Shown here piece after piece: positions 1 to 64,000 of a stretch of DNA of 64,000 nucleotides. The stretch covers positions 1 to 64,000 of the forward strand of contig JAHFBP010000003.1 of the NCBI GenBank assembly GCA_023249975.1. Reading direction: 5' to 3'. The number at the start of each line of letters is the position of its first letter. Position 1 is the stretch's first letter. Both the position numbers and the translations under genes were made by a program. Source of the stretch: a bacterium (GTDB lineage Bacteria > Babelota > Babeliae > Babelales > GCA-2401785). The notes beneath the pieces were generated by a model. The model was not told the DNA's origin. It saw only the letters and a program-made list of their open reading frames with translations, and did not search any database.

Positions 1-206
1 TTGGTGATGCGTCGGATAATATTAAAATCAGATCCTTCGCGTGCGATCGTAATCAAACGCTCAACACGACGCTTAATCTCTTTAGCCCGAGCAGTTGTGG
101 TTTGCAAAACCCCATTATTTACAAAGCTAATAATTTGATTTCGTATAACTGACCTGCGATGGTCTTCACACATATTAAGCTTGGGGGTACCATTTTGGTG
201 TTTCAT
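1..206 (-). CDS. rplQ: 50S ribosomal protein L17, partial (C-terminus beyond the window)
   Basis: Reading the minus strand from an ATG at 204-206 gives a protein beginning MKHQNGTPKLNMCEDHRRSV and continuing through a TTARAKEIKRRVERLITIA segment, which is the N-terminal half of L17 of the large ribosomal subunit. The gene runs off the window edge after about 68 residues. It starts three bases after the rpoA stop, the usual rpoA-rplQ order, so it is almost certainly the last gene of the same operon. Confidence 0.9.
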   Translation of the reverse strand, partial: MKHQNGTPKLNMCEDHRRSVIRNQIISFVNNGVLQTTTARAKEIKRRVERLITIAREGSDFNIIRRIT

Positions 207-209
207 TAC

Positions 210-1262
210 TTAATTTCCTTCTTGCTCACTAATTGCTCGTTTAAGATCAAGTTCTTTGATATTCATACCAAAACGCAACTTAAACGCTGATAAAATATCT
301 TTAACTTCTCGTAAAGATTTACGACCAAAGTTTTTGATCTTAAGAGCTTCTTCTTCCGTCAAGTTCACAAGATCAATCACGCGATGAATTCCAGCACCAG
401 CAAGACAATTATGTGCTCGGACTGAAAATTCAAGTTCTTCGATAGGTTTGAGGAATAATTCAACAGGAAGTCCACCCATCGATTTACTTTCTTCACCAAC
501 ACTCTCAGGCGCAGCTTCTTGAGACTCTGTTGAAATTTCATTAAATGGAATTTCTGTCGCAACAAGAAAACACTCGAGTTGTGAACGTAGAACTGACGTT
601 CCATAATGCACAACATCCTGAGGAGAAACGGTTCCGTCAGTATAAATTTTAAGAAGTAAACGGTCGTAATCCATGTCTCGGCCAACACGTGTTTTTTCAA
701 TATTGAATTCAACACGTCTGACAGGAGAGAACATTGCATCAACGTAAATACGGCCATCTGGCTGAAGAGCTACTCCATGCTCCCATTGAGCAGGAAGATA
801 TCCACGTCCATTCTCAACAAAGAATTGAATCTCAAGATCACCGTCATGAGCCAAATGCGCAATAATGTGATCTTTGTTCAATACTTCAAGATGCTCGTCC
901 GTTTCAATATCTGCAGCTGTAACAACACCTTCACCCTTTTTTACAAGGCGCATTGTTCCTGGCAATCCCGTTTCGTTTTTAACAACGATACCTTTAATAT
1001 TAAGGATAACTTGTAGCATATCCTCAACAACACCCTTGAGTGTTGCAAACTCGTTGTTAACACCTTTAATAACAACAGACGTAACAGCAGCACCCTCAAC
1101 AGCCGAAAGCATAACGCGACGAAGCGCATTACCAAGGGTTACCCCAAAACCTGGCTCGAGAGGTTGTACTACCAATTCGCCTGACTTATCAGACGAAACA
1201 GAACCTTCCCAACGAATGGTCGGAACCGTCAACGGCTGATAGCTTTTCTTCTTATCCTGCAT
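210..1262 (-). CDS. rpoA: DNA-directed RNA polymerase subunit alpha
   Basis: Alpha subunit of RNA polymerase, 350 residues, a little longer than the usual 310-330. The N-terminal assembly domain is recognisable from the GFGVTLGNALRRVMLSA stretch near residues 38-54. A short Ser/Glu-rich linker near 245-265 leads to the C-terminal domain, which carries the FSVRAHNCLAGAGI and KNFGRKSLREVKDIL segments that bind UP elements and activators. It lies between rpsD and rplQ as in most bacteria. Confidence 0.98.
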   Translation of the reverse strand: MQDKKKSYQPLTVPTIRWEGSVSSDKSGELVVQPLEPGFGVTLGNALRRVMLSAVEGAAVTSVVIKGVNNEFATLKGVVEDMLQVILNIKGIVVKNETGLPGTMRLVKKGEGVVTAADIETDEHLEVLNKDHIIAHLAHDGDLEIQFFVENGRGYLPAQWEHGVALQPDGRIYVDAMFSPVRRVEFNIEKTRVGRDMDYDRLLLKIYTDGTVSPQDVVHYGTSVLRSQLECFLVATEIPFNEISTESQEAAPESVGEESKSMGGLPVELFLKPIEELEFSVRAHNCLAGAGIHRVIDLVNLTEEEALKIKNFGRKSLREVKDILSAFKLRFGMNIKELDLKRAISEQEGN

Positions 1263-1373
1263 ATTCCTTCCTTACCCCAAACATAAAAAGAATTGTCGCT
1301 TTGAACAACCGCATATCGCTCAACCACCTTGATATTTCATCAAAACAATTCTGAATATCAACTTTAACAACCG

Positions 1374-2000
1374 CTACTTGGAATATAATTCAACAACAAG
1401 ATGTTCTTTTATGTCGACGGCAACTTCACTTCGCTCTGGAAAACGCAGCACTTGACCTTTATATTCACTTTTCTTCAACTCAAGCCACGCTGGAACTTTC
1501 ACCCCAATGTTCAACCGTTTGTTGATAACAGTTTCAACAAAGCCCTTCTTTTCAAGAGTGCCATCTTTAAGTGAAACTAGGTCACCTGCTTTGACAAGAC
1601 TTGAAGGAGAAGACACTTTATGTCCATTAACACGTATGTGTCCGTGAACAATCATTTGTCGAGCTTGTGGTCGAGTTGACGCTAACTTAAGCGAAAACAC
1701 AACGTTATCAATACGGCGCTCAAGGAGAGAAAGCAAGTTCTCACCGGTAGCTCCATGTTGACGTTGAGCTTCAGCAAAAAAGCGTTTGAATTGTTTTTCA
1801 CGCAATCCGTAAAAATTTCTGCCTAAGTTCTTTTCAGCCATCTGTTGACCATAAGTTGATGTTTTTTTAGCACCACCTTGTTTGCCACCAGTCTCACTGT
1901 TCTTTTTATCTTTTTCTTTAACGTTCGTAGTATCCCCTGCGACTCCGCGGGGTGAACGTTTGGCACCTTTACCTTGTGCCGATGAAGTTCTGGTTGCCAT
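1374..2000 (-). CDS. rpsD: 30S ribosomal protein S4
   Basis: Primary 16S rRNA-binding protein and often a translational regulator of its own operon. The 208-residue product has the S4 core: YGLREKQFKRFF, then the S4 RNA-binding domain with RIDNVVFSLKLASTRPQARQMIVHGH around residues 92-117. The N-terminal 45 residues are replaced by a Lys/Gly/Ser/Thr-rich low-complexity stretch and no zinc cysteines are present, so this is the cysteine-free S4 type with an unusual leader. It sits between rpsK and rpoA with gaps of about 110 bases on both sides, longer than elsewhere in the operon. Confidence 0.96.
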   Translation of the reverse strand: MATRTSSAQGKGAKRSPRGVAGDTTNVKEKDKKNSETGGKQGGAKKTSTYGQQMAEKNLGRNFYGLREKQFKRFFAEAQRQHGATGENLLSLLERRIDNVVFSLKLASTRPQARQMIVHGHIRVNGHKVSSPSSLVKAGDLVSLKDGTLEKKGFVETVINKRLNIGVKVPAWLELKKSEYKGQVLRFPERSEVAVDIKEHLVVELYSK

Positions 2001-2110
2001 TCAGTCCTCTACGCCTTTCATACACGATGCCCACCAGTCCATCAATCTCTTTATAAAAGAGCATTGAGCTGCAGACATCCAATACAGTTCTATCTACAAA
2101 TAATCGCTCA

Positions 2111-2497
2111 CTAAACGCGACGCTTTTTCGGCGCGCGACATCCATTGTGAGGAAGTGGTGTGACATCTCGCAAAAGCGAAATATTTAAACCTGATGATTG
2201 GAATGCACGAACAACAGAATCTCTTCCTTGTCCAGGCCCTTGAAGGTTAACTTCAACTGACCGCACACCCATTGCCACTAATTCTTTTGCCAAATTAGTA
2301 GTAATTTGAGTTGCTGCAAAAGGCGTTCCTTTACGGGCACCCTTATACCCAAGATTGCCTGCACTTCCACGCATCAACACATCGCCACTCATCGTTGTAA
2401 CAGACACAAGCGTGTTGTTAAACGTAGCTTTTACATGAGCAGCAACCGTTTCGATATTACGAGGCGAGTGCTTTTTAGTTGACTTCTTATACGCCAT
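2111..2497 (-). CDS. rpsK: 30S ribosomal protein S11
   Basis: S11 forms the platform of the small subunit near the mRNA exit. The 128-residue product has the diagnostic AHVKATFNNTLVSVTTMSGDV N-terminal strand region, the QGPGQGRDSVVRAFQ segment and the C-terminal DVTPLPHNGCRAPKKRRV tail. It follows rpsM in the alpha-operon order. Confidence 0.98.
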   Translation of the reverse strand: MAYKKSTKKHSPRNIETVAAHVKATFNNTLVSVTTMSGDVLMRGSAGNLGYKGARKGTPFAATQITTNLAKELVAMGVRSVEVNLQGPGQGRDSVVRAFQSSGLNISLLRDVTPLPHNGCRAPKKRRV

Positions 2498-2527
2498 GTA
2501 TTGTTCCTACCGAGTCAAATCCCGTTC

Positions 2528-2914
2528 TTATTTCTTCGCAATTTTCTTACCAGCAACAATATTGCTTGAACGACGAGGTCCTTTACGTGTTCTTGCATTT
2601 GTTTTTGTTCGTTGTCCACGTACAGGAAGCGATCGCTTATGACGTGTTCCACGATACGAACCGATTTCTTGCAAGCGCTTGATGTTAAGGGTTACTTCTT
2701 TACGAAGACCACCTTCGGTAACATAATTATCAATGATTTCTTTTTGAATGCGAGCCACATCTTCATGCGATAAATCTTTAACGCGCTTATCAAAATCAAT
2801 CTGTGATTTTGATAAAATCTGACGTGAGCTGTGCAAACCGATACCATAGATATACGTTAAACCGTACTCTACTCGCTTTTCTTTAGGAAGATAAACGCCT
2901 TCTATACGTGCCAT
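2528..2914 (-). CDS. rpsM: 30S ribosomal protein S13
   Basis: S13 sits in the head of the small subunit and contacts P-site tRNA and L5. The 128-residue product starts [26 protein letters not shown] and ends in the basic tail [18 protein letters not shown], both typical. It begins six bases after the rpmJ stop. Confidence 0.98.
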
Positions 2915-2920
2915 AGCTTA

Positions 2921-3037
2921 TTAACCTTGTCGTTGTTTATGGCGAGGGCTCTTTTTACAGAGGACCCTAACAACCCCTGATCGCTTGATAATCTTGCAAT
3001 CAGAACAAATTTTACCAACTGAAGTACGAACTTTCAT
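2921..3037 (-). CDS. rpmJ: 50S ribosomal protein L36
   Basis: A 38-codon gene found by reading the minus strand between infA and rpsM. The product [20 protein letters not shown] and onward ends SPRHKQRQG. It keeps the L36 zinc ribbon: Cys11, Cys14, Cys27 and His32. Position between infA and rpsM is the standard one. This is the zinc-binding form, not the cysteine-free paralogue. Confidence 0.95.
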
Positions 3038-3049
3038 AACTATCTCAAT

Positions 3050-3274
3050 CTATGTACGATACCGAACAATAATGCGTCCTTTTGAAAGGTCGTACGGAGA
3101 AAGCTCTACCGCTACCTTATCGCCAGGTAATAACTTAACATAGTGTACACGCATCTTGCCGGACACGTGGGCTGTTACCATATGGCCACCTTCAAGTAAA
3201 ACTTGAAAAAAGGCATTTGGTAAAACCTTTTCGACAACACCATCAATAACTATTGCATCTTTTTTACTTTTCAT
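3050..3274 (-). CDS. infA: Translation initiation factor IF-1
   Basis: IF-1 occupies the ribosomal A site during initiation. I start it at [20 protein letters not shown] because family members begin about there. A five-residue longer reading frame exists upstream but overlaps map further. The OB-fold core [32 protein letters not shown] is clear. The 74-residue length is normal. The start overlaps the end of map by 11 bases, suggesting translational coupling. Confidence 0.96.
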
Positions 3275-4046
3275 TGCCACCAATAGCACCCGAAGATGGG
3301 CGTGTTAAAATTTCCGCACCAACATCCGTTACAGCAATTGTATCTTCAACATGGGCACCAAGAGCTCCATCTCTGGTTCTCACTGTCCATCCATCTTTGT
3401 CAAGGTCAACCTGGTACCCTTTTTCCGTTAACATCGGCTCTATGGCAAGGGTCATGCCCGATCGTAAAATCGGACCTTCTCCAGGCTTACCATAGTTAGG
3501 GATTTCAGGAGACTCATGCATAGACCTTCCGATACCATGACCCGCATAATCGCGAATCACTCCAAACCCGTCAACCTCTATTCTTTTTTGAATAATTGCT
3601 GAGATATCAGAAAGCCTTACTCCTGGTCGAATATGCTTAATCGCAAGATCAAGTGCCTCTTGGCCAGCTTGAACCATACGACGAGCAGTATCACTCATAA
3701 TTCCAATAGAGAAACTACGAGCCATATCAACACAGTAGCCCCGATAGGCTCCAACTACATCTAGTGTAACAAAATCACCATTTTTTAAAACCACATTTTT
3801 CGAAGGTATCCCATGAATGACCACATCATTAACTGAAATGCATGATGCATGCTCATATCCAGCATACCCCTTACATACGGGAACAAGCTCCCTGTCGATC
3901 ATTTCACGTTCGATGATCCCATTAAGCTCAAGAGTGCTCATTTCTGGTTTTACCAAAAATAATGCTGCTTGAACCACCTCGCTCAGACGTTTTCCGCCCT
4001 CACGCATCAGTTGCAGCTCTCGTTTGTTCTTTATTTTGATCATCAA
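3264..4046 (-). CDS. map: Methionine aminopeptidase, type I
   Basis: Removes the initiator methionine from nascent proteins using two metal ions. The 260-residue product shows the five metal ligands in order: the two aspartates in [16 protein letters not shown], the histidine in AGHGIGRS, and glutamates in LAIEPML and [10 protein letters not shown]. The adk-map-infA order is common outside the gammaproteobacteria and gives a secretion-translation block at the end of the spc operon. Confidence 0.97.
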
Positions 4047-4056
4047 AAGGCCTTCC

Positions 4057-4743
4057 TTAACTCACAGTTGCAATAAATGATGAAAAAACCTGATCTTCAC
4101 TCTTATCAGAGACATTCAAACTGTAAATAGCTGTGCCTGCTTCTTTGTAAAAACAAAGAAGCCCATTCAAGTGTTTTTTATACACATCAAGACGCTCAGT
4201 AATCACAGCTGGATTGTCATCCACTCTTTGTGAAAGCTTACCGCCACACGCATCACATATTCCCTCTTGGCGAGGCTTTAACGTCATACGTGAGTAAATA
4301 GCTTGGCAGGACTTATTTGTGCACACCAAGCGATTAGATAAGCGATCAATCACTTCTTCATTTGAAATCTCAAATACCAGGAGCTTAAAATTGTAATTTG
4401 GAATGTTTTTACTCAAATCCGATAAAAAACATTCAGCTTGACCAATAGTCCGAGGATAGCCATCAAGGATGATTGGTTCACCTTTTGCATGCTCATTAAG
4501 CCATTCCCAAACCATCTGACAAATAATTTCGTCGGGAACAAAGTGTCCCACAGAAATATATTCATCAATTTTTTTTCCCAAAACAGTTCCCTCTTGCCGA
4601 TGTTTACGACAAAGATCTCCTGTTGAAAGCATAAAAAAACCAAGTTCATGACATGCTCTACGAGCAACCGTTCCCTTTCCTGCGCCCGGAGGCCCAAGAA
4701 ATGAGATGATGTAATTATTAAATGATGTCTTACCCGCGACCAT
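4057..4743 (-). CDS. adk: Adenylate kinase
   Basis: Interconverts ATP + AMP and 2 ADP. The P-loop GPPGAGKG lies near residues 17-24, followed by the AMP-binding STGDLCR segment and the DGYPRT motif. The LID domain has the zinc-type cysteine quartet CTNKSC and CDAC, so this is the long, zinc-bearing form, at 228 residues. The gene start overlaps the secY end by 14 bases. Confidence 0.96.
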   Translation of the reverse strand: MVAGKTSFNNYIISFLGPPGAGKGTVARRACHELGFFMLSTGDLCRKHRQEGTVLGKKIDEYISVGHFVPDEIICQMVWEWLNEHAKGEPIILDGYPRTIGQAECFLSDLSKNIPNYNFKLLVFEISNEEVIDRLSNRLVCTNKSCQAIYSRMTLKPRQEGICDACGGKLSQRVDDNPAVITERLDVYKKHLNGLLCFYKEAGTAIYSLNVSDKSEDQVFSSFIATVS

Positions 4744-6064
4744 ATCTTCCCTTTAGCCGTCCCTTGCTCAAAAATCCTTCGTATTTGCGATCAATCAGCG
4801 CAGCTTCAACCTGTGCTGATGTATCAAGCGCAACCCCAACTGCTATCAACAAACCTGTTCCACTAAAGATAACCGGTGAAGAAAGAGCCTTAAGGGCTAT
4901 GTCTGGAAAAATCGCCAATGAGGCAAGATATATCGAACCAGGCAAGCCAACACGCGTTAAAAGGTATTCAATAAATTCAGCCGTTCTTCTTCCAGGTCTA
5001 ATTCCAGGAATAAAACCACCTGATTTTCTTAAATTATCTGCAATATCATCAGGTCGATATTGAATGCTCGTATACAAAAAACTAAAGAATATAATCATAA
5101 GCGCAAAAATCACATAATAAGCAGGAGATCCGTATTCAAAAAGGCTTGCCAACATTTTAATTTGTGGGAAAGACCCTTCTGATTTACCTGAAATCCAATT
5201 AATTATGGTCATAAATGGCGTTAGCATAAAGGTTGCATAAATTACTGGAACAACACCAGCAGAGTTAAGTTTGAATGGAATATACGAACTAACACCACCA
5301 TATACGCGCTGCCCAACAACTCTTTTTGCATATTGGACTGTAATGCGCCGTTCACCTTTTTCAAGGAAAACAATGCAACCCAATAAGACAAGTAAGAAGA
5401 GAACAATAGCGATCGCAATAAGTGGATCAATACTGTTTCCCATCACACCGCCAACCAATTTAAGTATTCCCCCAGGCAAACCCGTGACAATACCTGCAAA
5501 AATAATTAGTGAACTTCCCTGACCAATTCCATACTGATTAATTTGCTCACCGAGCCACATAACCAATTGAGAACCAGCAGTTAACATCATAATGGTCGTT
5601 AAGCGAAAGCCCCAACCAGGGACCAACACTAAATTACCATAAAATGCTTCGAATGTTGTCAAAAGAACAATACTATAAAAGATACTCAGCACAAAGGCCA
5701 AATACCGCGTATAGTTATTAATCTTTCGGCGACCATACTCACCTTCCTTTGATAGTGCCTCAAGTTCGGGGACTATCATCGAAAGAATTTGAATCATAAT
5801 CGATGCATTAATATATGGACTAATGCCCAACGAAAAAATCGCTATGTTCTGCAAAGCACCACCTGAAAACAGGTTAAGATACCCCATAAAACCACCCGAT
5901 GTAACGTTGTTCATCAGTTCACCCAATGCCACCGTATCAAATCCTGGAATTGGAACATGAACCCCAAACCGAAAGACTGCCAAAACTCCAAATGTAAAAA
6001 AGAGTTTATTACGCAAATCCTCTATGAGGAAAATGTTTTTAACATTACGAATTGAGAAGAACAC
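4730..6064 (-). CDS. secY: Preprotein translocase subunit SecY
   Basis: Channel subunit of the Sec translocon in the inner membrane, 444 residues with about ten hydrophobic segments. Typical landmarks are FRFGVHVPIPGFD near the first membrane span, SLGISPYINASIMIQ in the plug/TM2 region, the cytosolic loop GERRITVQYAKRVVG, LNSAGVVPVIYA, and the C-terminal KSGGFIPGIRPG. It follows rplO by four bases. Confidence 0.98.
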   Translation of the reverse strand: MFFSIRNVKNIFLIEDLRNKLFFTFGVLAVFRFGVHVPIPGFDTVALGELMNNVTSGGFMGYLNLFSGGALQNIAIFSLGISPYINASIMIQILSMIVPELEALSKEGEYGRRKINNYTRYLAFVLSIFYSIVLLTTFEAFYGNLVLVPGWGFRLTTIMMLTAGSQLVMWLGEQINQYGIGQGSSLIIFAGIVTGLPGGILKLVGGVMGNSIDPLIAIAIVLFLLVLLGCIVFLEKGERRITVQYAKRVVGQRVYGGVSSYIPFKLNSAGVVPVIYATFMLTPFMTIINWISGKSEGSFPQIKMLASLFEYGSPAYYVIFALMIIFFSFLYTSIQYRPDDIADNLRKSGGFIPGIRPGRRTAEFIEYLLTRVGLPGSIYLASLAIFPDIALKALSSPVIFSGTGLLIAVGVALDTSAQVEAALIDRKYEGFLSKGRLKGRYGRG

Positions 6065-6068
6065 AAGC

Positions 6069-6512
6069 TTACTCCCCTCCTAAGACCACCTTTCCGCCGG
6101 CTTTTTCAATAGCTTCGCAAGCTGATGCACTCACGGCATCAACCTTTATAGTCAAGGCTTTAGTAAGTTGTCCTTTTCCAAGGACCTTGATCTTAACACC
6201 ACGTTTTTTGACGAGGTATTTTTCACGCAAAGAAGCTTCATCAACTACTTGATCAGCTTCAAACATGCGTTCAAGATCAGCAAGGTTTACAATCGAAACA
6301 GGGGTTGCAAATGGATTGTTAAAACCACGACGCGGAATGCGACGGGCCAACGACATTTGTCCACCTTCAAAAGAAGGTTTAATTTCGGATTTTCCACCTT
6401 GACGTGACTTTTGTCCATTGGAACCTCGACAAGAAGTTCCTCCGTGATCGCCACCGCGACCAACACGTTTACGGTTTTTTGATAATTTTGGCAGATTACT
6501 GAGCATTGACAT
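6069..6512 (-). CDS. rplO: 50S ribosomal protein L15
   Basis: L15 is a late-assembling large-subunit protein. I place the start at the ATG ending at 6512 because a GGGAG ribosome-binding site lies just upstream. Seven further in-frame codons exist. The glycine-rich N-terminus KRVGRGGDHGGTSCRGSNGQ is diagnostic. The start overlaps the rpsE end by 17 bases. rpmD (L30), which normally lies between rpsE and rplO, is missing. Confidence 0.95.
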   Translation of the reverse strand: MSMLSNLPKLSKNRKRVGRGGDHGGTSCRGSNGQKSRQGGKSEIKPSFEGGQMSLARRIPRRGFNNPFATPVSIVNLADLERMFEADQVVDEASLREKYLVKKRGVKIKVLGKGQLTKALTIKVDAVSASACEAIEKAGGKVVLGGE

Positions 6513-7068
6513 GTACTTCTCCCATAAGCTCATTAAGGTCCTTGCCTCTCAAGCGAGCAATATGCTGTGCTGAGCGCAATTTTTGCAAGGCACACAATGT
6601 AGCACGAGCAACGTTTCCGTGATTAGACGAGCCAAGAGCTTTTGCAAGTACGTCCTTAACGCCAAGTGCTTCAAGCACAGAACGAACAGCACCACCGGCA
6701 ATCACACCCGTACCTTTTGAGGCTGAACGAATAATTACATTACTCGCTCCATGTTGGGCTTGAACATCATACGGAATTGTCGTTTTGTAAAGAGGTACTT
6801 CAAACATTTCTTTACGTGCTCGACGGAACGCCTTTGAAATAGCTCCGGCAGGCTCACGACTTTTGCTCGATGCAATACCAACACGACCTTCTTTGTCACC
6901 AACAACGACGAGGGCTGAAAAAGCAAGCCTACGGCCGCCTTTGATAACCTTTGTTACACGTCGTACTTGGAGAACTGTTTCTACAAAATTATCTTGTTGT
7001 TCAAACTTGCCGCTCTCACGTGGTGCCTGGCCGGCACTTCCCGTAGCAGCTCTCTTTTTTTCAGCCAT
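6496..7068 (-). CDS. rpsE: 30S ribosomal protein S5
   Basis: S5 contributes to decoding accuracy and mRNA helicase activity of the small subunit. The product has the double-stranded-RNA-binding N-terminal domain (VTKVIKGGRRLAFSALVVVG) and the C-terminal ATLCALQKLRSAQHIARLRG segment. The start is set at an ATG with an AGGTG site upstream, two codons after an in-frame GTG. Confidence 0.97.
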   Translation of the reverse strand: MAEKKRAATGSAGQAPRESGKFEQQDNFVETVLQVRRVTKVIKGGRRLAFSALVVVGDKEGRVGIASSKSREPAGAISKAFRRARKEMFEVPLYKTTIPYDVQAQHGASNVIIRSASKGTGVIAGGAVRSVLEALGVKDVLAKALGSSNHGNVARATLCALQKLRSAQHIARLRGKDLNELMGEVHVNAQ

Positions 7069-7106
7069 TATCACCTATTCTTATTTTCTCGTGCCATCAC
7101 AGCTCG

Positions 7107-7463
7107 TTAAATACTGACTCCGCTCTCACGCAAACCTTCAGCAAGAGCCTTAACGCGACCATGATATAAATGTCTACCACGATCAAAACAGAGTGCACCA
7201 AGCCCCTGCTCAGTTATTTTTTTACCAAGCGCAACACCCAAGGCATGTGCTTGATCTACTTTTTTGCTATCTTTTTCGAAATCTAATGTAAGCGTAGACA
7301 TCGATACGAGTGTTTCGTGCTTCAAGTCGTCTATTACTTGAACTGACATGTTCTTACTGCTCCGAAAAACACTAATACGTGGCAATCCACTCTTTTTTAG
7401 ACGATTTCGCACACGACATTCACGTCGTTGTACGCGTTTTTGTAATCGTCGATTAATACTCAC
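7107..7463 (-). CDS. rplR: 50S ribosomal protein L18
   Basis: L18 binds 5S rRNA together with L5. I choose the GTG at 7461-7463 because a GAGAGGG ribosome-binding site lies seven bases upstream and it gives the family-typical length of 118 residues. A TTG seven codons earlier would lengthen it. Core features are NRLKKSGLPRISVFRSSKNM and the C-terminal CFDRGRHLYHGRVKALAEGLRE. Confidence 0.95.
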   Translation of the reverse strand: MSINRRLQKRVQRRECRVRNRLKKSGLPRISVFRSSKNMSVQVIDDLKHETLVSMSTLTLDFEKDSKKVDQAHALGVALGKKITEQGLGALCFDRGRHLYHGRVKALAEGLRESGVSI

Positions 7464-7499
7464 AACAAAACCCTCTCTTAACAAGCATAAGATCTAGCC

Positions 7500-8039
7500 T
7501 TATGCCTTAGTCTTTCCAGCTTTACGAATAATTCTTTGACCTTCAAACATGATTCCAGTTCCCTTATAAGGCTCTGGTGGACGCAATCTACGAACTGCAT
7601 CACATGTATTGCTTAAAAGTTCTTTATTTGCTGCTCGGAAAAGAAGGTCTTGGCCTTTTTTCTCTTCAACAACAACACTCACGCCTTCAGGCAAATCAAA
7701 TTCTATTTTGTGACTAAATCCCAAAGAAAAATTGATTTTCCTTCCAACAAGCTGACCTTTTAAACCAAGTCCTACGATCTTAACTCTTTGCTCAAAGCCG
7801 GTTTCAACACCCTTAACCTTGTTAGCAATAAGTGCACGATGAAGACCCCAAGCTCTTTTAAGCTCTGCGGTGTTTTCATCAACCGTAATTTTCAAACACT
7901 TGTCTTCTTGAACGATGTGAACACCTTCAGGAAGAATATGTGTTTCTGTATGCTTCAAACCTTTGATCGTCAACATTTTGCCGTCTATTGTGACATTTGC
8001 TGATTCAACAGGGATTGGCTTTCTACCGATTTTTGACAT
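7500..8039 (-). CDS. rplF: 50S ribosomal protein L6
   Basis: L6 lies near the factor-binding region of the large subunit. The 179-residue product starts MSKIGRKPIPV and carries the two repeated alpha/beta domains, ending with the conserved RRLRPPEPYKGTGI segment and a basic tail. It lies between rpsH and rplR. Confidence 0.97.
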   Translation of the reverse strand: MSKIGRKPIPVESANVTIDGKMLTIKGLKHTETHILPEGVHIVQEDKCLKITVDENTAELKRAWGLHRALIANKVKGVETGFEQRVKIVGLGLKGQLVGRKINFSLGFSHKIEFDLPEGVSVVVEEKKGQDLLFRAANKELLSNTCDAVRRLRPPEPYKGTGIMFEGQRIIRKAGKTKA

Positions 8040-8048
8040 GGTGCTCCC

Positions 8049-8429
8049 CTACCAAACGCGACACAATACTTCACCACCGACTGAATGCTCACGAGCTTTA
8101 CGATCGGTTATAACACCAATATTGGTTGTTATAATAGTAATACCCAATCCGCCTACAAAAGGCTTCAATTGTTGAGCACCTTCATAACGACGGCAACCAG
8201 GTTTACTTACACGAGTAATTTCATGAATAACTGACTCGCCGCTTACATATTTAAGACGGACAACAAGTCGATCATCTTCTTTCATAAAGTCTTCAATGTA
8301 ACCTTCGTCTTTTAAGACTTGAGCTATTTGAACCTTAAATTTAGAATATGGGGTCGACATTGAACGTTTGTATATGCTGATCGCATTACGAATCGTCGTC
8401 AAAAAATTACCAACTATATCTATCGACAT
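8049..8429 (-). CDS. rpsH: 30S ribosomal protein S8
   Basis: S8 is a central-domain 16S rRNA-binding protein and in many bacteria represses the spc operon. The 126-residue product contains FLTTIRNAISIYK, a VSKPGCRRY segment and the C-terminal GLGITIITTNIGVITDRKAREHSVGGEVLCRVW, all characteristic. Confidence 0.97.
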   Translation of the reverse strand: MSIDIVGNFLTTIRNAISIYKRSMSTPYSKFKVQIAQVLKDEGYIEDFMKEDDRLVVRLKYVSGESVIHEITRVSKPGCRRYEGAQQLKPFVGGLGITIITTNIGVITDRKAREHSVGGEVLCRVW

Positions 8430-8442
8430 TATTTACTCCGCT

Positions 8443-8628
8443 CTACCAACTTGCTTTTTTGACGCCTGGTAAGATTCCCATCACCGCAGTATTTCTGAAG
8501 CAAATCCTACACAGATTAAACATGCGCATAAACCCACGCGGTCTTCCACATTCTTTGCAGCGATTACGATGCTGCGTCATAAATTTTGGAGTTTTGTTTG
8601 CTTTTACAACAAGCGCTTTGCGTGCCAT
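8443..8628 (-). CDS. rpsN: 30S ribosomal protein S14, zinc-binding type
   Basis: Short (61-residue) S14 of the small-subunit head. Four cysteines at residues 24, 27, 40 and 43 (CKEC and CRIC) make the zinc knuckle of the type Z form. The C-terminus [11 protein letters not shown] is the standard S14 ending. It lies between rplE and rpsH. Confidence 0.97.
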
Positions 8629-8630
8629 AT

Positions 8631-9194
8631 TTACCCCTGCACTCCACCTTGAGAATTACTATTGCGAAATGGCATTTTGAATTTTTTAAGTAACGCAAAA
8701 GCCGCTTTATCATCACTTGAAGATGTATGAATGGTGATATTCAATCCACGAGATGAATCAACTTTATCATAATCAACTTCTGGAAAAATCATCCAATCTT
8801 TGATACCAAGATTATAATTTCCTGTGCCATCAAATTTTGTAGGCACGCCCTGAAAATCCCGAACTCCAGGTAGTGCGATATTAATTAATTTATCAAGAAA
8901 ATGATACATAGCACGGCGACGCAATGTCACCTTAACACCAATATCAACACCTTCACGCAACTTAAAACCTGCAATCGAATTACGCGCTGCAGTTTTGATT
9001 GCTTTTTGACCAGCAATAAGCTCTATTGTTTTCTTAATTCCATCAAGAACCTTACTGTCACGCGAAGCTTCTTTTACCCCAATATTAATAACAATTTTTT
9101 CAATACGTGGGACTTGCATAATATTAGCAAGACTAAGCTCTGTTTGGAGCTCACCCTTTATGTTTTTATACATTTCCTCTAAGCGCGACATCAT
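8631..9194 (-). CDS. rplE: 50S ribosomal protein L5
   Basis: L5 binds 5S rRNA and contacts P-site tRNA. The 187-residue product has the [28 protein letters not shown] and [15 protein letters not shown] segments typical of L5. An AGGAT ribosome-binding site lies upstream of the start. The end lies two bases before the rpsN start. Confidence 0.97.
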
Positions 9195-9206
9195 AACGTA
9201 TCCTGT

Positions 9207-9521
9207 TTAAAATTGAGCCCCTGTGCGGTGGCTTGCCCTAATCTTCTTCCCATCTTCACTCACAACTGTGCGAATACGGCAGCCTTTTTTTGTATCTGGA
9301 CATGCCGGCATTACTTTACACAATGGCAAAAATGACTCTTCCTTGGTTATCATACCTTTTTCATTTTTTGAACGAGGTTTGATATGTCGTGTCACAATTG
9401 AGATTCCACGAACCTTAACCAAGCCATGTTTCTGATCAAGTTCAATAACAGTTCCCTGTTTGCCCTTATCGCGACCAGAAATAATGACTACAAGGTCATC
9501 TTTTCTTATACGATTCAACAT
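9207..9521 (-). CDS. rplX: 50S ribosomal protein L24
   Basis: Assembly-initiating large-subunit protein of 104 residues. The KOW motif is seen in DDLVVIISGRDKGKQGTVIE near the N-terminus, followed by the conserved HIKPRSKNEKGMITKEE segment. Position between rplN and rplE is standard. Confidence 0.97.
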   Translation of the reverse strand: MLNRIRKDDLVVIISGRDKGKQGTVIELDQKHGLVKVRGISIVTRHIKPRSKNEKGMITKEESFLPLCKVMPACPDTKKGCRIRTVVSEDGKKIRASHRTGAQF

Positions 9522-9540
9522 TTTATTTTTCTACCTCTAA

Positions 9541-9909
9541 CTATATAACTTCAGGTGCGAGCGACAAAATTTTGGTAAAGCCTTCGGCCCTGAGTTCACG
9601 AGCTATAGGTCCAAAAATACGCGTACCAATTGGCTGCTTATCTTTGTTAACAATAACTGCTGCATTCTCATCAAATCTAATGTAGCTACCGTCATTACGA
9701 CGAGCCTCTTTGCGAGTTCTGACTACAACGGCAAAGTGAACTTCACCCTTTTTGACAGTTCCGCCAGGAATGGCTTTTTTAACTGTAACCTTCACAAGGT
9801 CACCTAGATATGCAAAACGCTTACCTGTGCTTCCAACTATGTGGATAACCTTGAGTCCCTTGGCTCCGGAGTTGTCTGCAACAATAAGTTTAGTTTCCTT
9901 TTGTATCAT
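9541..9909 (-). CDS. rplN: 50S ribosomal protein L14
   Basis: L14 forms part of the subunit interface. The 122-residue product starts [20 protein letters not shown] and has the [20 protein letters not shown] segment and the usual [12 protein letters not shown] ending. Length and position between rpsQ and rplX are standard. Confidence 0.98.
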
Positions 9910-9921
9910 AGTCGCTTACCC

Positions 9922-10206
9922 TCAAACAGACGCGCTGTTATTAACACTCAAAAGCGTCATGTGCTTGTCACGAGAAAGAGGACGGCACTCAGCGATTTTT
10001 ACAAAATCACCACATCGTGCAGAATTATTCTCATCGTGAACTTTGTACTTCTTTGTTCGTCGAATGATCTTGCCAAATTCCGGATGTCGGAATGTATTGG
10101 AGACTTCTACGATAATTGTCTTATCCATTTTATCAGAAACAACGCGACCTTCAAAGCTTCGCTCTGTTTTTTTAATGTTTTTTTCAATTTCTGCCGAATA
10201 GGCCAT
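9922..10206 (-). CDS. rpsQ: 30S ribosomal protein S17
   Basis: S17 is an OB-fold protein that binds 16S rRNA early in assembly. I use the ATG at 10204-10206, which has a GGAG site upstream, rather than the preceding GTG codon. The core reads GRVVSDKMDKTIIVEVSNTF and GDFVKIAECRPLSRDKHM. The first dozen residues are a lineage-specific extension. Confidence 0.95.
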   Translation of the reverse strand: MAYSAEIEKNIKKTERSFEGRVVSDKMDKTIIVEVSNTFRHPEFGKIIRRTKKYKVHDENNSARCGDFVKIAECRPLSRDKHMTLLSVNNSASV

Positions 10207-10239
10207 CACTCATCTCCACTTATCATGATCGTTAAAACT

Positions 10240-10455
10240 TCATGCTGCTTTTGTTACCAAGGCAGATGAAGCCGCTTTTTGGTTCAAAAAGGTCAAACCA
10301 CGCGCAATATTTTTACGAACTTTTGAAATTTGAGAGTAATCTTTAACCTGCCCACTAGGCAAACTGATCTTCAACTCAAAAAGCTCTCTGCGCATGTCTG
10401 CTATGGTCTTTTCTAACTCAGCTACGCTCAAATTCATTAATTCTTGTTTTTTCAT
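10240..10455 (-). CDS. rpmC: 50S ribosomal protein L29
   Basis: Small helical large-subunit protein near the exit tunnel, 71 residues. The ELMNLSVAELEKTIADMRRE helix and the ISKVRKNIARGLTFLNQK helix match the family. It lies between rplP and rpsQ as expected. Confidence 0.95.
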   Translation of the reverse strand: MKKQELMNLSVAELEKTIADMRRELFELKISLPSGQVKDYSQISKVRKNIARGLTFLNQKAASSALVTKAA

Positions 10456-10469
10456 CTTTTCACTTCACG

Positions 10470-10904
10470 TCAGCTAGGATACTGCACAGAGTCTTCTGCG
10501 CCTTTTTCAACAAATCGTGTTTTCATAGGAAGTTTATATTGGGCTCCCTTTAAAACTTCTTTTGCTGTTGCAAGATCAACGCCGCTTACTTCTACAAGTA
10601 CGCGTCCACGTTTAACTACAGACACCCAGAACTCAGGCCCACCTTTTCCTCCACCCATACGGACTTCGGCAGGTTTTTTCGAAATAGGCTTATCAGGGAA
10701 TACGCGGAAAAAATATTCTCCGACCTTCTTTAATTTACGGCTCAATGAAATACGAACAGACTCAATTTGACGAGACGTCAACCAGCCTGGTTCCACTGCA
10801 ATTAATCCATAATTTCCAAAGAAGACCGTGCGCGCACCTTTTGACCAGCCACGTCGGTTACCTCGATGAACCTTACGGTATTTTGTCTTTTTTGGCATCA
10901 ACAT
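10470..10904 (-). CDS. rplP: 50S ribosomal protein L16
   Basis: L16 helps organise the A-site tRNA-binding region of the large subunit. The 144-residue product starts MLMPKKTKYRKVHRGNRRG and contains the PAEVRMGGGKGGPEFWV segment that reaches toward the peptidyl-transferase centre. Order rpsC-rplP-rpmC is standard. Confidence 0.98.
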   Translation of the reverse strand: MLMPKKTKYRKVHRGNRRGWSKGARTVFFGNYGLIAVEPGWLTSRQIESVRISLSRKLKKVGEYFFRVFPDKPISKKPAEVRMGGGKGGPEFWVSVVKRGRVLVEVSGVDLATAKEVLKGAQYKLPMKTRFVEKGAEDSVQYPS

Positions 10905-10913
10905 GGCTAACCC

Positions 10914-11537
10914 TTACTTCAAATCACCTTTGCAAACCCAAACCTTCACGCCAACAATCCCATAGATTGTTTGTGCTTCAGCGAGCGCATAGTCAATATC
11001 AGCACGCAAGGTATGCAATGGGACTGACCCAAGACGTAACCACTCTTTACGAGCAATTTCCGCACCACCAAGACGGCCTGAACAACAAATTTTAATACCT
11101 CGAGCGTTTGCACGCATTGCTGTAGTACCAGCTCGTTTCATCAAACGCTTAAAGTTTGCGCGACGAACGATTTGATCAGCAATTCCACGTGCTATCAACT
11201 GTGCGTTTATTTCAGGATCTTTTGCTTCCTGAACAGACACATCAACATTTTTGCCAAATTTCTTTTGCAAATCTGCTTTAAGTTGCTCGATTCCTTGACC
11301 TTTTTTTCCGATCACAACACCAGGACGTGACGACTCGATTACAAGTCTAATGTCTTGACTAGTTTTTTCGACTGTAACTTTAGCGATGTCAACGCTATCA
11401 AGACGACTCTCAAGATACTTACGTATATTAAGGTCTTCGATAAGTTCATCACCATACCCTCGCTTGGCAAACCAACGAGCGCTCCAGTCCTTGAAAGATC
11501 CTAGTCTAAAACTTAACGGATGTACCTTTTGACCCAC
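10914..11537 (-). CDS. rpsC: 30S ribosomal protein S3
   Basis: S3 lines the mRNA entry channel. The 207-residue product starts MGQKVHPLSFRLG, has the KH domain with GVVIGKKGQGIEQL near residues 74-87, and the C-terminal domain with GIKICCSGRLGGAEIARKEW. Shorter than many S3 proteins because the extra C-terminal tail is absent. Confidence 0.98.
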   Translation of the reverse strand: MGQKVHPLSFRLGSFKDWSARWFAKRGYGDELIEDLNIRKYLESRLDSVDIAKVTVEKTSQDIRLVIESSRPGVVIGKKGQGIEQLKADLQKKFGKNVDVSVQEAKDPEINAQLIARGIADQIVRRANFKRLMKRAGTTAMRANARGIKICCSGRLGGAEIARKEWLRLGSVPLHTLRADIDYALAEAQTIYGIVGVKVWVCKGDLK

Positions 11538-11558
11538 AAAGCACCTCTTTAAAGCTTA

Positions 11559-11906
11559 TTATGGCTTCTTTTTCATGTCTAATACAACTTCAATACGACT
11601 TGACCGTCTTCGCAAAACTTTCCCACGGCCACGAGCGCCAGGTTTAAAGTAAGTTGTGTACGGCCCTTGATCAACCTTAACTTGAGAAACATACAAGCCA
11701 TCTAAAGAGGTGATCGTCTCATCTTTGCTTCGCGCATTAGCACACGCTGAAGCCAAAACCTTTAAGAGCGGAACTGCTCTTTTAATCATACATGCACGAA
11801 GCCACTCAAGTGCCCGATCAACAGACTTTCCTCGAATGCCATCGGCAAATTTACGTAGCTTGTATTGCGAAACGTAAACGTTTGTATCTTTCGCCGTTGC
11901 TATCAT
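11559..11906 (-). CDS. rplV: 50S ribosomal protein L22
   Basis: L22 extends a hairpin into the exit tunnel. The 115-residue product has the VSQYKLRKFADGIRGKSVDRAL N-terminal helix region, SACANARSKD, and the basic hairpin GARGRGKVLRRRSSRIEVVL at the C-terminus. It lies between rpsS and rpsC. Confidence 0.96.
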   Translation of the reverse strand: MIATAKDTNVYVSQYKLRKFADGIRGKSVDRALEWLRACMIKRAVPLLKVLASACANARSKDETITSLDGLYVSQVKVDQGPYTTYFKPGARGRGKVLRRRSSRIEVVLDMKKKP

Positions 11907-11933
11907 GACAATACGCCTATCTTCATTTTTTTA

Positions 11934-12248
11934 TTATGTCTTTGCTTTTTTACCGCCAGACTTACTATCGGTTTTGCCGGCAGCTTGTCTTTGACCACTA
12001 TGCATACGGAAAGTTCGCGTTGGCGCAAATTCACCAAGCGCATGACCTACCATATTTTCGGTCACAAAGACCGAAGCAAATTTCTTACCATCGTGCACAG
12101 CAAACGTGCTACCCACAAAATCAGGAAGTATGATACTGTCCCGACTCCATGTCTTGATAGGAGTTCGAACTCCAGCTTCTTTAGCTGTTTCTACTTTCCG
12201 TATCAATGACTCTGCAACGTATGGTCCTTTTTTAATCGAACGTGACAT
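11934..12248 (-). CDS. rpsS: 30S ribosomal protein S19
   Basis: S19 sits in the small-subunit head next to S13. The 104-residue product starts [15 protein letters not shown] and contains [19 protein letters not shown] and [18 protein letters not shown], all typical. The last 15 residues are a Lys/Gly-rich extension. Confidence 0.98.
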
Positions 12249-12260
12249 TTCTACAGACCC

Positions 12261-13079
12261 CTATTTACTACGACGTTTTATAATCGCAGAGCTCTTGCGA
12301 CGACGTGTTCTAACACCCTTACAAGACTTACCCCACGGAGTTGATGGATGAGAACCAGATTTGGATCTACCTTCACCACCACCATGTGGATGATCAACAG
12401 GGTTCATAGCCATTCCACGCACAGAAGGTCTGAATCCACGATGTCGCGTTCTTCCTGCTTTACCTAAAGACACATTTCGGAAGTCGGCATTGGAAAGTGT
12501 TCCAATAGTTGCCCAGCTATCCAAGCTTACCGTTCTCATTTCACCAGAAGGCATCTTGAGAACAGCTTTACCATCTTCTTTTGCAACAACTTGAACGGTT
12601 GTTCCAGCGCTTCGAGCAAATTTGCCACCACGACCAGGAACAAGTTCAACGTTATGCACAAAGAAACCAGTTGGAACCTTGCTCAATGGCATACTGTTTC
12701 CGACATATGCATCAGCATTCTCACTCGCAAGAACTGTTCCACCAACCTTCAATCCTTCTGGACTGATAAGATATGATTTTGCACCATTGAGATATGAGAT
12801 CAAAGCGATTGGCACATTTCTGTTTGGATCATATTCAAGAGCAATAACATTGCCCGGAACTTCTCGATTACCAAACATAAAATCTACCATACGGTATTGT
12901 CTTTTAGCTCCGCCACCACGATGTCGAACCGTGATACGTCCATGATTATTACGACCACCACTTCTTGTACAAGGTCCAAGCAAAGACTTTTCAGGTTCTT
13001 TTTTGGTTAAATCCTTATTAACAAGAAATTGTTGCGCTCTAAGTGAAGCATTGCGCGGCTTTCGAGAAACTATAGCCAT
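12261..13079 (-). CDS. rplB: 50S ribosomal protein L2
   Basis: L2 is needed for subunit association and peptidyl-transferase activity. The 272-residue product shows SGGRNNHGRITVRHRGGG, the SH3-like middle domain, and the C-terminal AMNPVDHPHGGGEGRSKSG containing the conserved histidine near the catalytic centre. It follows rplW by two bases. Confidence 0.98.
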   Translation of the reverse strand: MAIVSRKPRNASLRAQQFLVNKDLTKKEPEKSLLGPCTRSGGRNNHGRITVRHRGGGAKRQYRMVDFMFGNREVPGNVIALEYDPNRNVPIALISYLNGAKSYLISPEGLKVGGTVLASENADAYVGNSMPLSKVPTGFFVHNVELVPGRGGKFARSAGTTVQVVAKEDGKAVLKMPSGEMRTVSLDSWATIGTLSNADFRNVSLGKAGRTRHRGFRPSVRGMAMNPVDHPHGGGEGRSKSGSHPSTPWGKSCKGVRTRRRKSSAIIKRRSK

Positions 13080-13081
13080 AA

Positions 13082-13423
13082 TTACTCTCCCCCGCTAACT
13101 GGGCCACGAGAATCTTCTCGTTGCACAGCGTTCATGTTTTCACCAGGCAACTGTATTGTGTAGCCAGGCTTAAGTGATACATACGCCTTTTTTCCACTTG
13201 GACGAACCCAACGTTTTTTGTAGGTACCCGTTTTATGTGGAGTTTTGAGTGTGCGAACTTTTTCAACCTTCACACCCCAAATACGCTCAATAGCTTTTTT
13301 GATCATAACGCGGTCAGCAGATTTCTCTACTTCAAACGCCAATGTTCCGCTATCTTGCATAAGACGATCACTTTTGCTCGTTCTTATAATTTTTTTAATT
13401 ATTGCGTACGGACTTAGTTCCAT
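13082..13423 (-). CDS. rplW: 50S ribosomal protein L23
   Basis: L23 borders the exit tunnel and is the docking site for SRP and trigger factor. The 113-residue product has [29 protein letters not shown] and the basic loop [19 protein letters not shown]. Its start overlaps the rplD end by 10 bases. Confidence 0.96.
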
Positions 13424-14046
13424 CGTTCAACCATAGACTTAAAGAGTTCAACATCACGCTTGAAGAAAACCCATTTTGCCATCCGTGCCATGTGAAAGGC
13501 ATTTGGTTGATCAAACGAATAAACTTCTACGTTAGGTAAGTTACGAAATGACAAAAATGTGTGTGAATCTTCAAATGGCAACAATACCATTACACGTTGA
13601 TCTGCACATCCTATGTTCTTCAGCAATTGCAGAGCGGTCTTTGTTGAAGGATTTACGCTGTCAAATGTTGCATCCAAGCAAATAACATTGCCTGCTGTAA
13701 TATATGTTGACGCCATCCATCCAAGTGCAGCTCTTCGTTGCCCTTTTCCAAGTTTTAATTGTCGTGTACGTGGTTGAGGCCCAAATATAACCCCACCCTT
13801 TCTCCAAAGAGGAGACTTGATACTACTTACACGAGCGCGGCCAGTTCCCTTTTGGCGCCATGGCTTTCTTGTTGAGAAGTTAACTTCTCCACGAGTTTTA
13901 CAGCCAACTGTACCTTGTCGCCCGTTTTGACGAGCAACGCGTACCGCTTGGGCATGGGCAATGGATAAATCATTAGTCTTCACTACCTCTACAGAGAGTG
14001 GAGATTGCTGCTCACCTTGTCCATTATATACTAAAATTGTACTCAT
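13414..14046 (-). CDS. rplD: 50S ribosomal protein L4
   Basis: L4 reaches into the exit tunnel and in some bacteria regulates the S10 operon. The 210-residue product contains the extended loop [20 protein letters not shown], then [24 protein letters not shown]. It starts three bases after the rplC stop. Confidence 0.97.
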
Positions 14047-14049
14047 GTA

Positions 14050-14682
14050 CTATTCTCCCCGAGTCGCATTAATAATAATGAGAGAGTCTTTCTTTCCCGG
14101 GACGGCACCTCTAATAAAGAAGCATTCGTTTTCTTCGTCAATTCTAAGAACTCGAAGATTTTTAACCGTTATTTGTCGATCTCCCATGTGTCCAGGAAGC
14201 TTTTTACCCTTACAGACTTCTGATTGGGTTCTACTAGTTCCAACAGAACCAGGCTTTCTATGAAAACGTGAGCCGTGTGTTTTTGGACCGCCAGCAAAAT
14301 TCCAGCGCTTTACCACACCTTGAAAACCAGCACCCTTAGAATTACCCGTTACATGAACATCTTCGTTCACTTGAACAGCTAAATCTTTAAGAGTAAGAGC
14401 TGTTCCAAGCTCAGGAGCTGCTGCTCCGTCCTTAAGAGGAACCTCTTTAACATGAAGAAAGTAAGTCTTCTTGCTTTTGAGCCACTCATTATCAAACGGA
14501 AGACCGCGATAACGATCACGAACCATACCAACCTGTATCGCAGAGTAACCATCTTTTTCAGATGTCTTTACTTGCGTTACAAATAATCCGTTTACACGAA
14601 TTACGGTAACAGGATGTACAACTCTTTGATCGTCAAAGATCTGAGTCATACCTATTTTTTTACCAAATATTTTTGCGAGCAT
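14050..14682 (-). CDS. rplC: 50S ribosomal protein L3
   Basis: L3 initiates large-subunit assembly. The 210-residue product starts MLAKIFGKKIGMTQIFDDQ and has the GAGFQGVVKRWNFAGGPKTH loop that approaches the peptidyl-transferase centre, followed by KLPGHMGDRQITVKNL. All are standard L3 landmarks. Confidence 0.98.
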   Translation of the reverse strand: MLAKIFGKKIGMTQIFDDQRVVHPVTVIRVNGLFVTQVKTSEKDGYSAIQVGMVRDRYRGLPFDNEWLKSKKTYFLHVKEVPLKDGAAAPELGTALTLKDLAVQVNEDVHVTGNSKGAGFQGVVKRWNFAGGPKTHGSRFHRKPGSVGTSRTQSEVCKGKKLPGHMGDRQITVKNLRVLRIDEENECFFIRGAVPGKKDSLIIINATRGE

Positions 14683-14693
14683 ATTATATCTAC

Positions 14694-14999
14694 CTAATGT
14701 ATCTCAACATCAACACCTGCAGAGAGGTTGAGTTTCATAAGCGCATCCATTGTTTGTTCTGCTGGAGAAACAATATCTAGAATACGCTTGTGTGTTACCA
14801 ACTCGAATTGATCTCGAGCTTTTTTGTTTACATGTGGACTTCTCAACACCGTAAAAATACGACGTCGGTTTGGGATAGGGATGGGACCCAAAACAAGGGC
14901 CCCAGTTCTTTTTGCCGCTAATACAATTTGCTTCACAGCGCCATCAAGTAGCTGATGATCGTATGAGCGAAGCATAAGGCGCATTTTTTGCTTTTTCAT
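14694..14999 (-). CDS. rpsJ: 30S ribosomal protein S10
   Basis: S10 is a small-subunit head protein that also acts in transcription antitermination as NusE. The 101-residue product has [37 protein letters not shown] and the [21 protein letters not shown] ending typical of the family. It lies directly after tuf. Confidence 0.98.
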
Positions 15000-15018
15000 T
15001 AGAAAAGTTACCTTTTGC

Positions 15019-16209
15019 TTACTCTATGATTTTGCTTACTACACCGGCACCAACAGTTCTGCCACCTTCACGGATAGCGAACTTAAGTTCCTTATCCATA
15101 GCAACAGGTGAAACAAGTTCAATAGTGAGAACAAGGTTATCACCTGGCATTACCATTTCACGTCCTTCAGGAAGTGTAATAACGCCGGTTACGTCAGTAG
15201 TTCTGAAGTAGAACTGTGGACGATATCCACCGAAGAATGGGCTATGACGACCACCTTCTTCTTTAGACAAGATAACAACTTGAGCTTCAAATTTCTTATG
15301 AGGAGTGATTGAGCCAGGCTTTGCAAGAACTTGTCCGCGCTCAACGTCTTCCTTTTTAACACCACGAAGAAGTACACCAACGTTATCACCAGGAACAGTT
15401 TCTGTAAGTTCCTTGTTAAACATTTCAAGTCCAGTAACAGTAGTTTTAACCGTGTCTTTAAATCCAACGATTTCAACTTCTGAACCAACCTTGACGATAC
15501 CTTGTTCTACACGGCCTGTTACAACAGTTCCACGACCAGAGATCGAGAAAACGTCTTCAATAGGCAACAAGAATGCTTTATCGGTGTCTCGAGCTGGAGT
15601 TGGGATATAAGCATCAACAGCGTCCATCAATCTCATGATTGATTCTTCACCAAGATAATCTTTATCACCACGAAGAGCCTTAGTAGCCGATCCCTTAATT
15701 ACAGGAATGTCATCACCAGGGAATCCATATTTGCTCAAGAGCATACGGATTTCTTCTTCAACAAGCTCAACAAGTCCTTCATCATCAACCATGTCACACT
15801 TGTTCAAGTAAACAACGATTGAAGGAACCCCTACTTGGCGAGCCAAAAGAATGTGCTCACGAGTTTGAGGCATCGGGCCGTCTGCGGCTGACACAACAAG
15901 AATTGCACCGTCCATTTGAGCGGCACCGGTAATCATATTTTTTACATAGTCAGCGTGACCTGGACAGTCAACGTGAGCATAGTGACGCTTAGATGTTTCA
16001 TACTCAACGTGAGCAGCTGCGATAGTAATACCACGAGCGCGCTCTTCCGGAGCTTTATCAATTTGGTCAAAGGCAAGCTTTTGCGCCCAACCCTTTGATG
16101 CCAACACATTGGTAATAGCCGCTGTTAGCGTTGTTTTACCATGGTCAACGTGACCGATTGTTCCCACGTTTACGTGGGGCTTATTTCTTTGAAATATACC
16201 CTTTGCCAT
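15019..16209 (-). CDS. tuf: Translation elongation factor Tu
   Basis: GTPase that delivers aminoacyl-tRNA to the ribosome. The 396-residue product has G1 GHVDHGKT, the switch region [14 protein letters not shown]3 [13 protein letters not shown]4 NKCD and the C-terminal [15 protein letters not shown] of domain 3. It is the only tuf copy in the window and lies between fusA and rpsJ. Confidence 0.99.
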
Positions 16210-16240
16210 GCTCGGCCCTTCCTAAGCAACAATAACAGCT

Positions 16241-18328
16241 TTACGACTTTTGACTTACAATAGTTTCTTGAACGTTCGAAGGAACTTCTCGATATTCCTT
16301 GAACTGCATTGAAGAACACGCACGCCCCTTGGTCATCGACCGAAGTGCTGTTGTGTATCCAAACATTTCAGAAAGCGGAACTTCAGCTGTAATGATTTGA
16401 TCACCACACTGAGACTCCATTCCAAGAATTCTTCCACGCCGTGAATTAAGGTCACCAATTACATCACCCATATGATCATCAGGTGTAGTCACCTCAATGT
16501 CCATAATAGGCTCAAGAATAACTGGACTTGCGTTCTTCATACCCGACTTGAATGCCATTGAAGCTGCAATCTTAAAAGCCATTTCTGATGAGTCAACATC
16601 ATGATATGAACCTTCAAGCGCCACAGCTTTTACGTCAACAACTGGATAACCCGCAAGGATACCCGCATCAAGCGTTTCTCTAATCCCTTTTTCAATCGCT
16701 GGAATAAATTCTTTTGGAATAGTACCACCAACAACTTTGCTCTCAAATTCAAATTCTGAACCACGGTCAAGTGGGAACAGCTCAAGCCATACGTGACCAT
16801 ATTGACCACGACCACCAGACTGCTTAATAAACTTACCTTCAGATTTGACAGACTTTCTTATCGTCTCTCTATAGGCAACTTGCGGCTTACCGACAGTTGC
16901 TTCAACTTTGTATTCACGCTTCATGCGATCAACAATAATTTCAAGATGAAGCTCACCCATTCCACGAATAATCGTTTCACCAGTTTCAGCATCAAATGAG
17001 AATCTGAATGAAGGATCTTCTTGCATCAATTTACGCAAAGCTAGTGACATTTTTTCATAGTCAGCCTTGCCTTTTGGCTCAATGGAGACACTCACAACTG
17101 GCTCTGGAGATGTGATAGACTCTAGCAACACTAGATTCTTTTCATCACACAGCGTATCGCCCGTTGTAACATCCTTAACACCAACAACTGCTATGATATC
17201 ACCAGCAACACCCTTGCTAATTTCTTCGCGATTGTTTGCATGCATCTTAAGCAAGCGACTCACGCGTTCTTTTTTACCACGGGTTGCATTGTAAACATAT
17301 GATCCAGCTTCAATAGTACCTGAATAAATCCGCGTAAATGTCAGCGAACCAACAAAAGGATCCACCATGATCTTGAATGCTAAAGCTGAAAATGGTTCAT
17401 TATTATCTGGTTTGCGAAGAACTTCTGCCTTAGTATCTGGATGAATCCCAACAACAGGCGGAACATCAAGCGGAGAAGGTAGATAATCAACAACTCCATC
17501 AAGAAGAAGTTGAACACCCTTGTTCTTGAATGCCGATCCGGCAAAAATAGGTGTGAACTTTTGAGCAACTACACCTTTTCGAAGTGCCGCTTTGATCTCA
17601 TCAACAGAAACTGCCTTACCGGCCAAATACTTTTCTGCGATGGCATCATCAAAATCACATGCTTTTTCAAGAATAGCTTCATACGCTTCATCAGTTTGAT
17701 CTTTGTATTCAGCAGGAACCTCTTCCCATGTAAACTTAGACCCCATAGATTCGTCATCCACAAAGGCCGCCATTTTCTTGGTCAAAACGTCAATGATTGC
17801 ATGAAAGTTTTCTTCCTTGCCAACAGGGATCTGCATAGCAAGTGGATTACTCATCGGCAAGCGATGCTTAATGCTATTTATAACATTAAAATAATCAGCA
17901 CCAACTCGATCTAACTTATTAACAAATCCAATACGAGGAACTTTGTGTCGATTAGCTTGACGCCATACAGTTTCAGTTTGAGGCTGAACTCCACCAACAC
18001 CACAAAAAACACCAACCGCTCCGTCAAGAACACGAAGCGAGCGCTCAACTTCAATCGTAAAGTCTACGTGGCCTGGTGTATCAATAATATTGATCTGATG
18101 TTCGTTCCAAAAACAAGTTGTGGCTGCAGATGTAATGGTAATTCCACGCTCTTGCTCTTGCTCCATCCAGTCCATAATGGCAGCGCCTTCATGAACTTCA
18201 CCAATTTTGTGTGAAACACCTGTATAGAAAAGAATACGCTCTGTCGTTGTTGTTTTACCAGCATCAATGTGAGCCATGATACCAATATTGCGATATTTTC
18301 TTAATGGAACGTTTAACGGAACAGCCAT
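16241..18328 (-). CDS. fusA: Translation elongation factor G
   Basis: Translocation GTPase of 695 residues. Seen in order: G1 [27 protein letters not shown] (switch 1), [25 protein letters not shown], then domains II-V with [18 protein letters not shown] and the C-terminal [20 protein letters not shown]. Normal length and order in the str operon. Confidence 0.99.
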
Positions 18329-18344
18329 GATTTTTTATATACCT

Positions 18345-18824
18345 CTACCATGCATAATGAGAGAATGCTCTATTTGCTTCAGCCATACGATGAACGTCTG
18401 ATTTTTTCTTAACAGCGCCACCACGACCTTCAATTGCATCAAGCATTTCATGACCCAATCTCAAACCCATGCTTTTGTCAGAACGCTTTGATGCGGCTTC
18501 AATGAGCCAGCGATACGAAAGCGCATTAGCACGAATATCACGAACTTCTGTTGGAACTTGGTATACACCACCACCAACACGGCGTGAACGAACTTCTACA
18601 GCCGGCTTAATATCAGCAAGCGCCTTCTCGAAAAGAGCAAATCCCGCTTTTTCATTGCCAGCCTTCTTAACCAACATATCCATTGCATCATAAACGATAC
18701 GCTGAGCGATGCTCTTCTTACCGCACTTAGTCATAACATTGATAAGTTTTTGTACGACTGGTGACTTAAAGCGTCGATCAACGCCAACATCACGAACAAA
18801 ATTTACTGAACTGCGACGTGGCAT
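18345..18824 (-). CDS. rpsG: 30S ribosomal protein S7
   Basis: S7 nucleates assembly of the 30S head. The 159-residue product has VNVFTKCGKKSIAQRIVYDA-like sequence near residues 28-46, VEVRSRRVGGGVYQVPTEVR in the middle and ANRAFSHYAW at the end. Its start abuts the rpsL stop with no gap. Confidence 0.98.
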   Translation of the reverse strand: MPRRSSVNFVRDVGVDRRFKSPVVQKLINVMTKCGKKSIAQRIVYDAMDMLVKKAGNEKAGFALFEKALADIKPAVEVRSRRVGGGVYQVPTEVRDIRANALSYRWLIEAASKRSDKSMGLRLGHEMLDAIEGRGGAVKKKSDVHRMAEANRAFSHYAW

Positions 18825-19208
18825 CTATTTAGCTCCCGCCTTAGGACGTTTTGCTCCATAGAGCGAACGGCTTTGTTTTCTACCTTCAACACCGGCTGTA
18901 TCAAGTGCTCCACGAACAACGTGATACTTTACACCGTTCAAATCCTTTACTCTTCCACCGCGCACAAGAACCACTGAGTGCTCCTGCAAATTGTGGCCTT
19001 CACCACCGATATACGCAGTGACTTCTCTACCCGTTGTAAGCTTAATACGGGCAACTTTTCGAAGCGCCGAGTTAGGCTTTTTAGGAGTCATTGTATAAAC
19101 GCGTGTACACACGCCCCTTCTTTGTGGGCATGAATTCAGCGCTGGAGCCTTGGTTTTTTCTTTTGGCGACGTACGCCCCTTGCGAACAAGTTGATTAATT
19201 GTAGGCAT
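18825..19208 (-). CDS. rpsL: 30S ribosomal protein S12
   Basis: Decoding-centre protein, first gene of the superoperon. I start at [12 protein letters not shown], the normal S12 N-terminus. An ATG three codons upstream is also in frame. The [16 protein letters not shown] segment and the second conserved loop [19 protein letters not shown], which hold the lysines altered in streptomycin-resistant mutants of other bacteria, are unaltered wild-type sequence. Confidence 0.98.
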
Positions 19209-19561
19209 GCTATCCATCCACTATCATCATTAAAACACTATTATACACCCACGGACCCAGAGAAACTCCAAGCGCGAGACGAAATTTTCTGATTTCACCC
19301 ACCTAAAGGATTGCTACAGAACAGAATCACAACACCATGGGAGAGTACAATCAGTCTACCTCAATTGATAAGTTTTTCAAGTAATAATAACTATCAAGCA
19401 CGCAAACACCCCTTTCCCTCGCCACTATTTATCATAAAAGAAATTATTAGTCGCCTTAAAACAGTGGACAGAAGCCCCTTGCGATGATACGATCGCCTTC
19501 AGTGTTTTGCAGGAAACCCTGCTGTTTTACGTCATTATTTTAACAAAAAGGAACCATTGTC
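19209..19561. other. Divergent intergenic region between rpsL and rseP
   Basis: About 350 bases without a gene. It holds the rpsL -10 element near 19240 and must hold the rseP promoter. Near the rseP end there is a small GCAGG-AAA-CCCTGC-like hairpin around 19510 and an AAAAAGGAACC ribosome-binding site before the rseP ATG. I see no RNA gene or longer repeat. Confidence 0.6.
19240..19245 (-). promoter_or_regulatory. Probable -10 element of the rpsL/str superoperon promoter
   Basis: The minus strand reads GTGTATAATAG here, a perfect TATAAT hexamer about 32 bases upstream of the rpsL start. No good -35 hexamer is visible at 16-18 bases, so the call rests on the -10 element and its position in front of the first gene of the operon. 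Confidence 0.5.
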
Positions 19562-20689
19562 ATGGCTTGGCAACCTATCGTCCCCCTTCTCGGTAAGTTT
19601 TTTGCGGCATTAGGTGCAATGGTCGGCTTTGGGGCCCTCATTGCAATTCATGAATTTGGCCATTTTATATTTTGTAAGATTTTTGGCGTCAAAACCCCTA
19701 CATTTTCTATAGGAATGGGCCCTGTTATTTTCAAAAGACGTTTTTGGGACACCGACTTCTCCCTTTCACTCCTCCCCCTTGGCGGATATGTTGAAATGGC
19801 CGGATCGCACGAACCTGGTCAAGGAGAGCAACTACAAGCGCATGATCGAAGCGAAACCTCTTTTCAATCAAAGCCTTACTGGCAAAAAATGTGCATCATG
19901 TTCGGCGGAATCTTCTTTAACCTTGCAACTGCTTTTATCATTTATTTTGGGCTTTTTTGGCACGGAATGCCTCAACAAACCACTAAATCCATGACCATCA
20001 GCAGCTTTGTTGAAAAACACACCCCCGCTGAAAATGGCGGCTTGAAAGTTGGTGACAAAATTGTTGGCCTAGGTGGAAAAAAATTCTCTGAAGAAAAAAC
20101 AACCATCGACGCAATTCTCAAAAACCTCCAAGGCCATCCAAGCAAAGCCATGAACTTTACGATTATTCGGGATAAATTTGAAAAATCCCTTTACGTTACT
20201 CTTGGACAAAAAGAATCCGCCAATGGGCCGATTGGATCGCTCGGAGCTGCATTTGAACTTGAAGCTGGCGAAACAATTTATGAAAGCTATTCCTTGGCCG
20301 AATCATTAACCCACACAATCGCGACCATGAAGGCACAAATAATCGGTATCTCTAGCTTTATCAAACGCGCCTTTGTTCAACGAGACCTTTCCAGTGCAGG
20401 CGGACCGCTCATGATCGCGTCACAAAGCTTTAAGATGGCGAGCAGTGGCATTAAACTACTTTTAATGTTTCTCGCCTATGTAAGCATCAATTTGGCGCTT
20501 TTGAATGTTCTGCCCCTAGGAGCTTTGGATGGCGGACAAATCTTATTTTCGACCATCGAATTTGTAATCAGACGAGAATTGCCTGATATGTTCAGAATCG
20601 CGGTTAACGCAATTTCAATTTTCCTTTTCGCGCTTTTATTCTTTTTCTTAACCTACAAAGACATCATGCGAATTTGGCTGGGTTCATAA
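19562..20689 (+). CDS. rseP: Site-2 intramembrane zinc metalloprotease RseP
   Basis: Membrane-embedded M50 protease that cleaves transmembrane anti-sigma factors or leftover signal peptides. The 375-residue product has the zinc motif HEFGH inside the first membrane helix near residue 30, a single PDZ domain near 130-200 (PAENGGLKVGDKIVGL), and the second active-site motif NVLPLGALDGGQ near 318, followed by two C-terminal membrane helices. One PDZ domain rather than the two of E. coli RseP. It stands alone, followed by a strong terminator. No sigma-E/RseA genes are nearby. Confidence 0.94.
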   Translation: MAWQPIVPLLGKFFAALGAMVGFGALIAIHEFGHFIFCKIFGVKTPTFSIGMGPVIFKRRFWDTDFSLSLLPLGGYVEMAGSHEPGQGEQLQAHDRSETSFQSKPYWQKMCIMFGGIFFNLATAFIIYFGLFWHGMPQQTTKSMTISSFVEKHTPAENGGLKVGDKIVGLGGKKFSEEKTTIDAILKNLQGHPSKAMNFTIIRDKFEKSLYVTLGQKESANGPIGSLGAAFELEAGETIYESYSLAESLTHTIATMKAQIIGISSFIKRAFVQRDLSSAGGPLMIASQSFKMASSGIKLLLMFLAYVSINLALLNVLPLGALDGGQILFSTIEFVIRRELPDMFRIAVNAISIFLFALLFFFLTYKDIMRIWLGS

Positions 20690-20712
20690 ATTTAATACGT
20701 ATTTTTGAATGC

Positions 20713-20745
20713 AAAAAGACCCGGATTTTTTGTCCGGGTCTTTTT
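20713..20745 (+). terminator. Bidirectional rho-independent terminator after rseP and rplM
   Basis: A 13-base stem, AAAAAGACCCGGA paired with TCCGGGTCTTTTT across a seven-base T-rich loop. The A-run and T-run flanking the GC stem make it work in both directions, matching the convergent arrangement of rseP and rplM. Confidence 0.92.
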
Positions 20746-20792
20746 ATTTAATAACTTAATAATGTGCTAAAACTAACGTGGTTAGAATTAAC

Positions 20793-21221
20793 TTATTTAG
20801 TGTTAACTTGAGCAAAGTGTGGATGTTCATTTCCAACATAAAGCTTAAGCTTCAACATTGATTGTCGACCAAGAGTAGTCTTTGGCAACATGCCTTTGAC
20901 AGCTTCTTGCAAAATGCGTGTTGGATCTTTTTCCATAACTTGAAGCGCTGTTCGTTCTTTCAAACCACTCTTCCAGCCAGAATATCTTTTATAGATCTTG
21001 TCTGACCACTTGTTACCAGTAAACACAACATTTTCGCAATTAAGAACAACGACATAATCACCACCGTCGGTATGAGGCGTAAAAGAAGCCTTATCTTTAC
21101 CGCGAAGTCTATTAGCAATTTCTGTTGCAAGTCGACCAACAACTTGACCCGTAGCATCAATAACATGCCACTTTGGATCTCTATCCTCTTTTCTGAGGAA
21201 AAACGCTTTATTCATATCCAT
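20793..21221 (-). CDS. rplM: 50S ribosomal protein L13
   Basis: Early large-subunit assembly protein, 142 residues. Diagnostic segments are WHVIDATGQVVGRLATEIANRLRGKDK, GDYVVVLNCENVVFTGNKW and AVKGMLPKTTLGRQSMLKLKLYVGNEHPH. In most bacteria rpsI (S9) follows directly. Here the transcript ends at a terminator instead, so S9 must be encoded elsewhere. Confidence 0.97.
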   Translation of the reverse strand: MDMNKAFFLRKEDRDPKWHVIDATGQVVGRLATEIANRLRGKDKASFTPHTDGGDYVVVLNCENVVFTGNKWSDKIYKRYSGWKSGLKERTALQVMEKDPTRILQEAVKGMLPKTTLGRQSMLKLKLYVGNEHPHFAQVNTK

Positions 21222-21558
21222 GAAAACTATTCTTTCGCTCTATACACACGCAGCTCTTGAGCACACGAAATGAAGCTTGTAATCAAATAACCAACTATCT
21301 TTGCACATATACGGATCTTTTTTATGGGGATAGCCTCTTACCTATTCAAGGCCCTTGCGGGATGCCCAAGCCCTTTCGGTCTCTTTCCAGACGCATCTGT
21401 AAAAACCTACTGGGACCCCGCAATTAGCTTACGGGATTTTCCGAATCTGGTCAAATTAGATCTTGCAGCAACCTTGATCATGTGGTATCCCTACCAGGCA
21501 TTTGATTTTGACACTTGTATCTTCAGAAATTACCTATTTCATAACTTGAGGGCTTTTT
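21222..21558. other. Intergenic region between rplM and the Memo-AMMECR1 gene
   Basis: About 340 bases holding the rplM promoter side and the promoter of the downstream lipoprotein gene. An open reading frame of 106 codons crosses it on the plus strand but lacks a ribosome-binding site and overlaps the lipoprotein gene, so I do not call it. No RNA gene is visible. Confidence 0.5.
21508..21536 (+). promoter_or_regulatory. Possible promoter of the Memo-AMMECR1 lipoprotein gene
   Basis: A perfect TTGACA at 21508-21513 is followed after 17 bases by TACCTA, a weak -10. Transcription would start about 15 bases before the ATG at 21559, leaving just enough room for the GAGGG ribosome-binding site. 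Other -10 choices are possible. Confidence 0.4.
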
Positions 21559-23169
21559 ATGAAAAGAAATTGGATCAAATCAACGATCACGCCGCTGTTG
21601 TTGATAACTTTATGCCTTGTGATCACGTCCTGCACCCAAACTGAGAAAGTCATTCACACCGCCCACCTAACCGCTGGATGGTACCCCCACAGCCCCTCTG
21701 AATTGCAGGATGCCATTGGAAAATATGATCAATTTGCCACTAAAAACCTCTCCATCCCATTCTCGGCCAACTCGATAAAGGCTTTAATCGTTCCCCATGC
21801 TGGTTATCGGTATTCAGGACTATGTGCTGCTTCAGCCTATGCCAGTCTTTTGAAAAATGGCAAAAAAAATACAGATATCACCTCTGTAATGATCATTGCG
21901 CCAAGTCACTATCTACCCGTTAACGGTATCGCCTTGCCCAAATTTACCCACTACAAAACACCCCTGGGAACCATCCCCCTCGACACACAGGCCATTGAGC
22001 AAATGAGTAAAAACCGGCTTTTTTCTATTTTTGATGACGCCTTTACACAAGAACACTCTATCGAAGTTCAACTTCCCTTTTTACAAGAACACATTGCCTC
22101 ATTTAAGATTATTCCAGTAATCATCGGCTCAATGGCAACCGTAAATATGACAATCATGGCCGAAGAATTGAAAAACCACGTGGGGCCCCATACCCTTGTT
22201 GTGGCAACAACTGACCTGATCCATTACGGCCAATCATATAAAAACACCCCCTTTAAAGAAGCCGTTTTTGACATGATTAATTATTTCAACCGAACAGCCC
22301 TTGAACAAATCGCGAATCAATCAGCTACTGGGTTTTTGAATGTCGTCAAAGAAAATGGACTGAATCTCTGCGGCAAACATGCCATCGCACTTTTACTCAA
22401 AATGTCTGAACTCGGCGCTTTTGGTCAGGTATCACCCTCCCTTTCATGCTATTACAGCTCGCCACAAATAATAGGTAAAGACACTTCTGAAAATATCTCT
22501 ATCAAAGATTTATTTGCGCCATGCTCAGATGAACAATCGAGTGAGTCTGTCAGTTATGCTGCATTTGTATTCTCAACAACCCCTCAACAAGGACAACCTG
22601 CCAGCATGCGCCTGACTAATTTTGAAAAGCTTTCGCTTTTGGCATCATCGCGCAGAATATTAGAAAACCACTTTTCTCCTGAATTTGGTGAAAGAAGATT
22701 AAACGAAGAACTTCTTCTCCCCATGCCGAGTCCCGGGCTACAAGAAAATACTGCGATTTTTTCAACACTTACCTCTAATAATGGTGAGTTAATGGGATGC
22801 ATTGGAACATTTGATCGCAACCAACCTCTGATGCGCATTGCCCCACTGATAACCAAATCAGCTGCCCTGAAAGATGCGCGCTTTGAACCTCTTCAAGCGT
22901 CTCAATTGGCTCATACTCACATTTCACTTTCTGTGCTCAGCGACACAAAGCCAGTCAAATCTTATCGAGATATTATCTTGGAAAAACATGGCATCATCAT
23001 GAATAAAGACGGAGCAAGTGCAACATTCTTACCTGAAGTTGCGCCTGAAAATCATTGGACCCTTGAAAAAACGCTCTCTGAACTTTCACTCAAGGCTGGC
23101 CTTGAACCTGATGCCTGGAAAGAAGGGGCTACCTTTGAAGTCTACGAGTCATATAAAATACGTGAATAA
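21559..23169 (+). CDS. Memo-family / AMMECR1 fusion protein with lipoprotein signal
   Basis: A 536-residue two-domain protein. Residues 1-25 look like a lipoprotein signal: two lysine/arginine charges, a hydrophobic run and a lipobox-like VITSC. Residues about 40-330 match the Memo (class III dioxygenase-like, AmmeMemoRadiSam B) fold, with the metal-site histidines in PHAGY and PSHY, TTDLIHYG, and the cysteine in LCGKH. Residues about 350-530 are AMMECR1 (AmmeMemoRadiSam A), with LMGCIGTF close to the family hallmark LRGCIGTF and DARFEPL. The biochemical role of these families is unsettled. No radical SAM partner gene is nearby. Export to the envelope would be unusual for this family. Confidence 0.85.
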   Translation: MKRNWIKSTITPLLLITLCLVITSCTQTEKVIHTAHLTAGWYPHSPSELQDAIGKYDQFATKNLSIPFSANSIKALIVPHAGYRYSGLCAASAYASLLKNGKKNTDITSVMIIAPSHYLPVNGIALPKFTHYKTPLGTIPLDTQAIEQMSKNRLFSIFDDAFTQEHSIEVQLPFLQEHIASFKIIPVIIGSMATVNMTIMAEELKNHVGPHTLVVATTDLIHYGQSYKNTPFKEAVFDMINYFNRTALEQIANQSATGFLNVVKENGLNLCGKHAIALLLKMSELGAFGQVSPSLSCYYSSPQIIGKDTSENISIKDLFAPCSDEQSSESVSYAAFVFSTTPQQGQPASMRLTNFEKLSLLASSRRILENHFSPEFGERRLNEELLLPMPSPGLQENTAIFSTLTSNNGELMGCIGTFDRNQPLMRIAPLITKSAALKDARFEPLQASQLAHTHISLSVLSDTKPVKSYRDIILEKHGIIMNKDGASATFLPEVAPENHWTLEKTLSELSLKAGLEPDAWKEGATFEVYESYKIRE

Positions 23170-23184
23170 TGTTATTGTTGGTAT

Positions 23185-23212
23185 GGGCCTGGATAGCTAA
23201 GCACCCAGGCCC
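23185..23212. terminator. Possible terminator hairpin between convergent genes
   Basis: GGGCCTGG pairs with CCAGGCCC across a 12-base loop, placed just after the Memo-AMMECR1 stop and before the pepP stop. The T-run that should follow is short (CACCTTT), so it may be a weak bidirectional terminator. Confidence 0.5.
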
Positions 23213-23220
23213 ACCTTTGA

Positions 23221-24522
23221 CTATTCAACGCAATAGCGCTCAGCTATAAACTTTTCTATCTCATCTGAGGTTTTTGGCAACTCTTCACTCAAGCAAACGA
23301 GTCCATCATCTGCCAAAACATAATTGTCCTCAATTCTGATCCCAATACCTTCTTCAGGAATATAGAGCCCTGGTTCGATCGTGAATGCGTCGCCTGATCT
23401 GAGCGGAATGCGCGCATCGCCAACATCATGCACATCAAGCCCCAAAAAGTGTCCAATGCCATGTATGAAGTATTTTTCCAAGCCATGTTTTTCAAAAAAA
23501 GCTCGTGCGATATGGTGTAATGATTTTTCAGGTTCTTGTGTATTGACCAAATACATACCCGGTTTGACACATTGTTCTACATGCTTTTGGGCAGCAAGAA
23601 CAATTTCATACAACTCTTTTTGACGCGGCGTAAACAACCCTGAAACAGGGAACGTTCGTGTCAAGTCTGCTGCATACATTCCAAACTCAGCGCCAATATC
23701 CACAACCGTCAATTCGCCATCACACAATTGAGCCGTTAACCTGGTGTAATGCAGACGAGTTGCATTGATACCTGTTGCTACTATTGTTGGAAATGAAGGA
23801 CCAGAGCAGCCCAGCGTAGTAAAAATCGCTTCAATTCCCGCTTTAAGGTCGTATTCAAATGCCCCAGCCTTAATGGTTCGTGCCACAAATGTCTGTGCTG
23901 CCATTGTTGACTGTACGGCTTCAAACATCATTAAAACTTCAGCCTCACTCTTTGAGCGGCGCATATCATGCACAATGCCAGAAATATCAAAAACTCCGGA
24001 CGGCTGCACAGGCAGCACATCAAGAATATCCCCGACAAGTGCCATTTGAGGAACATATCGCTCACCTCGATGATCATGCAAAACAAAAAGCGAAGTCTCA
24101 CCGTCTATGAATTTTTCCAAATCATCTGACACACCCTTGTAATGAGCAGGATCGAACAAACTGCTCAAAACATAACCAGGGATTTGGCTACCTAAAAATG
24201 ATATTGAAGAATATGCTTTTTCTAATTCAGGATCGATTGAAGGCGATCCTGCATAGAGGTGATCCCCCGTCCAAGCACCACGATCAGCCTGATAGGACGG
24301 TACATATAAAATTTGTCGGCCATCTGAAAAAACACACAAAACCAAGCCTGGCTCAGTCAAACCCGTTAAATAATAAAAGCTGCTTTCTGGGCGAAATCGA
24401 AAACGGTGGTCCTCAAACCCCGATGAAAAAATGGCTACCCACTTATTTCCATCGGCATCCAACTTGATACGTTCAATTAAATCTGATCGTTTTTGATTAT
24501 GAAATGCTGCATCAATCCTCAT
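23221..24522 (-). CDS. pepP: Xaa-Pro aminopeptidase (M24 family)
   Basis: Cleaves N-terminal residues before proline. The 433-residue product has the PepP N-terminal domain (FRPESSFYYLTGLTEPG near residues 41-57) and the pita-bread catalytic domain with the metal ligands: Asp in VVDIGAEFG and in AADLTRTFPVSG, His in HGIGHFLGLDVHD, Glu in FTIEPGLYIP and GIGIRIEDNY. An AAGGCAGAG site precedes the ATG. It is the last gene of a yidC-recR-pepP unit. Confidence 0.94.
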   Translation of the reverse strand: MRIDAAFHNQKRSDLIERIKLDADGNKWVAIFSSGFEDHRFRFRPESSFYYLTGLTEPGLVLCVFSDGRQILYVPSYQADRGAWTGDHLYAGSPSIDPELEKAYSSISFLGSQIPGYVLSSLFDPAHYKGVSDDLEKFIDGETSLFVLHDHRGERYVPQMALVGDILDVLPVQPSGVFDISGIVHDMRRSKSEAEVLMMFEAVQSTMAAQTFVARTIKAGAFEYDLKAGIEAIFTTLGCSGPSFPTIVATGINATRLHYTRLTAQLCDGELTVVDIGAEFGMYAADLTRTFPVSGLFTPRQKELYEIVLAAQKHVEQCVKPGMYLVNTQEPEKSLHHIARAFFEKHGLEKYFIHGIGHFLGLDVHDVGDARIPLRSGDAFTIEPGLYIPEEGIGIRIEDNYVLADDGLVCLSEELPKTSDEIEKFIAERYCVE

Positions 24523-24594
24523 CTCTGCCTTTCTCTCTCTTAAGACACATGTGTCAAAATATTTAGATCAGATTCACATTAAATTGGCCGAAAC

Positions 24595-25206
24595 TTAAAA
24601 TGGTCGACGCCCCACCAGAGCCTCATGAATAGTCACTCGATCCATAAACTCCAAGGATGACCCCATCGGCAAACCATTTGCAAGCCTCGAAACTATCAAA
24701 TCTTGGTCTTGTATTTTTGAATAAATAAAGCTGGCCGTTGCTTCACCCTCTGGAGTTGGATTGGTTGCAAAGATAATTTCTTGGATAGTGCCACTTTTAC
24801 AACGCATAATCAATTGATTGATAGAAAGTTGATCAGGGCCGATACCTTCAAGTGGACATAATACCCCACCAAGAATGTGATATCTCCCTCTAAATTGCCG
24901 AGTTCGTTCAATCGAAAACATATCCTGCCACATCTCAACAACACAAATTACTTTGGTTTCTCGAGAGTCATCAGAACAAATTGAGCAGACTTGTTGCCCC
25001 TCGACCCAATTGAAGCACTCCCGGCAATTTTTAACATATTGCTTTGCCTGCTCAAGAGCCTGACACAGTTGATCAATTTTCTCAGGCTGGCTGGTCACAA
25101 TATGCGTTGCCACACGATAAAGGTTTTTTGACGCAAGATACGGAATCTTTTGCAGCTCAGTCAAAAGTCTCTTAAGTGAGGGTAAATGATCAAATGACCT
25201 ACTCAT
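24595..25206 (-). CDS. recR: Recombination protein RecR
   Basis: RecR works with RecO/RecF in loading RecA at gaps. The 203-residue product has an N-terminal helix-hairpin-helix region (LTELQKIPYLASKNLYRVA), a four-cysteine zinc finger (CREC then CSIC, residues about 61-80) and a TOPRIM domain with VICVVE, YHILGGVLCPLEGIGPDQL and ATNPTPEGEATA. It begins 11 bases after yidC ends. The usual dnaX-ybaB neighbours are absent. Confidence 0.95.
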   Translation of the reverse strand: MSRSFDHLPSLKRLLTELQKIPYLASKNLYRVATHIVTSQPEKIDQLCQALEQAKQYVKNCRECFNWVEGQQVCSICSDDSRETKVICVVEMWQDMFSIERTRQFRGRYHILGGVLCPLEGIGPDQLSINQLIMRCKSGTIQEIIFATNPTPEGEATASFIYSKIQDQDLIVSRLANGLPMGSSLEFMDRVTIHEALVGRRPF

Positions 25207-25217
25207 AACAAACCAAA

Positions 25218-26795
25218 TTACGCATAATACATTTTTTTAATACGTGCTTCCATTATAGAAACAAGGTTTCCTATGAAGAAATAGAGTACTAGTCCTGCAG
25301 GAAGCCTGACAAAAAACGCAATAGCAATAATTGGCATAATCAAAGCAGTTGCTTGCATTTTATCGCCAAATAGTGCGCGCTGGACGTACAACATAGAAGC
25401 ACTTGCAAGAAGCGGCAAAAAGTAATACGGATCTCCCGAAGAAAGGTCTTTAATCCACCCAATAAATGAAGCTTGATACAACATTACATTATTATTAATC
25501 ATCCAGAGTAAGGATATCATAATAGGCAATGTTATCGCTGCTGATAAAAAGCCAAACAGTATCGTACTTCCGCGCGAGATATTATGCTGCTCATACAACT
25601 TACCTGTTTCTTCCATTTGACGAGCAGAATCCCCTTTATATTTAAGATTAATTGCATCAATTGTGGGCTTATATTTTGCTTCAAATTTAGCTAATTCTGC
25701 ACTGCGCTGGCTTGACTTAATCATAAAAGGCATCAGGGGAATTCTAATGAGAAGTGTTAATAGTATAATCGCTAAGCCATAATTTTTAACTAGTGAATAC
25801 AACCAATCAAGTAGCCAAAAGAGTATGCGCCCTATATAGGGGAACCATCCACCATGCAATGAATCAATCAAACGTGCATCAACGGCCATCATTTGTTGAT
25901 AAATTTTTGGTCCAAGATAGAACGATAGGGTAACATCAGCTTCTTTAGAAATTTCACAACCTTCAAGAATTGTCACCAATTCAGCCTTATCGCTTCGTTT
26001 ATAAAATCCACGGCGAATAAAGTTTTTCTCGCTACCAATAAATGCATGCGTAAAATACTTATCCTGAGCTCCCATCAGCAAGGGGACGAGCCATCCAGAA
26101 TTTTTCTCTTCACTCGAATCAACATCAATCGTCTTGATTGTTTTTTTATTAACACCCAATATCATGCCCGACACAACGTCATCAGGAACCTGAGAAACAA
26201 ATGGTCCTGGAACAAAAATACGTGGTATTATTCCTTTATTCATATGTTTTTTAGGCCTAAATGTGACCTGAAGATCAAGTCGGTAGTTATGATCAAATAC
26301 ATGATAAGACTTAGTAACACTCACCAAATCATTGCTTCCCACAAATTCTATCGTGAATCTTCCATCTTCGTGCTTGTTTGCCGTGTTTTTGTAAACAAGA
26401 GGCGTCTTTTCATCAAATGCTATGAGAAATGCACCTTCTTCTCTATTTTCGAAATCAATTTTTGGCACAATTGTTTCAAGCGGTTGGCCATCAGGACCGA
26501 CATGCTTTAAAAATTTAATCTCATTTAAAATGGCACCCCTGGTTGAAAATACATATTCACAGTTGTTCGTTGTAATCGTCACAAGCTCTGGTTCAGCCTT
26601 GGTCTGCCTTTCATCAAAAGCAACTTCTCGATTTAATGGCTTGGCTTCTATTTCATTAACGGGAGCTACAAAAACTTGGCCAGCAACTTGATGCTGATTA
26701 TTTTGTTCTGATCCTGAGAAAAAATAATTTGAAACTAAAAGATATATCGAAGTAAAAACAAGCACCCGAAGCACCATCGAAAGGTATTTATTCAT
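25218..26795 (-). CDS. yidC: Membrane protein insertase YidC
   Basis: Inserts and folds inner-membrane proteins with or without SecYEG. I begin at MNKYLSMVLRVLVFTSIYLL, the typical YidC N-terminal helix. A reading frame 36 codons longer exists but its extra part looks non-genuine. A large periplasmic domain (residues about 60-300) precedes the conserved five-helix core, with the groove arginine in LLIRIPLMPFM and the hairpin KFEAKYKPTIDAINLKYKGD. The Gram-negative type domain supports a two-membrane cell. rpmH-rnpA are not adjacent. Confidence 0.95.
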   Translation of the reverse strand: MNKYLSMVLRVLVFTSIYLLVSNYFFSGSEQNNQHQVAGQVFVAPVNEIEAKPLNREVAFDERQTKAEPELVTITTNNCEYVFSTRGAILNEIKFLKHVGPDGQPLETIVPKIDFENREEGAFLIAFDEKTPLVYKNTANKHEDGRFTIEFVGSNDLVSVTKSYHVFDHNYRLDLQVTFRPKKHMNKGIIPRIFVPGPFVSQVPDDVVSGMILGVNKKTIKTIDVDSSEEKNSGWLVPLLMGAQDKYFTHAFIGSEKNFIRRGFYKRSDKAELVTILEGCEISKEADVTLSFYLGPKIYQQMMAVDARLIDSLHGGWFPYIGRILFWLLDWLYSLVKNYGLAIILLTLLIRIPLMPFMIKSSQRSAELAKFEAKYKPTIDAINLKYKGDSARQMEETGKLYEQHNISRGSTILFGFLSAAITLPIMISLLWMINNNVMLYQASFIGWIKDLSSGDPYYFLPLLASASMLYVQRALFGDKMQATALIMPIIAIAFFVRLPAGLVLYFFIGNLVSIMEARIKKMYYA

Positions 26796-27014
26796 ATCAC
26801 ACCAAACATAGAAAGATAACAGAGACAACAACTTGACAACAATTGGCTGACGATCACCCAAGAATCCACGCAAATAGTACCATAAAACTAAATCTCTAGC
26901 CACTCATAACTCAAGCTAAAATCCAAATTTCCATGTCAAACTGTTCCACCCGACCACCCCTTTATGATACAACCAATTTCAGGGGCAAATTACCTTGCAC
27001 TATGAGGAACTATT

Positions 27015-27485
27015 ATGCAAAAAAGACCGTTAGCTCAAAAAACTTTTCGAATTGGAGACCTAGCTGACAAGCTCGAGGTCAAAAAATTTGTTATTCGATT
27101 TTGGGAAAAAGAATTTAGTCTCAACTTTGAACGCTCTGATGGCGGCCAGCGTTATTACACCCACAAAGACCTGGAAACTTTCCAGACCATTAAAGATCTT
27201 TTGTATCACCAAGGCTTTACTATCCCAGGAGCCCGACAACAACTTCACAGCAAAACATCATCAGCCGCAGCGCCTTTAGTCCTGAGCCTGTCGAAGGGCC
27301 CTGACAAATCAACTCCTGCACTATCCCTTACATCACTAGTTCCAACGATATCAGCAGCTCGCATTCAACCTCCAGTTCAAACACAGGCCCCAATTGCGCC
27401 ACCCATAAAGGACGACTCAAAAACAAAGCTTCTCCTTGAGTCGATTAAACAAGAACTTCTTAAGCTTAAAAAGCAGCTTGAATAG
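27015..27485 (+). CDS. MerR-type HTH transcriptional regulator
   Basis: A 156-residue protein whose first 75 residues are a MerR winged helix: FRIGDLADKLEVKKFVIRFW, then SDGGQRYYTHKDLETFQTI and GFTIPGARQQL. This variant resembles the small MerR proteins found near ihfA in other bacteria, and no metal or drug sensor domain follows. The middle (residues about 80-135) is Ala/Pro/Thr/Ser-rich and contains a translated dispersed repeat (VLSLSKGP). A short amphipathic helix LLLESIKQELLKLKKQLE closes the protein and may dimerise. Target genes are unknown. Confidence 0.85.
   Translation: MQKRPLAQKTFRIGDLADKLEVKKFVIRFWEKEFSLNFERSDGGQRYYTHKDLETFQTIKDLLYHQGFTIPGARQQLHSKTSSAAAPLVLSLSKGPDKSTPALSLTSLVPTISAARIQPPVQTQAPIAPPIKDDSKTKLLLESIKQELLKLKKQLE
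27281..27299 (+). repeat. Dispersed short repeat copy inside the MerR-type gene
   Basis: The string CCTGAGCCTGTCGAAGGG lies in frame in the linker of the MerR-type gene, translating as LSLSKG. It shares CCTGAG at one end and TCGAAGGG at the other with the elements at 52010-52056 and 59698-59734. From memory, this string recurs in many bacterial genomes, but I could not check this. Confidence 0.6.
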
Positions 27486-27563
27486 CTCACCTTGTTGCGT
27501 TGATTGAGCAAACTAGTATCATTGAGAATATCTGATGTTGTATTTTTTTAGATAACTCACACC

Positions 27564-28271
27564 ATGAACCTTACCGGCATTTTGGTTGTCAATAAGCCTG
27601 TTGGCATTACCTCATTTGATTGCATTAGGCACATTAAAAAAATTGTTGGAAAAAAAGAAAAAATTGGTCATGCCGGCACACTCGATCCATTCGCATCCGG
27701 CGTTATGATTATTGCCATCGGGCGCGATGCCACACGGCAATTGACGCAATTGACCGCTGCCAACAAGCGCTACATTGTTACCGCTCGACTGGGCCAGCTG
27801 ACTGACACCATGGACAAAACAGGCCAAACCATCACCGACGAGCAAGCACCATGCCTGACAAGTTCAGATTTAGAAAATGCAGCTCACGCCCTTATGCCAT
27901 CCTATGAACAAGTCCCTCCAATGTATTCAAGCCTGAAGCACAAGGGGCAACCGCTTCACAAATTGGCTCGCCAAGAAAAGCTGAGCACAGAGGCGTTGGA
28001 AGAAATTGTTCAAGATAAAGCTCGCGAAGTTCACATTTTTGACTTTGCTCTTGAATCGTTTGAGCCGCCCTTCTTTTCATTTTCAACCACTGTATCCAAG
28101 GGCACCTATATCCGCAGCCTTGCCAATGATATTGCGCAAAAATGTGGCACTGTTGCTACCTGCTATGAGCTTCAGCGTACGGAAGTTGGGCAGTTTTCAC
28201 TCAGCCAAGCCTGCAATCTTCATGATTTGCAAACCATTGATGATATCTCCCACGCACTCATTCATCCCTAA
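27564..28271 (+). CDS. truB: tRNA pseudouridine(55) synthase TruB
   Basis: Makes pseudouridine 55 in the T loop of tRNAs. The 235-residue product has GILVVNKPVGITSFD at the N-terminus, the catalytic aspartate in GHAGTLDPFASG near residue 41, YIVTARLGQLTDTMDKTG and the KGTYIRSLANDIA segment. It ends without the C-terminal PUA-like domain, so it is the short form. It stands alone, not next to rbfA or rpsO, and ends at a terminator. Confidence 0.95.
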   Translation: MNLTGILVVNKPVGITSFDCIRHIKKIVGKKEKIGHAGTLDPFASGVMIIAIGRDATRQLTQLTAANKRYIVTARLGQLTDTMDKTGQTITDEQAPCLTSSDLENAAHALMPSYEQVPPMYSSLKHKGQPLHKLARQEKLSTEALEEIVQDKAREVHIFDFALESFEPPFFSFSTTVSKGTYIRSLANDIAQKCGTVATCYELQRTEVGQFSLSQACNLHDLQTIDDISHALIHP

Positions 28272-28276
28272 TAAAT

Positions 28277-28308
28277 GGGGAGCTTAAATGCTCCCCTATA
28301 ATTTTTTT
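28277..28308 (+). terminator. Rho-independent terminator after truB
   Basis: GGGGAGC pairs with GCTCCCC across a six-base loop and is followed by TATAATTTTTTT. It lies between the truB stop and the stop of the convergent barrel gene, which ends inside the T-run. Confidence 0.9.
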
Positions 28309-29743
28309 AGTACAACAGGCTCATTCGAGCAAAAACATCACCAGAATAAGGCGCTGATCGATCATTGTCAGAAAAGTTAAGACTCGCACCTACTGCATAC
28401 TGAAACTGCTTGGTGTCTTTTTCTTGATACCAAGCCACTCCTGTAAAAATAGTATGAAATTGTTGTGCTGGGTGGTTCAGAACAAGATCTTTATGATTAA
28501 TAGGCACATAATTCCCAGCATTATTTACAAAAGCCTTGGTTGAATCATATCCGGGACATATTAAATTGTAGGCGCCATCACTAAAGCTATCATCTTTGAG
28601 ACGGTTACTTTCTTCCTGGCAATACAGAAACAGGTACCCCACATTAAATTCAAAAGATTTCCATTCATAAACGCCATTAACATGCATTTTGACCATACTC
28701 CCTGGCTGCACAACAATCTCTTTAGGCAAAATATTCGCGGCTGGAACAAATGGATTGGCTGCATTGATGGGGCCCTGCTTGTTTTTCACCGTCAACAAGT
28801 ATTTCCCCCAGGAAACGCTCTTAATATCAACCATGCGATTTTCAACCGCACTCATCCCCACATGCCATATCGCGCCAGCATCGAAATACAAAGTATCGTT
28901 TTCGCGATCAAAAATACGCCAATCGATGGCAAATCCAACACCCAGTCGATTATGATTTCTGCCAACCACTTCTTCAAAAAGATTTTTTGCCGTTGGTTTA
29001 GTGCCTATCCCTATCCGAGCAGCCAAAACACCCGTAAACAAATATCCATCGCGCTTGACCATGTCATACAAAAATTCAATATCGATATCAGATAATCGAG
29101 TACAAGAATGAGACTTGGTTGCTATTTTCCCAAACTCTAGTGCTTGCTGAAACGACGTTGAAGTGCCTTTGAAATAACTTTCAAGCGTCATGGGGGCTAC
29201 GCCCTGAACGTCATTCATAAATTGGGCCTGCAAATTGCGATTATTGTTAATAATTGAGGTTCCCAATTTAACCGTAACGCCCCTGCATACACATCCCATA
29301 TCAGCAATCATATCCAAATGAACCGCAAGCGTTCGCTGTCTTGGCTCGAGCACAATGTATCGAGAAGCAAAACTGCCCATCGGAAGATTTGTTCCATTGC
29401 TTGCACGAATGATTGAATTAAGGCCAACCGTATCACTCGCACCAATTCCCACCCCATCTGCAAAATTGATCTTATTGCTTTCAGCAACACCCAAAAATTC
29501 TCCAAGCGACTGGGGCCTCATGGTTTGACTGTACGATGGCGCAATCATAAAGCCAAGTCCGATGTCATTACGTTGTTCAGTCTGCTGTGTATTTTCAGAG
29601 ACCATACGGCGCGTAAGCACCTGAGATATTACTTTGTCACGATCATGCTGGGTGTTTAAAAAGCTTCGATTGGTGTCATTATCGGCAGAAAGTTGTCCGC
29701 CAAGTGTCCAGGCCAGGACAAGTACCACATATTTAATTTTCAC
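28307..29743 (-). CDS. Predicted outer-membrane beta-barrel protein, unknown family
   Basis: A 478-residue protein with a clear signal peptide (MKIKYVVLVLAWTLGGQLSA). The rest is rich in alternating strand patterns such as RLGVGFAIDWRIF, TLYFDAGAIWHVGM and FQYAVGASLNFS, and it ends SGDVFARMSLLY with a terminal aromatic residue, the usual C-terminal signal for barrel assembly. I do not recognise the family. A GYLFLY...EESNR stretch resembles GYTLFDESNR in the protein at 43800, so the two may be distant paralogues. It is divergent from a small exported protein gene at 29976. Surface or pore function is only inferred. Confidence 0.7.
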   Translation of the reverse strand: MKIKYVVLVLAWTLGGQLSADNDTNRSFLNTQHDRDKVISQVLTRRMVSENTQQTEQRNDIGLGFMIAPSYSQTMRPQSLGEFLGVAESNKINFADGVGIGASDTVGLNSIIRASNGTNLPMGSFASRYIVLEPRQRTLAVHLDMIADMGCVCRGVTVKLGTSIINNNRNLQAQFMNDVQGVAPMTLESYFKGTSTSFQQALEFGKIATKSHSCTRLSDIDIEFLYDMVKRDGYLFTGVLAARIGIGTKPTAKNLFEEVVGRNHNRLGVGFAIDWRIFDRENDTLYFDAGAIWHVGMSAVENRMVDIKSVSWGKYLLTVKNKQGPINAANPFVPAANILPKEIVVQPGSMVKMHVNGVYEWKSFEFNVGYLFLYCQEESNRLKDDSFSDGAYNLICPGYDSTKAFVNNAGNYVPINHKDLVLNHPAQQFHTIFTGVAWYQEKDTKQFQYAVGASLNFSDNDRSAPYSGDVFARMSLLY

Positions 29744-29975
29744 GTAACTTCTCCCCTTGTTCGATTTTTCAGAAACTGAAATCTCTCAATTTACTTTGAT
29801 GACCACAAAGCATATCGTTCTTTTTCAGTCTCGCAATCTCAAACACAGCATTACGTCACAAACCATAGGGGTAATCGCTGTTAAAAACAAGAATTCATCC
29901 TCTTGAAATCCAAGGACCCTCTTTATTAAACTTTTAAATGGAAGGCCTTGATTATCTCATTTTCGAGGAATTTGT

Positions 29976-30386
29976 ATGAAAAAACACATTCAAATACTTA
30001 TGGGGCTGTGCATCGCGTTTGGATCAGCCAACAAAGCAGACGCTCTTTCTTTTCAAATCCCAACCAACTATAAACTTAAAGACATCACAGTTTCTTATCA
30101 AAACCCTGGTGGAACCACCCTGCCAAGCGTCACAGTTCAAGCCAGTGACTCTAATCAACAAAAAGAGAGTGGCCAAGAAACTGGCGCAAACTACTACCGT
30201 CAATATTCGACAGAGGCTGCAGCTGCTCGCTCAATCAACATGACAAAAACAACCAACATATTGGGAACCCCCATAAGGGCTCTTTATAATCCAAGAACAG
30301 GAAAAATTAACATCAGATTCAATAAAACACCTGCTGCAGTCAGCACTGGTATGACAACAGTTCCCGTTACCCTCAAAGCCGAGTAG
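29976..30386 (+). CDS. Small exported protein, unknown
   Basis: A 136-residue protein with a signal peptide (MKKHIQILMGLCIAFGSANKADA) and no recognisable domain. The mature part is short, polar and rich in Ser, Thr, Asn and Gln, with a likely strand near the end (IRALYNPRTGKINIRF). A GAGGA ribosome-binding site lies upstream of the ATG. It is transcribed away from the barrel gene at 28307, sharing the 230-base region between them, and ends at a terminator. Confidence 0.65.
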   Translation: MKKHIQILMGLCIAFGSANKADALSFQIPTNYKLKDITVSYQNPGGTTLPSVTVQASDSNQQKESGQETGANYYRQYSTEAAAARSINMTKTTNILGTPIRALYNPRTGKINIRFNKTPAAVSTGMTTVPVTLKAE

Positions 30387-30430
30387 ATTTAGCATTTTAA
30401 TAATTGAATAGATGAATATAGACAACAAAA

Positions 30431-30463
30431 AAGGGGACCCAGAAAGTCCCCTTAATTTTTTTT
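30431..30463. terminator. Bidirectional rho-independent terminator
   Basis: AAGGGGAC pairs with GTCCCCTT across a seven-base loop, with an A-run on one side and AATTTTTTTT on the other. It separates the small exported protein gene from the convergent VOC gene. Confidence 0.9.
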
Positions 30464-30472
30464 AAAGATCGA

Positions 30473-31036
30473 TTATTTACCGACCTTTTTCATGATCTTT
30501 ATACAAGATCGAACAAATTTTTGTGAAACACGTTTAAGAAAACCAAGGCCACGAAGAAAGTCTACCAATGTCTCCATTTGCGCTTCATGCTTCATACCTT
30601 TTTGCCACGGTAAACCACAAGCACCTTTTGCTTTGTCGGTCTGTTCTTCGGCAAAAATAACGCGCATGCCAAACGGATCCTTAACGGTAAAAGATCGGAC
30701 CCCTGTCATGTCAAGCCTAAGAGGCCCAACAACGGGAACACCCTTTTTTCTGCAACGATCATGGTATTTATCCAGCCCTTTATTGAGCTCAACTCGTACC
30801 GCAACACCGCGCCCTACGCAATGTTTAACCATTCCAAATTCAGCGAGTTCTTCAACCTCTGGTGTCCGGAAAACAATATGACAACGCCCCTTGCGAACCT
30901 CGGCACGACGGACATAATGCCCTGCCGTGTCATCAATTAAGATTTCGGCTAAATCAAATGCTAACTTTTCAGTATAGAACTTGACCGCCTTTTCCACAGA
31001 TTCAACAAGAACAACTGTCTTGCTCGTCTTAAACAT
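30473..31036 (-). CDS. VOC (glyoxalase/dioxygenase-like) family protein
   Basis: A 187-residue protein. Residues 1-130 follow the vicinal oxygen chelate pattern: SVEKAVKFYTEKLAFDLAE at the start, a middle strand with CHIVFRTPEV, and the second half ending in DMTGVRSFTVKDPFGMRVIFAEE, typical of glyoxalase/bleomycin-resistance relatives. Substrate cannot be told. About 55 C-terminal residues are a basic helical extension not usual for the family. It is followed by a shared terminator and lies downstream of rpsT. Confidence 0.75.
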   Translation of the reverse strand: MFKTSKTVVLVESVEKAVKFYTEKLAFDLAEILIDDTAGHYVRRAEVRKGRCHIVFRTPEVEELAEFGMVKHCVGRGVAVRVELNKGLDKYHDRCRKKGVPVVGPLRLDMTGVRSFTVKDPFGMRVIFAEEQTDKAKGACGLPWQKGMKHEAQMETLVDFLRGLGFLKRVSQKFVRSCIKIMKKVGK

Positions 31037-31100
31037 ATCCCCATCCCCTAGCGCGTATCCCTACATCGCATCAGGACAAGTCCTCCCCCACAAGCGCTTG

Positions 31101-31367
31101 CTAGTTTTGGGCAGTCTTAATTTTAAGCGCAAGACGCTTTGCAATGCGAGCAGCGGTGTTAGCTTTAACAACGCCCTTGCCCTTAGCCTTCGCGATGCGA
31201 GACTGTGCCATTACAAATCTTTGCTTTGCTTCTTCAATCTTCCCGTCAGTGAGAGCAGCGATAACTTTTTTTATTGCTGTTTTCATGATTGAAAGTCGTG
31301 AAGAATTCCTTAACGCCTTCAGTTTACTGGTGCGGGCATCTTTTTTGGAAGCCTTTAGATGAGCCAT
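31101..31367 (-). CDS. rpsT: 30S ribosomal protein S20
   Basis: Helical small-subunit protein, 88 residues, very Lys/Ala/Arg-rich. MAHLKASKKDARTSKLKALR and SRLSIMKTAIKKVIAALTDGK are typical, as is the ending VVKANTAARIAKRLALKI. It follows rpmB on the same strand. Confidence 0.95.
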   Translation of the reverse strand: MAHLKASKKDARTSKLKALRNSSRLSIMKTAIKKVIAALTDGKIEEAKQRFVMAQSRIAKAKGKGVVKANTAARIAKRLALKIKTAQN

Positions 31368-31407
31368 TCTTAGTTTTCCTTACTGCAAAACTGACTATTT
31401 GAAAAAT

Positions 31408-31605
31408 TTAAACAACTTTGTGAATAAGACCAGCCTTTACACATTTGGTGCAAACTGATCCACGCTTAATCTCGCGTTGTCCAGGATTGGTAAAACGCAT
31501 CATATGAACGTTTGGGTAAACCCATTTTCCAGTACGATTATTAGCATTACTCACATTATTAGCCGTACGCGGCCGTTTATCGCATACGCAACATACTTTT
31601 GACAT
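31408..31605 (-). CDS. rpmB: 50S ribosomal protein L28, cysteine-bearing form
   Basis: A 65-residue L28 with MSKVCCVCDKRPRTANNVSNANN at the start and GKWVYPNVHMMRF in the middle. Cysteines in CCVC and SVCTKC suggest the zinc-binding form. It lies between ftsH and rpsT, away from the usual rpmG partner. Confidence 0.92.
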   Translation of the reverse strand: MSKVCCVCDKRPRTANNVSNANNRTGKWVYPNVHMMRFTNPGQREIKRGSVCTKCVKAGLIHKVV

Positions 31606-31714
31606 GATGCTCTAGAGTCCTTTTAAATATAAGCAAAACACACAGCCTATCAATCTTCTTTAGATTACAGGTAAAATTCAATCTCGACAACTCCAAATCG
31701 CGGTTAACCTGGCT

Positions 31715-33640
31715 TTAATCCTTAGCCAAATCAGACCCCGAGATGCTGTCAAGTTCACTGTCAAGCCGATCAGATCCGGCCTTATCAAGCTCAGAGCCCC
31801 CTTTTTCAGAAGGTGTAAACTTGAAACTTTGACGTGGTTCTAGGCCTAATAATTGATAAACTTCATCTGACAACAAGGTTTCTTTGTCCAAAAGAGCCTC
31901 TGCCAATTTATGCAGTTTATCGATATTTTCTCTCAAAAGTCTCTCACCCTTTTCTCGGCATCGCCCAATAATCTTACTCACCTCTTCGTCAATTTTACGG
32001 GCTGTATCTGGAGAATATTCAGGTTCAGCACCCATTCCGTAGTTTTGACTTTCAAAGGTAGTTGGCCCTAAATCCGACATTCCGTACTTACAAACCATCG
32101 CCCGCGCAATGCTACTTGCCTTTTGCAAGTCGCTTCCACAGCCAGTTGTTTGATCATTGAAAATCATTTTTTCTGCCAAAAGACCACCAAGAGCTACGAC
32201 AATCCTCGCCTCAAGTTGGCTCATTTTGTGCGAATGCTTATCAACTTCTGGCAACGACCATGAAACCCCAAGCGCTTGTCCACGAGGAATAATTGTCACT
32301 TTGTGTAAAGGATCAGTTTCTGGTTGCAGCACATTAAGTAGGCTATGTCCTGATTCATGATACGCCGTTTCTTTGCGATCTTGCTCAGACATGACCATAC
32401 TCGTTCGTTCAATTCCGAGCGCTATTTTGTCACGAGCCTGCTCAAAATCATGCATATCTACGTCTTTTTTACCAATCTTTGTCGCAGCAAGAGCCGCTTC
32501 ATTAACCAAATTTTCAAGATCCGCACCACTGTATCCCGGTGTTCCACGAGCAATTGTCTCAAGATTCACATCGTTGGACATCATAATTGCCTTGCTGTGA
32601 ACTTCCAAAATATGAACACGGCTCTTAATATCTGGGAAGGGTACTTGAATCGTACGATCAAATCGACCAGGACGCGTCAAAGCCTTATCCAAAACATCAG
32701 CCCGATTGGTTGCCGCAAGAACAATCACAACGCCTGGTTCAGTTGAAAAACCGTCCATTTCAGCAAGCAACTGATTGAGTGTTTGCTCACGTTCATCATT
32801 GCCACCGCCCATACCAACACCGCGTTGACGGCCAACAGCATCGATTTCATCAATAAATACGATACATGGAGAATGGCGGCGAGCTTGTGCAAATAAATCA
32901 CGAACCCTAGACGCACCCACCCCAACAAAAACCTCAACAAAATCTGAGCCACTAATTGAAAGGAATGGACAGTTTGCCTCACCAGAAACCGCCTTGGCTA
33001 GCAATGTTTTTCCGTTACCAGGATCACCACTAAGAAGTACGCCACGTGGAATCTTGGCTCCCAATCGTTTGAATTTTTCAGGGTTTTTCAAAAATTCAAC
33101 TACATCCTTAAGTTCTTCTTTAACTTCAGGAATCCCTGCAACATCAGTAAATCTGACATTAATGGTACCTGGTGCAAAAAATCTGGCGCGACTTTTCCCA
33201 ATATTGAAAAGCTTCCCAGCTCCACCTTGCCCCAAACCACCTTGTGAATTTCGATAATACAAATATGCCATAAGCCCAATAAGGCCAAATAACATGAGCA
33301 ATGTCACGTAATAATTCGACATCCCCTGATGATCTTGAGCTTTTACTTCAACTTCAACTTGGTGCTGATCAAGTGTGCCCATCAAACGATCAGACTGAAG
33401 CACGGTTGTTTCAAACGCTTTGCCATCTCGAAATTTACCGCGAACACTTTGGTCCGCAATCGTAACTGTTGCAACCTTGTCCTGCTCAACAGACTTCATA
33501 AATTCTGTGTATTTGAGAGTGCTTATCTCACGATCAGAGCTATTGTACCAAGCAAGGTACGTTAATGATAAAATCATGATCGAAAAAATAACGAGGAGTG
33601 AATAGGCCACTCTTCCCTTAGGCTTGCGATACCGCTTCAT
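31715..33640 (-). CDS. ftsH: ATP-dependent zinc metalloprotease FtsH
   Basis: Membrane-anchored AAA+ protease that degrades unneeded membrane and soluble proteins. The 641-residue product has two N-terminal membrane helices around residues 13-30 and 108-127 flanking a small periplasmic domain. The AAA module follows: Walker A GDPGNGKT, Walker B CIVFIDEIDAVG, SRH region ALTRPGRFDR. The protease domain has HESGH in place of the more usual HEAGH. The C-terminal 40 residues are acidic and Ser-rich. It lies between tolB and rpmB. Confidence 0.97.
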   Translation of the reverse strand: MKRYRKPKGRVAYSLLVIFSIMILSLTYLAWYNSSDREISTLKYTEFMKSVEQDKVATVTIADQSVRGKFRDGKAFETTVLQSDRLMGTLDQHQVEVEVKAQDHQGMSNYYVTLLMLFGLIGLMAYLYYRNSQGGLGQGGAGKLFNIGKSRARFFAPGTINVRFTDVAGIPEVKEELKDVVEFLKNPEKFKRLGAKIPRGVLLSGDPGNGKTLLAKAVSGEANCPFLSISGSDFVEVFVGVGASRVRDLFAQARRHSPCIVFIDEIDAVGRQRGVGMGGGNDEREQTLNQLLAEMDGFSTEPGVVIVLAATNRADVLDKALTRPGRFDRTIQVPFPDIKSRVHILEVHSKAIMMSNDVNLETIARGTPGYSGADLENLVNEAALAATKIGKKDVDMHDFEQARDKIALGIERTSMVMSEQDRKETAYHESGHSLLNVLQPETDPLHKVTIIPRGQALGVSWSLPEVDKHSHKMSQLEARIVVALGGLLAEKMIFNDQTTGCGSDLQKASSIARAMVCKYGMSDLGPTTFESQNYGMGAEPEYSPDTARKIDEEVSKIIGRCREKGERLLRENIDKLHKLAEALLDKETLLSDEVYQLLGLEPRQSFKFTPSEKGGSELDKAGSDRLDSELDSISGSDLAKD

Positions 33641-33684
33641 ATGATCACCATATATTTGTTAATTACTATGATTCAATTTTAGAA

Positions 33685-33703
33685 CATAAAAACTGTTTTT
33701 ATG
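33685..33703. terminator. AT-rich hairpin between tolB and ftsH
   Basis: CATAAAAAC and GTTTTTATG form a perfect nine-base stem around a single base. It is AT-rich, so it may be only a weak terminator for the tol transcript or a hairpin in the ftsH leader. Confidence 0.3.
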
Positions 33704-33769
33704 CCCTACTTACCAATAGTTTAGCGCAATGAAAACAACAATACCAGAAAATCAGACGTGCCAATACCC

Positions 33770-35134
33770 CTAAGCCCGACACAATTGGCGCGCCGTCCAC
33801 GCAGGAAAACCCTTCTTCTCAGGGCCACTGGTAATACAGCGAATTTCCCCATTAAGAAAATTGAGCACCGCTATTTGATTTTCTCGTATTTTTTCTTTAT
33901 TCACAAAATCATAGACAAACGCGATGAATCCGCCATTTTCATGCCATTGAGGTTCAGTTTTATCGCCCGCTGAAAAGGTAATTTGTTGGGCCCGACTTAC
34001 CTTCCCTTTTTCAATGCGATCAAGGCTCACGTAGAATAACTGAAGGGTTTGATTAACCGGACGACTAAAAATCACCGCATTATTTTTTGCGCAATACGAT
34101 GGACAAGCGGCATAACCCCCCTCGGAAATCCTCACGGTTTTTCCAGTAGACCGATTCAAATAGTACAATTGTGGACTTCCACTCCCTCGATCTGAGCAGT
34201 ACACCAAATTTCCGTTGGGCAAATAACACGGGGAAACATTGGTTGCACCATTATGCGTCAATTGCGTCAATTCAAACTGATCATCCTTTTTTTTCTTTTT
34301 TTCATCATACAAAAATAATTCGGTATTACCCTGTTTTGTCGTCATGCACAACACACCGCTTTTCCCGTCCAGAGAGGGCGAAAATTGCATATTCAAACCA
34401 GGAAACGAGAAGCAACTACCACTGAGCCCTGTTTTCACGTTCATTTGCCTCAGCTCATGCTTTGACCCCATCGCTTCGGAAAAAAACAAAACTGGCGCCT
34501 GAGTGTGCCATGAAAGGCCACACTTGGTTCCCGTGGTTGCATTAATAGTTTTGCGTATCTGAAACGCTGCATCACTCATCATAATCTTACTGTTTTCGCA
34601 CCACGCTAATGTACTCGTGCACATGCCACCTTTGCCCGTCAGTTCAGTTAACAGCCAATTGCTCAATTCATGGGCCACGCCAACAGGAGTCTGCACTGAA
34701 CAAAGATTAATTCGTTCTGCCACCACTTCATCATTCCATGTTTGTTTTGCCACCACACGAATTTTACACGTGGCTTTATCTTGAGACGCAAGAGGCTCCA
34801 AATTGATGACCAAATCAACCCCTTTATCAAAAAAAGGCTTTGATGCACCCTGCATCACATCTGCATCAACCCCGGCAAACTTTGCCTTGAATTGCCCTGT
34901 GAACGAAAGGTCATACGAGATAATGGATGCTACTTTTTGAGCAAAATCACTGCTTTTTGAAAATTGAACAAAACACCTGGTAACACCCGCTTTATCCGGA
35001 GACGATCCAGCAACAATCTCTACCGCCTTGGACTCTCGCGCAAGAACCAACCCTGGCTTGATGTGACACTTCGTAGTTGGTTGGCAAAAACTCAATGTTG
35101 CAATCGCCATCATAATCCCATGATATAAATTCAT
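33770..35134 (-). CDS. tolB: TolB-like periplasmic beta-propeller protein
   Basis: Periplasmic component of the Tol system that binds Pal and helps keep the outer membrane attached during division. The 454-residue product has an N-terminal signal-like stretch, then a domain with PFFDKGVDLVINLEPL and VVAKQTWNDEVVAERI, and propeller repeats: NMQFSPSLDGKSGVLCMTTK, NVSPCYLPNGNLVYCSDRG, GGYAACPSYCAKNNAVIFS and DKTEPQWHENGGFIAFV. It is quite divergent from model TolB proteins, so the assignment leans on its place directly after tolQ-tolR-tolA. Pal does not follow. Confidence 0.8.
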   Translation of the reverse strand: MNLYHGIMMAIATLSFCQPTTKCHIKPGLVLARESKAVEIVAGSSPDKAGVTRCFVQFSKSSDFAQKVASIISYDLSFTGQFKAKFAGVDADVMQGASKPFFDKGVDLVINLEPLASQDKATCKIRVVAKQTWNDEVVAERINLCSVQTPVGVAHELSNWLLTELTGKGGMCTSTLAWCENSKIMMSDAAFQIRKTINATTGTKCGLSWHTQAPVLFFSEAMGSKHELRQMNVKTGLSGSCFSFPGLNMQFSPSLDGKSGVLCMTTKQGNTELFLYDEKKKKKDDQFELTQLTHNGATNVSPCYLPNGNLVYCSDRGSGSPQLYYLNRSTGKTVRISEGGYAACPSYCAKNNAVIFSRPVNQTLQLFYVSLDRIEKGKVSRAQQITFSAGDKTEPQWHENGGFIAFVYDFVNKEKIRENQIAVLNFLNGEIRCITSGPEKKGFPAWTARQLCRA

Positions 35135-35145
35135 GCGCTTCCTCT

Positions 35146-35904
35146 TTATTGCCTAAAATCAATCGTTACAGCCTTGCCTGCCAATGATGCCTTAAAGCGA
35201 AACTTTTTGATCACTCGAACAATACTCAGATCATAAATTTTAACAGCAGAAGGACTGATAATTTCAAAATCTTTAACTAATCCAGCCTGATCAATATGAA
35301 TCACCATTCGGCACTCAGTTCCTTTTGGCACACCTAATGGTGGTCGCCACCAACGCATTACCTCTTTTTGAATTTCTCGATGCTGCAGCATCTCACGCCT
35401 CTCAGCCTTGCTCAGTTGCACCACAGGCTCTTGTACAACAGGCGCTAGGTCCTGTTGCTTTTGTATAATTTGTTTCGGTTCATCTGGTTGCCCAAAAGAC
35501 TGATCCATTTGATCAATAGGCTTTTGGGCAGATGCAATTGCCGTTGTTGGTGAAGGAGCACCTTGGTTAGCCGACAAAGATTCTGACTCGACAGGCGCTG
35601 GCTCCATAGTTTTTAATTCAGCGACTGGCGCATCTTGAGCAACTTTTTTTGCAACAGGCAGTCGCTGTTTCGGCATAGCCTGAGATGTGGTTTTGCGTGC
35701 TGAGATAAAAAAGGCCTCATGATCTCCCGAAGAGTGCGCACCCAACACCAAAAAACGTCCCACACTGACATCATTAAAGGCCCAAAAAACAGCACTGGCA
35801 AACATTCCCAAATGAACCACCAATGAGATGATTCCACCAAGCAGAACAGGCCTGAGCCGACGATTAAGTGGTTGCGGCTGAAGCCCTTGTTGACATTGCG
35901 ACAT
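35146..35904 (-). CDS. tolA: TolA/TonB-type energy transducer
   Basis: A protein with one membrane helix (LLGGIISLVVHLGMFASAVFW) near its N-terminus, a Pro/Gln/Ala-rich periplasmic spacer with no long coiled coil, and a C-terminal TonB/TolA-type domain containing WWRPPLGVPKGTECRMVIHI, GLVKDFEIISPS and KKFRFKAS. It links TolQ-TolR proton flow to TolB. I use the ATG ending at 35904, which has an AGGTG site upstream, giving 252 residues. An ATG nine codons earlier is possible. Either choice overlaps the end of tolR by 41-68 bases in another frame. Confidence 0.8.
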   Translation of the reverse strand: MSQCQQGLQPQPLNRRLRPVLLGGIISLVVHLGMFASAVFWAFNDVSVGRFLVLGAHSSGDHEAFFISARKTTSQAMPKQRLPVAKKVAQDAPVAELKTMEPAPVESESLSANQGAPSPTTAIASAQKPIDQMDQSFGQPDEPKQIIQKQQDLAPVVQEPVVQLSKAERREMLQHREIQKEVMRWWRPPLGVPKGTECRMVIHIDQAGLVKDFEIISPSAVKIYDLSIVRVIKKFRFKASLAGKAVTIDFRQ

Positions 35905-36283
35905 ACCGAACACCTGATTGCTTGAGTTCATCTACTATTTCTATAACACGGCCATAAGACAAGGTTTTGTCGGCATGGACATACACGGCTCGATCTTCAT
36001 ACGTTCCAATGGCATCTTTTACCACGGTGCATAAGGTGCCATTATCCACAGGATAACTATTGAAATACACCTTATTGTCTTTACTCAAAGTAACGACCAA
36101 CTCCTGAGCCCCGCCCACCTCTTTGCTTTGCCCCTGGGGAAGATCAACCTTAATGCCATTTTGCACCATAGGTACTGTTACCATAAAAATAACGAGCAAA
36201 CACAATGCCGTATCAATCAAGGGTGTAAGAACAATTTCTGGAACCTGCCCATATTCACGCGACCTTTTGCGACGTCGATGCAT
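35864..36283 (-). CDS. tolR: TolR/ExbD-type biopolymer transport protein
   Basis: Proton-channel partner of TolQ. The start is set at the ATG that shares a base with the tolQ stop (TAATG) and has a GGGGAG site five bases upstream, giving 139 residues. The single membrane helix contains the key aspartate in VLTPLIDTALCLLVIFM, followed by the periplasmic domain with AVYVHADKTLSYGRVIEIVDEL, typical of ExbD/TolR. Confidence 0.93.
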   Translation of the reverse strand: MHRRRKRSREYGQVPEIVLTPLIDTALCLLVIFMVTVPMVQNGIKVDLPQGQSKEVGGAQELVVTLSKDNKVYFNSYPVDNGTLCTVVKDAIGTYEDRAVYVHADKTLSYGRVIEIVDELKQSGVRYVAMSTRASAATT

Positions 36284-36948
36284 TAGCTCCCCTTTGAACA
36301 ATTACTTTGAATGATGCTCAATATGCGCTCTTGAATCAAAAACATTTTGCGCTCAACTTCACGCAATTGATGTGAAAGATAGTTGTAAAACATTAACGCA
36401 GGAATGGCCACAATCAGTCCGGCCAAAGTCGTCAAAAGTGCTTCTGCAATTCCCGGAGCGACTACCGCTATGTCCGCGGTCTTTTGCTGACTAATCCCCA
36501 CAAAGGCGTGAATCAAGCCCCACACCGTTCCAAAAAGACCAATGAGTGGTGAAACGGCCGCACAGGTTCCCAATACCGGGACATATGACCAGCTTTGAGC
36601 AATTAACTGGTCAACTTCATGATCAGAAGAAGCTGCAATACGATCGCACACAACTTCAGTAGCACTGCCGCCATGTGTTTCAAGATCCGCCATCATATAT
36701 GACACAAGTCGTCCACCCATAGAGTGGGAATGAGTCTTGCCAAGCTCAACCAATCCTTGAAGGTTTTTGACCGTTCCAAGCTGAAACAAAAACTTATTGA
36801 GGTTGCGCTTGCGCTCACTCAAATCCAAAATTTTGGCAATTGCCACCGCCACACAGACCACAGAAAGAATGAATAAGAAAATCAGAATAATCCACGTCAT
36901 AACGTCAGACTGGGACAGTAACTGCCAGGCAGGAGTATCGAACAACAT
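36283..36948 (-). CDS. tolQ: TolQ/ExbB-type proton channel protein
   Basis: Inner-membrane proton channel of the Tol motor, 221 residues with three hydrophobic segments: near residues 17-37, then VPVLGTCAAVSPLIGLFGTVWGLIHAF and GIAEALLTTLAGLIVAIPALMFYNYL, the family hallmark. It is first in a tolQ-tolR-tolA-tolB unit, translationally coupled to tolR. Confidence 0.94.
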   Translation of the reverse strand: MLFDTPAWQLLSQSDVMTWIILIFLFILSVVCVAVAIAKILDLSERKRNLNKFLFQLGTVKNLQGLVELGKTHSHSMGGRLVSYMMADLETHGGSATEVVCDRIAASSDHEVDQLIAQSWSYVPVLGTCAAVSPLIGLFGTVWGLIHAFVGISQQKTADIAVVAPGIAEALLTTLAGLIVAIPALMFYNYLSHQLREVERKMFLIQERILSIIQSNCSKGS

Positions 36949-37116
36949 ACAAAAATCCTCAAAAGTGCCACTTTTCTAAAGCTTCCCGAGTATATCCAAA
37001 ACAAACGGGGTAATAAAGTGCCCAGGGATTTATCTTCAAGTATTTTTATCTAAGCAAATCTAGAAAGTCATATTCTCCAAGCATTGACTTATTTCAGATA
37101 GGATTAGTACATTAAA

Positions 37117-37122
37117 TATAAT
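37117..37122 (+). promoter_or_regulatory. Possible -10 element for the tandem exported proteins
   Basis: A perfect TATAAT lies 65 bases upstream of the ATG at 37187. A TTGACT lies at 37084-37089 but 27 bases away, too far to be its -35, so the promoter may be weak or activator-dependent. Confidence 0.35.
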
Positions 37123-37186
37123 GGGCACAAGGATCACGATCTGCCAACACTAGCCCTATTGCAATTTATCAAAAAGGAGCTTAATT

Positions 37187-37750
37187 ATGATTGCTAAATA
37201 TTCACGACACACTGCAACATTTACCCTTATTTTGATGATTGGCATGATATCACCCATTCAACCAATCGACATCAACCAAGACAATCTCAATAAAGCCAGA
37301 GAAATGGGCACTGATTTCTTAAACCAAATTCCTGCTGAAATGAAAGCTGACTTGTTGAGTAGGGTCCCTAGCACAGACAAGACTAGGGGTTATGCCAATA
37401 AATTCATGAGTGCTCTAGATACGTTCGATAAATTTAAAAATCCAACTGCCCCCCAAGCAGAAAATGAACCTCTTCCAGAAAGTACTCCAACAGAAAGGTC
37501 GGGTTTTTTGCCGTTATCTGGGGGAAATCAAGAAATGTCACCCATCGAACAAATTCAATCTAGTGAATTAGCTGCAATGGCGGCCGAAGTGGCCGAGACT
37601 TCAAAAATTGCTCAAATTAAAAAAAACGCTGCATTAGAGGCTGACAAATTTGCATCAGAAACAAAACACAAGTTCTTTAACGCTATCAATGCTCTTCGCG
37701 ATCAACTACAAAGAGCCCAAGATTACGCCCAAACAAAAATGGGTTATTAA
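37187..37750 (+). CDS. Exported helical protein, unknown (first of a tandem pair)
   Basis: A 187-residue protein starting with a signal-like segment (MIAKYSRHTATFTLILMIG). The mature part is predicted almost wholly helical: NLNKAREMGTDFLNQIPAEM, then a Pro/Ser/Glu-rich linker near residues 88-115, then an Ala/Lys/Glu-rich coiled stretch to the C-terminus. No family is recognised. It is followed 26 bases later by a second gene with a similar leader and similar ribosome-binding site context, so the two look like a duplicated pair made together. Confidence 0.6.
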   Translation: MIAKYSRHTATFTLILMIGMISPIQPIDINQDNLNKAREMGTDFLNQIPAEMKADLLSRVPSTDKTRGYANKFMSALDTFDKFKNPTAPQAENEPLPESTPTERSGFLPLSGGNQEMSPIEQIQSSELAAMAAEVAETSKIAQIKKNAALEADKFASETKHKFFNAINALRDQLQRAQDYAQTKMGY

Positions 37751-37775
37751 TTTTATAACTTAAGGGGTCTTAATT

Positions 37776-38228
37776 ATGGTCAACAAATATTCACTACGCG
37801 CAGTAAAATTAGCCGTAATTTTGATGTTGCTGCCGATACTTACTCTGCAATTGAGCCCCCAAGAAGTCCCACAACAAGACGAATTTAATATTGAACGGGA
37901 AGAATCTTTATCAGAGGCCTCAATGACCGACGAAGCTGATGCTCAATTAGCCGCCGATAATGAAGCAATTAAAAGCGCAATTGAACAAATCCTTATAGAA
38001 GCTAAAGAGCGTGAAGAAAAAGCTTTGAAAAAACTAGTCATCATGGAAGAAGAACACACTCAACACATCGCAGAAATCAATGAAGAACTTGCAATACTAT
38101 ACAGAACAGACCCTACAAAAGACATGAGCCGTTTTAGGGCCTATCAAAAACTTGTAAACCTAATCCGAAGGTTCTTTGGCACGTCCCCGATAAAACAATC
38201 TCTGTCGAAGAACGAACCCAAGACATAA
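37776..38228 (+). CDS. Exported or anchored coiled-coil protein, unknown (second of a tandem pair)
   Basis: A 150-residue protein with an N-terminal hydrophobic leader (MVNKYSLRAVKLAVILMLL), an acidic stretch, and a Glu/Lys/Ala-rich coiled coil from about residue 60 to 115, ending in a basic tail. The leader resembles that of the preceding gene (M-x-x-KYS). The last 31 codons overlap the 3' end of dapF on the other strand. An AAGGGG site lies upstream of the ATG. Confidence 0.55.
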   Translation: MVNKYSLRAVKLAVILMLLPILTLQLSPQEVPQQDEFNIEREESLSEASMTDEADAQLAADNEAIKSAIEQILIEAKEREEKALKKLVIMEEEHTQHIAEINEELAILYRTDPTKDMSRFRAYQKLVNLIRRFFGTSPIKQSLSKNEPKT

Positions 38229-38922
38229 GCGTGCCCCCTGGCATGGTGATCCTGATTTTTTCATCAGTCTTAATAGTTTCTGAAATAAACAGCTTATAGG
38301 TAATGGCACAAACAGCCGATCCGCATGATTTGGTTATCCCAACCCCACGTTCATAAACTTTCATGCCATATGTATGATTTTTATCAGATAAAGCGGTTAC
38401 ATGCTCAACATTACAACCCCCTTCAACGGCAGACTGAGCCATAATTGCCAGCGTTTCAAAGTCCTCAATTGCATTGTCAAAGAAGATAAGATGGGGATTG
38501 CCGATATCAATAAAAAATCCCTGAAAGCCATTGATGGATTTTTCCCCAGAAACCGATGGCACTATTTCAATCAAGGTTTCTATGCAATCGCCTGATCGCC
38601 AGGCCTTGATGCTGTTAATACCCATCATAAAACTTATCTCTTCTCCGGAAACCTGACTTAATAAATAATCGGCCACGCAACGGGATCCATTACCCGAAAA
38701 TCCACCATTTGAACCGTCGGCATTGAAAATGGAAACTTTAAAATTTGAAGACCTGTGTTTTTGAACAACCAGAACTCCGTCGGCACCGATACCGATTTTT
38801 CGATCACATAAATTTTTAATAATTTGAACATCGGGGACAAATACCTGTTCACGAGTATCGATCAAAATAAAGTCATTACCCAACGCATCATATTTGTGAA
38901 ACTTCATGTGACGACTTAACAT
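38134..38922 (-). CDS. dapF: Diaminopimelate epimerase
   Basis: Converts LL- to meso-diaminopimelate for peptidoglycan and lysine. The 262-residue product has MKFHKYDALGNDFILID, the first catalytic cysteine in GNGSRCVADYL and the second in KSCGSAVCA, an altered form of the usual ACGTGACA. The C-terminal IRITMPGGTLMSWV segment is normal, so the antisense overlap with the gene at 37776 has not truncated it. Its ATG shares a base with the stop of the upstream gene (TAATG), implying coupled translation. Confidence 0.93.
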   Translation of the reverse strand: MLSRHMKFHKYDALGNDFILIDTREQVFVPDVQIIKNLCDRKIGIGADGVLVVQKHRSSNFKVSIFNADGSNGGFSGNGSRCVADYLLSQVSGEEISFMMGINSIKAWRSGDCIETLIEIVPSVSGEKSINGFQGFFIDIGNPHLIFFDNAIEDFETLAIMAQSAVEGGCNVEHVTALSDKNHTYGMKVYERGVGITKSCGSAVCAITYKLFISETIKTDEKIRITMPGGTLMSWVRSSTEIVLSGTCQRTFGLGLQVFDRP

Positions 38923-39899
38923 TATTGATTAAACACCTTATCAAGATATGCCCGTCCAGAATCGGCGCACATGGCCACGACATAATCAGACGGCTTGAGT
39001 TGGCTCGCATACCCAATGAGTGCATCAATCACCCCGCCGCTGCTCGGTCCCACCAAAAAACCCTTGTTTTTGGCAAGCCAACGAGACCGGTCAAATGAAG
39101 CCTGATCCGAAACAGGAATAATTTGGTCGATCACAGATGCGTCAAACAATCCTTCATGCGGATGATCTATACCAAGCCCTTCATTTTTATAGGGCAAGGG
39201 AAATTCACGCGAGTACGCCGAATTTTCTGCATCAACTCCAATAATCTTAATATTCGGATTTTGTTCTTTTAAGTACCGCCCCACTCCCGTAATAGTGCCA
39301 CAACTTCCCGCCCCCACAAAGAGATGGGTCAGTTGGCCATCTGTCTGCCGCCAAATTTCTGGGCCAGTTGAAAGATAATGCGCCTGGCTATTCCAAGCAT
39401 TGAAATATTGATTCGGCATGAATGATCCCTCAATTTCAGCCGTCATTCGAACTGCAACAGAATGGCAATCGTCTGGCTCAGCATCTCCGCAAACATCTTT
39501 ACACACTTGAACCTGAGCTCCATAGGCCCGCAAGGTTGCCACTTTTGCCGAACTGGTGCGCTCGGGAACCGTAATAATAACTCGATATCCCTTGATGGCG
39601 CCAATCATAGCAAGTGCAATTCCCTGGTTGCCAGATGAAGCCTCGACAATGGTGCCACCAGCTTTGAGCAAACCTACTTGCTCTGCTCGTTCAATCATGT
39701 ACAACGCAGAGCGATCTTTGATGCTTCCACCTGGATTGAGATACTCCAACTTTGCCATTACGTGTGCATCAATCCCCACATCCAGCCCAACAAGAGGAGT
39801 GTTGCCTATTGCGGAAAGTAAATTTGGCAGTTGCATCCGCCAGCGATCAGTCCCGCCTTTGTTCAAGTCTGACACATAAGGAGGCTTTTGATTTTGCAT
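38922..39899 (-). CDS. PLP-dependent cysteine synthase-like enzyme
   Basis: A fold-type II PLP enzyme of 325 residues resembling cysteine synthase and cystathionine beta-synthase. The PLP lysine lies in NPGGSIKDRSA. The phosphate- and substrate-binding loops read SSGNQG instead of the usual SSGNTG, and GAGSCGTITG instead of GTGGTITG. VGPSSGGVIDAL near the end is normal. The substitutions leave the exact substrate open (O-acetylserine, O-phosphoserine or serine plus homocysteine). It is coupled to dapF. Confidence 0.8.
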   Translation of the reverse strand: MQNQKPPYVSDLNKGGTDRWRMQLPNLLSAIGNTPLVGLDVGIDAHVMAKLEYLNPGGSIKDRSALYMIERAEQVGLLKAGGTIVEASSGNQGIALAMIGAIKGYRVIITVPERTSSAKVATLRAYGAQVQVCKDVCGDAEPDDCHSVAVRMTAEIEGSFMPNQYFNAWNSQAHYLSTGPEIWRQTDGQLTHLFVGAGSCGTITGVGRYLKEQNPNIKIIGVDAENSAYSREFPLPYKNEGLGIDHPHEGLFDASVIDQIIPVSDQASFDRSRWLAKNKGFLVGPSSGGVIDALIGYASQLKPSDYVVAMCADSGRAYLDKVFNQ

Positions 39900-40022
39900 A
39901 GTTGAAATACCTCTGCCGCATGTAAATTTTCCTTTTCGTTGAGAATTGTTATTATATCGCCGCTTATTGATTTTTTAAAGATTCGGTCAGATTTCAGAGG
40001 TGTAATAATTAAAGGAAATCCA

Positions 40023-41327
40023 TTGAGAAAACAAAAAGTATCAATTCGCCCATTTTTGATATGTGCGCTCATAGCCTCAATCGCCATTGCAAGTTTTTCC
40101 TTTTTCAACATTACCCCCGTTGGAAAACAAATTTTACGCAAACCGGTTGTTGTCGTTATTCATGGAACTTTTGCGCGAAATTCACGTTGGATGCAATCAG
40201 AAATTGATATTGCACGAAGTCGATTTGAAGAAGCCAAAAAGAATTTTCATGCCAATCAATCTCCGCGTACAGACAAAATCTTACGAGACACCCAAGAAAA
40301 ACTCAACGCTCTACTTTTTATGGAAGAAGAATCTGAAGTCAAATCTTCTTCTGAACATGTCGAGTCATCTGAAGAGGAAATTGCACTACCGCCACTCCTT
40401 TTGCACGAAACTTCGACAAAAAAACCTCGGATTACGTTTTTTGATGTAGTGAAACAAGCATTTTCCCGCGCAGATGTTGTCAGACATGACTGGTCAGGAC
40501 AATTGAGCAGTAACGCCAGAATTGTTGCTGGAATTACTCTTGCCGCACGACTGGTAGCTGAATTTTCCAAACGCCCCATTATTTTAATAGGCCACAGTCA
40601 TGGCGGAAATATTATTAAAATCGCTATTAATATTTTGGCTCTTTTAAATCAAAAAATAGCACTTGAAGAAGCAGGTCCCCTTGCTAAAAATACCCAAAAC
40701 AAGCTCGACAGACAAAAACTTGCCCTCATTCCTGAAGTATCACACAACCAATTGGTTGCCATTCGTTACCACATAACACAAGCATTGAATCAACAAGAAA
40801 ACAAGGAGCTATTTGATGCAGCAATGCTCCTTAAAAAGGAATTTGCTAAACGATCAGCAAAAGAAAACGCAACCCCTTTGCACGTTCACGCCGCCATCAC
40901 TCTCGGAACCCCCATGGCAGAAGGCTTCAGCTTTAATACAACACCCGAAAATGGCACCATCACTCATGCAATCACAATTTCATCAAAAGGAGACTCGGTT
41001 CAAGCGGCCGCAGGTTATCGCAAAGCACTTGGATACGGACCTGTCACCAACCTGTTTCTTTCTCTACAAGACCCAAATGGCATAATTTACAGCCCAGGAC
41101 ATCGAGAAACTCACCATCCACGAGTAGGGTTGTTTATCAAAGCCCTGCTAACTGCTCTTGATAAACAATTGGTATTACCACCTGTTTGCAATGTCACAAT
41201 TTTTAATAATCAGACCGCCATCATCAAAGAATATATGACAAACAACTCCTTAATCAAACGTGCGCGCGAAGAAGGAGTTCCGATCAAAGATCTTAAAATT
41301 AAGGAAACTGTTTTAAAGTTTTTTTAA
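40023..41327 (+). CDS. Membrane-anchored or exported serine hydrolase (alpha/beta-hydrolase type)
   Basis: I start at a TTG with an AAAGGA site upstream; the product then begins with a basic segment and a hydrophobic helix (FLICALIASIAIASFSFF) that would anchor or export it. The core has VVVIHGTFARNSRWM (oxyanion loop) and the nucleophile motif LIGHSHGGNIIKIA, as in lipases and esterases. Between them is a highly acidic Ser/Glu insertion. Near the end SKGDSVQ and HRETHHP align with a paralogue at 41324, marking likely acid and histidine of a Ser-Asp-His triad. Substrate unknown; an upstream TTG would lengthen it 28 residues. Confidence 0.7.
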   Translation: MRKQKVSIRPFLICALIASIAIASFSFFNITPVGKQILRKPVVVVIHGTFARNSRWMQSEIDIARSRFEEAKKNFHANQSPRTDKILRDTQEKLNALLFMEEESEVKSSSEHVESSEEEIALPPLLLHETSTKKPRITFFDVVKQAFSRADVVRHDWSGQLSSNARIVAGITLAARLVAEFSKRPIILIGHSHGGNIIKIAINILALLNQKIALEEAGPLAKNTQNKLDRQKLALIPEVSHNQLVAIRYHITQALNQQENKELFDAAMLLKKEFAKRSAKENATPLHVHAAITLGTPMAEGFSFNTTPENGTITHAITISSKGDSVQAAAGYRKALGYGPVTNLFLSLQDPNGIIYSPGHRETHHPRVGLFIKALLTALDKQLVLPPVCNVTIFNNQTAIIKEYMTNNSLIKRAREEGVPIKDLKIKETVLKFF

Positions 41328-42568
41328 AGTGACTTCATAATCACTGGCTTTGAGCCATCCTCAAAAAACAATATTGAAAGGTTTTTATACTCTTTAAAGT
41401 CTGTTGGATCCACCTTAAACTCTTTAACAATAATGTCCGGCAAACGAAAAAGCCAAGACCCAATAAAGGGTGAATGCAATTCTGTGTGACTCGGCAAACA
41501 AAATGAACCTTTATTGTTTCGAACCGAAACTTGTAAGTTTAAAAGCCGTTCCGCAGGGGTATATGTGCGACTATACAAACCCAAAACTGGCTGAATTATG
41601 TCACCCTCTGAATAAAGCGAAAAAAGTCCTTTAATAACGGCCATGTTTGGTTTATAGCTTTTTTCACACACAGGGGTTCCCAGTTGCGCCACATAATTAA
41701 TAGTGCGCTGTGATCCGGTATTAACCGTCATAAGAGTTCCTGCTTTGGTATCTTCACTGAATGCAACTCGTTTTTTGAGCGATTCAAACCAAATTGATTC
41801 GTAGACCTGAATAATACGAGCCCCAATGCGGGCTGCATATTCATCACGCGATTCATGTTGATTAGCAAAATACACACTCTTCACGCCTGCAATTTTTTGA
41901 CAACCCCTACATTGCTCAATATGAGAATCAATCTCTGTTTTGGTTTCAAAGCCAGAATCATTATGCTTGGAGTCCCATTCTTGCAAGGCATCGAGTACAA
42001 ATTGACCAGCTTGCTGACTGATATAGTCACGAACAATTTTTTCTTTGCTGACTTCATCTTCCAGGGCAAGTAAATCTTCTGACTCAATGATCTCTTGCAC
42101 CACAATAACGTCTTTTGAGGTTTTATCATCACTAACAGCTTTAGTTGCTTTCTCTCGCAATGCAAGTGCCATGCGGCTGACGGGATTATACATAAACTGA
42201 CTGGTCAAAGCAGCAATTGCCCCGCCATGACTGTGAGCAAACATTGTAATTGATTCATTATCCGGATAACTCAAACACAACATAGCCAAGTTTTCTGCTG
42301 CCTCAATGCGCGACACATGGTCATTGTCACCATCCCACACAAATGAAACGACGCTCTCAACTCGCTGTTTATTACCAGATTCCTTTGATTTTTCCGCAGC
42401 ATACGCCCAAAGAGATCGGTTAACGGCTTTAAAAAAATCACCTCCTGGCTTATGCCAATTCTCATCGGTCGCAAATGTTCCATGGATAATGATCACCACA
42501 GGAGCAACCTTGGCAGAAAAACAACCAATCAATCCTGCAACCATCAGTGTTTTTTTTATGAATTGCAT
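41324..42568 (-). CDS. Exported serine hydrolase (alpha/beta-hydrolase type), paralogue of the convergent gene
   Basis: A 414-residue protein with a cleavable-looking signal (MQFIKKTLMVAGLIGCFSAK) followed at once by PVVIIIHGTFATDENW and, near residue 110, MFAHSHGGAIAAL, the serine nucleophile motif. SEGDIIQPVLGLYS and SHTELHSPFIGSWL near residues 325-375 align with the last part of the plus-strand gene. The two genes converge and overlap by four bases (TTAA), each using it for its stop codon. A lipase- or esterase-like enzyme acting in the periplasm or outside the cell is likely; the substrate is unknown. Confidence 0.72.
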   Translation of the reverse strand: MQFIKKTLMVAGLIGCFSAKVAPVVIIIHGTFATDENWHKPGGDFFKAVNRSLWAYAAEKSKESGNKQRVESVVSFVWDGDNDHVSRIEAAENLAMLCLSYPDNESITMFAHSHGGAIAALTSQFMYNPVSRMALALREKATKAVSDDKTSKDVIVVQEIIESEDLLALEDEVSKEKIVRDYISQQAGQFVLDALQEWDSKHNDSGFETKTEIDSHIEQCRGCQKIAGVKSVYFANQHESRDEYAARIGARIIQVYESIWFESLKKRVAFSEDTKAGTLMTVNTGSQRTINYVAQLGTPVCEKSYKPNMAVIKGLFSLYSEGDIIQPVLGLYSRTYTPAERLLNLQVSVRNNKGSFCLPSHTELHSPFIGSWLFRLPDIIVKEFKVDPTDFKEYKNLSILFFEDGSKPVIMKSL

Positions 42569-42667
42569 TCAAGTTCCTTCACTCAATATCCATTTCTCCC
42601 GCGCATTTGAGAGTATCAATTGGGAGACCAGATATTCAAGCAAACTTCAAACAACAAGCGGAGAGGT

Positions 42668-42925
42668 TTATGCAGAAAGAAATCGGTTTTCTTTTTTTTC
42701 AAGCGACAAGATATAGCCACCCTTTTGGAGCCTCGCCATAAACTCAAGAAAATCTTCCTCTTGATGAGGTGCTACAAAAAATTCGACCAGATTTTTGTGC
42801 TTATCAATGGTTCTTTCAAGAACAAGACTATTTTCGCTGCGTAAGCAACCAGTCACAAACCAAATTTTTTCACGCAAAAGTTCAGCGTGGTAATACGAGC
42901 AATATTCGGGATATTCTTGATTCAT
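42668..42925 (-). CDS. Small conserved-looking protein, unknown
   Basis: An 85-residue soluble protein, MNQEYPEYCSYYHAELLREK onward, with alternating strands and helices: IWFVTGCLRSENSLVLERTID, NLVEFFVAPHQEEDFLEFMARL and GGYILSLEKKENR. The pattern suggests a compact ferredoxin-like fold but I do not recognise a family. Codon use and composition look genuine. It sits downstream of the Pro/Ala-rich protein gene, beyond a terminator. An opposite-strand frame over the same bases looks less protein-like. Confidence 0.5.
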   Translation of the reverse strand: MNQEYPEYCSYYHAELLREKIWFVTGCLRSENSLVLERTIDKHKNLVEFFVAPHQEEDFLEFMARLQKGGYILSLEKKENRFLSA

Positions 42926-42939
42926 ACAATTTTTACAAT

Positions 42940-42980
42940 ATAAAAGGGCACACTAGGTAATATCCCCAGTGTGCCCAAAA
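42940..42980 (-). terminator. Rho-independent terminator of the Pro/Ala-rich protein gene
   Basis: On the minus strand AGTGTGCCC-type arms (GGGCACACT at one side, AGTGTGCCC at the other) form a nine-base perfect stem with a 13-base loop, followed by a CTTTTAT run. It lies 40 bases beyond the stop of the gene at 43020. Confidence 0.75.
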
Positions 42981-43019
42981 ATTATCTTTGATGCAAAACA
43001 AGCTACTCAAATCCACGCT

Positions 43020-43619
43020 TTACTTAGGTGCGCCAGGCAACATTGGTGCAACAGGAAGCGGCGGCAATCCTGGCAATGCTGGCGCTCCTCCTGGTAATGG
43101 AGGGAGTCCTGGTAAAGCTGGAGCGCCCTGAGCAGCTGGTCCTGATGACAATGCTGGGGCTGGTGGTAATGGCATTGACGGAGCTGGAGCACTTGGTGCT
43201 GGTGAAAGTGATACCGGCGGCACAGTCGCAACAGACATAGGAGTATTTGGCATTGCTTCCGGCATTACTGGAGACAGTGGCTTGTTCAAATCTGCTCCTT
43301 GTGTAATAGGTTTATTCAGATCGGGCACTGCAGGTGTCGCGGTGCCTACTGCAGGAGCTCCAGCAGGCTGCTGTACTGCCTTAAGAAGATCTAAAAACTG
43401 ATCCACCTGAATTTTTAGATCCTGCCCTTTGGAAGTATAGTCTTCGGTAGTCCTGAATTCAGGACTCATTGCCAAAAAATCAATCGCTGTTTTACGAATA
43501 TCAGCCAAACGACGCTTGGCAACATCCCCTAATTTATTGTCTATAGTCGCACCTTCTGGCCGAACTGAAACTGCCAAAGCGCCCACCAATACCAAAAGAC
43601 CTACTGTATTTATTCTCAT
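43020..43619 (-). CDS. Exported Pro/Ala-rich protein, unknown
   Basis: I begin at MRINTVGLLVLVGALAVSV, a signal peptide preceded by an AAGGAG site. A frame seven codons longer is less likely. Residues about 25-85 are helical (VAKRRLADIRKTAIDFLAMS) and the remaining 110 residues are low-complexity Pro/Ala/Leu/Ser, ending in two identical 12-residue units GAPALPGLPPLP. Such tails can span the periplasm, cross peptidoglycan or be surface exposed; which applies here is unknown. It is divergent from the barrel gene at 43800. Confidence 0.6.
   Translation of the reverse strand: MRINTVGLLVLVGALAVSVRPEGATIDNKLGDVAKRRLADIRKTAIDFLAMSPEFRTTEDYTSKGQDLKIQVDQFLDLLKAVQQPAGAPAVGTATPAVPDLNKPITQGADLNKPLSPVMPEAMPNTPMSVATVPPVSLSPAPSAPAPSMPLPPAPALSSGPAAQGAPALPGLPPLPGGAPALPGLPPLPVAPMLPGAPK
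43053..43127 (-). repeat. Protein-level tandem repeat GAPALPGLPPLP (two copies)
   Basis: Two 36-base units at 43053-43088 and 43092-43127, separated by one codon, encode the same 12 residues. Nine of the twelve codons differ between copies, always synonymously. Confidence 0.85.
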
Positions 43620-43726
43620 GCAGACTCCTTCCCATAACAACCTTAATGACGCCTATCTTGAAAAACTTTACACCTTCAGGCTCTCGCCACTCAAGCTTGT
43701 GGCAATTTGGGCCAATCCGCGATATC

Positions 43727-43756
43727 TTGACCACAATTTCATGGCAATGGTATACA
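43727..43756 (+). promoter_or_regulatory. Probable sigma-70 promoter of the barrel gene at 43800
   Basis: TTGACC at 43727 and TATACA at 43751 with an 18-base spacer. Transcription would begin near 43763, about 37 bases before the chosen ATG. Confidence 0.55.
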
Positions 43757-43799
43757 CGTGAGAGTGCGTTTGTCATGTATTGTAAAAAAGGAAATAAGA

Positions 43800-45314
43800 A
43801 TGACCTTCCCTTCACACTTGAACTACAAACGCATTGCGCTGATTATAGTAATGTGTGTTCCTAATGATATTGATGCCCTCATTCCTAGTAGTTTTGCCGA
43901 CCCAGCGCCACCTTTTCATATTCGTGGCATCAATCCATCGCTCACATTTTGCCGTCATGATGAAAAAGATGACGCCCCTCTTGCAGCACTGAACATCACG
44001 CCTTATCGCCACTTTGTGACCAATGCGCTGAACAAAAATGGAAATGATGTTCCTATTGGCGATCGGCTCGGTCGCTGGAGTATGGCAGGAATGCTTTGGA
44101 AAGCAAAAGATGTACATGGATCATCTCCAACGGAAAATCCTCGGGGTTTTGCAAAAGCATGGGCAAACCTATTTCCAACCCTTTATAGCACCGTTGCCCC
44201 CGTCGGAGCCGCGGCAGGCCAAGTTTCACTAATTATTGATAACGATGAAAACCAAACCGATGTCATTGATTGGTCCAAACAAGAACGTGGCTTTTATTCC
44301 GTCAAACCACAATTTGAACGTCTTGGACTACGAGGTGAAATTTGCCTTGAACTTATTGAAAACATTAAACTTAATATTCAGGGCGGCGTTTGTGAGTACA
44401 ATTTCACCCCAACATTCCTCAACCCGATTACAGGGGTTTGTTATGATGAGGTGACCTCTGTCATAAGCGACCCCATTGATGGTCGGCTTATGCTTTCAGC
44501 TGCCCGCACAGCAATAGCTCGCGAAATTGGCCTTAATATTTCATCATACCGCCAACTCGTTGCCGAAGATGCCTCAGCCCAACTTTCAATTTGCTACCCC
44601 TTTAAATACAAAGACAAAGCGGGAGACGTGGTACTCAACCTTTCACCGCGCATCACCGGTGGACTGATAGCACCCGTGAGCAAAAAAGAAAATCTCGACA
44701 TCGCTTTTTCACTTCCCGTGGGAAATGATGACACGCTTGGCGGCATGATTGAATGTGCCCTTGATTTGGACTTTAAGGAAACTATTTTGGCCAATATTGC
44801 CTGTGGATACACCCTGTTTGACGAATCAAATCGCAAAGGATATCGCGTGCCCAGTAACATCCGTGAATCAGTACTCTATCCCCATAAGCGCGATGTACAC
44901 ATTGAACGCGGTGGCACCTGGCACCTTAACGCTTCCCTGCAAGCTCAAAATTTTATCGAAGGACTCAAGGCATATATTGATTACACCTGGATTGTTCACC
45001 GCCCTGACAGATTCAGTTTCACAGACTCAACGGCCTTTGCAGCAAGACTGGCTGCTGTTCAGTCTGTTACTATTAATGGGATTGTTTTTACCCCCCTGAC
45101 CGTCGCAGAAATTGCCGAAACCAATGACGGATTTGCCTATGGTCTAGAAAAATTAAGAACCGACTCATCTTGGCAAGCGACACTTCTTCATGGGGGACTT
45201 TCTTACCAACTGGCCAACAACTTGGAAGCTGGAGTCTCGATGCAAGCAACATTTTCGGGACGCAATGTTTTTGAAAATACCACCCTTATGGGCAGTGTTT
45301 CCTTCCTTTTTTAG
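43800..45314 (+). CDS. Predicted outer-membrane beta-barrel protein, unknown family (second copy)
   Basis: The start is placed at an ATG with an AAAGGA site; a frame 14 codons longer exists upstream. The product has 504 residues with an N-terminal hydrophobic export segment (IALIIVMCVPNDIDA), many alternating strands such as LGLRGEICLELIENIKLNIQGG-type patterns, and an ending MGSVSFLF with a terminal phenylalanine, the barrel signature. A GYTLFDESNR stretch resembles one in the protein at 28307. Probably a porin-like or surface protein; the family is not recognised. Confidence 0.7.
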   Translation: MTFPSHLNYKRIALIIVMCVPNDIDALIPSSFADPAPPFHIRGINPSLTFCRHDEKDDAPLAALNITPYRHFVTNALNKNGNDVPIGDRLGRWSMAGMLWKAKDVHGSSPTENPRGFAKAWANLFPTLYSTVAPVGAAAGQVSLIIDNDENQTDVIDWSKQERGFYSVKPQFERLGLRGEICLELIENIKLNIQGGVCEYNFTPTFLNPITGVCYDEVTSVISDPIDGRLMLSAARTAIAREIGLNISSYRQLVAEDASAQLSICYPFKYKDKAGDVVLNLSPRITGGLIAPVSKKENLDIAFSLPVGNDDTLGGMIECALDLDFKETILANIACGYTLFDESNRKGYRVPSNIRESVLYPHKRDVHIERGGTWHLNASLQAQNFIEGLKAYIDYTWIVHRPDRFSFTDSTAFAARLAAVQSVTINGIVFTPLTVAEIAETNDGFAYGLEKLRTDSSWQATLLHGGLSYQLANNLEAGVSMQATFSGRNVFENTTLMGSVSFLF

Positions 45315-45363
45315 GGCATTGACGGGGTTTGAATAAAAAATATCGCATACTTACGGACTTTTT

Positions 45364-45392
45364 TTGACGTCTGACGCGGCTAATGCTACCAT
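45364..45392 (+). promoter_or_regulatory. Probable promoter of rpsU-rbfA-pilD
   Basis: TTGACG at 45364, a 17-base spacer, then TACCAT at 45387, about 50 bases before the rpsU start. A second TACTAT lies just downstream. Confidence 0.45.
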
Positions 45393-45442
45393 TGTACTAT
45401 GATAAAAAATACTTTTGGACACATGAAAGGTACTTAGTCACT

Positions 45443-45649
45443 ATGTCAAAAACATTTAATATCGAAGTTCCAGTAAGCGGAAACATCGAAAAGAGCCTCC
45501 GACAACTTAAAAAGAAGATCGAACGCGAAGGCGTTATGCGCGATATGAAGCGTCAAGTCTACTTTGAGTCTCCAACTCAAAAACGACGCAAAAAATTGAT
45601 GCGCGCCATCAAGAACAATATTCTTAAGAGTATGGAAGAACAAGCATAA
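45443..45649 (+). CDS. rpsU: 30S ribosomal protein S21
   Basis: I begin at MSKTFNIEVPVSGNIEKSL; a frame 20 codons longer has an atypical N-terminus. The 68-residue product has the S21 pattern RQLKKKIEREGVMRDMKRQV then FESPTQKRRKKLMRAI. S21 aids mRNA recruitment through the anti-Shine-Dalgarno region. It is followed two bases later by rbfA. Confidence 0.9.
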   Translation: MSKTFNIEVPVSGNIEKSLRQLKKKIEREGVMRDMKRQVYFESPTQKRRKKLMRAIKNNILKSMEEQA

Positions 45650-45651
45650 TT

Positions 45652-46011
45652 ATGGCACACAGCCCAACGAACTTTCGTCGAGAGCAAAGAAATGCTCAAA
45701 TGAAGCGGCATATTGCGTCTTCATTTCAACAACTGTCATTTGACGAGCCTTCAATTCTTAAACTTTTTGTGACAAGAGTTGAACTCTCCAAATGCGGTGG
45801 CACCTTAAACGTATACTGTTCCACGTATACCGACGAAGCTGATTATTTGATAGGACTTGAGACTCTCAAGCTTTACAAACCATCAATGCGCTCATCGTTG
45901 GGCACAGCTCTTCGGATGCGCTATGTTCCTGATATCAAGTTTAAATATGATGCAAACAAGGACAAAGAGCGCGGCATTGAGGCGATACTCGACTCAATCA
46001 AAGAAGACTAA
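45652..46011 (+). CDS. rbfA: Ribosome-binding factor A
   Basis: A 119-residue 30S maturation factor. The N-terminal RREQRNAQMKRHIASSFQQL helix, VTRVELSKCGGTLNVYCST and the KH-like ending SLGTALRMRYVPDIKFKYDANKDK match RbfA. It lies between rpsU and the prepilin peptidase gene rather than with infB/truB. Confidence 0.88.
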   Translation: MAHSPTNFRREQRNAQMKRHIASSFQQLSFDEPSILKLFVTRVELSKCGGTLNVYCSTYTDEADYLIGLETLKLYKPSMRSSLGTALRMRYVPDIKFKYDANKDKERGIEAILDSIKED

Positions 46012-46031
46012 ATTTTTTTACGGGGTGTCAG

Positions 46032-46799
46032 ATGATGTACCTGTCCACAGTTATAGTTCTTGGCCTCTGCTGGTCGTCATTTCTTAACTGTATGGCGCAT
46101 CGTCTTGTTTTTAACAAAACCGTAAGCCATCCACGCTCAAAGTGCCCCAACTGCGACACTTCCATTGCGTGGTACGACCTGATTCCTTTGGTTTCATTTA
46201 TACTGCTACGTGGAAAATGTCGTCACTGTCATCAAAAAATAAGTCCCCTCTATCCCCTCATTGAATTTCTTGGCGGACTCATGTTCGCCCTTGCCTGGGT
46301 TCAGTTTTTTCAGGGCTCAGATTTAAGCAACCCTGTAGTTTTGAACAGTATCGCGGCTCATGTAATTTTCATCAGTTCATTGCTCATGGCCATCAGAACC
46401 GACCTGGAAGATATGGTTGTATTGCGACTCAACACCCTCTTTCCTATTCCACTTTTTTTTGGATTATCATATTTAGGGTGTATTCCAGCAACTTTCGTCG
46501 ACAGCATTATTGGCGCATTTTTGGGATATGGAATCTTGTGGGGAATTAACAGCCTGTACAAAAGTTTTGCCAAAATACAAGGCGTAGGCGAAGGCGACAT
46601 GGAACTTCTTGCCATGATTGGCGCCTTTTTGGGCGCTCAGGCTACCCTGCACGCCCTGACCGTTGCCGCACTCTCTGGCTGTGTTGTCAGCATGCTGCTG
46701 CTTTTGCTTGGACACATTTCACGCAACCAACGCATTCCGTTTGCCCCATTTTTGGCAATTGGCGCCTTTATCTCGTACATAATTCCTTGGCCTTTATAA
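46032..46799 (+). CDS. pilD: Prepilin peptidase (A24 family)
   Basis: Inner-membrane aspartic protease that cleaves, and often methylates, type IV prepilins and pseudopilins. The 255-residue product has the N-terminal zinc motifs CPNC and CRHC in the cytosolic loop, several membrane helices, and the two catalytic aspartates in RTDLEDMVV and GEGDMELLAMIGAFLG. It implies pilin-like substrates (type IV pili, DNA uptake or type II secretion) elsewhere in the genome; none are in this window. Confidence 0.92.
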   Translation: MMYLSTVIVLGLCWSSFLNCMAHRLVFNKTVSHPRSKCPNCDTSIAWYDLIPLVSFILLRGKCRHCHQKISPLYPLIEFLGGLMFALAWVQFFQGSDLSNPVVLNSIAAHVIFISSLLMAIRTDLEDMVVLRLNTLFPIPLFFGLSYLGCIPATFVDSIIGAFLGYGILWGINSLYKSFAKIQGVGEGDMELLAMIGAFLGAQATLHALTVAALSGCVVSMLLLLLGHISRNQRIPFAPFLAIGAFISYIIPWPL

Positions 46800-46818
46800 T
46801 TTCCTTTCAAAAGCCCCG

Positions 46819-47805
46819 CTATGAAGCCTCAATCACATCAACAAGCTCACGCATAGCCTCATCCAGCTCAGACCTTATCAAAAGCCCGGCCGCTCGGACA
46901 TGCCCGCCGCCACCAAGCTGTTGTGCAATGGCGTTAACATCAGCCTTTTTGGATCGTAAAGAAATTTTGGTGGTCACATCTGCCATCTCAAAGGCAAAAA
47001 ATGTAATGTCGATATCAATCATCTGAGCCATATTATTCACAAAACCATCCAATGATCGTTTTTCAAAATTACGCTCAACAAGTTCACTCTCGCGCACGCC
47101 AATCCAAGCAACTTTGCCCGAATCTGAAATTTGAATGCGACTCATCAATTCGCCCCACAATAAAAAATCTCGGGAAGCAAGCGGCTTGATTACGCTTTTG
47201 ACGACATCGGTCCACACAAGGCCCGTTGCTTTTAAATATTCCACCACACGCAAAGTCTGCTCAGTTGTCGATGAAGTGCGCAAGACCAATGTGTCGTAAA
47301 AAATTCCGCATAAAATTGCCTCGGCCACCTGCCGTGTGATCAATGCTTTATCGTAAATCCACAACATCACAAACAACATCTCGGCCGCACTGGAACAGGC
47401 GCCATCCACAAAATTGTGCGTCGCATGAATTGAATTGCTCACATGGTGGTCAATATTAACAAATTCAATGTTGGCAAATGCTGGAGGGAAATAGAGTCGC
47501 TCCATGTTGGCCACATCAAGCGCGACAATAATCTCCGGAATCTGTTTATGTTCATTAAACAAAGCCTTGGGAGTTAAATAAGGAATGGGAGTTCCCGGCT
47601 CATTGGGATAAATCACCTCAACATTTTTGCCCAAAGTTTGGAGAATATGGGCAAATGCCGCACACGCCCCCATGCCATCAAAATCTGGGTTCTTGTGCGT
47701 CAACAACGTAATATTTTGGCATTGAAAAATCCGTGAAAATACGTGAACAATACGTGCACGATCGCATCCATTCAGGGAAAACATCTTCTGATTATTAGTA
47801 TCCAT
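46819..47805 (-). CDS. DHH-family phosphoesterase (NrnA-like oligoribonuclease/pAp phosphatase)
   Basis: A 328-residue enzyme with the metal-binding motifs HKNPDFDGMGA near residue 38, VALDVAN, and NIDHHVSN near 118, and the C-terminal DHHA1 domain with SLRSKKADVNAIAQQLGGGG followed by HVRAAG. This layout matches NrnA, which degrades nanoRNAs and 3'-phosphoadenosine 5'-phosphate. The exact substrate is inferred only from family resemblance. Confidence 0.9.
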   Translation of the reverse strand: MDTNNQKMFSLNGCDRARIVHVFSRIFQCQNITLLTHKNPDFDGMGACAAFAHILQTLGKNVEVIYPNEPGTPIPYLTPKALFNEHKQIPEIIVALDVANMERLYFPPAFANIEFVNIDHHVSNSIHATHNFVDGACSSAAEMLFVMLWIYDKALITRQVAEAILCGIFYDTLVLRTSSTTEQTLRVVEYLKATGLVWTDVVKSVIKPLASRDFLLWGELMSRIQISDSGKVAWIGVRESELVERNFEKRSLDGFVNNMAQMIDIDITFFAFEMADVTTKISLRSKKADVNAIAQQLGGGGHVRAAGLLIRSELDEAMRELVDVIEAS

Positions 47806-47907
47806 ATTGATCTCTGTTTTTCATTACACCAGCACCATAATGGCACCTTCACAATTACACCCATCTGCTAGTGTAATACAGAGAACAAAGAACTGATATT
47901 CGGACAT

Positions 47908-47954
47908 AAAAAAAGGCCCGCGAATTCCTCATAATTTGAGGGATACACAGGCCT
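47908..47954 (-). terminator. Terminator of the three-repeat exported protein gene
   Basis: On the minus strand AGGCC pairs with GGCCT at the base, an inner TCCCTCA/TGAGGA hairpin follows, and seven T residues end the structure. It lies 34 bases after the stop of the gene at 47988. Confidence 0.75.
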
Positions 47955-47987
47955 AAATTGTCTAATGCGGATGCTTTATTTATTACA

Positions 47988-49061
47988 CTACATCCAGAGC
48001 TCTTCTCCATCTGAATACTTTTGACTTTCAATCTCAGTTGCTGTACTAAAAGCCCAATCCAAAAGCTCTAGATCTTCTCTAGTTAGAGTAAGCACATTGC
48101 CAAAACATACAGCAAGCCTGCTGCAAGCTTTCGCTATATCATCACCAGGTTCGCTAACCGCAGCATCAAGCATGCTAAATAATTGCAACCTTCTTTTATC
48201 AGCACTCAACATCTCAGCCAATTTAGGACTCGCGCCATTTTCTATCAGTTGAACTCGAGTCTTCTCTTCTGCAGTAATTTGATTCACTTTAATAAGTACT
48301 GAGTTCAATTGATTCAAGTCGTCTGAAGTTAAGGCAAGCACACGCACAAAACCCCCCCCAAGGATACGCGTCCCATTAAGCAGGGTATGAGCTTTTTCTA
48401 TATCATCACCAGATTGGCTATGTGTAATCCTGATAACCAAAAGTCTTTTATTTAATTCAGCCCTTCCTTTAGGAGTACTCAACATCTCAGCCAATTCAGG
48501 ACTCGCGCCTTTTTGTATCAGTTGAGCTTGAGTCGCCTGTTCTGCAATAATTTGATTCACTTTAACAAGTGCGTTACCTATCTTCGATAATTCACCTGGC
48601 TGCATCTCAAACACCGCATCAACATCCTTTAAACTACGAATAGCCTGAAATGCGGCATCCATATCGCCATAGCCATCATTTCCATCCCCAATCAACTCAC
48701 GGGCATCAAACAATCTACCTACCAACTCATTTTTTCCTTCATTCGTACTCAATAAGCGAGCCAATTCAGGACTTGCACCACGAGATCTTAAAGCTAAAAA
48801 TTTCGCATTCCAAGCAAGAGCACCCAATCCTGCAGCACCCGCTACACCAACAAGACCCGCACCCGCTTTTTTGCGTCGACTCCAACCAGTAGGCTGATTT
48901 TCGGGTTGATCTTCTGAAGCATCATCTATATTTGAAACTTGACCCTCTGGACCAACTTCTGAAGCTTCAGATGCACTCTGGATTCCAGCAGTCGACAGCA
49001 TCAAAAAACTAAGAAGTAACGCAACTGATCGGCTTGAAATGAGCTTTTTTAAGATATTCAT
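47988..49061 (-). CDS. Exported protein with three internal repeats, unknown
   Basis: I start at MNILKKLISSRSVALLLSFL, a signal peptide with AGGA upstream; a frame eight codons longer exists. After an acidic segment and a second hydrophobic stretch (AGAGLVGVAGAAGLGALAW) near residues 65-85, three repeats of about 85 residues begin at RGASPELARLLST, KGASPELAEMLSTPKG and NGASPKLAEMLSADKR, each followed by a helix ending near GDDIEKA or similar and a third segment with LT.DDL.. or LTREDLELLD. All helices; no family recognised. Could be anchored by the second hydrophobic helix and act as a periplasmic scaffold. Confidence 0.65.
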   Translation of the reverse strand: MNILKKLISSRSVALLLSFLMLSTAGIQSASEASEVGPEGQVSNIDDASEDQPENQPTGWSRRKKAGAGLVGVAGAAGLGALAWNAKFLALRSRGASPELARLLSTNEGKNELVGRLFDARELIGDGNDGYGDMDAAFQAIRSLKDVDAVFEMQPGELSKIGNALVKVNQIIAEQATQAQLIQKGASPELAEMLSTPKGRAELNKRLLVIRITHSQSGDDIEKAHTLLNGTRILGGGFVRVLALTSDDLNQLNSVLIKVNQITAEEKTRVQLIENGASPKLAEMLSADKRRLQLFSMLDAAVSEPGDDIAKACSRLAVCFGNVLTLTREDLELLDWAFSTATEIESQKYSDGEELWM

Positions 49062-49072
49062 GTGGTATTCCT

Positions 49073-49109
49073 GTTTTGGAGCCAAGTCTCAGAGACTTGG
49101 CTCCAAAAC
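49073..49109. repeat. Perfect 18-base inverted repeat with one-base loop
   Basis: GTTTTGGAGCCAAGTCTC, one base, then its exact reverse complement. It begins 12 bases upstream of the ATG of the exported repeat protein at 49061. No T-run follows on either strand, so it is not an ordinary terminator. As RNA it would make a very stable hairpin right beside the ribosome-binding site. Confidence 0.85.
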
Positions 49110-49513
49110 GGCTTAATCACTCAAAATATATTCTATTTGAATAATAACATGTTCGTGACCACGCACTCAACAAAGTAACCACCGCTGACCGAAAACCTCG
49201 GCGCGACGGGGCCTTTTAAATATTACTACGTGAAATAATTATCAAAGATTAAGCCTTTTTTCGATCAAAAACCATCAAAAAACACCACTCCCTGAAACAA
49301 AAAATGTGCGTTTTTTTCGTACAAGTTGGCCTTTTACTCAAAAAAGATTCGTTTTTGTTGATTATCCTTGACTGGATGAGCGATTTTTTCAAAGGATCAA
49401 TTATCTTTTGACAGTATTTGGAAAAGGAATTAACTTGAGACTCATACCAGGAGCCTGTCAAATACACCCTTAGTTAACAAAAATATTTACGTTTCCGGGA
49501 AAGGAAGCCAAAC
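49110..49513. other. Intergenic region upstream of the FolC-like gene
   Basis: About 400 AT-rich bases. It must hold the minus-strand promoter for the exported repeat protein and it holds the plus-strand promoter at 49408. A 72-codon minus-strand frame within it lacks a convincing start and I do not call it. No RNA gene is visible. Confidence 0.5.
49408..49436 (+). promoter_or_regulatory. Probable promoter of the FolC-like gene
   Basis: A perfect TTGACA at 49408 and TAACTT at 49431 with a 17-base spacer, about 78 bases upstream of the ATG at 49514. Confidence 0.5.
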
Positions 49514-50929
49514 ATGATAACTAATACTACAACCTCGCAGATCAAACAACCAAAACAACCCCTCGAGAAAATATCACAGTATGGTGACATTGTAGCGCAA
49601 CTTGACGCTCTTACACCCTATGAATACAGCACCGCGGCCATTGAGCGCCTTGCCAAATTAGATAGATTGTTTGACAATGTTTCTCAAAAAATGGATTTGG
49701 TCTTGGTTGGTGGAACTAACGGAAAAAGCTCCGTACTTCACTTCACCACACAAATCCTGAAAGAAGAAGGCTTTAAAGTTGGTGCTGCTTATGCAAACCA
49801 CTTCTTAGCCTACAACGAACGCATTGTTTCAAACTTTCAACAAATTAATAACAAACAATTTGCTGACATGGTTGCCAAAGTTTTGCAAATGGCCGAAGAC
49901 GAAAAAATTCATGCCACCGCTTTTGAAGTTTTGGTCATGTCATCTCTTCTTCAATTTGCTGAAGACAATACCGACATCGCCTTGATAGAAGTAGGTCTTG
50001 GCGGACGACTTGATGCAACTGCCGCATTGATGCCAAAAATCGCCGTTGTTACACGCGTAACGGGCGACCATGACGACATTCTTGGTTCTGACCTTGATCA
50101 AGTTGCTCGTGAAATGATGGGCATTGGCAAAAAAGGCCAATGGTTCATCTCTGCAGAGCAAAGCAAATTGCGCCTACAAAAAATGAAGGAATTTGCTGAA
50201 GAAAAAGAAATTCGATGGGCAATGCCGATCAGAAAACTTGCTTCGCTTCCTTATATCTACGAACAACTTTACGGCAGAACTGCTTCGTTGAGTGAACGAA
50301 TTGCACAAATTTACGTTGAAGACATTAAGGGCAAATTTTCACCCTTCTTGCGCGGCAACCTTTTGGCAACCAAGCGCGGTCAACGTGGCCGTCCAACACT
50401 TGAAGCAAAACGTCACGCTGAACTTAACCCAATTAAAACACTCAAAGGTTTTTGGGCAGAAAGCTTTAACCTTCTACGCGGACGCTTTGAAATTCTTGAT
50501 AAAGAAAAACCAACCGTTCTTTTGGACAATGCACGTAACGTTGATGCCCTTGCAAACTTATTCCTTGGAATCAGACTCTTGTGCTACCAACGCCCATTAA
50601 GAGGCTTGGCGCTTGTTTTGGGCTTGCCAAAAACAGTTCCTGCTCTTGAGACTCTCAAGCTCATTCGCTATTTGGTCAAAAAGGTAAGCGGACAAATCTT
50701 CTTTGTTCCAGCACCAGACGATGCACGCGAAGAGTACCATTCGCCTCAAGAATTGACGGCGATGGCCAGCGAATTGAATTTGAAGGCAAAACCTTGTTTG
50801 AACTTGGCAAAAGCTTTTGAAATCGCTAAAAAGACCGTTGACGAACGCTACGGCTTGGTATGTGTTTCCGGCTCGCAAGAAATGGTAACTTCATACTGGA
50901 AAACCGTTCGAGAGCTCAAAAAGTTCTAA
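49514..50929 (+). CDS. FolC-like Mur ligase family protein
   Basis: A 471-residue ATP-dependent ligase resembling folylpolyglutamate/dihydrofolate synthase. The P-loop reads VGGTNGKSSVLHF near residues 63-75, the second conserved block IEVGLGGRLDATAAL, and VTRVTGDHDDILGSDL aligns with the usual THIGLDH region. The third block, normally near DGAHNP, reads LLDNARNVDAL here, and a Lys/Arg-rich insertion lies near residues 275-310. Divergence from the block that contacts substrate makes folate use uncertain; it may act on another carboxylate. AAAGGAAG lies upstream. It ends at a strong terminator. Confidence 0.75.
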   Translation: MITNTTTSQIKQPKQPLEKISQYGDIVAQLDALTPYEYSTAAIERLAKLDRLFDNVSQKMDLVLVGGTNGKSSVLHFTTQILKEEGFKVGAAYANHFLAYNERIVSNFQQINNKQFADMVAKVLQMAEDEKIHATAFEVLVMSSLLQFAEDNTDIALIEVGLGGRLDATAALMPKIAVVTRVTGDHDDILGSDLDQVAREMMGIGKKGQWFISAEQSKLRLQKMKEFAEEKEIRWAMPIRKLASLPYIYEQLYGRTASLSERIAQIYVEDIKGKFSPFLRGNLLATKRGQRGRPTLEAKRHAELNPIKTLKGFWAESFNLLRGRFEILDKEKPTVLLDNARNVDALANLFLGIRLLCYQRPLRGLALVLGLPKTVPALETLKLIRYLVKKVSGQIFFVPAPDDAREEYHSPQELTAMASELNLKAKPCLNLAKAFEIAKKTVDERYGLVCVSGSQEMVTSYWKTVRELKKF

Positions 50930-50956
50930 TAACTGTTTTTTGACTGCATAATTTTG

Positions 50957-50988
50957 ATGGCCAGCTTTTCATTAAGCTGGCCATTTTT
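50957..50988. terminator. Rho-independent terminator after the FolC-like gene
   Basis: ATGGCCAGCTT pairs with AAGCTGGCCAT across a six-base loop, followed by TTTTTATTT. It lies between the FolC-like stop and the galU stop. Confidence 0.93.
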
Positions 50989-50996
50989 ATTTGAAT

Positions 50997-51908
50997 CTAT
51001 TTTTCAACCATCACAGATTTATTTTTCATGTGCAACATGCCGATATCAAGATTGCGCAAATATTCACCAATCTCTTTACCATACACCGGATGCTGCAATG
51101 ACAATTCTATGTTCGCCTTGAGCCAGCCAGAAATGGTTCCGACGTCATACGAAGCACCTTGAATTTTGTAAGCAAAAACGCGCTCGCCCGAATGTATTAA
51201 TGCTCTAATGGCATCCGTCAGCTGAACCTCACCGCCATGGCCCTCTTGAGTCTCATCAAGTGCCTGAAAGATCCCTTTAGACAAAATATAGCGTCCAAAA
51301 ATGGCCAAATTCGAAGGGGCCTCTTGAGATGAAGGTTTTTCAATAACATCTTTGATCATAAATAATGTGGGAGTAATTTGTTTTTTGATAGCCACAACGC
51401 CATAGCGCGAGATATTCTCGACGGGAACTTCCCTGACTGCAATAACCGTCCCCTTTTCCTGCATAGCAATTTTATGCAATTGCCCAATACCAGAGGTTTC
51501 GCTCACCAAAATATCATCGGGAAGCATCACGCCAAAATAAGGTTCAGAAATTAACGATTGTGCACATGAAACGGCATGCCCAAGCCCAAGCGGTTCACCT
51601 TGTCTGACATAGCAAAATCGCGCGCGTGCAATAATTCGATTAAGGTATTCAAGTGAACTGTTTTTGCCTTTTTCATGAATAAAGGTCGGACTGCCACCCG
51701 TAACGTCAAAATAATCTTCGATTGTTTTTTTATCTCGACTGACCACCGAAATAAAATCCCGGACCCCTGCACGAATGCCTTCTTCAATGATATATTGCAT
51801 GGCAGGCTTGTCGACAAGGGGGAAAATTTCCTTAGGTACCGTTTTTGTAGTCGGCAAAAACCGCGTCCCCAGACCCGCAGCAGGAATAACAACTTTTAAT
51901 GCGCTCAC
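50997..51908 (-). CDS. galU: UTP-glucose-1-phosphate uridylyltransferase
   Basis: Makes UDP-glucose for surface polysaccharides. The 303-residue product has the nucleotide-binding N-terminus VVIPAAGLGTRFLPTTKTVP followed by KEIFPLVDKPAMQYIIEEGI, the GEPLGLGHAVSCAQ segment and VQLTDAIRALI near the end, all GalU hallmarks. It starts at a GTG with AAAGGAGAG upstream. Two neighbouring residues of the signature (TTKTV for the usual ATKAQ) are altered. Confidence 0.92.
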   Translation of the reverse strand: MSALKVVIPAAGLGTRFLPTTKTVPKEIFPLVDKPAMQYIIEEGIRAGVRDFISVVSRDKKTIEDYFDVTGGSPTFIHEKGKNSSLEYLNRIIARARFCYVRQGEPLGLGHAVSCAQSLISEPYFGVMLPDDILVSETSGIGQLHKIAMQEKGTVIAVREVPVENISRYGVVAIKKQITPTLFMIKDVIEKPSSQEAPSNLAIFGRYILSKGIFQALDETQEGHGGEVQLTDAIRALIHSGERVFAYKIQGASYDVGTISGWLKANIELSLQHPVYGKEIGEYLRNLDIGMLHMKNKSVMVEK

Positions 51909-52009
51909 CAGATACTCTCCTTTATCTTTTGCTCACAGAATTTATTTTAACTGAAAATTAATTAAGGACCTCTAATTTTCAGGAAAAACATACAACCACC
52001 CCCCGCATG

Positions 52010-52111
52010 CCCTGAGTGTTTTGTGAGGATTTATCGAACAAAATGTATCGTAGGGTCTGTATTTGTAAAGCTTTAACTTTAATTTTTCTTATTCACCCTT
52101 CGATACATTTT
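52010..52111. repeat. Paired copies of the CCTGAG...TCGAAGGG dispersed repeat
   Basis: 52010-52056 matches the murC copy at 59698-59734 apart from a ten-base insertion (GGATTTATCG) and one change near the end (TCGTAGGG). 52095-52111 is the inverted right half, ACCCTTCGATACATTTT. They lie in the noncoding gap between pheS and galU. Confidence 0.75.
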
Positions 52112-52185
52112 TCTACGAAAATTAAATCAAATACTTAGCCCTGCATCTCAGTTACGCCATAGCCCACTGGCATGGCGACGGCGAA

Positions 52186-53226
52186 TTAAAATTGCTGCGA
52201 AAAGCCAACGTGTGCGGTGCTCAAAAGACGAATATCATTAATTTTGTGACGCAACATAACAAGCCGAGAAAGACCAAATCCAAAAGCAAATCCTGAATAT
52301 ACATCTGAATCAATGCCAACTGACTGAAGCACATGCGGATGAACCATCCCGGAACCTGCAATCTCAATCCACATGGTTCGCTTGCACACATTGCACCCTG
52401 CTGTACAAAAAACACACTTCATTTCAATGTCCATGCCAGGTTCAACAAACGGATAGTAACTCGGCCGGAATCGAACATTCAAATCTTTAACACCAAACAA
52501 GCATGATAAAAACTGCTGAACAACGCCCAACAAGTGAGCCATATTTACGCCTTTATCAACAAAAACGCCCTCACACTGAAAAAATGTTGCATCATGAGTG
52601 GCGTCAACTGCTTCGTTGCGATATACCCGTCCCGCAGAAATTCCCGCAAGCGGGACTCCGTGTTCTTGTAATGTACGTATTTGAACATTGGAAGTATGGG
52701 TCCTGAGCAATCTGTCTGGTTGGTTAAGCCACAAAGTATCTTGCAAATCTCGTGCTGGATGATTTTTAGGAATATTAAGAGCTGAGAAATTATGAAAATC
52801 GTCTTCAACTTCTGGGCCATCAAGAACAGAATATCCCATTGAAAGAAAAATATTTTCAATTTCTTCAATCAGCTGAGTGCACACATGCAAATGCCCCTTG
52901 TGTCCGCCATCATAAGCAATTGAAGCCGTAACATCAAAATTTTGTTGTTTTTGAGCATCCAATTCAAAGGCTGCTTGCTCAAGAACCTGCTTACGTTCAA
53001 CACACAACGCGTCACAGGTAATTTTAAACTCTTGAAGTAATGGGCCGCATTCACGCTTTTCATCAACGGAAAGATCTTTGAGCGCAGACATCAAATCTTG
53101 AATAAACCCTTTACGTCCAAGAAATTCTACACGTACTTTTTCAACATCCTGTATTGAAACAGCACTCTTCAAGGCCTGTTCAAACTCTTGCCTACGCTGC
53201 ATAACCTGGCCACGCACGTCCTTCAT
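52186..53226 (-). CDS. pheS: Phenylalanyl-tRNA synthetase alpha subunit
   Basis: Catalytic subunit that charges tRNA-Phe. I start at MKDVRGQVMQRRQ with GGAG upstream; a frame 17 codons longer exists. The 346-residue product has the N-terminal coiled coil, motif 2-like ISAGRVYRNEAVDATHDATF, then FRPSYYPFVEPGMDIE and the motif 3 GFAFGFGLSRLVML. A cysteine-rich insert CVFCTAGCNVC precedes WIEIAGSGMVHPHV, as in some other phyla. pheT does not follow; the gene ends facing the repeat-bearing gap before galU. Confidence 0.95.
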   Translation of the reverse strand: MKDVRGQVMQRRQEFEQALKSAVSIQDVEKVRVEFLGRKGFIQDLMSALKDLSVDEKRECGPLLQEFKITCDALCVERKQVLEQAAFELDAQKQQNFDVTASIAYDGGHKGHLHVCTQLIEEIENIFLSMGYSVLDGPEVEDDFHNFSALNIPKNHPARDLQDTLWLNQPDRLLRTHTSNVQIRTLQEHGVPLAGISAGRVYRNEAVDATHDATFFQCEGVFVDKGVNMAHLLGVVQQFLSCLFGVKDLNVRFRPSYYPFVEPGMDIEMKCVFCTAGCNVCKRTMWIEIAGSGMVHPHVLQSVGIDSDVYSGFAFGFGLSRLVMLRHKINDIRLLSTAHVGFSQQF

Positions 53227-53317
53227 GAATACACTCCACATCTTAATAAAATCTATAATCAAATTAATCCTGCCCATATTCTGAGTGTACCAAACCCCTG
53301 AACATTGACAAATCCAA

Positions 53318-53346
53318 TTGACAACACCACGTTGAAACGGTACTAT
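53318..53346 (+). promoter_or_regulatory. Strong sigma-70 promoter of tRNA-Phe and ffh
   Basis: TTGACA at 53318, a 17-base spacer and TACTAT at 53341, close to consensus. It would start transcription about 105 bases before tRNA-Phe, in the divergent gap with pheS. Confidence 0.65.
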
Positions 53347-53456
53347 TTATGTACATCATTGATGTGCATTGAAATTCAAGTAAGTCATTTTACGTGGTTT
53401 TTGGATATATCATCCTTACTAAACCCTCAGTAATTGATCTACATTAAAAAATAGTT

Positions 53457-53532
53457 GCCGGGATAGCTCAGCTGGTAGAGCAATAGATTGAAGATCTATG
53501 TGTCGGCGGTTCGAATCCGTCTCTCGGCACCA
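53457..53532 (+). tRNA. tRNA-Phe (anticodon GAA)
   Basis: A 76-base cloverleaf: acceptor GCCGGGA with TCTCGGC plus encoded ACCA, D arm with AGCTCAGCTGGTAGAGC, anticodon arm ATAGA-TTGAAGA-TCTAT giving anticodon GAA, and T arm with GTTCGAATC. It lies 38 bases before ffh and is divergent from pheS. Confidence 0.95.
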
Positions 53533-53570
53533 TTCTTCGCATAACGCAGCCATCAAAAGGACTCAATATC

Positions 53571-54917
53571 ATGTTCGGTTTCTTAGCAAAAAAATGCTCC
53601 GCTCTTCTTGATTGGATGCACTCAAAAAAAAATCTTACCACAGAAGACGTCACACAATTTCTTTCTCAAATGGAAGACGCTTTGCGTGAAGCTGACGTCC
53701 CTGCCCAAACCACCAAAACTTTAATCGCTGACCTCAAACCAATCTTGGAAAAAGCTGCTGCAACAAAAACTGCTGATTCAAAAGATCATGTTTCGCGTGC
53801 GGTGTACGAACATTTTGTTAAAATTTTGGGTGGCAAAAAAGAACACAAGCCATTTTCTGACAAGACTCCACTGGTCATCATGCTCATGGGACTTCAAGGA
53901 AGTGGAAAAACAAGCACGATCGCAAAAATTGCAAAGTGGCTGCAAGCCAATGCTCGCCGCAATACCACGCACAAAAAAATTATTGCTGCATCTGTTGATT
54001 TTCAACGTCCTGCCGCCATTGCGCAACTTGAGCAATTAGCCAAACTTTTGGACATTGGATTTATCAAAACACAATCACAAGATCCAGTTGCGGCAACCTC
54101 AGAAATTTTACAGCAAGCCAAAGAGCAACATGCCGATATCATATTGCTTGATACCGCAGGTCGTATGCACATTGATGATTCATTAATGACCGAATTAACC
54201 GAAGTTGCGCGCATAGCCAAACCTGATCACAAAATATTGGTACTTGATGCCATGACCGGACAACAATCACTTGCTGTTGCACAATCATTTGAAAAACATG
54301 TCGGCTTTGAATCAGCCATCATGACCAAAATGGATAGCGACACCTGCGGCGGTGCGGCATTTGCATTTCGCGCAACACTCGACAAACCAATCATATTCAT
54401 CGGAACGGGCGAAAAAGCTGCCGACCTTGAACCTTTTGTGCCAGAACGCATTGCGTCACGCATTTTGGGAATGGGCGACATTGCAACTTTAATCGAACGA
54501 ACTGAACGAACTTTTGAAAAAAGTGCCAAAGCTCACCATCAACAAGTGGCTGATCGATTGCTCAGCGGCGAGTTCACTCTTGATGACTTTGCAGCCCAAT
54601 TGGACATGATAGGAAAGATGGGTTCCCTACAAAATATCGTCTCTTACCTACCAGGAGCTTCAAAAGTTTCTTCTGAAGAACTAGAAAAAGGTGCAGCTGG
54701 AATGAAGAGATTTAGGGCTATTTTGTCGTCTATGACCCAAAAAGAGCGCACTTTTCCTAAAATATTGGACCCTTCGCGTAAAAAACGCATAGCTAGGGGG
54801 TCAGGGCTGGATATGAGCCATGTTGACGAACTGCTTCAAAAATTTGAACAAAGTAGACATTTTGCTAAAATGATTAAGAAGATGGGTGGTTTGAGTTCAA
54901 TGTTTGGACGAAAATAA
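53571..54917 (+). CDS. ffh: Signal recognition particle protein Ffh
   Basis: SRP GTPase that targets membrane proteins to the translocon. The 448-residue product has the N helical domain (residues 1-95), G1 GLQGSGKTSTIAKIA, LLDTAGRMHIDD, the G4-type motif MTKMDSDTCGGAAF and GTGEKAADLEPF, then the methionine-rich M domain from about residue 300, with the RNA-binding SRKKRIARGSGLDMSHVDEL helix-turn-helix. It heads the ffh-rpsP-khpA-trmD-rplS cluster. Confidence 0.97.
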   Translation: MFGFLAKKCSALLDWMHSKKNLTTEDVTQFLSQMEDALREADVPAQTTKTLIADLKPILEKAAATKTADSKDHVSRAVYEHFVKILGGKKEHKPFSDKTPLVIMLMGLQGSGKTSTIAKIAKWLQANARRNTTHKKIIAASVDFQRPAAIAQLEQLAKLLDIGFIKTQSQDPVAATSEILQQAKEQHADIILLDTAGRMHIDDSLMTELTEVARIAKPDHKILVLDAMTGQQSLAVAQSFEKHVGFESAIMTKMDSDTCGGAAFAFRATLDKPIIFIGTGEKAADLEPFVPERIASRILGMGDIATLIERTERTFEKSAKAHHQQVADRLLSGEFTLDDFAAQLDMIGKMGSLQNIVSYLPGASKVSSEELEKGAAGMKRFRAILSSMTQKERTFPKILDPSRKKRIARGSGLDMSHVDELLQKFEQSRHFAKMIKKMGGLSSMFGRK

Positions 54918-55035
54918 CAAATCATTCACTAAAACGAACACGCTAAAATCAATGCCATCTGTTAAAAACATTGAAAATACTGTTCACCGAGATTTTAAGG
55001 GTTTTGTAGTACGTTGCTGAAAAGGATTTTAATTC

Positions 55036-55296
55036 ATGGCTGTTAGAGTAAGACTTAGTCGATCTGGAAAAAAGCATCAGCCTTACTGGCGTATTGTTGC
55101 TGTTGATTCTCGTCGCAAACGTGATGGTGGATATCTTGAATATTTGGGAACTTACAACCCACTTCGTCACGAAGTTCTTCAGTTGAAACAAGAAAACATT
55201 GATGCTTGGGTAGCAAAAGGCGCAATCCTTTCAGATCCTGTTATCAAAATTATTAAAATGGCTGCACGCGCAAACACAACACAAACTCCTGCGTAA
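55036..55296 (+). CDS. rpsP: 30S ribosomal protein S16
   Basis: An 86-residue 16S-binding assembly protein: MAVRVRLSRSGKKHQPYWRI onward, then DGGYLEYLGTYNPL. AAGGA lies upstream. It lies in its usual place after ffh and before khpA. Confidence 0.96.
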   Translation: MAVRVRLSRSGKKHQPYWRIVAVDSRRKRDGGYLEYLGTYNPLRHEVLQLKQENIDAWVAKGAILSDPVIKIIKMAARANTTQTPA

Positions 55297-55371
55297 GTCG
55301 TTTTCACGTAATTTTTTATATTCTTGTGCAATAATAATATTGTGCAACATGAGCCTGTAAAAGGAACGAGT

Positions 55372-55605
55372 ATGCTCAAAGAATTAGTTGAAAACATTGT
55401 TCGTAGACTTGTAGACAATCCTGAGGATGTCAGAGTTTCCGAAATTTGTGGTGAACAAGCGACCATTATCGAATTACGTGTAGCACCGAGTGACTTGGGT
55501 AAAGTCATTGGGAAAGAAGGCCGCACGGCTCGTTCGATTAGAACTCTCGTTCACGCGGCAGCAACCAAAGAGCGCAAGCGAGCTGTTCTCGAAATTCTTG
55601 AGTAA
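55372..55605 (+). CDS. khpA: KH-domain RNA-binding protein KhpA
   Basis: A 77-residue single KH domain protein that binds RNA, usually with KhpB. I start at [20 protein letters not shown] with AAGGA upstream rather than 16 codons earlier. The KH loop is [15 protein letters not shown]. Position between rpsP and trmD is conserved in many bacteria. Confidence 0.9.
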
Positions 55606-55647
55606 AAATAAGAAACGTCTTTCGTAAAGTTTTGGTACGCGTATCTC

Positions 55648-57036
55648 ATGATAAAAATCACGGTCTTAAGTGCCTTTGAAAATCTTCATCGCTCGTTTTT
55701 TCAGACAAGTTTGATAAAACGAGCGATTGAATCTCAAATTATTGACGTTACTGTCATAAATTTTCTTGATTGTGTTGAAGTAAAAGAACGCATCGATATC
55801 CCAACTGTTGGGCCCGGTCCTGGCATGATCATGAAACCCGAAGTAATTGAACGGGCAATTGATCAAGCACAAGAACAACGCGGACCAGGTTGCGTTATCT
55901 TTTTTTCACCTCAAGGAATTCCACTCACTCAGCATATTTTGAGATCACTTCAAAGTGATTACTTGCAAAATTATGCCCCTGATGAAACAAAAATTCAAAA
56001 TAACTCTGCCCTTCATATCATTTTGGTGTGCGCCCGATACGAAGGTATTGATGCGCGCGTTGAAAATCATTACGCAGACCTGATTCTTTCTATCGGGGAC
56101 TATGTGCTGATGGGTGGTGATATTCCAGCACAAGTGTTCCTTGAAGGCTTTTTGCGCCTTATTCCTGCTGTAGTGGGCAATGTCAGCTCTCTTGAATCAG
56201 AATCTTTTGAATCAGCGTTTTTGGATCATGATGAATTTGGACTTCCCGTTACCTGGAAAAACAAAAGTATTCCTGATGTGTTACGGTCCGGTGATCACAA
56301 AAAAGTTGAACAATGGCGCACTGAAAACGCCGCACAAAAAACCGTCACTAGGCGATTTGACTGGCTGCGAGAACAACCTTCTCTTGATAACAGCGTTACT
56401 GATAAAAAAGCTCTTGATCTAGCAAAAAAATATATTCCATCACACTACACTGTTTTGATGCACAGTGACGTCATGGTCAAAGGTCATGGTGTTGGCGTAA
56501 CATCCATCACATCGATCGACATTCACGACATCGCGCGGTCATCAACAACATTTGGTGTTAAAAACTTTTTCGTCGTAACTTCACTTAAAGACCAAATGTC
56601 CATCATGAATGAATTTTTAGGCTTTTGGCATTCAAGCAAGGGCAACACCTATAATGACAATCGATTTGAAGCAATATCACATGTGATTCCTAAATTTTCA
56701 CTTGATGAAGTTGTTGAACACATCGAAAAAATTGAAGGTAAAAAACCTATTTTGATTACCACGGGTGCAAAAAACTACCCCCATCCTCACAAAATTGACT
56801 ATCACAGCCAAGGAGAAGTGTGGATGAAAAATCGACCTGTGCTTTTTATTTTTGGAACAGGACAAGGGCTTGCTCCGCATATTTTGGACCGAAGTGACCA
56901 TTTGCTCCTTCCACTGGATGGAATGACCAATTTCAATCATTTGTCAGTCAGAAGTGCCGCTGCCATAATTTTGGACCGATGGATGGGCCTAAACCCCCAA
57001 AAAAAGCTAAATATTACCTTTAAAAAACAAAGTTGA
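55648..57036 (+). CDS. trmD: tRNA (guanine-37-N1) methyltransferase TrmD fused to a second SPOUT RNA methyltransferase domain
   Basis: Residues 1-245 are TrmD, which methylates G37 of tRNAs: GPGPGMIMKPEVIERAID, then YEGIDARVENHYADL and the knotted segment SIGDYVLMGGDIPAQVFLEG. Residues about 260-462 match the SPOUT family often encoded just downstream of trmD (Pfam Methyltrn_RNA_4): SIDIHDIARSSTTFGVKNFFVVTSLKDQ, then LFIFGTGQGLAPHIL and the LSVRSAAAIILDRW end. In most genomes these are separate genes. The target of the second domain is unknown. Continuous frame, no sign of a sequencing join. Confidence 0.9.
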   Translation: MIKITVLSAFENLHRSFFQTSLIKRAIESQIIDVTVINFLDCVEVKERIDIPTVGPGPGMIMKPEVIERAIDQAQEQRGPGCVIFFSPQGIPLTQHILRSLQSDYLQNYAPDETKIQNNSALHIILVCARYEGIDARVENHYADLILSIGDYVLMGGDIPAQVFLEGFLRLIPAVVGNVSSLESESFESAFLDHDEFGLPVTWKNKSIPDVLRSGDHKKVEQWRTENAAQKTVTRRFDWLREQPSLDNSVTDKKALDLAKKYIPSHYTVLMHSDVMVKGHGVGVTSITSIDIHDIARSSTTFGVKNFFVVTSLKDQMSIMNEFLGFWHSSKGNTYNDNRFEAISHVIPKFSLDEVVEHIEKIEGKKPILITTGAKNYPHPHKIDYHSQGEVWMKNRPVLFIFGTGQGLAPHILDRSDHLLLPLDGMTNFNHLSVRSAAAIILDRWMGLNPQKKLNITFKKQS

Positions 57037-57061
57037 TCGTAATAAGACGTTATGCTAGAAT
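57033..57061 (+). promoter_or_regulatory. Probable extended -10 promoter of rplS
   Basis: TTGATC at 57033, a 17-base spacer, and TGCTAGAAT with TAGAAT at 57056. The -35 overlaps the trmD stop codon. This would give rplS its own transcript inside the cluster. Confidence 0.6.
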
Positions 57062-57124
57062 AATCCTATGGAATAAGTTCCTAATGTCTGACTATTAAAA
57101 CATTTTAAACTATTGGAAGACTTG

Positions 57125-57526
57125 ATGAAAGCAATACACCTAACGAGAGAAACCGTCCTGAACGAAGGCGTTATCGATCGTAATTTTCCTAAATTTAACG
57201 TTGGTGATCAAATTGAAGTTGATCAAATCGTTAAAGAAGGCGCAAAAGAACGTATCCAAAAATTTGAAGGTAACGTAATTGCCTTTCATAACAATGGAAT
57301 TGCAACGACATTCACAGTACGTAAAATTGCAGCTAATTCAGTTGGTGTTGAGCGTATTTTTCCATACTACTCACCAATCATCAGCGCAATTACTTTAGTG
57401 CGTTGTGGTAAAGTACGTCGCGCTAAACTCTTCTACATCCGCGCTCTCAAAGGTAAGAGTGCTCGTATTAAAGAACGAATTCAAGCAAAAGTTCGACCTA
57501 CTGCAAATAAAGAAAAGCTTTCGTAA
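57125..57526 (+). CDS. rplS: 50S ribosomal protein L19
   Basis: A bridge protein of the subunit interface, 133 residues from an ATG with GGAAG upstream; a TTG four codons earlier is possible. FNVGDQIEVDQIVKEGAKERIQKFEGNVI and SVGVERIFPYYSPI are typical, as is the VRRAKLFYIRALKGKSARIK ending. The tail is slightly longer than usual. Confidence 0.95.
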   Translation: MKAIHLTRETVLNEGVIDRNFPKFNVGDQIEVDQIVKEGAKERIQKFEGNVIAFHNNGIATTFTVRKIAANSVGVERIFPYYSPIISAITLVRCGKVRRAKLFYIRALKGKSARIKERIQAKVRPTANKEKLS

Positions 57527-57563
57527 GAAATTATGAAACCATTTTCTAGATTAAAAAATTATA

Positions 57564-57608
57564 GAAATTGCCTTGAGGCCTTATGCTGGTAATCATCAAG
57601 GCAATTTC
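57564..57608 (+). other. Hairpin downstream of rplS
   Basis: GAAATTGCCTTGA pairs perfectly with TCAAGGCAATTTC across a 19-base loop. The following T content is low, so it is either a poor terminator for rplS or a structured leader: the loop contains the ATG of a small membrane-protein frame. Confidence 0.6.
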
Positions 57609-57729
57609 GTACATGGGAATCCTACTTATAGTGATTCCCTTTCTTTTTATCATGCTTCTCGGATTATTAGGCTTTATCAGCTCAGCACATAAACGGCGAG
57701 CTAAGAATATTCATAATATACACCGGTAA
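57583..57729 (+). CDS. Small membrane protein, unknown
   Basis: A 48-codon frame from an ATG with GAGG upstream; an in-frame ATG at 57613 is an alternative. The product MLVIIKAISYMGILLIVIPF and onward is a single long hydrophobic helix with a basic tail (AHKRRAKNIHNIHR), consistent with a small inner-membrane protein. Family unknown. It lies between rplS and the membrane-protein gene at 57749. Confidence 0.4.
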   Translation: MLVIIKAISYMGILLIVIPFLFIMLLGLLGFISSAHKRRAKNIHNIHR

Positions 57730-57748
57730 TAATTACCTCATAAGGTAT

Positions 57749-58588
57749 ATGCTTATGCATTGCAAAAACCGTATTGTCTTTGGGATAATCTTTCTTGCAT
57801 ATGCAATTCAATCAATATGTATTTCCATGCCAATCTATAAAACAAAAGGATTTCAGCACATAGCTATTCCTCTTGCCATTGGATTTGTGCTCGACAATTA
57901 TGCAGCACACAGACGTCAAAAAAAACAAGTTGCCGAGAAACCCTGTTCTCGAAAAAATCCATTTATTACCACATCTCGCATACTTCTTGATGTAACTTTT
58001 GGCCGTGCATTATGCCTGATGCGCAATTCAGCAAAATTATGTGGAACTTTTGCCAAAGAAGATCACAAACAATTCAAACAATTATTCAATGAAGTAAAAT
58101 TCACCTACTTAGCATTGGCGACCTCTGTTGCATGGTACTCCATCAATCTTATCCGAAATTTACAATATCGAACGGACTTGAATACTCAAGAAATTAAAAA
58201 AACGCAAAGTTTACCAGGATTGAATGATACTGGTGGCAACAAAAGGAAAATCCATCGAGACAGCGACGATGATTCTGGAAACACAAATTGCCTGAGAGCT
58301 AAAATTGAAGATCTTTCACACAAGATCGATGGTTTTTACGGCGAAATGGGGGTAGCTGTAGATCATCTTAAAACACAAGTAGATGGCTTAACGAAGAAAA
58401 TTGATAGTTTAAAATCAAGGTTCACAAACCTACATGAAGCCGATAACTTAAGCAGGGCCCTTCATGCTCAACTCTTGCCTGAAACTCCCCTTGATAAGGA
58501 CCATGCCGCCTCAAAAAATTCTGTTCAAGCATATGATTCAAAGAGTAACGGCATGCAAAATAGAACCCCTAAATGTCACATCCCTTAA
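57749..58588 (+). CDS. Membrane protein with C-terminal coiled coil, unknown
   Basis: A 279-residue protein with hydrophobic segments near residues 8-30, 37-50 and 118-138, then a charged region and a heptad-like stretch (IEDLSHKIDGFYGEMGVAVD then LKTQVDGLTKKIDSLKSRF) from about residue 187 to 230. No family recognised. It overlaps the convergent gene at 58569 by 20 bases. A second ATG two codons on could be the start. Confidence 0.55.
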   Translation: MLMHCKNRIVFGIIFLAYAIQSICISMPIYKTKGFQHIAIPLAIGFVLDNYAAHRRQKKQVAEKPCSRKNPFITTSRILLDVTFGRALCLMRNSAKLCGTFAKEDHKQFKQLFNEVKFTYLALATSVAWYSINLIRNLQYRTDLNTQEIKKTQSLPGLNDTGGNKRKIHRDSDDDSGNTNCLRAKIEDLSHKIDGFYGEMGVAVDHLKTQVDGLTKKIDSLKSRFTNLHEADNLSRALHAQLLPETPLDKDHAASKNSVQAYDSKSNGMQNRTPKCHIP

Positions 58589-58964
58589 GCCGGCCTTTCC
58601 ATTCATTAACACGTTCAATAGTTGTCCTTACAGTACTATTGTGTTCTTTGTATAGCTGCTTCATCTTTTCGTTCTCCCTTACTAAACACAGATTTTCCTT
58701 ATGGAGCTCCATGATAATACCAAGCATGGCAGCTACGCCGACAACACAAACAAATGCGGTTATTGGTTTTTTATTACGCTTCACACACGCACAAAATTTT
58801 GAAAATCTAGAAATCTGCGCATCTTTTTTTTCAGAAAAAAATTTAGTTAACTCCGTTTCCGGTGCTGCTAAATGATTGGAATCTACATTATTTAGAAGAA
58901 TAGGTTGAATTGCGAATGTGACGAACCAGATGACCAAAAAGGTTACCTTATTCAACATTTTCAT
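58569..58964 (-). CDS. Small membrane protein with coiled-coil tail, unknown
   Basis: A 131-residue protein with a signal-like start (MKMLNKVTFLVIWFVTFAI), a charged middle, a membrane helix (ITAFVCVVGVAAMLGIIMEL) near residues 68-87 and a Glu/Lys/Asn-rich C-terminal helix. It has a plan similar to its convergent neighbour: a hydrophobic segment followed by a coiled coil. No family recognised. Confidence 0.5.
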   Translation of the reverse strand: MKMLNKVTFLVIWFVTFAIQPILLNNVDSNHLAAPETELTKFFSEKKDAQISRFSKFCACVKRNKKPITAFVCVVGVAAMLGIIMELHKENLCLVRENEKMKQLYKEHNSTVRTTIERVNEWKGRLKGCDI

Positions 58965-58997
58965 GATTACATCCTCATTGAACGATTGAGGCCTTAA

Positions 58998-60422
58998 CTA
59001 GGATACCGAATCCACCAAACGCCCTGCAACAACATCAAGGCGGCCCGCTCCCATAGTCAAAAGAAAGTCACCTGATTCCAATAATTGACGCGCTTCAGAT
59101 TCAACCTCATCAATATTGAAACAATATATAATTTTAAGATGAGGATTTTTCTTCTGAATATGCTCAATCAAGGCCTTACTTGTCACGCCATCAATAGGTG
59201 TTTCAAAAGCAGGATAAATCTCAGCCATAATCAATACATCAACCCGAGGATCTGAAAGTACTTGAATAAAATCATGCCACAATCCGTGAACCCGGGAGTA
59301 TTTGTGTGGCTGAAACGCAACAACAAGTCGTCCTTCTGCGCGCTCTGATGCAAGATTAAGCGCACAGACTATCTCAACCGGATGATGCGCATAATCGTCA
59401 AAAATTTCTATGCCTTTAAATGTTCCACGAAACTCAAACCGTCGCACGACACCCGCAAATGTAGCGAGTGCTACCGCTATTTCATCAAATGGGATTCCCA
59501 CATGCAAGGCAAGAGCAATCGCTGCCAATGCATTGCGGATGTTATGTTCGCCAGTCACATTCATAATGATGCGCCCAAGAACCACTCCATCTATAACAAC
59601 TTCAAAACTGCATTCTCGAGTTAAGTTTTGAATATTAATGGCACGTACATGTGCCGAATCACTCAGTCCAAATGAAATAGTTTTTGAAATAACTACACCC
59701 TGAGTGTTTTGTGAAACAAAATGTATCGAAGGGTCGATATCTCTAAACACCGCCTGAGTATTCGGGCAGTCAGCACTGACAAACAATGCGCCATGGCATG
59801 GAATTTTTTCCATAAATTGAACAAAGGTGGCTTTAATGTCATCAAGATTTTTATAGGTCTCAAGATGCTCAAGATCAATGTTGGTAATAATGGCCATGGT
59901 CGGATTGAGCAGCACCATGGAACGATCTGATTCATCAGCTTCTGCTACAAAAAAATCACCATCCCCCTTGCGCGCATTGGTACCCATATTTTGCATAATG
60001 CCGCCAATGGCAATGCTCGGATCGCGTCCACTTTCAAAAAGAACGTGGGCAACCATGGATGTTGTCGTTGTTTTGCCATGCATCCCAGTCACGGCAATAG
60101 ATGTTTTTTCACTCATAAGCTGGGCAAGCATGTGAGCACGTGAAATAACGGATGGTACCATTTTGCGAGCAGTTACCATTTCTGGATGATGTTGTTTAAT
60201 GATCGTTGAATACACGACCACATCCACCGCATCAAGATGTGCCGCATCGTGTCCCTCAAAAAGGATACACCCTTGGGCCGCAAGGTCTTTGCAAATACTC
60301 GATTGAATATTCACATCACACCCAGAAACTATAAATCCCTGTTGTCTGACAATGTGCGCAAGGCCACTCATGCCAATGCCGCCAATCCCCACAAAGTGAA
60401 TATGTTGTTGTTTTTTCAGCAT
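58998..60422 (-). CDS. murC: UDP-N-acetylmuramate-L-alanine ligase
   Basis: Adds L-Ala to UDP-MurNAc in peptidoglycan synthesis. The 474-residue product has HFVGIGGIGMSGLA, the P-loop AVTGMHGKTTTTSMVAHVL, VAEADESDRSM, NIDLEHLETY, GEHNIRNALAAIAL and IFDDYAHHPVEIVCAL. The stretch PSIHFVSQNTQGV at about residues 230-242, in the middle domain, is encoded by the dispersed repeat at 59698, an unusual insertion that leaves the frame intact. It starts two bases after the aminotransferase stop; other mur genes are not adjacent. Confidence 0.96.
   Translation of the reverse strand: MLKKQQHIHFVGIGGIGMSGLAHIVRQQGFIVSGCDVNIQSSICKDLAAQGCILFEGHDAAHLDAVDVVVYSTIIKQHHPEMVTARKMVPSVISRAHMLAQLMSEKTSIAVTGMHGKTTTTSMVAHVLFESGRDPSIAIGGIMQNMGTNARKGDGDFFVAEADESDRSMVLLNPTMAIITNIDLEHLETYKNLDDIKATFVQFMEKIPCHGALFVSADCPNTQAVFRDIDPSIHFVSQNTQGVVISKTISFGLSDSAHVRAINIQNLTRECSFEVVIDGVVLGRIIMNVTGEHNIRNALAAIALALHVGIPFDEIAVALATFAGVVRRFEFRGTFKGIEIFDDYAHHPVEIVCALNLASERAEGRLVVAFQPHKYSRVHGLWHDFIQVLSDPRVDVLIMAEIYPAFETPIDGVTSKALIEHIQKKNPHLKIIYCFNIDEVESEARQLLESGDFLLTMGAGRLDVVAGRLVDSVS
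59698..59734. repeat. Dispersed repeat copy inside murC
   Basis: CCCTGAGTGTTTTGTGA continues into a right half ending TCGAAGGGT, 37 bases in all. It matches 52010-52056 apart from ten bases and one change, and it is read in frame by murC. Confidence 0.8.
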
Positions 60423-60424
60423 GC

Positions 60425-61672
60425 TTACCGTGACTCTTGCTGAACAGCAAATTCTTGAACAAGTTTTTGTTCGAACTTTTGCGCAGACAACAAAATAGTT
60501 TCTATATCAACTGGTTGCTTAAAAAACTTGGTAAGTCGAGCAAGCCCTAATGCCAAAACCTGTGGGTCACGTGCAAAACATATGCGTAAATATCCGCTCG
60601 TGCGTGGACTAAATCCACGGCCGGGAACCACCGCAACATGCGCCAAATGTAAAATCTCGCGTGCAAGTTCTGTGGCATCATTCTCTTTGGTTTTTGCAAA
60701 AATATAAAGCCCTGATGCTGGTTTTTCAAATTTTAAAATTCCACGCTCATTCAATGGCTCAAGAGCAGCCAATGTTATTGCCCGACATTGCTTGACCGCG
60801 TTGTGAGCCTGAACCAAAAGCTGCGGATTTTTTAAAGCATACAGTGCTGCATATTGCGCTATGGCAACCGGATTACCAAGATAAATATCTTGAATAGGGA
60901 CACACAAATTAATGATATCTTCCGATGCAATCACATACCCGACACGCCAACCACTCATCCCAAAATTTTTTGAAAACGATCCTGCGCGAATTACAAATGG
61001 ATTGGTAACTGCATATGAAGTTGCTGAGCAAAATTCACCCTCAAAAATATAATTTTCATATACTTCATCAATAATCAAATAAATGCCATGAAACTGTGCA
61101 AGTTCAGCAAGTTCAATCATCTGGACTTTGGTTAAACAAATACCCAAAGGATTGGAGGGATTGGCGATGAGAATAGCGCGCGTTTGTGCCGTAATTGATT
61201 TTTTGATCACTTCAATATCAAAAATCCAACCAGATTCACTATTGACAAATGCGGGGACAGAAATTGGTTGCGCATGAGCAACATGAATTAAATTGTAATA
61301 TGAAACATAGGTCGGATCGGGCAATAAAACGTGATCACCCGGTGACAAAACTGCACGCAACACAGTAACAATGCCACCCATGCTGCCATGAGATATCATC
61401 ACATTCCGCACAGACACGGAGCACTGACCTTGTTCAGAAAGTTGTTGCGCCAATACCGCACGCAATTCAGGTAATCCCAAGCCAGGGCTGTAGTAATCAG
61501 CTAAATCAGTGTCCAAAATCTCTTTGACGTAATTTTTGATCGCCTGATCCACCCCGCCAATTCTCAGGGCGCCCTGAGCAAGGGAAACGACATCAGTTCC
61601 AAGTTGTGCAATAGCTTCAAAATTTTTTATATCTGACAGGACAAGGCCGCTCACTACAAATTCCTCACTCAA
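60425..61672 (-). CDS. Class I/II PLP-dependent aminotransferase
   Basis: A 415-residue aspartate-aminotransferase-type enzyme: ADYYSPGLGLPELRAVLAQQ, ILIANPSNPLG, LIIDEVYENYIF, the PLP lysine in GSFSKNFGMSGWRVGYV and YLRICFARDPQ near the end. The substrate is uncertain. An amino donor for diaminopimelate synthesis would fit dapF and murC being present, but that is inference. It is directly upstream of murC. Confidence 0.88.
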   Translation of the reverse strand: MSEEFVVSGLVLSDIKNFEAIAQLGTDVVSLAQGALRIGGVDQAIKNYVKEILDTDLADYYSPGLGLPELRAVLAQQLSEQGQCSVSVRNVMISHGSMGGIVTVLRAVLSPGDHVLLPDPTYVSYYNLIHVAHAQPISVPAFVNSESGWIFDIEVIKKSITAQTRAILIANPSNPLGICLTKVQMIELAELAQFHGIYLIIDEVYENYIFEGEFCSATSYAVTNPFVIRAGSFSKNFGMSGWRVGYVIASEDIINLCVPIQDIYLGNPVAIAQYAALYALKNPQLLVQAHNAVKQCRAITLAALEPLNERGILKFEKPASGLYIFAKTKENDATELAREILHLAHVAVVPGRGFSPRTSGYLRICFARDPQVLALGLARLTKFFKQPVDIETILLSAQKFEQKLVQEFAVQQESR

Positions 61673-61751
61673 AAATTATTTGGGTACAAGAGTTATTTTG
61701 ATGTGAAGAAATATAACACAACAGCGCATGTATTAATATGATACGGCAGCT

Positions 61752-62273
61752 TTAATAGTTAAGACCACCCGTATTAAGGGAAATGATATATTCTTCATAA
61801 AATGAACTGCCGAAAAAATAATAAAAGGCGAGAGTTGTAAGTATCGTGCCAAAGACATGATACTTCCCGGCATTAAAAGTCCACACATAGCGAGAAATTG
61901 CCCAGTGATACACCAGAGAAAGGCCGGAAAGACTGACAGGAATAATACCAACACTCGGTAATATTAAAAAATGATACAAAATTCCAGTAATGTGCACTTT
62001 GCTGTAAATCATAGGAACTGCCCATAGCGACAAACTATTAAGAACTACCAAAAAAAACCACATTCCCACCAAATTGACGCCACGATCACGGCTTTGCATG
62101 GGAGAAAGAAAAAATGCGATGGTAGAAAAGTAACTGGCAAGTGGAGTAAATAACACAAAAAAACTGAGTGTCAAAAGAGAAACGTGCAGGCCGATGACGA
62201 TACCAAATTTGATTGCTATAGCCCAAAGATAAAGGGCGAATACAGGTGTATAGAGAAGGAGGCTTAAACTCAT
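61752..62273 (-). CDS. Polytopic membrane protein, unknown
   Basis: I start at MSLSLLLYTPVFALYLWAIA with AAGGGA upstream. The longer frame reads through the tRNA-Ala gene and is not real. The 173-residue product has about five membrane helices with few charged residues, resembling the small YIP1-type or DUF membrane proteins, though I do not assign a family. It begins 18 bases after tRNA-Ala and may be co-transcribed with it. Confidence 0.6.
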   Translation of the reverse strand: MSLSLLLYTPVFALYLWAIAIKFGIVIGLHVSLLTLSFFVLFTPLASYFSTIAFFLSPMQSRDRGVNLVGMWFFLVVLNSLSLWAVPMIYSKVHITGILYHFLILPSVGIIPVSLSGLSLVYHWAISRYVWTFNAGKYHVFGTILTTLAFYYFFGSSFYEEYIISLNTGGLNY

Positions 62274-62290
62274 CGCGTTCCCTTTACTGA

Positions 62291-62366
62291 TGGTGGAGCT
62301 AATCGGGGTCGAACCGATGACCTCATGAATGCCATCCATGCGCTCTACCAACTGAGCTATAGCCCC
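62291..62366 (-). tRNA. tRNA-Ala (anticodon GGC)
   Basis: A 76-base cloverleaf on the minus strand: acceptor GGGGCTA with TAGCTCC plus encoded ACCA, including the G3:U70 pair that marks tRNA-Ala; D arm AGCTCAGTTGGTAGAGC; anticodon loop ATGGCAT; T arm with GTTCGACCC. Confidence 0.95.
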
Positions 62367-62386
62367 ATCACATTATTTTCAATAAA

Positions 62387-62416
62387 TCGAGCTTAATTCT
62401 TGTTGAATTTGCTCGA
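62387..62416. repeat. Imperfect inverted repeat between tRNA-Ala and the CCA-adding enzyme
   Basis: TCGAGC and GCTCGA arms with a partial inner AATTC/GAATT pairing span 30 bases in the gap between two divergent transcripts, where their promoters must also lie. Could be an operator or a leader hairpin. Confidence 0.4.
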
Positions 62417-62481
62417 TATGATTATTGTAGGAGAAGATGCGCATCTTTACAAGCGCTTTTCCCATATTTTTATGGAGAGCA

Positions 62482-63972
62482 ATGCTCACAAGTGCACAAT
62501 TTTTAAATAATGTACTTCCGCACATCGAACCAATCGTAGCTGCCATCTCATTGCGCGGTGGCCGATCCTATGCTGTTGGAGGGGCGGTTCGCGACCTAAT
62601 TTTAGGCCGCAAAATCAAAGATATCGACATTGAAGTTCATAATCTAACACTCAAAGAACTTGAAAATATTTTACTCACATTTGGACCGGTCTCAACCATC
62701 GGAAAAAAATTCGGCGTTCTGCGTATCCACAATCTTGATGTTGACTGGTCAATTCCACGACACGACAGTTTGGGCCGCAAACCAACCGTAATTACTGATC
62801 CGAAAATGACACCTGCGCAAGCTTGCCGCCGACGTGACATTACGATCAACGCCCTCATGCTTGATTTAGATCGCGTTATTGCCCGCAAGGATCGCATTTA
62901 CGAAAACATTCGTGATCAATCCTATGTTGCGGCGCGCGACCTGCCAATCATTGATCCTTATGGCGGTATCAGAGACATTGAAAATAAAACACTGCGGGCC
63001 GTTGATCCTCAAACTTTTGTGGAAGATCCCCTGCGGTTTTATCGCGTCATGCAATTTATTGCACGCTTTGAAATGCACCCGGATGATGAACTGAATCAAT
63101 TGTGCGCCACCATGAAACTGGCTGACCCTGTAACCAAACAGCCCTTACCCAGAGAACGCATCACCGAAGAATTGAGTAAAATGTTACTCAAATCAAAACG
63201 CCCTTCATTGGGACTCAGGTGGATACAAAAAATTGGCCGACTTGCTGAATGCTTTCCTGAACTGGAACAGACCGCCTCCACACCGCAACGAATTGATTAT
63301 CATCCAGAAGGGACCGTCCTAGAGCACTGCCTGCAAACACTGGATGCCTCTGCACGCATTCCCATCATCCCCGAACGGCCCAGTGATCGCGTGCTGGAAC
63401 TGGAGCACGAAAAACTCATTTTGATGTTGGCAGCACTGTGCCATGATCTTGGCAAAGCGGTCTGCACCGATGAACATCTACATGCCTACAAACACGAACA
63501 TGCAGGAGTTAAGATTACTCAAGATTTTTTAAATAGATTTTCATTTCCACAATCCATGATTCAAACCGTGTGTTGCATGGTCAAACATCACATGGAACCT
63601 TTTAAGTTAATCAAAGATGCCAAACCTAATGCTTTTAAAAAATTGGCACACAAAATTGCACCACAAGTGACATTGCGTATGCTCGCTCTTTTGGCACTCT
63701 GCGACCAACAAGGCCGCAATGCACAAAGCCAGGAGCCACTGCGTGATGCTGGGATTGCTGAATTTGAACAATTTATCGCCAAAGCTCAAAGTGCCGAAGT
63801 TTTTACCAATCCAGAGGAACCGGTTGTCAAAGGGCGCGATTTACTTGATATCATCAAGCCTGGGCCAGAGTTGGGCAAAGCACTTGATGCCGCATATCAA
63901 ATTCAAATCAATGAAGATATCCGCGATAAAAAAGATCTCATCAAAAGAATTTTGGCCTCAAAGAGACAATAG
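62482..63972 (+). CDS. cca: CCA-adding / poly(A) polymerase-family tRNA nucleotidyltransferase
   Basis: Adds or repairs the 3' CCA of tRNAs. I start at MLTSAQFLNN with GGAG five bases upstream; a 15-codon longer frame exists. The 496-residue product has the nucleotidyltransferase head SYAVGGAVRDLILGRKIKDI then DIEV, RRRDITINALMLDL, the neck EDPLRFYRVMQFIARF and a C-terminal HD domain with ALCHDLGKA. CCA versus poly(A) specificity cannot be settled by eye. Both tRNAs in the window already encode CCA, so repair is the likelier role. Confidence 0.88.
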   Translation: MLTSAQFLNNVLPHIEPIVAAISLRGGRSYAVGGAVRDLILGRKIKDIDIEVHNLTLKELENILLTFGPVSTIGKKFGVLRIHNLDVDWSIPRHDSLGRKPTVITDPKMTPAQACRRRDITINALMLDLDRVIARKDRIYENIRDQSYVAARDLPIIDPYGGIRDIENKTLRAVDPQTFVEDPLRFYRVMQFIARFEMHPDDELNQLCATMKLADPVTKQPLPRERITEELSKMLLKSKRPSLGLRWIQKIGRLAECFPELEQTASTPQRIDYHPEGTVLEHCLQTLDASARIPIIPERPSDRVLELEHEKLILMLAALCHDLGKAVCTDEHLHAYKHEHAGVKITQDFLNRFSFPQSMIQTVCCMVKHHMEPFKLIKDAKPNAFKKLAHKIAPQVTLRMLALLALCDQQGRNAQSQEPLRDAGIAEFEQFIAKAQSAEVFTNPEEPVVKGRDLLDIIKPGPELGKALDAAYQIQINEDIRDKKDLIKRILASKRQ

Positions 63973-64000
63973 CGTAACTAATCCAACCTACTTCGGCTCA

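Follow-up and report, generated by a model that had tools for sequence, protein, structure and literature searches.

Thioesterases and acyltransferases are among the members of the alpha/beta-hydrolase superfamily, and several Pfam families of this fold resemble the two proteins described here, P1 and P2, which are encoded side by side in a genome of the Dependentiae. Like P1 and P2, the families Abhydrolase_6, Lipase_3, PGAP1 and DUF676 have a GxSxG nucleophile elbow, an oxyanion-type HG motif that follows the first strand, L(G/A)TP downstream of the nucleophile helix, and Asp and His in canonical order. Unlike them, the Dependentiae members have in common the motif set HGT[FWY]-WSG-HSHGG-LGTP-YSxxD-GH. 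Among the closest solved folds to the P2 and P1 models are the Cryptococcus cutinase-like protein 2czq and the B. subtilis lipase 1i6w, respectively, although identity is only 17% and 11% and P1 and P2 carry large insertions, helical in structure, beyond the nucleophile helix. The Tle3 phospholipase effectors of type VI secretion (PF24322) show a weak profile likeness to 7 of 40 family members (best E 6e-5), but P2 scores below the Tle3 threshold and both proteins have hydrophobic N-terminal export segments of their own. Neither P1 nor P2 reached any curated Pfam or NCBIfam threshold, the gathering thresholds of PGAP1, DUF676, Lipase_3, Tle3 and Abhydrolase_6 included; the best Pfam scores were 21.1 bits for P1 (Abhydrolase_6, threshold 26.3) and 13.3 bits for P2 (Tle3, threshold 27). 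We consider it likely, with a probability of about 0.7, that P1 and P2 belong to a single family of exported alpha/beta-hydrolases in the Dependentiae and diverged long ago, that gene movement brought them tail to tail, and that they probably cleave ester or lipid bonds outside the cytoplasm.

The window, a 64,000-nucleotide stretch of contig JAHFBP010000003.1, belongs to a Dependentiae (TM6/Babelota) genome of approximately 1.09 Mb in 20 contigs, and its RpoA is 56-71% identical to RpoA of 53 records, the majority of which bear Dependentiae, TM6 or Babeliales in their titles. The start of P1 is best placed at the TTG at 40023, 6 nt downstream of AAAGGA (40011-40016); a second in-frame TTG upstream, at 39939, is a less likely start. 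P2 begins with an ATG at 42568, preceded by GAAGGAAC. The two frames run tail to tail and end in a common TTAA, exactly at the coordinates given by the first-pass annotation, with the P1 stop (TAA) at 41325-41327 and the P2 stop read from 41326-41324 on the minus strand (Table 1). A terminator scan found no terminator-like hairpin at this junction. Four base pairs is the modal overlap length in prokaryotes, and just four tetramers, TTAA among them, are able to end two convergent genes (PMC2174442). We therefore rejected the overlap as a special feature, given this common geometry and the presence of another convergent overlap in the window, and it is no evidence of common origin or of coupling for P1 and P2. 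The other convergent pair overlaps by 95 bp (38134-38228), where a small exported-looking ORF (37776-38228, plus strand) lies over the 3′ end of dapF.

Table 1. Features of the P1/P2 locus, in window coordinates
Feature	Position	Strand	Remarks
P1 ORF	40023..41327	+	434 aa, alpha/beta serine hydrolase (predicted); N-terminal signal peptide or membrane anchor
Acidic Ser/Glu insertion of P1	40323..40424	+	approximately residues 101-134, between HGTF and WSG elements
P1 Ser192 codon (AGT), predicted nucleophile	40596..40598	+	right after strand 186-191, before helix 193-216
P1 Asp324 codon, predicted triad acid	40992..40994	+	after strand 313-320
P1 His360 codon, predicted triad base	41100..41102	+	just ahead of helix 361-364
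Shared TTAA, both stop codons	41324..41327	.	4-bp convergent overlap of P1 and P2
P2 ORF	41324..42568	-	414 aa, alpha/beta serine hydrolase (predicted); N-terminal signal sequence
P2 His361 codon, predicted triad base	41486..41488	-	just ahead of helix 362-365
P2 Asp323 codon, predicted triad acid	41600..41602	-	after strand 312-319
P2 Ser113 codon (AGT), predicted nucleophile	42230..42232	-	right after strand 107-112

The paralogy of P1 and P2, first proposed from a handful of motifs, is borne out by pairwise alignment. BLASTP aligned a 98-residue segment at 29% identity (E 8e-7) and a 230-residue segment at 22% identity (E 2e-5), which are colinear and together cover both the N-terminal and the C-terminal part of the fold, and phmmer gave an E-value of 5e-10. 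The observed score of 37.4 bits compares with a maximum of 25.0 bits in 200 shuffles of P1. The two proteins are thus homologous, and their likeness is above chance and reaches well past the motifs, the absence of which had been named as one outcome that would refute the proposal. The motifs occur in identical order, with HGTF at residue 47 of P1 and 29 of P2, HSHGG at 191 and 112, LGTP at 294 and 296, and GD at 323 and 322. The acidic Ser/Glu stretch noticed earlier in P1 is real; it follows the first strand and precedes the WSG strand, and may form a surface loop. A C-terminal H.E.H.P segment is likewise common to both proteins, as had been noted, but the invariant His is its first H (PGH in P1, PSH in P2) and not the later H of HHP or HSP.

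Structure prediction, Foldseek and profile searches agree on a common alpha/beta-hydrolase fold, as the first-pass annotation had anticipated. AlphaFold models built with the family alignment reached a mean pLDDT of 80 for P1 and 78 for P2 (pTM 0.74 and 0.73), with confidence high around the predicted triad and low mainly in the insertions. Both models have a core of alternating beta strands and helices, the alpha/beta-hydrolase plan, in which the Ser sits between a core strand and a helix, the Asp follows a later strand, and the His lies past the next strand and before a helix. Foldseek returned mostly cutinases, esterases (including feruloyl esterases) and lipases: P2 matched a cutinase-like protein with probability 1.00, and P1 matched a cutinase with probability 0.96 and the B. 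subtilis lipase with a TM-score of 0.55 by target. The E-values, at best approximately 3e-3 for P2 and 3e-2 for P1, are modest and the query TM-scores low, both attributable to the insertions in P1 and P2. Against viral proteins the matches were generic and lipase- or phospholipase-like only, headed by a putative lecithin:cholesterol acyltransferase. A single-sequence search of the PDB gave no match for P2 and chance matches for P1; the family profile picked up alpha/beta hydrolases and lipases in the PDB, with the match lying at the nucleophile motif (E 2e-7). Nearly all Pfam families hit by members of the family were alpha/beta hydrolases.

An alignment of 40 relatives contains exactly seven invariant columns, G30, W78, S113, P299, S320, D323 and H361 in P2 and G48, W157, S192, P297, S321, D324 and H360 in P1, three of which are the expected Ser, Asp and His in that order. 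The elbow G/A-x-S-x-G is present as GHSHG or AHSHG, with the Ser placed where the strand ends and the helix begins, and HGT, WSG, GHSHGG, L(G/A)TP, YSxGD and GH recur in a wider set of 75 sequences, except in degenerate copies of one relative, G033. This conservation supports the catalytic assignment, and the proposed triad is supported in both proteins, its residues being colinear, invariant and in canonical order in the predicted models. In the mechanism that we propose, the nucleophile would be the Ser of HSHGG; the His that follows the last core strands would activate it together with the Asp of YSxGD, and the HGT element would help to form the oxyanion hole. By analogy, the large and variable helical insertions may serve as a cap that sets the substrate.

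Both proteins also look exported, in keeping with the earlier reading, on the strength of hydropathy. Each has a positively charged and hydrophobic N-terminal segment of the Sec type, with hydropathy maxima near the N-terminus of 2.6 for P1 and 2.2 for P2 and no further strong segment in either; in P2 this peak coincides in part with the first core strand. A lipobox, LIGC, is possible though not certain at residues 13-16 of P2. Each protein would probably cleave an ester-type bond, most likely in a lipid, outside the cytoplasm, either in the envelope or in host space.

How the pair arose is a separate matter. The first-pass annotation traced the pair to a single gene duplicated on the spot in inverted orientation, one copy then gaining the acidic insertion, and the side-by-side, opposite orientation of two paralogues is what such an event would leave. 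The long lone branch of P1, among the longest in two trees (1.85-2.09 changes per column), could also mean a fast-evolving copy, and AU tests did not reject P1 and P2 as sisters (p 0.105 and 0.251), so an old duplication can be accommodated. Against this origin, the inverted DNA match between the genes is only 14 bp exact, at HSHGG, with the other arms at chance level. In both trees the partner of P2 is not P1 but a gene of G034, which represents a different genus of the same family (support 98/89 and 94/83). The best matches of P1 are in G056, G059 and G033, ahead of P2, and nine other relatives match P1 better than P2 does. A search for the same convergent pair elsewhere found none among the matches listed, where adjacent members lie on the same strand. 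We consequently regard in-place inverted duplication as quite unlikely, and propose instead that gene movement brought P1 and P2 into a slot between a cysteine-synthase-like gene (cysM) and a DUF4911 gene and left them tail to tail. In two family relatives, G032 and G033, this slot holds a second gltX (glutamyl-tRNA synthetase) and no detectable member of the hydrolase family, indicating that the pair reached or arose there in the lineage of the window, or was lost in both relatives. The G033 slot additionally carries small exported-looking ORFs. The window slot spans 39900-42667, and compared with those relatives (L179, L180) this genome and G034 show only one gltX.

On its own, the pair is an unremarkable case of paralogy for a compact genome, and the family to which it points is of greater interest. 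Before any profile was built, phmmer linked P1 to a protein of G056 (1.9e-16) and P2 to one of G033 (5e-46). A search with P2 found matches in 46 of 101 genomes of the phylum, and a profile of 40 members found them in 100 of the 101; P2 and P1, which are both in the profile seed, score 4e-79 and 3e-52. A contig scan with P2 as query found no relatives, and the family alignment varies too much to be of use in pattern searching. Genomes differ strongly in copy number, in insertions and in sequence. In other Dependentiae, such as G041, G091, G080 and G034, two to four adjacent copies form head-to-tail arrays on one strand, whereas P1 and P2 lie tail to tail; three or four members per locus are seen in the same-strand arrays of G041, G091, G093 and G080 (L104-L107). 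Expansion of these genes is seen in several Dependentiae families. At one locus of G033 (contig C93, 7172-11525), the paralogues on either side of an intact P2-like gene (9349-10599) have lost the catalytic Ser, with GNGFG, GVGIG or LRFGG in place of GHSHG; this is possibly an array of active enzyme and pseudoenzymes. The genome studied here encodes a third, more distant member (contig C11, 5622-7112; E 4e-19) directly upstream of a BamA-like gene (7266-9761), a neighbourhood also found in G023. No description of this hydrolase family turned up in literature searches. Its fold and chemistry are known, and the family appears to be undescribed in the papers searched and, for P1 and P2, in curated libraries.

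Dependentiae are parasites of protists, and the presence of exported hydrolases, missed in the case of P1 and P2 by curated models, in almost every sequenced genome of the phylum makes the family a concrete candidate for lipid acquisition or remodelling. Its occurrence in nearly all genomes speaks for a core role, whereas the differences in copy number, the arrays and the divergence point to adaptation to hosts or substrates. A rival reading, rated at somewhat below even odds, is that P1 and P2 serve the envelope of the bacterium itself, in lipid or outer-membrane maintenance, and not action on the host. Such a role would fit the near-universal distribution, as expected of housekeeping, and the placement of the third copy beside a bamA-like gene, but no envelope pathway genes directly adjoin P1 and P2, and the variability and tandem arrays described above fit substrate or host adaptation better. 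Action of P1 and P2 on host membranes is possible. In a broader version, the Dependentiae would use on their protist hosts a family of exported lipid hydrolases that is present across the phylum and has expanded repeatedly, in some genomes with Ser-less paralogues next to intact copies, and P1 and P2 would act jointly on different host lipids; this is a speculative and rather unlikely extension. The chemistry itself could differ from ester hydrolysis within the predicted fold, and acyl transfer or cleavage of thioesters or amides would suit those Foldseek matches that are thioesterases and the acyltransferase at the head of the viral matches; the best matches are cutinases, lipases and esterases, and we hold this alternative to be unlikely. 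It is less probable still that P1 is a degenerate, non-catalytic paralogue with a structural or regulatory role. Its long branch and the Ser-less neighbours of an intact copy in G033 would be in line with decay, but HGTF, WSG, GHSHGGN, LGTP, SKGD and PGH are all intact in an open frame of 434 codons. Our preferred reading keeps both P1 and P2 as probable exported ester or lipid hydrolases.

The predicted export of hydrolases has a wider setting in the phylum: 44% of the proteins of one Dependentiae isolate are predicted to carry export signals, many of them of unknown function (PMC6561590). Outside the Dependentiae, a control search of 145 genomes from the phylum of a Parcubacteria record gave one strong match of 93 bits, with the rest at 17-26 bits, and the family is therefore perhaps not strictly confined to the Dependentiae. 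The strong match is a stretch of a 2024-aa frame (G174, contig C4, 61891-62304). A further record, PBME01000018.1, is titled 'Epsilonproteobacteria bacterium SP22'; it has a Dependentiae-like RpoA and the same family matches as G031, and is probably mislabelled.
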